Source: Candidatus Lindowiibacteriota bacterium (lineage in GTDB: Bacteria; Lindowbacteria; 2-12-FULL-62-27). From it: a DNA stretch of 21,532 nt. Shown here in pieces: positions 1-21,532 of this stretch. The translations under genes and the position numbers were made by a program. The notes under the pieces were generated by a model. The model was not told the origin of the DNA and ran no database searches. It was given only the letters and a program-made list of their open reading frames with translations. The stretch is taken from the NCBI GenBank assembly GCA_023249255.1, contig JAHFCY010000024.1:1-21532 (forward strand), written 5' to 3'. Within the stretch, counting starts at the first letter, position 1. Every line of letters begins with the position of its first letter.

Positions 1-2
1 AG

Positions 3-917
3 AATTTCTCCTCGATGATTGAAATGTCCGTCGTGCCCGGAAACGACGCGACGGTGTCGGAAGTCGAGTTGGAGAACGCGTATGTCCGCTACAATGATTT
101 GGTTCGCGGAAGCGGCGAGGACCATTACTCGATTCGCGTCGGCGTGTTTCATCCGTGGGAGGCCTACGGTGCAGCCGACCGGGGACTGACCAATTTAACC
201 CGGCCCTATTTCCAATCGAACGCGGCCAACTACAATGGATCCACCAGTTTCGTCCTGTGGGCCGATCAGGCCGGGGCGGAATTGGGATACACAGCCGGAA
301 AAACCTCCATCCGGGGCACCGCATTCAACGGGTACGCCGTCAACGGTAATGGAGACGTTACTGCCGCAGTGGGAAATGAAGGTCCCGTAAAACCAACGGG
401 TGCGGGCGGAAGTTCGCAACTAAAGGACATGCAGTTCTACGCTCAGCAGACTTTGACTGACAATGGCGGCTCGGTTGGCGTGTTGTACTACGACGGCCGG
501 AAATATCAGACGACGGCCGGCAACGCGTTCAAGGACAAGTTCAAACGCACGTCGCTGTTCGCCAGTTACCCGATGGACAAGTTTCTGGCTCTCGGAGGCT
601 GGGAATACGGCAAGGATAATTTCTGGGACACGGGCGCCGGGACCGCCAACGGCACATTCAAGAGCCAAGGGTACTTTGCCGAGCTTGATTACAACGCCTA
701 TGACCCCCTGTGGTTCGGGATTCGTCTGGACCAGTTCGATCCGTCTAGGAAGACGCCGGACAATGAGATCAGAGGAACCACCTACATGGCGAATTATTCC
801 TTTGACAACGGCTTCCAACTCTTGAGCCAGTATGAGGACAAGAGAACGGATAAAGGGTTTAACAGCGGGACCCAGAAGGACCGCAATTTCCAGATTCGCG
901 GGATTTTCCTCTGGTAG
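3..917 (+). CDS. porin-like outer-membrane beta-barrel protein, 3' part (5' end outside window)
   Basis: The reading frame is open to the left edge, so the true start lies upstream; the first internal ATG at 15 is probably not the start. About 305 residues are visible. The chain alternates short polar/aromatic strands (for example IRVGVFHPWE, MQFYAQQTL, WFGIRLDQF, TYMANYSF) with Gly/Asn/Asp-rich loops and ends in IRGIFLW. An amphipathic terminal strand with a C-terminal aromatic residue is the usual signature for BAM-dependent insertion into the outer membrane. There is no Cys and no recognisable enzyme motif. It is followed by a tetraheme cytochrome c gene, so a role as a porin in an envelope electron-transfer cluster is possible, but that is inference from position. 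It could equally be a general or substrate-specific porin. The barrel call is fairly sure; the substrate is unknown. Confidence 0.7.
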   Translation, partial: NFSSMIEMSVVPGNDATVSEVELENAYVRYNDLVRGSGEDHYSIRVGVFHPWEAYGAADRGLTNLTRPYFQSNAANYNGSTSFVLWADQAGAELGYTAGKTSIRGTAFNGYAVNGNGDVTAAVGNEGPVKPTGAGGSSQLKDMQFYAQQTLTDNGGSVGVLYYDGRKYQTTAGNAFKDKFKRTSLFASYPMDKFLALGGWEYGKDNFWDTGAGTANGTFKSQGYFAELDYNAYDPLWFGIRLDQFDPSRKTPDNEIRGTTYMANYSFDNGFQLLSQYEDKRTDKGFNSGTQKDRNFQIRGIFLW

Positions 918-966
918 AAGAACGGATGCCGTTCGGCCGGCTTTAGATTATTTTGGAATCACTCCT

Positions 967-1015
967 GCGCTCTTCCATCGCCCCCAAATCTCACGGGGGC
1001 GGTGGATGGGAGCGC
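967..1015 (+). promoter_or_regulatory. large stem-loop in the porin-cytochrome spacer
   Basis: GCGCTC at 967-972 pairs with GAGCGC at 1010-1015, and GCCCCC at 980-985 pairs with GGGGGC at 995-1000 around a 9-nt loop. The bases between also pair in part (CCATC with GGTGG, one G-U). No T-run follows, so it is not a normal intrinsic terminator. It ends 7 nt before the GGAGGG ribosome site of the cytochrome gene. It may be an RNA-stability or processing hairpin between the two cistrons, or a factor-assisted terminator. Confidence 0.5.
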
Positions 1016-1036
1016 CGGAAATGGAGGGCATGGATC

Positions 1037-1666
1037 ATGGGGTTCGACGAGAAGGAGATGAATTTGCTCGAGCGAACATTTGTCGTTACGGGAGTTGTCT
1101 TGGCCGTCGTCTTCTCCCTGGTTTGTGTGGCCGTGCTTCTCTGGCCCGGTCTCATAGTCGGCGCGTCAGCCGCTGATGCTGTCGCCAAACCTGCGGCCGC
1201 TCACTCTTACGCCGGCGTCGACAAGTGCAAGAAGTGCCACAAGACTCAATACGAGTCCTGGGTGAAGACGAAGCATGCGGGGGCGTTTGCGGATGCAAGC
1301 AAGAAACCGGAGGGCGTGACGGTGGATCCGGAAGTCTGTAAGATGGACGAGAAATCGATCACGTTCCTCAAGACCGGCGAGGCGATCAAATGCTTGGCCT
1401 GCCACACGACCGGCTACGATGAGAAAACCGGTAAATACGCCGCCGAGGGCGTGACGTGCGAGGCCTGTCATGGCGGCGGCGCGGATTTCGCGACGGTTCC
1501 CATCATGAAGAACAAGGAAAAAGCGCTTGCGGCGGGTTTGGTCATCCCCACGGAATCCACGTGCCGGCGGTGCCATCGGACAGACAATCCGATGCAGAAG
1601 GAGACGTTCGACTTTGAGAAGAGTAAAGAGAAAGTTCACGATCACGTGAAGAAGCAGGCGAAGTAG
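1037..1666 (+). CDS. membrane-anchored tetraheme cytochrome c (cytochrome c554-like family)
   Basis: Four CXXCH heme-attachment motifs are present: CKKCH (residues 64-68), CLACH (119-123), CEACH (141-145) and CRRCH (176-180). The spacing and the 'CLACHTTG' and 'CEACHGGG' contexts resemble the cytochrome c554 / multiheme cytochrome family. Residues about 15-45 (FVVTGVVLAVVFSLVCVAVLLW onward, then ASAADA) form a signal peptide or N-terminal anchor, placing the hemes in the periplasm. I chose ATG 1037 because GGAGGG lies 8 nt upstream; the frame is open further upstream to 953, but that extension (many Gly, Arg, Trp) does not look like protein. The role would be electron transfer; partner and direction cannot be read from the sequence. 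The porin upstream and the secreted protein 3 nt downstream suggest an envelope redox cluster. Confidence 0.85.
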   Translation: MGFDEKEMNLLERTFVVTGVVLAVVFSLVCVAVLLWPGLIVGASAADAVAKPAAAHSYAGVDKCKKCHKTQYESWVKTKHAGAFADASKKPEGVTVDPEVCKMDEKSITFLKTGEAIKCLACHTTGYDEKTGKYAAEGVTCEACHGGGADFATVPIMKNKEKALAAGLVIPTESTCRRCHRTDNPMQKETFDFEKSKEKVHDHVKKQAK

Positions 1667-1669
1667 GCC

Positions 1670-2746
1670 ATGATGATATATGCGGCTCTCCTCTGGATTT
1701 TGATCGGAGGCGTCCAGGCGGGATGGTCGGCAGATCTCTCGACAGACTTGGATGAGGCGTCTCCCTATGTTCTTGAACCGTGCTTCAAGCCGATCGAGTT
1801 TCAGGTCGAGGCGTTCGACGCGGCCGGTTCGGTCCGGGACCCTTTGCTTCTGGCCGTGGGAGAGAAGTCGGTCTTCATTTTGAGCGTCTCGAAACACGGC
1901 TGGAAAAACGTTGCCTGCGTGGATCCGGCAGGCAGGGCATTGACCGGCGGATTTACCGACGCGCCCGCGCAAAAAGGCGACCCCATCCGATTTTTTATTT
2001 CATCCATGCTGAAGGACGGTCGGGTCCAGACGACGTTTTATGTTTTTCGCAAGGGTCGAAGTCAAATGGAAGGCCAGACAACAGGACGGATTTACCGCAA
2101 TGACGGGCCTGTACTCGTATCCCAAAAACTTGCGGGCCAGGCCAAACAGCCGGTGGTCGTGGAAATCCCCCGTGCCGGTGGTATGCCCAAGTCTCTCTGG
2201 AATCTTCCTCTGCCCCCGGGCACAGGTCTTTTCGATTTCGCCCGTTTTCCGGACGCCAATCGCGGACTGTCGATCCGGATCGAGGGGGATGAGGACAACA
2301 TCGCGCTCTGGGAGAAGGATCAACTGATTTCCAGGGTGTCGATCCCGGTCGGCAACCCCTACACGGAACTTCCGGTTGATCTGCAGGAAAAAGCCGGAGG
2401 CCGCCGCGCCTCGCCGCAGATTCTCGATGAGGGGGCGGACGGAACACAAGAGATCGTGGTTGCGATCAATGATCCGGATGTCGGCGGTGGATTTATTTTC
2501 TCGGGGGAAAATCATCAATCCCGAATCGCCATTCTCGGCGTAACCGGCGCGGGAACAAATACAAAACTGGCCGTGACCGGGGTGACGCCCATTCAGAAAG
2601 GCGTCATCCCGGAGATCGGGATTCTGGATTCCCGAGTCTTGGTGGCGCTGGTGAACACGAAGACTCATCGGACGCAAATGCATTGGTTGCATCCACAGAA
2701 TTCTCCGGGAGGTCGGGGAGGGCAGCAGGCGATATATTCTAATTAG
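1670..2746 (+). CDS. secreted protein of unknown function
   Basis: 358 residues. The first about 20 residues (MMIYAALLWILIGGVQAGWSA) form a signal peptide with probable cleavage after GWSA or close by. I do not recognise a family. The mature part has regularly spaced short hydrophobic strands separated by turns (for example LLLAVGEKSVFILSVSKHGW, IVVAINDPDVGGGFIFSGEN, NHQSRIAILGVTGAGTNTKL), which suggests an all-beta fold, perhaps a propeller-like or sandwich domain. There are few Cys and no heme motif. The start lies 3 nt after the cytochrome stop codon with no obvious separate ribosome site, so the two are probably translationally coupled and may act together in the periplasm or at the outer membrane. 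Function is not assignable. Confidence 0.75.
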   Translation: MMIYAALLWILIGGVQAGWSADLSTDLDEASPYVLEPCFKPIEFQVEAFDAAGSVRDPLLLAVGEKSVFILSVSKHGWKNVACVDPAGRALTGGFTDAPAQKGDPIRFFISSMLKDGRVQTTFYVFRKGRSQMEGQTTGRIYRNDGPVLVSQKLAGQAKQPVVVEIPRAGGMPKSLWNLPLPPGTGLFDFARFPDANRGLSIRIEGDEDNIALWEKDQLISRVSIPVGNPYTELPVDLQEKAGGRRASPQILDEGADGTQEIVVAINDPDVGGGFIFSGENHQSRIAILGVTGAGTNTKLAVTGVTPIQKGVIPEIGILDSRVLVALVNTKTHRTQMHWLHPQNSPGGRGGQQAIYSN

Positions 2747-2747
2747 C

Positions 2748-2767
2748 CGGGGCTTAAAGCCCGGCTG
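2748..2767 (+). terminator. stem-loop just after the 1670-2746 gene
   Basis: The 20-base palindrome-like stretch has GCCGGG pairing with CCCGGC around GCTTAAAG, in which CTT can pair with AAG. It begins 2 nt after the stop codon. No T-run follows, so termination here may be weak or Rho-assisted. The copper-bottomed terminator in this convergent spacer is the one at 2898-2924. Confidence 0.4.
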
Positions 2768-2773
2768 AGCAGG

Positions 2774-2803
2774 TTGAGTAAGTGAGCAGGATTTAAATTA
2801 TAC
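2774..2803 (+). promoter_or_regulatory. possible sigma-70 promoter for a small RNA
   Basis: TTGAGT at 2774-2779 and TTATAC at 2798-2803 are separated by 18 nt. Each box differs little from the consensus (TTGACA, TATAAT), and the local sequence is AT-rich inside a GC-rich window. Transcription would begin near 2810 and run into the terminator at 2898-2924. Confidence 0.4.
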
Positions 2804-2809
2804 GAAATT

Positions 2810-2924
2810 CCAAAAGCCGGTCCCGTAATCTCCATGACCCCCTTTGCCGGTACGGTCCGAGGTGACGGAGACTTTGAAGTGCCGGATAGGAATCAGGGGG
2901 CCGCTGACGCGGCCCTCTTTTTTT
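2810..2924 (+). ncRNA. candidate small RNA, about 115 nt
   Basis: A promoter-like pair lies just upstream and a strong intrinsic terminator ends it; no protein gene is credible in between on this strand. The interior can fold (for example CTCC near 2831 with GGAG near 2870, and several CCGG blocks), but I see no match to a riboswitch or sRNA family that I know. It sits in the spacer between convergent genes. It could instead be only the 3' untranslated tail of the 1670-2746 gene, with the promoter-like boxes fortuitous. Confidence 0.35.
2898..2924 (+). terminator. intrinsic terminator
   Basis: GGGCCGC (2898-2904), loop TGAC, GCGGCCC (2909-2915), then TCTTTTTTT to 2924. The 7-bp perfect GC stem followed immediately by a U-rich tract is a textbook Rho-independent terminator on the + strand. 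It ends transcription of the upstream + strand genes, or of the candidate small RNA, before the converging mlaD gene. Confidence 0.85.
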
Positions 2925-2978
2925 GACCACAGGGACGTGGGAATCCCGCAGGAGCGCCAGGGATGGGCGAAGCGGGAT

Positions 2979-3791
2979 CTACTTATTCTCGCTCTTCCGA
3001 ATCAATTTCCACGGATGCCGCCGGACGTCGTCCGACAGGGATTTGAGGTTGGCGCTGGTCGCATCCAGATTTTTTATCATCTCCTGAATCTCGGGACGGT
3101 TTTCCGACGCCATCCCCTTGAGATGCTCGGCCAGACTTGTGAGTGAGGCGGCGGCATTGTCGAACTTCTGCGCCGCACTCTCGGCGTTTTTCATGAGTTG
3201 AGGCAGGCGTTCGGACCCTTCCGCGGCGTTCGTGAGAATTTTTGAAATGTCCCCGCCGTTTTCGGCGCTGATTTTTTTCAGCGTGGAGGTGAACGCGTTG
3301 ATGTCCTCCGTGGCCTTGAGGACGTTCAGCGATATCTGGCGGATATTGCCCGCGGTGCTTTCGTCAAACATCGACCTCACCTGGCCGAAAATCCGCGACA
3401 ACAGAATCGGATCACTGCCCTTCAGCGTTTCGCCCTCCGCCAGCGCAACGCCCCCGCCCGGCAGAATTTCGATCGCTTTCTCGCCCATGAGCCCCATTGA
3501 CGTGATCATCACCTCCGACGATCGCGTGACGGGAAGATCCTTCGGAACGGAGAGTTTGGCGATCAGGCGCACGGGAGTCCCGGGAATGACCCGCACGGAT
3601 TCCACCTTGCCCACCCGATACCCCGCGTATTGAACCGGTGCGTCGGCCGCCAGCCCGTCAACATATCCGAACTCGACGGAGACGGCTCGCGTCGGCCCGC
3701 CAAACGCCTTTAGAGAAAAAACAAAAACGGCGAATAAAAAAATCCCGATGGCGACAAACAACCCCACCGCAAAGTCCCTGCTCTTATTCAT
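2979..3791 (-). CDS. mlaD: MCE-domain periplasmic lipid-binding subunit (MlaD-like)
   Basis: 270 residues. Residues about 8-28 are one transmembrane helix (DFAVGLFVAIGIFLFAVFVF). The MCE domain follows at about 37-115, with the family pattern VQYAGYRVGKVESV and GLMGEKAIEI. The C-terminal half (about 125-260) is a long helical, coiled-coil-like tail with repeated Asn/Ala/Leu, ending DVRRHPWKLIRK, a common end for longer MlaD homologues. The protein would be the membrane-anchored, lipid-carrying subunit of an MlaFE ABC transporter that moves phospholipids between inner and outer membranes. Start ATG 3791 has a strong AAGGAGG site 6 nt upstream (plus coordinates 3798-3804). It is the last gene of the - strand operon but is separated from mlaF by a 165-nt palindromic spacer, so it may have its own expression control. 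Confidence 0.93.
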   Translation of the reverse strand: MNKSRDFAVGLFVAIGIFLFAVFVFSLKAFGGPTRAVSVEFGYVDGLAADAPVQYAGYRVGKVESVRVIPGTPVRLIAKLSVPKDLPVTRSSEVMITSMGLMGEKAIEILPGGGVALAEGETLKGSDPILLSRIFGQVRSMFDESTAGNIRQISLNVLKATEDINAFTSTLKKISAENGGDISKILTNAAEGSERLPQLMKNAESAAQKFDNAAASLTSLAEHLKGMASENRPEIQEMIKNLDATSANLKSLSDDVRRHPWKLIRKSENK

Positions 3792-3834
3792 CTACCGCCT
3801 CCTTATCGCGACCCACGACAAGTAATGTAACAAC

Positions 3835-3934
3835 CAGCGCCACAGACTAGCACAGACAGCCACACACAGACACTGACAAGTTCCCGGGAGAAGGTGGGTG
3901 TCTGTGCGTGCAGGTGAGTGTCTGTCTGTGGCTG
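3835..3934. repeat. long imperfect palindrome made of CACAGAC units, between mlaF and mlaD
   Basis: The left arm 3835-3877 and right arm 3893-3934 are imperfect reverse complements over about 42 nt. CACAGAC occurs at 3841, 3851 and 3865, and its complement GTCTGTG at 3900 and 3924; the central TTCCCGGGA is itself self-complementary. The transcript would form a long hairpin between the mlaF stop and the mlaD ribosome site. It could be a small mobile-repeat remnant, an RNase processing site setting unequal mlaF/mlaD levels, or a simple-repeat expansion. Confidence 0.65.
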
Positions 3935-3956
3935 CGGTTTCTATTTTGTAGCACGT

Positions 3957-4745
3957 CTAATTTCCGATCATGCTCTTCAAATATTCATCCCGGTTGCGCC
4001 GAAGCGGGATCGGGCCGTCCGCGAGGCCGTCAATGAATTGCCGGATCAACGGATCGGCCGTCGTCCGGAACGTCTCCGGTTTTCCTTCGGCCACCACCAC
4101 CCCGCCGTGCAGAAGGACCATCCGGTCGGCCACCGAGAACGCGCTCTTCATTTCGTGCGTCACGAGAATCGTCGTGATCTTGGTTTTTTTCGTCAAATCC
4201 AAAATGAGCTGGTCGATCGCGGCCGACATCACCGGATCAAGTCCCGCTGAAGGCTCGTCCATGAACAACACTTCCGGATCCAGCGCCATCGCCCGCGCAA
4301 GCGCCACCCGCTTGACCATCCCCCCGCTGATCTGCGACGGATACAAATCGCCAAATCCGGTGAGTCCCACCATGTCCAACTTCATCTTGACCATGATGTC
4401 GATCACTTTTTCGTCCAATAGGGCGTGCTCCCGGATCGGATACGCCACGTTTTCGCCGACGGTCATGGATCCAAACAGCGCCCCGCCCTGAAAACAAAAT
4501 CCCCAGCGTTTCCTCAACCGGTCCATCCCGCCCTCCGACAGTGTCACGATGTCCTCGCCGTTGTAGGTCACCGCGCCTGCCGTCGGTTTTTCGATCCCGC
4601 ACAGGACTCGAAGGAGAGTCGATTTGCCGCATCCGCTGCCGCCCATGATTACCAGGGTCTCGCCCGGCTCCACGTTGAAATTCACGCCCCGAAGCACGTA
4701 CCGCGGGCCGTATTGCTTCTCGACGTTTTCGACGATGATTCGCAT
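3957..4745 (-). CDS. mlaF: ABC transporter ATP-binding protein (MlaF-like)
   Basis: 262 residues, the usual length. Walker A GGSGCGKST is at residues 35-43, the Q-loop lies in FCFQGGALFGS, the ABC signature is the Mla-type ISGGM, Walker B plus the catalytic Glu is VLFMDEPSAGLD, and the switch His lies in TILVTHEMKSAF. The protein hydrolyses ATP to drive lipid movement through the MlaE permease at the inner membrane. ATG 4745 lies 4 nt after the mlaE stop with no clear ribosome site, so translation is probably coupled to mlaE. The C-terminal tail (PLIRQFIDGLADGPIPLR) matches the MlaF-type end in which FIDGL is followed by a short extension. Confidence 0.95.
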   Translation of the reverse strand: MRIIVENVEKQYGPRYVLRGVNFNVEPGETLVIMGGSGCGKSTLLRVLCGIEKPTAGAVTYNGEDIVTLSEGGMDRLRKRWGFCFQGGALFGSMTVGENVAYPIREHALLDEKVIDIMVKMKLDMVGLTGFGDLYPSQISGGMVKRVALARAMALDPEVLFMDEPSAGLDPVMSAAIDQLILDLTKKTKITTILVTHEMKSAFSVADRMVLLHGGVVVAEGKPETFRTTADPLIRQFIDGLADGPIPLRRNRDEYLKSMIGN

Positions 4746-4749
4746 GCGG

Positions 4750-5523
4750 CTACGCGGCGAAGTAGAAGAGGGCCGTAAACAAAAGATCGGCCATGATGAT
4801 GGCGACGATCGAAACGACGACGGTCTCCGTCGTGGCGGTCCCGACGCCGACCGCGCCGCCCCGCACGGAATATCCCTTGTAACACGCGATGAGTCCGATC
4901 AGGACCGCAAAAATCACGCTCTTGACGAATCCGGTCAGAAAATCCTTCATGACCAGGCCCTCGACGGCGACTTTGTAAAACAGTTGCGGCGGAATATGCA
5001 GATATCCCCAGCCGATGATGAGTCCGCCGAGGATCGCAACGGCGTCTCCAATCAGAGTCAGAATCGGAAGCGCAATCACAAGCCCCGCCGCGCGCGGCAC
5101 CAGCAGGATACGTACGGGATTCAATGCCATCATCCGAAGCGCTGTGATCTCCTCCGATACGGCCATCGTCCCGAGCTCCGCCGCAACGCCCGCGCCCACC
5201 CGGCCGGAAACCAGAATCGCCGTGATCAGCGGCCCCAGCTCCCGCACGACCGACACCGACACAAGCGACGCCACGTACAGCGTCGCGCCGAACTTGGCGA
5301 GCTGGTACGCGGTCTGCATCGCCAGAATCATGCCAATGAACGTGCAGATCAGCGCCACGATCGGCACGGAACCGACTCCCATCCGGTAAACGAACCGCGC
5401 GATTTCCGAAATCCGCGGGAACTGCCCGCGAAACCCCCCAATGACGCCGCGATCGAAAATGTCGCCGGATAATGTGCAGAATCGGCCGAATCGTTCGACC
5501 CGCTCCACGAATCTACTCGACAA
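4750..5523 (-). CDS. mlaE: MlaE-family permease
   Basis: 257 residues with about five hydrophobic segments and the MlaE/DUF140 core RELGPLITAILVSGRVGAG followed by AAELGTMAVSEEITALR. It is the inner-membrane permease that forms the MlaFEDB-type lipid transporter with MlaF and MlaD. The frame begins with TTG at 5523, which lies 9 nt after a GGAGG site on the - strand and overlaps the end of the STAS gene by 11 nt. An in-frame GTG at 5508 is too far from that site. The overlap and the STAS partner upstream fit the known MlaE/MlaB pairing. Confidence 0.93.
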   Translation of the reverse strand: MSSRFVERVERFGRFCTLSGDIFDRGVIGGFRGQFPRISEIARFVYRMGVGSVPIVALICTFIGMILAMQTAYQLAKFGATLYVASLVSVSVVRELGPLITAILVSGRVGAGVAAELGTMAVSEEITALRMMALNPVRILLVPRAAGLVIALPILTLIGDAVAILGGLIIGWGYLHIPPQLFYKVAVEGLVMKDFLTGFVKSVIFAVLIGLIACYKGYSVRGGAVGVGTATTETVVVSIVAIIMADLLFTALFYFAA

Positions 5524-5824
5524 TGGAAAAGACCTCCGTCAAATGCGCGATTTCAAACACCGCTTTCACCTGCGGCGTCAGGCTTTTCAAAATCAACTGA
5601 CCCTTGTGCGCCAGCGTCAGTTGAAGCATTTCAACCAGCGTCGCGATGCCCGACGAATCCATGTAGGTCACGCCGCCCAGATCGATCGTCACCTTTTTCA
5701 GTTTTTGTTTCGCGGCCGGCAACAGGACATCCCGCAGTTTCGGCGATGTGTTCATATCGACCTCTCCGAATACCCGCACCACCGCCTCCTCAAGCGACAC
5801 CACCTCGCTCTGGACGTCAATCAT
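5513..5824 (-). CDS. STAS-domain protein (anti-sigma-factor antagonist type; possible MlaB equivalent)
   Basis: 103 residues, a single STAS domain. It has the SpoIIAA-type motif YMDSSGIATL, with Ser57-Ser58; the second Ser of DSSG is the residue phosphorylated by RsbW/SpoIIAB kinases in studied homologues. The start ATG overlaps the stop of the upstream phosphatase/kinase gene in an ATGA arrangement, with a GGGGGAG ribosome site about 8 nt upstream, and its own end overlaps mlaE. It can therefore be read either as a SpoIIAA/RsbV-like partner switch or as the MlaB-like STAS subunit that binds MlaF. The preserved DSSG motif and the adjacent regulator favour a phosphorylatable STAS, and the position next to mlaE favours an MlaB role; both may hold. 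Confidence 0.9.
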   Translation of the reverse strand: MIDVQSEVVSLEEAVVRVFGEVDMNTSPKLRDVLLPAAKQKLKKVTIDLGGVTYMDSSGIATLVEMLQLTLAHKGQLILKSLTPQVKAVFEIAHLTEVFSIVE

Positions 5825-7524
5825 GACTGCGGCTCCCCCTGAGTCTTCCCGCCCACGCGCCGGCGCAGAATCAGCCGGTTTCCGATCTCCACGCTCGTGT
5901 CATACGTCACGTCCTGAAAAACCGTTTTCATAAAATGAATCCCAAGACCTCCCGGCCGGACGGCCTCCAGCGCGCGGCCTACGAGTTTTTCCGGATTCAC
6001 CTTCGGGCCATAATCGCGCACGACGATTTCAAATACCTCGCCGCGCAGGCCCATGTCGATTTCTATTTTTTGCGTCTGATCGTTCTTGTAGGTGTGACGG
6101 ATCACGTTGCTGATTGCCTCGGATAACGCCACCTGAATTTCCGAGACTCCCTTTGACTCAAGACGTCCGCCGACGACGCTCGCCGCCGCATCCCGCGCCA
6201 GGGACAGATACGCCGGATGAGACAGAATTTCAAACGAAAGATCCGCCGGCTCCTCCACACACCCGAATGCCACCAGAGTCGTGTCGTCCGCCGGCTCCGC
6301 GCCGGCCCCGTAGCGATCCAGCCTCGCAATGATCGCGTCGCACAACAGCCGCGGTGTGAGGCGCGTCCGCTCCAGCAATTCCTTCAGCCTCGCCGATCCG
6401 AACAACTCTCCGCCCGCGCCCCGCGCTTCCGTCACCCCGTCCGTGAATGCCAGAATCTGCGCACCGGCCGGAAGATCGATCAAGGATGTGTTTAATCGCC
6501 TCCCGGGCAGAATGCCGACTGGCGGATTTTTCTGCGCCAGTACCTCAACCCACTGCCCGCCGCGCGTCATAAAAAACGGAAGATGCCCGGCGTTGGCGAC
6601 GATGAGTTTTCGCCGCCCGGTATCCAGAACAAACGCGATCAGGGTCACGAACATCCCGCGCGTGGTCTGCTCGCAAAGTTGTTGATTCACCGCCGCCAGT
6701 GCGGCCGAGATCGTCTGCCCGTGCCGGAGAGCCGCCCGCATTTCAGTCAACAGCCGGCACATGAACAGCGCCGCCGGCAGGCCCTTGCCTGACACATCGC
6801 CGATGAGAATCACGACACGCCCGTCCGGCATCCGAAACGCGTCGTAAAAATCGCCCGAGACCTGTCTCGCCGGAATCAGCCGCCCGGCAAATTCGTATCC
6901 CGCCGCGTCTGGAAAATGACGCGGGAGATAACTCTCCTGCACCTGCCTCGCCGCCGTGATCTCCTGCCGGATTTTTTCCTGATCGAGGAGCGTCTTATGA
7001 ATCCGCGCGTTCTCGATCGCAACGCCCAGAGTCCCGGCAAACGCGGAGAACAGCACGAGGTCGTCCTCGGTGAACGCTTCGCCGTCCCGCCGGTTGATCG
7101 CCTGCGCCACGCCGATCAGTTTGTCCTCGGTCTGAATCGGCACGCAGAGAACGCTTCTCGTCTGAAATCCTGTCTTCGAATCGAAATAGGCCAGAAATCG
7201 CTTGTCCTGCCGAACGTCGGGAATCAACAGCGGCGCGCGGGTCTGCGCCACGTATCCTGATATGCCCTCACCCACCCTGATCCGGTGATTTTTCAAAATG
7301 TTGGCTGCGTCGCCCAGCGCCACGGCGAACTCCAGATATTCGCCGCCGGCGTCAAGCAGAAGAATACTGCCGGTCTCGGCGTCGACAACATCCTGCTCCA
7401 GCTCCAGACTTCGCTTCAAAACTTCGGAGATGTCCAGCGTAGCCGACACGGTCCGGCCGATGCGGGTGAGTTTCTCCAGTTTGATTGAAATGTCCATTCC
7501 GTGATTTTGCCCCGTGAACGCCAT
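5821..7524 (-). CDS. GAF - PP2C (SpoIIE-type) phosphatase - HATPase kinase fusion regulator
   Basis: 567 residues and no transmembrane segment. A GAF sensor domain lies at about 30-175 (GEGISGYVAQ, SVLCVPIQTEDKLIGVAQAI). A SpoIIE-type PP2C phosphatase follows at about 200-395 with metal-binding acids in SGDFYD, LIGDVSGKG, FTDGVTE and DDTTLVAF. An RsbW-like HATPase domain lies at about 425-560 with the N-box EAISNVIRHTY and a glycine box near PGGLGIHFMK. The protein could both phosphorylate and dephosphorylate the STAS protein encoded next. The first ATG (7524) has little ribosome site; ATG 7497 (MDISIKLEKL) also fits. It is the first gene of the operon that continues with STAS, mlaE, mlaF and mlaD, which implies control of lipid transport, or of a sigma factor, by a cytoplasmic signal sensed by GAF. 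Confidence 0.92.
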   Translation of the reverse strand: MAFTGQNHGMDISIKLEKLTRIGRTVSATLDISEVLKRSLELEQDVVDAETGSILLLDAGGEYLEFAVALGDAANILKNHRIRVGEGISGYVAQTRAPLLIPDVRQDKRFLAYFDSKTGFQTRSVLCVPIQTEDKLIGVAQAINRRDGEAFTEDDLVLFSAFAGTLGVAIENARIHKTLLDQEKIRQEITAARQVQESYLPRHFPDAAGYEFAGRLIPARQVSGDFYDAFRMPDGRVVILIGDVSGKGLPAALFMCRLLTEMRAALRHGQTISAALAAVNQQLCEQTTRGMFVTLIAFVLDTGRRKLIVANAGHLPFFMTRGGQWVEVLAQKNPPVGILPGRRLNTSLIDLPAGAQILAFTDGVTEARGAGGELFGSARLKELLERTRLTPRLLCDAIIARLDRYGAGAEPADDTTLVAFGCVEEPADLSFEILSHPAYLSLARDAAASVVGGRLESKGVSEIQVALSEAISNVIRHTYKNDQTQKIEIDMGLRGEVFEIVVRDYGPKVNPEKLVGRALEAVRPGGLGIHFMKTVFQDVTYDTSVEIGNRLILRRRVGGKTQGEPQS

Positions 7525-7645
7525 TGCGCCACCACGCTACGTGAAATTCACAAAAGTTTCAACGAAGACCACCCCCGAAAAACGGATGCGGGCCAAAAAC
7601 AAATGGCTTGTTGTATCCGCGGCCGCCGTGATATATCGTTGACCA

Positions 7646-9706
7646 ATGGCCAAAGAACGCGAAATCATTTTCCAGTTCCGGCTCGACGACGATCCGGCAA
7701 AAAATAATTCCGCGATCGACCGGTTCCTCAAGGACGTTGAACGAGCCTGGGAAAAAAATGACGAGGTCCTGTCCGAAAAGGAGTCGATCCGCGCCGATGG
7801 CGGCGCCTATGAGGTCAAATTCCGCCTCTATCTGCCGAAACTCTCCTCGGACGCCCGCGGGATCGAAATCGTCGGAACGGGCGATGAGGAATACGATCAG
7901 CTCTTTGAACTCGGCATCCTCATCCTCGAGGAGCGCCTCCAAAAAAAGGAAGTCCCCTACATCATGCGCGCCTCCAAGGAGCGATTTACGGCCGGCTTCG
8001 AAGACCTCCACATGAAACTCGACGAAATCGACGAGGTGCTCAAGGAGAAGAAGCTCACGGAGGCGGAGCGCAAGGAGATCGTCTCCGACCTCTCGTCCAT
8101 CGTCTCCAAACTTGATTTCCTCGCGCTCAACATCCGTCTCATCGAAGACCGCATCGTCGAGATGATGAACCGCTACGAACTCGAAATCCCCAAGTCGCCG
8201 TCGTCGTCCGCGCCTTCGCCTTCGCCCCAGCCCGAACCCGACGCGGCCGTCAACCGGCCCCGCGACGATTTCGTCCAGCATTTTTCGGCCGGCAGCGGAT
8301 ATTTCGATCTCGGCCTGTACAGGGAGGCGGCCGAGGAATTCGCCCGGGCCATCGCGATCGATAAAAAAGATTTTGGCGCGCGCACCAACCTCGCCTGGTC
8401 CTATCTCCTCGACAACAAAATCGACGCGTCCATCAAAAAGTTCCAGGATATCCTCAAGGCCAGGCCCGATTACGTCCACGCCTACAACGGACTCGGATAC
8501 GCCCTCCTGCGCGCCGAACGGAACTTCGAGGCCCGGACGGCGTTCCAGAAAGTCCTCGAGTCTCCGGCCGCGGATAAAAATACGCGATACTTCGCCCACA
8601 TCAATCTCGGACTCCTCTACGAAAAGGAAAATGATCCCGACCGCGCCATCCGGGAGTTCGAAAAGGCGTCGTCGCTTCTGCCTCAAAATCCCGACGCCCA
8701 TTTCAATATCGCCAACGTCTATTACAATATCGGCCTCTACGACGAGGCCGAACGCAAGTATAAGAAAACACTCGAACTCAAGCCCGGATCCAAAACGGTC
8801 CGACATTTCCTCCTCGCCGCCCGCGCACAGATGGCGGTGCAGGAAAAAAATTATGACGCGGCCCGCAAACACTACGAGGAGGTCATCGCCGACAAGCCGG
8901 CCGAACCGTTTTTTTACAATAATTTCGGTTCCCTGCTTGAAAAAATAGGCGACTATCCGGCGGCCCTGGCGGCCTACCGGGAAGCCACGCGGCTCGATCC
9001 GCACTACGCGATTTCCTACTTCAACCTCGGCTACATCTCCGATCGCATGATGAACGCCCGCCGCGCCATCCGCTACTATAAAAAATTTCTCGAGTTCCAC
9101 CCGGATGACAAAATCGCCCTCAACAACCTCGGCTGGGATTATTTCGTCACCGGTGAAACCGAAAAGGCGATTTTTTACTACAAAAAGGCGTCCGCGCTCG
9201 ATGAGAACTTTTTCTATCCCCTTAATAATCTCGGCTGGCTGTACATCAAATCCGGCAAGTTCGAAGAGGCTGCGGCTTGTTACGCGCAGGTGTTGAAGAA
9301 AGATCCGAAGAATGCCCTGGCGTATAACGATCTGGGGTATCTCTATTTCCTTAAAGGCATGTTCGAACACGCCATCGTGGAGTTGAAGAAAGCGATTAAA
9401 TATGCGACCAAGGAGGAGGTCGCCTACGTCTACGCGCAGTATCATCTCGGTCTGGTTTACAACGCAATCGGCAAGACCGACCGGGCCCTGGAGGCGTTTT
9501 CCCTGGCCCTGGCGACGGACGACAAATACGTTTCGGCTCACGAGAAAGTGGCGGAATTGTACGAGATGCTGGGAAATTTCAAAAAAGCAAAGGAGCACTA
9601 CAAAAAATGTCTCGAATTGGTGGACGAGAAGAGTTCCGTGAGGGAGAAAATCCTGAACAAACTTCAGCGCCTGTCGTCGAAGGAGAAGTCCCAGGGCGCA
9701 GTGTAG
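7646..9706 (+). CDS. large TPR-repeat protein with a novel N-terminal domain
   Basis: 686 residues and no signal peptide, so it is likely cytoplasmic. Residues 1-170 form a charged alpha/beta N-terminal region that I do not recognise, starting KEREIIFQFRLDDD and ending in helices with KEKKLTEAERKE. A Ser/Pro linker follows at about 185-205 (SPSSSAPSPSPQPEPD). About a dozen tetratricopeptide repeats then run from 215 to 660, with typical W/Y-LG-Y, A..F and P motifs such as AYNGLGYALL, AHFNIANVYYNIG and YPLNNLGWLYIKSGKFEEA. Such arrays are protein-binding scaffolds. The start has no evident ribosome site. The gene is divergent from the regulator-mla operon across about 120 bp and overlaps the following NYN gene by 100 nt, so the two probably act together. 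The exact partner is unknown. Confidence 0.88.
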   Translation: MAKEREIIFQFRLDDDPAKNNSAIDRFLKDVERAWEKNDEVLSEKESIRADGGAYEVKFRLYLPKLSSDARGIEIVGTGDEEYDQLFELGILILEERLQKKEVPYIMRASKERFTAGFEDLHMKLDEIDEVLKEKKLTEAERKEIVSDLSSIVSKLDFLALNIRLIEDRIVEMMNRYELEIPKSPSSSAPSPSPQPEPDAAVNRPRDDFVQHFSAGSGYFDLGLYREAAEEFARAIAIDKKDFGARTNLAWSYLLDNKIDASIKKFQDILKARPDYVHAYNGLGYALLRAERNFEARTAFQKVLESPAADKNTRYFAHINLGLLYEKENDPDRAIREFEKASSLLPQNPDAHFNIANVYYNIGLYDEAERKYKKTLELKPGSKTVRHFLLAARAQMAVQEKNYDAARKHYEEVIADKPAEPFFYNNFGSLLEKIGDYPAALAAYREATRLDPHYAISYFNLGYISDRMMNARRAIRYYKKFLEFHPDDKIALNNLGWDYFVTGETEKAIFYYKKASALDENFFYPLNNLGWLYIKSGKFEEAAACYAQVLKKDPKNALAYNDLGYLYFLKGMFEHAIVELKKAIKYATKEEVAYVYAQYHLGLVYNAIGKTDRALEAFSLALATDDKYVSAHEKVAELYEMLGNFKKAKEHYKKCLELVDEKSSVREKILNKLQRLSSKEKSQGAV

Positions 9707-10269
9707 GGCCGCAGCGCGAGCAGCGGCAGCATTTCCAGCGACGAGATAACCGATCGCTGGTCCGGACCATCCGGCACAACGGCGGTCACAGACTTCGCGA
9801 CCAGCGCGTCGCCATCCTGGTCGACGTGCAGAACATGTTTTATTCCGCGAAGTATCAGCACAACGCCAAACTCAATTTCTCGAAATTGAAGGATGTCATC
9901 GTCAGCGGCCGCCAGCTGGTCCGCGCGGTCTGCTACATCGTCCAGACGCCTGAAATCGACCAGTCCAATTTTATGAAGACCCTCGAGGCTCTCGGATACG
10001 AGGTCAAAAGCAAGGACCTCAAACTCCGGCAGGATGGATCGGCCAAGGGTGACTGGGACATGGGCATCGCCATCGACGCCATGTCCATCGCGCCGCGTGT
10101 CGACGTGGTCGCGCTGGTCACCGGTGACGGCGATTTTTCGGAATTGGTCTGGCACATGCGTGGCCAGGGCGCCCGGGTCGAGGTTTATTCTTTCTCGCAG
10201 AGCACCGCCGAGGAATTGAAACGAGCCGCCACGGCATTCTGTCCGCTCACGGAACACGTCCTGCTTTAG
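9607..10269 (+). CDS. NYN (PIN-like) domain protein, LabA/DUF88 type, putative ribonuclease
   Basis: 220 residues. The N-terminal 65 residues are Arg/Gln-rich and low in complexity. The NYN domain runs from about 69 to 215, with the acidic pattern of the family: RVAILVDVQNMF, GDWDMGIAIDAM and VALVTGDGDFSELVWHMRGQG, the last ending the metal-binding acidic set seen in PIN/NYN nucleases. The family is predicted to cut RNA. Only ATG 9607 is available in frame; AGGAG lies 11 nt before it, and the start sits inside the end of the TPR gene (100-nt overlap). The overlapping part of the chain may be a tail made by out-of-frame reuse of TPR codons. Partnership with the TPR protein is inferred from the overlap. 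Confidence 0.88.
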   Translation: MSRIGGREEFREGENPEQTSAPVVEGEVPGRSVGPQREQRQHFQRRDNRSLVRTIRHNGGHRLRDQRVAILVDVQNMFYSAKYQHNAKLNFSKLKDVIVSGRQLVRAVCYIVQTPEIDQSNFMKTLEALGYEVKSKDLKLRQDGSAKGDWDMGIAIDAMSIAPRVDVVALVTGDGDFSELVWHMRGQGARVEVYSFSQSTAEELKRAATAFCPLTEHVLL

Positions 10270-10287
10270 AGTCTTCGGCGTTTTCCC

Positions 10288-10320
10288 CCCTCTCCCGCCT
10301 GCGGGAGAGGGTTGGGGTGA
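10288..10320. repeat. intergenic palindromic repeat (CTCTCCCGC...GCGGGAGAG type)
   Basis: CCCTCTCCCGC (10288-10298) is the exact complement of GCGGGAGAGGG (10301-10311), an 11-bp stem with a 2-nt turn, followed by TTGGGGTGA. This sequence resembles a short palindrome dispersed in the intergenic regions of many bacterial genomes. It lies 19 nt after the NYN stop and before the UDG ribosome site. It may act as a transcript-end hairpin; no T-run follows. Confidence 0.7.
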
Positions 10321-10351
10321 GGGCGCCAGTTTTACCGGGAAGGGGGAAAAC

Positions 10352-11032
10352 ATGGGAGGGGACGAGCGTTCTGCACTCATGGAGTGCGTCTCTGATCTTC
10401 GGCTTTACCTTCATCAGCGCTACGGGCTTCCCCTGAAAGCGCGGAGGGGCGTCGACACGCCCGCCGCGCAGCCTTCCGATGATTCGCCGCTGTCCACTCT
10501 TCGCGCGGAACTTGTGGACTGCCGGCGGTGCGCGCTCTGTGGGGGCAGGACCAGCGTTGTTTTCGGCGAAGGTCCCGATCGGGCGCAGGTCATGATTGTC
10601 GGCGAAGCGCCCGGAGCGGAAGAGGACATTCAGGGGAAACCGTTTGTCGGACGATCCGGCCAACTTCTCACCAAAATGCTCGAGGCCATCGGGCTTTCCC
10701 GCGACTCGGTCTACATCACCAACGTCGTCAAATGCCGCCCGCCTGAAAATCGCGATCCGAAACCGGACGAAGTCGATACCTGCTCGCCATTTTTGCGCGA
10801 GCAAATCCGGATCATTCAGCCCAGACTCCTCCTTGCGCTCGGCTCTCACGCCGCCCAGACGATCCTCCAAACCAAAGAACCCATCATGCAGCTTCGCGGA
10901 AAATCGTATACCTACGCCGGCGTCCCCCTCATCGTCACCCTTCACCCCGCCGCATGCCTCTACAATCCCAACAACAAAAAATTCGTATGGGAAGACATCA
11001 AGGGTATTCCGAATTTGCTGAAAAATGACTGA
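10352..11032 (+). CDS. type-4 uracil-DNA glycosylase ([4Fe-4S])
   Basis: 226 residues. Family features are present: GEAPG at 84-88, with the following DIQGKPFVGRSGQLL that forms the substrate pocket; KCRPPENR (126-134); and LHPAACLY (His198-Pro199) in the region of the second catalytic motif. Four Cys at 57, 60, 128 and 144 match the pattern for the iron-sulfur cluster of family-4 enzymes (Cys-X2-Cys ... Cys ... Cys). The enzyme removes uracil from DNA as the first step of base-excision repair. Start ATG 10352 has AGGGGG 7 nt upstream. The N-terminal 45 residues are an extension outside the conserved domain. It ends inside the start of priA (8-nt overlap), indicating a repair/replication operon. 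Confidence 0.94.
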   Translation: MGGDERSALMECVSDLRLYLHQRYGLPLKARRGVDTPAAQPSDDSPLSTLRAELVDCRRCALCGGRTSVVFGEGPDRAQVMIVGEAPGAEEDIQGKPFVGRSGQLLTKMLEAIGLSRDSVYITNVVKCRPPENRDPKPDEVDTCSPFLREQIRIIQPRLLLALGSHAAQTILQTKEPIMQLRGKSYTYAGVPLIVTLHPAACLYNPNNKKFVWEDIKGIPNLLKND

Positions 11033-13628
11033 CGGGATGACAGATCAGGCCGAAACCACCCTGCCCTTCTTCGGCGCCGATGTATCTTTGTGTCCGACGA
11101 CATCCTCCTCCGCCCCGCCCGCGGATGATGTTCCCGCGTCCGCCGCCCGTCATTGCCTTGTCTCCGTTCACGCGCCGCTTGGCCGTCGGCTCTTTCAATA
11201 CAAAATCCCGGATCACATCTCCGATTTGACGCCGGGCACCGCCGTCCTCGTTCCGTTTCGCAGCCGCGATCTGGTTGGCTGGGTGGCGGAAATGGATCCT
11301 GAATCTCCAGTCGATGATGGGATGGCGGTCAAATTTATCCTCGAAAAAATTGACGGGGCGGGTCTTCGGCCTGACGATCTTCAAATCTGCCGTCGCCTGC
11401 AGGACCTCTACGGGACCAATTTCTCCGATATTCTGGCTCTTTTTGTTCCACCTTCAGCGCCCAGACCCGTCCGTATCCTTGAACAAACGGAACAGGATTC
11501 GAGCGCTCCGCAAAGCGAGGCCACCCCGCGCGGCGCGGCCGCATCCGAGGCGTTCGGCGCTGTCCAACAGGCCGGCGGCCGAATCGGCCTGGATCGCCTC
11601 CGGCGGATGCTGAATGAGTATCCCCCCCGGGTAGTTGACGCCGCAATCCGGGAATTGACGGATTCGGGACATTTCCGGCTGCGGACCCGTGTCCAGTCGG
11701 TCCGGCCCGGCCAGAAAAAATATCTCGGATTATCTGAAGATCCGCCGTCCGTTTCGTCGTCCGATCTGGACCCCTCGCACAAAAAAATTCTCGACATTGT
11801 CGACCGCCACCCGTTTCAATTCGGCGGCGCCGAAATCGCCAGACTAGCGAAAGCGGCCGTCCGGGATGTCCGTAAACTTGTCGCCGCGCGGCTCCTCGTC
11901 GAACGAACGCAACGCCGCTGGCGAACCCCGCTGGAACGCCGCGACGATTCCACCGCCCCGCGCTTGGATTCAACGTTGACGCCGACTGCGGGACAGCGGG
12001 AAGCGATTCGCGAGATCACCCGGGTGCTGGACGCCCGCGCGTTTGAATCATTTCTCCTGTTCGGGCCGACGGCCTCCGGAAAAACGCTCGTCTACGAAAT
12101 GGCCGCGCGCCACGCGCTGGCGCTTGGCCGCCAGGTCCTGCTTCTCGTCCCTGAAATCGCGCTGACCAAATCACTCGTAGATCGGATCAAAGACAGGATC
12201 GCGGAACCGATCGCCGTCATCCACAGCCGCCAGACACCGGCGGAACGCCGGGACGAATGGCAGCGCTGCGCCGATGGAACCGCCAGGCTTTTGGTCGGGC
12301 CGCGCTCGGCCGCGTTCGTTCCCCTGCCTGATCTCGGGCTTGCCATCGTCGATGAATGCCACGACGCCGGATACAAACAGTCCGACTCCCCCTACGTCGA
12401 CGCCCGTGTCGCGATCGAAGAAAAATGCAGACTGGCCGGCGCCCCGATAGTGTCCGGATCGGCGACGCCGACTGTGGAGCAACTGTGGTCCGCGGACAAA
12501 TTGCAGTCGCGCACGCGCCGACTCGATCTCACCGAATGCCCAACGCGCCACGCCCGGCCCGAGGCGCTGGTGGTCGATCTGCGAAAAATCCGGCCCGATC
12601 CCCGATCGCAAAATCGCCGCTCGTTTCTGACGCCGCCGCTCGAGGCTGCAATCGCCGAGACTCTTACGCGAAAAGAATCGGTTGTTCTTCTCATGAACCG
12701 CCGCGGATTTGCCCCGCAGATCACCTGTCCGGCCTGCGGCCACACCGAACGGTGCGGGAAATGCCTTATCGCCATGACCTATCACGCATCCGAACGCCAC
12801 CTGCTCTGCCACGGCTGCGGACAAATCCGCCCGACGCCGGCGCATTGTCCGGTCTGCCGGGTTTCGCCGCTCGATTATCTCGGGGCCGGCACGGAACGGA
12901 TCGAGGACGACTGCCGCCGGATGTTCCACCGCGCGCGCATTGCGCGCCTCGACGGAGACGTTCTTCGCCGAAGCCGCCGCGATGCGTTCGATGTACTCGA
13001 GCGGCTGAAACTCGGACAGATTGACATTCTCATCGGCACGCAGATGATCGCAAAGGGTTTGGACGTGCCGTCGGTGACCCTGGCCGCGGTGGTGATGGCC
13101 GACGTCGGACTGAACATGCCGGATTACAGGAGCCGCGAGCGGACGTTCCAACTTCTGGCGCAGGTGATCGGCAGAAGCGGCAGGCATGCGTCGGCCGGTC
13201 GCGCGATCATTCAGACCTTTCAACCGGATAACCCGGCCATCCAATGCAGTCTCAACGAGGACGTTCTTCAATTTTATGAATTGGAACGGGCCGACCGCGA
13301 GGCGGGATTATGGCCGCCGTTTTGCCGCCTTGTCCGGATTGTTGTCCAAAGCCGCAACGCCCCCCGTGCCCTGCAGACCGCGCGCCAAATCCGCGAGAAT
13401 CTCGCGTCGTCCCTCCCGCCCCCTCCCGATTCCTCCAGCCCCCTCCAGTCTCTTTCCGACGCTCTCGCCGCGCCGTGGCCGAAAATCAACGACGAATATA
13501 GATTCCAGATTTTAATAAAATTGAGACCCGCGGCCATCATTCCTCCCCAATTCGGGGAAGTTTGCCGGGATGCCCGTGCGTCAGAGGTAACGATCCGCGT
13601 CGAACCCGATCCATCGTCTCTGCTCTAA
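11025..13628 (+). CDS. priA: PriA replication-restart helicase (primosomal protein N')
   Basis: 867 residues, longer than the about 730 of E. coli PriA because of an N-terminal extension of about 45 residues and an insert around 160-250. An N-terminal 3'-DNA-binding domain lies at about 47-110 (VSVHAPLGRRLFQYKIP). The helicase core has Walker A GPTASGKT at about 347-354, the DECHD box at about 443, and the helicase motifs LIGTQMIAKGLD and IGRSGRHASAGRA. Between the two helicase lobes lies the zinc-binding region at about 568-612, with eight Cys in four CxxC pairs (CPACG, CGKC, CHGCG, CPVC). PriA restarts stalled forks by binding D-loops and loading the replicative helicase. Start ATG 11025 overlaps the UDG stop; a second in-frame ATG at 11037 is also possible. 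No partner gene for dnaT/priB is visible in the window. Confidence 0.95.
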   Translation: MTDGMTDQAETTLPFFGADVSLCPTTSSSAPPADDVPASAARHCLVSVHAPLGRRLFQYKIPDHISDLTPGTAVLVPFRSRDLVGWVAEMDPESPVDDGMAVKFILEKIDGAGLRPDDLQICRRLQDLYGTNFSDILALFVPPSAPRPVRILEQTEQDSSAPQSEATPRGAAASEAFGAVQQAGGRIGLDRLRRMLNEYPPRVVDAAIRELTDSGHFRLRTRVQSVRPGQKKYLGLSEDPPSVSSSDLDPSHKKILDIVDRHPFQFGGAEIARLAKAAVRDVRKLVAARLLVERTQRRWRTPLERRDDSTAPRLDSTLTPTAGQREAIREITRVLDARAFESFLLFGPTASGKTLVYEMAARHALALGRQVLLLVPEIALTKSLVDRIKDRIAEPIAVIHSRQTPAERRDEWQRCADGTARLLVGPRSAAFVPLPDLGLAIVDECHDAGYKQSDSPYVDARVAIEEKCRLAGAPIVSGSATPTVEQLWSADKLQSRTRRLDLTECPTRHARPEALVVDLRKIRPDPRSQNRRSFLTPPLEAAIAETLTRKESVVLLMNRRGFAPQITCPACGHTERCGKCLIAMTYHASERHLLCHGCGQIRPTPAHCPVCRVSPLDYLGAGTERIEDDCRRMFHRARIARLDGDVLRRSRRDAFDVLERLKLGQIDILIGTQMIAKGLDVPSVTLAAVVMADVGLNMPDYRSRERTFQLLAQVIGRSGRHASAGRAIIQTFQPDNPAIQCSLNEDVLQFYELERADREAGLWPPFCRLVRIVVQSRNAPRALQTARQIRENLASSLPPPPDSSSPLQSLSDALAAPWPKINDEYRFQILIKLRPAAIIPPQFGEVCRDARASEVTIRVEPDPSSLL

Positions 13629-13683
13629 TTTTCAGACAGCCTGTCTACAAATTTCCGGTAACAATTCAGCTTCCCCAGAAAAA

Positions 13684-13745
13684 TCATAAGGAAGCCATGA
13701 ACATAACCGGTTTTGCTTCCTCCTGCATTCCTGGGTTCCTTATGA
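13684..13745. repeat. inverted repeat after priA, possible terminator or element scar
   Basis: TCATAAGGAA (13684-13693) is the exact complement of TTCCTTATGA (13736-13745), and A-rich and T-rich flanks extend the pairing. A shorter nested pair GGAAGC (13690-13695) and GCTTCC (13715-13720) offers an alternative fold. The right arm runs into ATTTTT, so the structure could work as a weak terminator for priA. The 42-nt spacer between the outer arms is unusually large for one. Confidence 0.5.
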
Positions 13746-13807
13746 AATTTTTCGAAAAAAATTAATCCAACCCTCCCGTCATCCCGATATTAATGATTAT
13801 GTGGTTT

Positions 13808-13900
13808 GGGTCATTTTAGCATACAAAAAAGCTTGACAACGCCAAAAAACTTTACTAATTTATCCGAATTCGTTCATCGACGGTGGGTCATTTTGGCATA
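13808..13900. repeat. pair of 16-nt direct repeats around a promoter-like site
   Basis: GGGTCATTTTAGCATA (13808-13823) and GGGTCATTTTGGCATA (13885-13900) differ at one base and are 77 nt apart; a third, poorer copy GGGTTCATTTTT starts at 13904. TTGACA (13833-13838), a 17-nt spacer and TAATTT (13856-13861) lie between them. Two readings: operators flanking a promoter, or the multiple terminal repeats of an IS21-family element that has otherwise gone. The second reading rests on a remembered resemblance to IS21-type ends (GGGTCAATTTT blocks), not on a search. Confidence 0.5.
13833..13861 (+). promoter_or_regulatory. possible sigma-70 promoter upstream of the discoidin gene
   Basis: A consensus -35 (TTGACA) is followed after 17 nt by TAATTT as a partial -10. 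If used, it gives the 14144 gene a leader of roughly 275 nt. A nearer candidate, TTGCAG at 14053 with TATATA at 14078, has a 19-nt spacer. Confidence 0.35.
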
Positions 13901-14143
13901 GGCGGGTTCATTTTTCCTTGAGACTGCAAGGCATTACGATTATACGGAGAAGTGGGAATGCATGGGAGGAATATCTAACATCCAGTCAATCCAGAGAGTT
14001 ATCCATAAATACACCCATACAATCGGGGCAACTCAACAGAAGGGTACATTTTTTGCAGACATTAAAGGGCATGCACGTATATAACTTAAATGTAGGAGTC
14101 GCACTCATTTCGTAAATTCGTTTGACAGGGAAAGGATTTGGTA

Positions 14144-15682
14144 ATGCGAGGGAGCCGATTGATCAGTGCCGCCATTTTGATTCTGATGACCGTATGTGCG
14201 TGGAGCGTGAGCGCCGCGCATGCGGCCGCATTCAGCGAGGCGTACGGAACATTTGCCGATCCGATAAAAGCCATCGATGGGGATCGAAGCACGTACGCCC
14301 AATCCAGCGATCCCTACCGCGGAGAATACTTCCTCATCATCCGGTTTCCCAAACCCTCTCTCGTTCGAAACTTCAAAATCCGATACACCGGCGCCGAGCC
14401 CAAAAACGTCATCACGGAAATGGGATCCGACGCGGTCAACTGGATACCCTACGAACTGGGAGAGAAGACGGCTTATCTTCGAATCCGCATCCCCGCCAAG
14501 CCCGGGGAAATTTTCAAGATTGCGGAAGTGGAAGCCAATTCCGAAGAAGCGCCGGCCGTGGTTTTCGCTCCAACCATAATCGAAGCCGCCAACATCGAAA
14601 CCACGGCGGTCATCCTCAACATCGGGTTCACCAAACCCGTCGCGGTATCCCTGAATTACGGTCTTTCCCCCGTCACCGAAGAAATGAAAAATTTTAGAGA
14701 GTATCCCTCGTATCAGACTTTTTACCAGATCAAACTCCTCGACCTCATCGAGGGGCTTGATTACTACGTCCGGGTGAAGGCGACGAGCGCGGAAGGCGAT
14801 TTGTTCGTCACCGAAGACACGGCGCCCGTCCATTTCCGGCTCCGCGGCACGCCGCCGCTCAGAGTGATCAGCCAGGGCGTCGGCTACGTCGGTCCCCTCT
14901 CGTTTTCGGTCATCGTCCAGACCAACATTCCCTCCCACAGCGTCTGTTATTTCGGCGAGCAGTCCAACTTCACCACCATCTTGAGCAAACCGGACTTCGA
15001 CACGGTCCACATTTTCGAGTTCAAGGACCTGTGGCCCCAGCGCCTCTACGCTTACATGCCCGTTCTCACCGACCACCGCGGCATGAACCTCAACATGGGC
15101 AAACAGCATGTCACGACCGCGGAACTCAACGTCGCCCGGGGCAAACGCGTCATCGCCGGCACATTCACCCAGCTTCGCGAGCCCGCATGGCAGGGCGGCG
15201 CGGAGTTGGTCGGCGATACGGTGCTCCAGCGCGTCACGAACGGAAACCTCGGATATTTCAAAGGGATGGCCCACAGCGGCGATCTGTCCAGGTCCGACCA
15301 GTACGCCGTCATCGATCTCGGCCGCGAATTTACCCTCGATGGGCATACCACCGTCTGGCGCGCGCTTGCCTATCCGTACTACTACGAGGTCTACACCTCG
15401 CTGGACAACACATCGTGGGAAAAACAGATCGTTATGACGGAGGAGCGCATTGCCGAAGGCCTGTCAACCCGGTCCGGTGACGGCGACCCGCTTCGGATTA
15501 CCGGTAGCCCGTTTCAGGAGGGCGTCAAAGCCCGCTACGTCAAACTCCTGATCCCGGCGGGCACAAAAATGGCCAGGCGGCACCGCACATGGACCAACGT
15601 CGATCTGGCCGAAATCATGATTTTCCCCGGCGGAACCTACGACGAAATCAAGCAGATCGCAAAGGAGATATGGCGTCCGTGA
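14144..15682 (+). CDS. secreted discoidin / fibronectin-III-like protein
   Basis: 512 residues. ATG 14144 has AAAGGA 7 nt upstream and is better than the TTG two codons earlier. The signal peptide is residues 1-29 (RLISAAILILMTVCAWSVSA, cut near AHAA). A first beta-sandwich of discoidin (F5/8 type C) type follows at about 30-125, with the AIDGDRSTYAQS motif. A fibronectin-III-like part at about 140-240 shows LIEGLDYYVRVKATSAEG. A second such domain and a complete discoidin domain at about 330-500 follow (NVARGKRVIAG, YAVIDLGREFTLDG, YEVYTSLDNTSWEKQ, ARYVKLLIPAG). Discoidin domains bind carbohydrate or ligand surfaces. The protein would be exported across the inner membrane; its final place is unknown. 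It precedes three secreted paralogues, so a shared surface or extracellular layer is possible. Confidence 0.82.
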   Translation: MRGSRLISAAILILMTVCAWSVSAAHAAAFSEAYGTFADPIKAIDGDRSTYAQSSDPYRGEYFLIIRFPKPSLVRNFKIRYTGAEPKNVITEMGSDAVNWIPYELGEKTAYLRIRIPAKPGEIFKIAEVEANSEEAPAVVFAPTIIEAANIETTAVILNIGFTKPVAVSLNYGLSPVTEEMKNFREYPSYQTFYQIKLLDLIEGLDYYVRVKATSAEGDLFVTEDTAPVHFRLRGTPPLRVISQGVGYVGPLSFSVIVQTNIPSHSVCYFGEQSNFTTILSKPDFDTVHIFEFKDLWPQRLYAYMPVLTDHRGMNLNMGKQHVTTAELNVARGKRVIAGTFTQLREPAWQGGAELVGDTVLQRVTNGNLGYFKGMAHSGDLSRSDQYAVIDLGREFTLDGHTTVWRALAYPYYYEVYTSLDNTSWEKQIVMTEERIAEGLSTRSGDGDPLRITGSPFQEGVKARYVKLLIPAGTKMARRHRTWTNVDLAEIMIFPGGTYDEIKQIAKEIWRP

Positions 15683-15755
15683 TCAGCCTGACGAATATTT
15701 ATTGTATCCGTCCTTTAACCATTTCGAAGATGAATCTCTCCGTCCCCAGTCAATC

Positions 15756-15811
15756 GGCCCTGCGGGCCTGCGACTATAGATCAGGACTGCCCAGGCGCTT
15801 TACGCCCGGGC
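15756..15811 (+). promoter_or_regulatory. two strong hairpins in the leader of the 15844 gene
   Basis: GGCCC (15756-15760), loop TGC, GGGCC (15764-15768) form the first hairpin. GCCCAGGCG (15789-15797), loop CTTTA, CGCCCGGGC (15803-15811) form the second, with one A-C mismatch. They end 19 nt before the AGGAGG ribosome site. No T-run follows directly, so they look like a structured leader for mRNA stability or control rather than a terminator. They fit no riboswitch consensus that I recognise. Confidence 0.55.
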
Positions 15812-15843
15812 GGGCGAAAATCTTTTCTCAGGAGGCTTAAGTT

Positions 15844-17526
15844 ATGAGATTTTCGATGAAGGCACTTTTGTTAATTGCGGTTGCTGTCGGGTTCACGGTC
15901 GCAATCACGGCTCCGGCCATGGCGACCTTTCCGAATTTCGACAACAACAACATGATCGACACCCCTCAACTTCTGTACAACGGTGACGCCACCGGCATGG
16001 AGTCAGGGGTTATCAACGGCGTCGCTTCAGACACCAGCGACTCGATTCTGCCCGGCGCCCTGTTCGTGGGCTACTACCGAACCAACGGGACGCATACGAG
16101 CGCCCGGGAGCGCACGACACAGGACACGCGCGCGACGTCGGACTCCGTTATGGGTGTCCCCGCCGCAACCATCATCACGCGGTTGATCATCGACAACGAC
16201 AGCAAAGTCCGACAGGTTATTGCCGGCGGTTTCCCCGGTTGGGTTTCCGGATTCTTCGATGCCGCCAACCCGTCGCACGGAAGCGAAACCTATCCTCGGA
16301 AAGTGCCGCCGGAAAGCGGAGACACCTTCGCGCTTGAGGACTCCGTGCCGTGGATCATGATCGAGCTTAAGGACACGGGCATAGCGGTTCTGCAGATCAT
16401 CAACACGAGCAACTACGCCTGTACCATGCAGGTCATGCTTCACATGCCCGACACCGAATTTCGAGCGAACCGGCTCGGCTCCTACAAGGAAAAAGACAGC
16501 CGGGTCATCGTCAAGTTCTACTCGAGCTTGTGCGGCGACTCGGTCAACACCACCAACGGCTGTGCCGCCATCCGGGATTCGGGTGATGTACCTATCATTG
16601 ACACCATTCCGGAACGAGGCACGGTGAAGTTGGCTGAAGACGCCGAGACGTTCATCTACTTCCGCGTCTATTCGGGTCCGCTTGCGAACGCCCGCGATTC
16701 GCTGGCGGTCACCATCGTGATGTATCCCGACTCCTGCCCCGACAGCGCCGCGTACAACTATACCGACACACGCTACCGGCGCGTCCGCATCTTCGACGAC
16801 ACGGGATACCGCGGCGATAACGACTCCAACTACGCCAAGGGCGGTTCGGAAGACTCCGTCTCGCTCTTTGTGCTGGTTGCCACGGCGATTGTGCGCGTCA
16901 AGAAGACCGATTCGGTCTTCGCGCCGTACAGCTACATGGACGCTATCGGGTTGAGCGGCAACCGCGACGGGAGTAATCGAAGCCATGACACGATTCCCGG
17001 CGCGCGCATCTGCTACACCATTGTCTACGACAACGACGGCAACAGGCGGGCCGACTCGCTTGAGATACAGGATTATCTGCCTGGAAACGTCGATCTGCTC
17101 GTCGACTCCTACTACAACGGCACCGACACGTACTACGCCAATGGCATCGGCGTGGATACCCGTTGGGGCCACGCGCGCTACAAGCAGAACGGCCAGGCCG
17201 CCTCGGAATGGCCGGAGGATATCTTCGCCCAGGTCCTGTTCTCGTCTCTCACCGCTGCCGATTCGCAGCTGTTTTCGATCCAGGCGACGCCATTCGTAGG
17301 ACGCTGCATAGCCGACTCGGTCGTCGATTCGGTTGCGGGTATCAGGATACGGTGGCCGGCTGGCGATTCCATGTCGCTTCAGCGCGATCAGATTGACGAC
17401 GAGTACAGCACCGGCAACTGGATGGATCCTCTGTCGACGGTTGACGGGCTGACATTCGGAGCCAATGCACAGAGTACCGACAGCGGCGACTGCGGCAAGA
17501 TCAGCTTCGCAGTGGTTATCCGCTAA
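15844..17526 (+). CDS. secreted Asp/Ser/Thr-rich protein, first of three paralogues
   Basis: 560 residues. The signal peptide is residues 1-28 (ALLLIAVAVGFTVAITAPAMA, cut before TFPN). ATG 15844 has a perfect AGGAGG 8 nt upstream. The mature chain is rich in Asp, Ser, Thr and Asn, low in Lys, and has few Cys (near CGDSVNTTNGC and DSCPDS). Near residues 355-430 it carries the block KTDSVFAPYSYMDA then DTIPGARICYTIVYDNDGN, a DUF11-like beta module ('PG..v.YTi...NdG') shared with the genes at 19071 and 20528. It ends GDCGKISFAVVIR; the 19071 product ends with the matching SVVIR. It has no recognised catalytic site. It is probably a surface-layer or extracellular matrix protein, or a cargo of an unidentified export system, and would be abundant given the strong ribosome site. 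Confidence 0.85.
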   Translation: MRFSMKALLLIAVAVGFTVAITAPAMATFPNFDNNNMIDTPQLLYNGDATGMESGVINGVASDTSDSILPGALFVGYYRTNGTHTSARERTTQDTRATSDSVMGVPAATIITRLIIDNDSKVRQVIAGGFPGWVSGFFDAANPSHGSETYPRKVPPESGDTFALEDSVPWIMIELKDTGIAVLQIINTSNYACTMQVMLHMPDTEFRANRLGSYKEKDSRVIVKFYSSLCGDSVNTTNGCAAIRDSGDVPIIDTIPERGTVKLAEDAETFIYFRVYSGPLANARDSLAVTIVMYPDSCPDSAAYNYTDTRYRRVRIFDDTGYRGDNDSNYAKGGSEDSVSLFVLVATAIVRVKKTDSVFAPYSYMDAIGLSGNRDGSNRSHDTIPGARICYTIVYDNDGNRRADSLEIQDYLPGNVDLLVDSYYNGTDTYYANGIGVDTRWGHARYKQNGQAASEWPEDIFAQVLFSSLTAADSQLFSIQATPFVGRCIADSVVDSVAGIRIRWPAGDSMSLQRDQIDDEYSTGNWMDPLSTVDGLTFGANAQSTDSGDCGKISFAVVIR

Positions 17527-17579
17527 CGCGAGGAGGAGAAACGTATCGGCGAGCGTAGAGCTTAACCACACGCGCCAAT

Positions 17580-17640
17580 AATCTCAGGCGACAGGCCAAT
17601 GTGCCCGTTAAGGGCCGGCCGGGCCTGGCGGACGGAGATT
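17580..17640 (+). other. compound stem-loop at the 5' end of the structured region
   Basis: Three nested helices: AATCTC (17580-17585) with GAGATT (17635-17640); CAGGCC (17592-17597) with GGCCTG (17622-17627); GCCC (17603-17606) with GGGC (17612-17615) around GTTAA. All pairs are Watson-Crick. It begins about 50 nt after the stop codon of the upstream gene and includes the ATG of the open frame at 17599. Confidence 0.6.
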
Positions 17641-18019
17641 GGACGCGGCTTAAGTAGCAAGGCGGAACGTGGAGTACGTTTCGAACAGAAGGTTGACCGG
17701 GAGGTTTGGCCGAAGGACGGGCTGATCATTCCGACAGCGGTGGTTCAAGCGCCGGCTGGGATTGTAAGGGGGGAACCCGCAGACGCGGGCCGGAGTTCCA
17801 ATATCCGGAGCGCGCGATATCTTGATCTGCAGGGATCTCCGGCACCCGCGCGAGGTGTAGCCGCGGATGCTCCAGGGCAGGTGTACAGCCATGGCCTTAC
17901 AGCGGGATACCATGTTCGAGATGTACGTGTTTCGCCTGTGCGAACGAGCTGCAGAATTCTCCAGTTCGACAGGACTGTGGACGGTGATGAATTGATAACC
18001 GGAGAAGCGCTTCCGGCGA

Positions 18020-18046
18020 GGGATGAGGCCGAAAGGCCGAAGTCCC
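18020..18046 (+). other. GAAA-tetraloop hairpin with tandem-GA internal loop
   Basis: GGCC (18027-18030), GAAA, GGCC (18035-18038) form a perfect GNRA hairpin. Outside it, GGGA (18020-18023) pairs with TCCC (18043-18046), leaving TGA opposite GAAG. This offers two G-A pairs next to the inner helix, a kink-turn-like or loop-E-like arrangement. It also resembles, but does not meet, the hammerhead core. Confidence 0.5.
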
Positions 18047-18288
18047 AAAGCCACTGGATGGCCGCACCCGCATCGCCCGCGGTGTGGCGGATCGTCCGGG
18101 AACAGGAAGCGCCGAACGGAGTGACGGAACATCCCCGGAATGACAAACCGGGAATGGTCGACGCCCCCTTTCGTAAAAGAAAGGCGGACGAAGACGCTCT
18201 GTCAAGAACGGCGCGGGCCGCACCCAACGCCTCCGGGTCGGTTTCGCGTAATTTTCGCCCTGAATGTCTTGATCTTTATCGCAAGGCC

Positions 18289-18304
18289 GGAACCTTCGGG
18301 TTCC
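18289..18304 (+). other. cUUCGg tetraloop hairpin
   Basis: GGAACC, TTCG, GGTTCC: six perfect base pairs capped by C(UUCG)G, the most stable common RNA tetraloop. On the opposite strand the loop would be CGAA, so the hairpin argues for + strand RNA. A second hairpin with a 6-nt loop follows at once (18308-18326). Confidence 0.65.
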
Positions 18305-18739
18305 CCTCGATGGTCCTATCCCATCGGGTCACGCTTTGTGAGGCTCAGGGTCGGGGGCTTTTCAGCCGGATCGAACATGCGCCACAAGATACAAGGATAC
18401 ATCGCAGGTGGCCGACCGGCGCGAAACGCATGGATATCCTGCTCTCTGTTTTCCTTTCCTCTCACAACATGAATCCCGTCAATGAATCTCCCCCGCGTTC
18501 CAGATGCGGCCCCGTCGTGCGTCCTACCGCACGGCCTGGCCCCGCAGTTCTCGGATCCCGGCGGACGTTTCGACGGATCATGTCCGGAGTTGTCAGAGGA
18601 AAAGAATATAGGGGGGGATATCTATTCTGATGGCGGGGGTGGCGATGCGGTTCAGGTAGTTCATTCGCGCAGGGACGGCGGACCAGGTTCGTGCGTCCTG
18701 AACACGAATAAATACGCAGGGCTTCCCTAACCGGAAGGA

Positions 18740-18765
18740 GATCACAGGTTCGATTCCATGTGATC
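18740..18765 (+). other. T-loop hairpin resembling a tRNA T-arm
   Basis: GATCACA (18740-18746) pairs with TGTGATC (18759-18765); inside, GG/CC closes the 7-nt loop TTCGATT, with one bulged A at 18758. The loop matches the T-loop consensus UUCRANN. No acceptor, D or anticodon arm accompanies it, so it is not a tRNA. T-loops recur in RNase P, tmRNA and other large RNAs, where they make tertiary contacts. Confidence 0.55.
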
Positions 18766-18786
18766 GCCAGGCAGGGGAGAGGAACC

Positions 18787-18861
18787 TTGGAAACGCTCCG
18801 CACTCGATGCGGAACCCCTCGGGGAGCGTACCCGGATAACATCCGAACGCCGCGTTTCCAA
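18787..18861 (+). other. 10-bp helix closing a multi-branch junction with three hairpins
   Basis: TTGGAAACGC (18787-18796) is the exact complement of GCGTTTCCAA (18852-18861), 55 nt apart. Between them lie CCGCA/TGCGG (18798-18812, loop CTCGA), CCCC/GGGG (18815-18824) and CGGAT/ATCCG (18833-18845, loop AAC), all perfect. A long closing helix that holds three exact hairpins in a row is very unlike protein-coding sequence. Confidence 0.65.
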
Positions 18862-18869
18862 AATATAGC

Positions 18870-18887
18870 GAGAGCGTAAAAGCTCTC
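18870..18887 (+). other. GUAAAA-hexaloop hairpin (second copy; first at 18167-18184)
   Basis: GAGAGC, loop GTAAAA, GCTCTC here; CCTTTC, loop GTAAAA, GAAAGG at 18167-18184. The stems differ in sequence but both have six perfect pairs, a C-G closing pair and the identical six-base loop. Confidence 0.6.
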
Positions 18888-18908
18888 AGCGAAGTCGGTG
18901 AGGTGAGG

Positions 18909-19051
18909 CTGCGCGCATGAAGAGTTTGTGCGCAGAAGACTAAGCCGCAGGCAGCGGGTGAAGACTGTCCCCAGCAGCTTGGCAGACTTTGCAGGGTAGA
19001 GGACTCGCCTGTATGCGGGCGGGGATTCGCAAAACGTATTGACCGTTTTGC
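18909..19051 (+). promoter_or_regulatory. hairpin series directly before the 19071 gene
   Basis: CTGCGCGCA (18909-18917) with TGTGCGCAG (18927-18935), 9 bp with one G-U; CCGC/GCGG (18945-18957); CGCCTG/CGGGCG (19006-19021, loop TATG, one G-U); GCAAAACG/CGTTTTGC (19029-19051, 8 bp, loop TATTGAC). The last stem ends 19 nt before ATG 19071 and just before its weak AGGTG site. This may be the 3' part of the large RNA, or a separate leader that stabilises or controls the secreted-protein mRNA. Confidence 0.55.
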
Positions 19052-19070
19052 ACGGGATAGGTGTTTGCCC

Positions 19071-20531
19071 ATGGCTCGGACGAAGGCGACATTGAATAAG
19101 GAGGAATATAAGGGCTTTTTAAAGTTATTCCTACAGCGGAGTAACTGCGCCCTGGGTCTGCGCCTTTCGTCCGTCCTTCTGACCGCCGCGCTTCTCGGCG
19201 GGCTCATCCTCGCCTCCGCCGTTCCCGTCTCCGCCACGTTCAACTCCAACAACCACACCTACGACATCGACTCGGGCACCAAGCTGTTCAGCACCGGCCA
19301 GACCTCGGCCATTTCCGCCGGCCAAAACGGCGTCTTCACCCTGAGTTTCCACCGGACCAACGCCCCGTCGACCTTGTCTTACGCGCTGGTTGGCGCCGGC
19401 GATTCGGTCACGCCGGTTGTCGCGCAGATATTCGGCGACACGATGGCCGTCATCAAAGGCGTGGATGCAGGCGGCAGCGCCACCACCGTCAACGACACCT
19501 TCATCGTCTCCGGCGATACGGATGGGGCGCATGACACCCTTTACCTGACCAGCGACACAGCCGGCACAAACGACACGTTGAGTTACACGCTCTCCATCGC
19601 CAATTACGGCAACGGATCGGATTCGATCGGCCTCATCGTCGACACGGTCTGGTTGAGCGCCGCGGACACGACCACCACCGGCCGATTCAGCTATCAGTTC
19701 TTCAACAAGCGCGGAGACACCCTGACGACCGTCCTGACGGCCACCCAGCAGGAGACGGGACTGATCGGCATTTCGCCCACGGCGGCGACGGCCGAAACGG
19801 CGATGCTGCGGATTTACACCAAGGGCACGGTCAATGCGGACACCATCCGCGTGGCGGTCCGCGCGATGGCCAACAACGGGACAGGTCGCGTCGACACTGC
19901 CGAGGTCAACTCCTATCGCGGATTGAACGGCATCCGGTACGGCGGAAGCGGCAACGCCGCGACGTACATCGAGGTCGCCGTCAGCGGGCCGCTCCTCAGG
20001 CTCGCCGAAACCGACACCGTCTTCTCGCCGGTTGCGCTCTCGGCAACGGCGAGTGACACCCAGCGCTACATTCCGGGATCGCTCATCGTCTACACGCTGT
20101 GGTTTGACAACGACGGCAACGACACCGGCGACACGATCGGCGTCGAATACTGGATCGACACGCGCCATGTCCGATTCGACAGCCAGGGATTGAGCCAGCT
20201 CAATGGCGTGTCGCAGGTCGCCGCGGCCGGGACGTACGTCATCAAGGGCTACGGCAACATCTTCCTCGACAGCGCCATGCCGACCTTCTCCAATACCGGA
20301 TTCAGGGTCGCGGTCGAATACGTCAATGCGGCCGGCGCGTGGGCGGACATCAAGACCGCGCCGACGCCGGAAGCCGTCGCCCGGATCCGCTGGACGATTT
20401 CGCGTAACGGCGGCGTGATCGGCGCTTCGAACGGCGACGACATCAACACGATCGACAGCGCGCCCATGGCGCCGACGTCTTCCGGCGACGTCGACATGGG
20501 CTTCGTGCGCTTCTCGGTGGTGATCAGATGA
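19071..20531 (+). CDS. secreted Asp/Thr-rich protein, second paralogue
   Basis: 486 residues from ATG 19071; AGGTG lies about 7 nt upstream, and a TTG two codons earlier is less likely. A long basic N-region (residues 1-30) precedes the hydrophobic core LLTAALLGGLILASAVPVSA, with cleavage before TFNS. The rest is rich in Asp, Thr, Ser, Gly and Asn and has no Cys after the signal region. It aligns by eye with the 20528 product (NSYRGLNGIRYGGSG against RTFRGFNGDTYGGDG; YIPGSLIVYTLWFDNDGN against HIPGAVVVYTLWFDNDDS) and with the 15844 product. It ends DMGFVRFSVVIR. The conserved part is a DUF11-like beta module. An AAGGAGG at 19098 inside the coding sequence has no start codon behind it. Function unknown; probably cell-surface or extracellular. 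Confidence 0.82.
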   Translation: MARTKATLNKEEYKGFLKLFLQRSNCALGLRLSSVLLTAALLGGLILASAVPVSATFNSNNHTYDIDSGTKLFSTGQTSAISAGQNGVFTLSFHRTNAPSTLSYALVGAGDSVTPVVAQIFGDTMAVIKGVDAGGSATTVNDTFIVSGDTDGAHDTLYLTSDTAGTNDTLSYTLSIANYGNGSDSIGLIVDTVWLSAADTTTTGRFSYQFFNKRGDTLTTVLTATQQETGLIGISPTAATAETAMLRIYTKGTVNADTIRVAVRAMANNGTGRVDTAEVNSYRGLNGIRYGGSGNAATYIEVAVSGPLLRLAETDTVFSPVALSATASDTQRYIPGSLIVYTLWFDNDGNDTGDTIGVEYWIDTRHVRFDSQGLSQLNGVSQVAAAGTYVIKGYGNIFLDSAMPTFSNTGFRVAVEYVNAAGAWADIKTAPTPEAVARIRWTISRNGGVIGASNGDDINTIDSAPMAPTSSGDVDMGFVRFSVVIR

Positions 20532-21532
20532 CCGCCCTTCTGCGCATCTTCGGCCTTGAGGACCGGGGCGGGAAGTCTGTGCGGATCATGACGTCGCTGG
20601 CCGCCATCGCGCTGATCGTCATGGGTCTTGTCGTGCCCGTCCATGCGGACGACACGCTCGGGATTTACGGCGGTCCGCAGAAACCGTCTCACGGCGGCGG
20701 AACATTGACGGTGAGTATCGCCGACGGCGTCGCCGTCACGACCCCGGGCCAATCAGGCGGATTCATCTACCGGCGCAATTCGACGACCGACTCGAGCTTC
20801 GCGTTGCGGTCGTTGAATCCGACCATCCGGCGATTTGACACGTACGTCAGCGACACGCTGTCGCTGTCGTCGGAGAGTGTCGTGGGCGTCGCGGCTCCGG
20901 CGACCGACACGGCGCGCAAGATTCTCGTGGGTGAGACGGGCATCTACATCCTGTCGGTCACGAATCTCGGCAACGCGCCGGATTCGATCGGGTTTGTGAT
21001 CGATTCGGCGATGGTCAACGGATACACGGGCGATGACACGATGTTCCAGTGGTCGGCGTTCTTCTACGACTCGCGCGGCGTGAAGATGGCCGGGCCCATC
21101 AGCACACGCGGCCGCGACACCGTCTTCATCCGCCTCGATCCGAACAAGTCCGACACGATCATGGTCCGCATCTACGCCGATACGGCCGCGCCCGATTCGT
21201 CCTGGATGGTGTTCCGCGTCGGCTCGTATGTCGCCAACGGCAACGCGACGGCCTTCGCAATCCGCACGTTCCGCGGATTCAACGGCGACACCTATGGCGG
21301 CGACGGGCACGACTCGATCACGCTGTACATGGAACTCAAGCCGGCGTCGAAACTGCGCGTCGCGAAAGCCGACACCGTGGTGTCGGGCATATCGCTTGGC
21401 GGCGCGATGCAGATGTCGGCCGAGGACACCCAGCATCACATTCCGGGCGCGGTCGTCGTCTACACACTGTGGTTTGACAACGACGACAGCGCGACGGCCG
21501 ACACGGTCGTCCTCGAGGACTGGATCGATACG
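20528..21532 (+). CDS. secreted Asp/Thr-rich protein, third paralogue (3' end outside window)
   Basis: 335 residues are visible and the frame is open to the right edge. The ATG overlaps the stop of the 19071 gene (ATGA), so translation is coupled. A basic start (MTALLRIFGLEDRGGKSVRI) is followed by the hydrophobic core MTSLAAIALIVMGLVVPV and probable cleavage near HADD. The mature part is Asp/Thr/Ser-rich beta sequence, with VTNLGNAPDSIGFVID matching the 19071 product's IANYGNGSDSIGLIVD, then RTFRGFNGDTYGGDG, KADTVVSGISLGG and HIPGAVVVYTLWFDNDD. It is a tandem duplicate of the preceding gene. The final length and C-terminus cannot be seen. Function unknown; likely part of the same surface or extracellular structure. 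Confidence 0.85.
   Translation, partial: MTALLRIFGLEDRGGKSVRIMTSLAAIALIVMGLVVPVHADDTLGIYGGPQKPSHGGGTLTVSIADGVAVTTPGQSGGFIYRRNSTTDSSFALRSLNPTIRRFDTYVSDTLSLSSESVVGVAAPATDTARKILVGETGIYILSVTNLGNAPDSIGFVIDSAMVNGYTGDDTMFQWSAFFYDSRGVKMAGPISTRGRDTVFIRLDPNKSDTIMVRIYADTAAPDSSWMVFRVGSYVANGNATAFAIRTFRGFNGDTYGGDGHDSITLYMELKPASKLRVAKADTVVSGISLGGAMQMSAEDTQHHIPGAVVVYTLWFDNDDSATADTVVLEDWIDT

Follow-up and report, generated by a model that had tools for sequence, protein, structure and literature searches.

A large structured RNA overlapping an open reading frame between secreted-protein genes of Candidatus Lindowbacteria

The spacer between two genes for secreted proteins (positions 17527-19070, + strand) very probably encodes a real structured RNA on the + strand. 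It lies in the window, the whole stretch of 21,532 nucleotides (nt) that was analysed (contig JAHFCY010000024.1). An open reading frame runs through the middle of this RNA and exceeds what chance or RNA structure alone would give. Judged by its sequence, the RNA appears to represent an undescribed class, absent from Rfam and known so far from a single phylum. Our preferred explanation, held tentatively and at close to even chances, is a giant structured operon leader that would control translation of the downstream gene (gene 2); translation of the open frame would serve to affect the RNA or the message. To our knowledge, bacterial RNA classes as large as this are few, and most of them are without known function. 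A new class from a phylum of three genomes suggests that more are hidden in sparsely sampled lineages. Strong RNA structure together with an open frame lacking protein-level selection is an unusual pairing, and the surrounding operon of secreted cargo proteins with type IX secretion system (T9SS)-like features provides a testable target gene. The features of the locus are as follows.

15844-17526, + strand: gene 1, the upstream neighbour, encoding a secreted protein with weak DUF11 similarity
17551-17649, + strand: 5' domain, with conserved GAGCGTAGAGCnTAACCACACGCG, a covarying outer helix and a conserved hairpin
Within 17551-17649, + strand: the conserved hairpin of the 5' domain, CGACAGGCC-AAUG-GCCC...GGGC-GGCC-GGCCUG
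17599-18630, + strand: open reading frame with an ATG start, 343 codons
17650-18630, + strand: middle region, structured, of variable length (∼0.7-1.0 kb), overlapping the open frame
17960-17981, + strand: conserved hairpin of the middle region, block GACAGGRCTGTGGACGG
18308-18326, + strand: conserved hairpin of the middle region, CGATGG-TCCNATC-CCATCG
18716-19070, + strand: 3' domain of about 355 nt, terminating at the gene 2 start codon
18721-18738, + strand: PA hairpin, loop CUAACC
18740-18765, + strand: PB hairpin, tRNA T-arm-like, GG-UUCGAUU-CC
18771-18787, + strand: conserved block GCAGGGGAGAGGAACCT, predicted to pair with either an upstream or a downstream partner
18787-18861, + strand: PC, a long helix enclosing three hairpins
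18870-18887, + strand: P1 hairpin, GAGAGC/GCUCUC in two genomes and AGCGUCC/GGACGCU in the third (G002)
18889-18992, + strand: P2, GCGAAGUC/GACUUUGC, the helix that closes a junction containing P3 and the variable P4
18994-19070, + strand: P7, GGGUAG/UUUGCCC, closing P5 and P6
19071-20531, + strand: gene 2, the downstream neighbour, a secreted paralogue; the position of its ATG at 19071 is conserved
19123-19146, + strand: 9-bp hairpin in the first 76 nt of gene 2, AGUUAUUCC-UACAGC-GGARUAACU

Candidatus Lindowbacteria is represented by three genomes in the set searched: the source genome of the window, Candidatus Lindowbacteria bacterium RIFCSPLOWO2_12_FULL_62_27 (G001) and the groundwater MAG NC_groundwater_1274 (G002). 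All three carry the spacer at the identical place, with lengths of 1,544 nt (window), 1,212 nt (G001) and 1,277 nt (G002), and in a DNA search of 98 genomes G001 gave two co-linear matches and G002 gave one. Each genome has the same gene order (a gene with an F5/8-type-C domain, gene 1, the spacer, gene 2 and gene 3); a PorV/TPR-like gene follows gene 3 in G001 and G002, and the window stops within gene 3. The operon (14138-21532 and its equivalents) encodes the F5/8C-domain protein and weakly DUF11-like secreted paralogues, gene 3 of G001 has weak FlgD/T9SS-sorting similarity, and the whole resembles a cluster of type IX-type secretion cargo in Lindowbacteria. Just upstream of gene 1, at 15676-15825, the minus strand folds strongly (z about -4.1), and the fold includes CCCAGGCG-CTTTA-CGCCCGGG.

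Aligning the three spacers revealed near-invariant blocks with variable stretches between them. Short blocks are 78 to 92% identical across genera, compared to just 41 to 46% identity at the third codon positions of gene 1. In the conserved blocks, third codon positions are conserved as much as first and second positions, and therefore it is the nucleotide sequence, not a protein, that is constrained there.

Perfect hairpins (stem of ≥5, loop of 3 to 12) number 20 in 17527-19070, compared to 12.1 ± 2.7 in dinucleotide shuffles, and the homologous spacers are likewise enriched, with 18 (9.0 expected) and 19 (10.2 expected); counts in three 1,544-nt coding stretches of the window were near expectation. 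Folding of the + strand relative to dinucleotide shuffles gave z-scores (window, G001 and G002, respectively) of -2.3, -2.9, and -2.7 for the 5' domain, -6.6, -4.1, and -5.6 for the middle region, and -4.1, -4.5, and -3.2 for the 3' domain, with six coding controls between 0.1 and -2.5. The 3' domain scores on the reverse strand too, as perfect hairpins will. Single-genome sliding-window z-scores alone are modest and would understate the structure. Chance structure was rejected on the z-scores and hairpin counts from three genomes and their coding controls. An earlier sequence-only reading of this DNA had remarked on the abundance of hairpins and on the lack of comparable structure in the neighbouring genes, and the hairpin counts and fold controls bear out both remarks.

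At least five helices have changed in both strands between genomes and kept their pairing, and the helices that pair with differing sequence comprise PC, the outer 5' helix, PB, P1, P6 and one middle hairpin. Within the covarying helices, 149 of 150 positions pair when both strands come from one genome and 147 of 266 when each strand is taken from a different genome; the choice of helices for their pairing biases the first figure upward and leaves the contrast informative. In the 3' core, 96% of cells are paired, falling to 27 to 40% once partners are slid by 1 to 3 columns. A shuffle control of this core was weak (32 of 500 shuffles of the three sequences reached the observed score), because the core is highly conserved and only three sequences are available. 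The minimum free energy folds predicted for the 3' core broadly resemble one another across the three genomes. The large structured + strand RNA proposed from the single sequence is thus upheld by compensatory changes in two homologous genomes; collecting homologous spacers and examining covariation had been the suggested check, and the helices keep pairing in the window, G001 and G002.

The 3' domain measures ∼355 nt in the window, 368 nt in G001 and 313 nt in G002, and a covariance model of its core (R1) scores 152 to 176 bits in the three genomes. The PA loop is CUAAYC in the window and G002 and UAACUU in G001. The outer stem of PB covaries in all three genomes (ATCAC/GTGAT, TGTAT/ATACA, and CTTTT/GGAAG), with GGG-UUCAAAU-CCC as its loop portion in G001. 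The earlier reading had described a 10-bp helix enclosing three hairpins; it is present, as TTGGAAACGC (18787-18796) and GCGTTTCCAA (18852-18861), with three hairpins between its strands, and this helix, PC, is perfect in each of the three genomes although its sequence is unrelated between them (TGGAAACG/CGTTTCCA, GGGAATATT/AATATTCCC, and CGTCCGTCAG/CTGACGGGCG). P6 likewise differs between genomes (GCAAAACG/CGUUUUGC versus GCGAAGCG/CGCUUUGC). Of the loops said to mark a real RNA, the T-loop (18740-18765), the UUCG loop (18289-18304) and the GUAAAA loops (18167-18184 and 18870-18887) are all there, but several are not conserved: the UUCG hairpin is without a counterpart in the alignment with G001 and G002, and the P1 loop, GUAAAA in the window, is AGCA in G002. 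Within the block at 18771-18787, a 15-nt core, AGGGGAGAGGAACCT, is the same in all three genomes. In two predicted folds the invariant block AGGGGAGAGGAACCU pairs mainly upstream, and in the third it pairs downstream.

The 3' strand of P7 (19064-19070) directly abuts the gene 2 AUG. The strand before this AUG has a predicted pairing probability of about 0.9 to 1 in all three genomes, and the AUG itself is predicted to be open or partly open in each. DNA conservation extends about 75 nt into gene 2, whose start is near-identical in the three genomes and retains its TTA and CTA codons in a genome rich in GC. At 19094-19146, the DNA coding for the N-terminal NKEEYKG-LKLFLQRNN of gene 2 is almost identical across three genera and holds a AAGGAGGA motif; the encoded peptide precedes the predicted signal peptide.

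The 5' domain is 78 to 89% identical across genera, and its covariance model (R2) scores 105 to 118 bits in all three genomes. Its outer helix (17575-17579/17638-17642) reads CCAAT/ATTGG, CGTTC/GAATG and GTCTT/AAGAC. The distance separating the downstream ATG from the gene 1 stop (17527-17599) is fixed even though much of the intervening sequence varies, and a second in-frame TAA is conserved in the domain. Both G001 and G002 also have a second copy of the 5' domain, shorter, diverged and in reverse orientation, which lies ∼8 kb downstream at the operon's far end (L005:17076-17160, - strand, and L006:48-97, + strand), with R2 scores of 36.1 and 23.8 bits and 68% blastn identity to the first copy over 96 nt. 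The window's contig stops short of the corresponding position. We considered whether the two copies might be the inverted sites of an invertible segment and rejected this, as the cores differ in G002.

In the middle region, the stem of the hairpin at 17960-17981 is UCCA/UGGA in the window, CCAC/GUGG in G001 and UUAC/GUGG in G002, and the block GATGGTCCnATCCCATC of the hairpin at 18308-18326 is the same in all three genomes, third codon positions included. The open frame is 343 codons long in the window and shorter in G001 (242) and G002 (278). In every genome its ATG lies 72 nt past the gene 1 stop, and its frame therefore equals that of gene 1; it ends 49 to 91 nt ahead of the 3' domain. The remaining two + frames contain 7 to 14 stops each over the same stretch, and the frame starting at 17599 contains none. 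A frame this open has a chance probability of 0.0005, 0.001, and 0.004 (window, G001 and G002, respectively) in dinucleotide shuffles and of <2e-4, 6e-4, and 8e-4 in structure-preserving shuffles; these values are per genome and not independent, since the three genomes are related. The structure-preserving shuffles show that RNA structure does not account for the frame being open, and stops in all reverse frames exclude a mirror of a reverse-strand gene.

The frame does not behave like an ordinary gene. Its codon score is -0.11 to -0.21, compared to +0.05 to +0.40 for 22 local genes, GC content and base composition are flat across codon positions, and substitutions among the window, G001 and G002 showed no codon-position bias. 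Clear amino acid conservation of the frame was not found outside the RNA blocks. Its translation matched no Pfam family and nothing above the NCBIfam cut-offs; blastp among the three translations gave short matches only (best E values of 2e-6 and 9e-4), largely over nucleotide-conserved blocks, and a single-sequence AlphaFold2 model had a pLDDT of 33, which is weak evidence. The earlier statement that no ordinary protein gene is visible had overlooked the 343-codon frame at 17599-18630, which is without gene-like codon usage. A coding signature in one frame, named at the time as evidence against an RNA, is half present: the frame has stayed open in each of the three genomes but shows neither codon bias nor a pattern of synonymous substitution among them.

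The RNA was compared to known families in three cmscan runs with permissive E values. Covariance models for GOLLD, ROOL and OLE belong to Rfam. A scan of 17500-19180 with all 4,227 families of Rfam 15 (E ≤ 5) returned only chance-level matches to unrelated small families, the spacer alone gave few matches with E values of 0.7 to 5, far under the family cut-offs, and the G001 spacer likewise gave chance-level matches only. There was no match to GOLLD, ROOL or OLE (Rfam 15, E ≤ 5), and group I and II intron catalytic cores were unmatched at E ≤ 5. The earlier failure to recognize a family thus agrees with the lack of any credible Rfam match. Some established RNAs could be set aside individually: a diverged RNase P RNA, with normal RNase P elsewhere in all three genomes; a diverged tmRNA, with a tmRNA above cut-off elsewhere in two genomes; and a tRNA, with none found by ARAGORN in spite of the T-arm-like PB hairpin.

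For a wider search, R1 and R2 (some variable loops were hand-trimmed before alignment) were each run on 386 genomes. R2 found the three Lindowbacteria only. Beyond these, R1 matched 17 genomes at 34 bits or less; the best of these matches (G375, 33.7 bits) lies within a same-strand coding gene, which we take to be ThiF/MoeB-like, and was dismissed as chance, and the remaining matches outside Lindowbacteria are taken for chance too. Pattern matches in Terriglobus, Capnocytophaga and others had only an 18-mer in common, and the phages, plasmids and viral contigs searched contained no real match.

The placement of P7 at the AUG, the alternative pairings and the conservation running into gene 2 lead us to favour a cis-acting leader. 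An RNA of ∼1.2 to 1.5 kb would be made within the message of the operon for secreted proteins with T9SS-like features, and it would consist of a conserved 5' domain, a structured middle of variable length and a conserved 3' domain of ∼310 to 370 nt. It would most likely act in cis: the 3' domain may fold over the ribosome-binding region of gene 2, with P7 placed between a Shine-Dalgarno (SD)-like GGUG and the AUG, and the conserved purine-rich block could pair in two ways, as alternative conformations would. Folding would thereby set the level of gene 2 translation relative to gene 1, and translation of the open frame might serve mainly to act on the RNA or to hold ribosomes on the message, rather than to make a conserved protein. 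Co-transcription, translational control and the role of the frame are points that we infer. Against a leader stand its size of 1.2 to 1.5 kb, far larger than known regulatory leaders, the lone shorter copy of the 5' domain elsewhere in two genomes, which suits a separable module, and the open frame, which suggests more than a noncoding leader. In a related scheme, which we consider unlikely, the act of translation would be the signal: the body of the giant RNA would be kept open without selection on a peptide, and passage of ribosomes would remodel the RNA and so switch the downstream gene.

A serious rival, although one we find somewhat doubtful, is an independent, stable giant noncoding RNA comparable to OLE, ROOL or GOLLD, processed from the operon or made from its own promoter, with the nearness of gene 2 incidental and action in trans, as a multimer or as an RNP. 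The size, the many helices, the T-loop and the long-range helices suit such an RNA, as do structure across the whole 1.2 to 1.5 kb, beyond the vicinity of gene 2, and a separable 5' domain that has an oppositely oriented second copy. However, a search for the sigma-70 consensus only found no promoter-like or terminator-like site on the + strand, P7 stops exactly at the gene 2 AUG with conservation running on into the gene, and such an RNA offers no place for an open frame. The sequence-only reading had proposed an independent or processed noncoding RNA; given P7 and the conservation into gene 2, a cis-acting leader fits at least as well.

That the frame is instead a protein gene, encoding a fast-evolving, lineage-specific basic protein from an mRNA highly structured by chance and flanked by regulatory hairpins, strikes us as distinctly improbable. 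It would explain a frame that stays open in the three genomes to a degree that neither chance nor structure accounts for, a start 72 nt past gene 1 in each, conserved blocks that share the frame and the short blastp matches (E values of 2e-6 and 9e-4). It fits poorly with a codon score under those of all 22 local genes, flat GC by codon position and unbiased substitutions, with equally conserved third positions in the very blocks that hold the main blastp match, with the absence of a Pfam family or an NCBIfam match above cut-off, with the low pLDDT of 33 (single sequence, weak evidence) and with a start codon that lies within a strong hairpin and has no evident SD sequence. A self-splicing intron, another mobile RNA element or a relic inserted between the genes is very improbable: a large, complex RNA with an ornate conserved core and a duplicated 5' domain would suit it, but no Rfam intron family matched at E ≤ 5, the frame is without a reverse transcriptase or endonuclease domain, and the site is the same in three genera with one full copy per genome. 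We give equally little credence to chance hairpins in a GC-rich spacer whose conserved blocks are DNA sites for a regulator or for recombination. The 22-bp 5' motif does recur inverted 8 kb away, in G001 and in degenerate form in G002, but the fold z-scores, the hairpin enrichment and the compensatory changes in all three genomes speak against it.

Group I and group II introns are also large and ornate RNAs, some with an ORF, but the Lindowbacteria RNA has no core motif recognized by covariance models at E ≤ 5. HEARO/OMEGA-type RNAs share the association of a structured RNA with a reading frame; here the ORF encodes no HNH/IsrB-like protein, the RNA has no Rfam match, and an adjacent IsrB/HNH-type ORF of the HEARO kind was not found (no Pfam match and none above the NCBIfam cut-off). 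GOLLD, ROOL and OLE are large ornate bacterial RNAs of poorly understood function, and they form discrete, abundant RNAs that assemble into homo-oligomers (PMC12286853). The Lindowbacteria RNA resembles them as a large bacterial RNA with many helices, covarying stems, poorly conserved overall sequence and a poorly understood function, and extensive structure with covariation was found in its three sequences; it differs from them in the open frame over most of its middle and in a 3' end that abuts a start codon. With riboswitches and translational leaders it shares a conserved, structured stretch of RNA immediately ahead of a start codon (in all three genomes, assuming co-transcription), a conserved block with predicted alternative pairings and a closed helix before the AUG, but it is much larger, and its downstream genes encode secreted surface proteins instead of metabolic ones.
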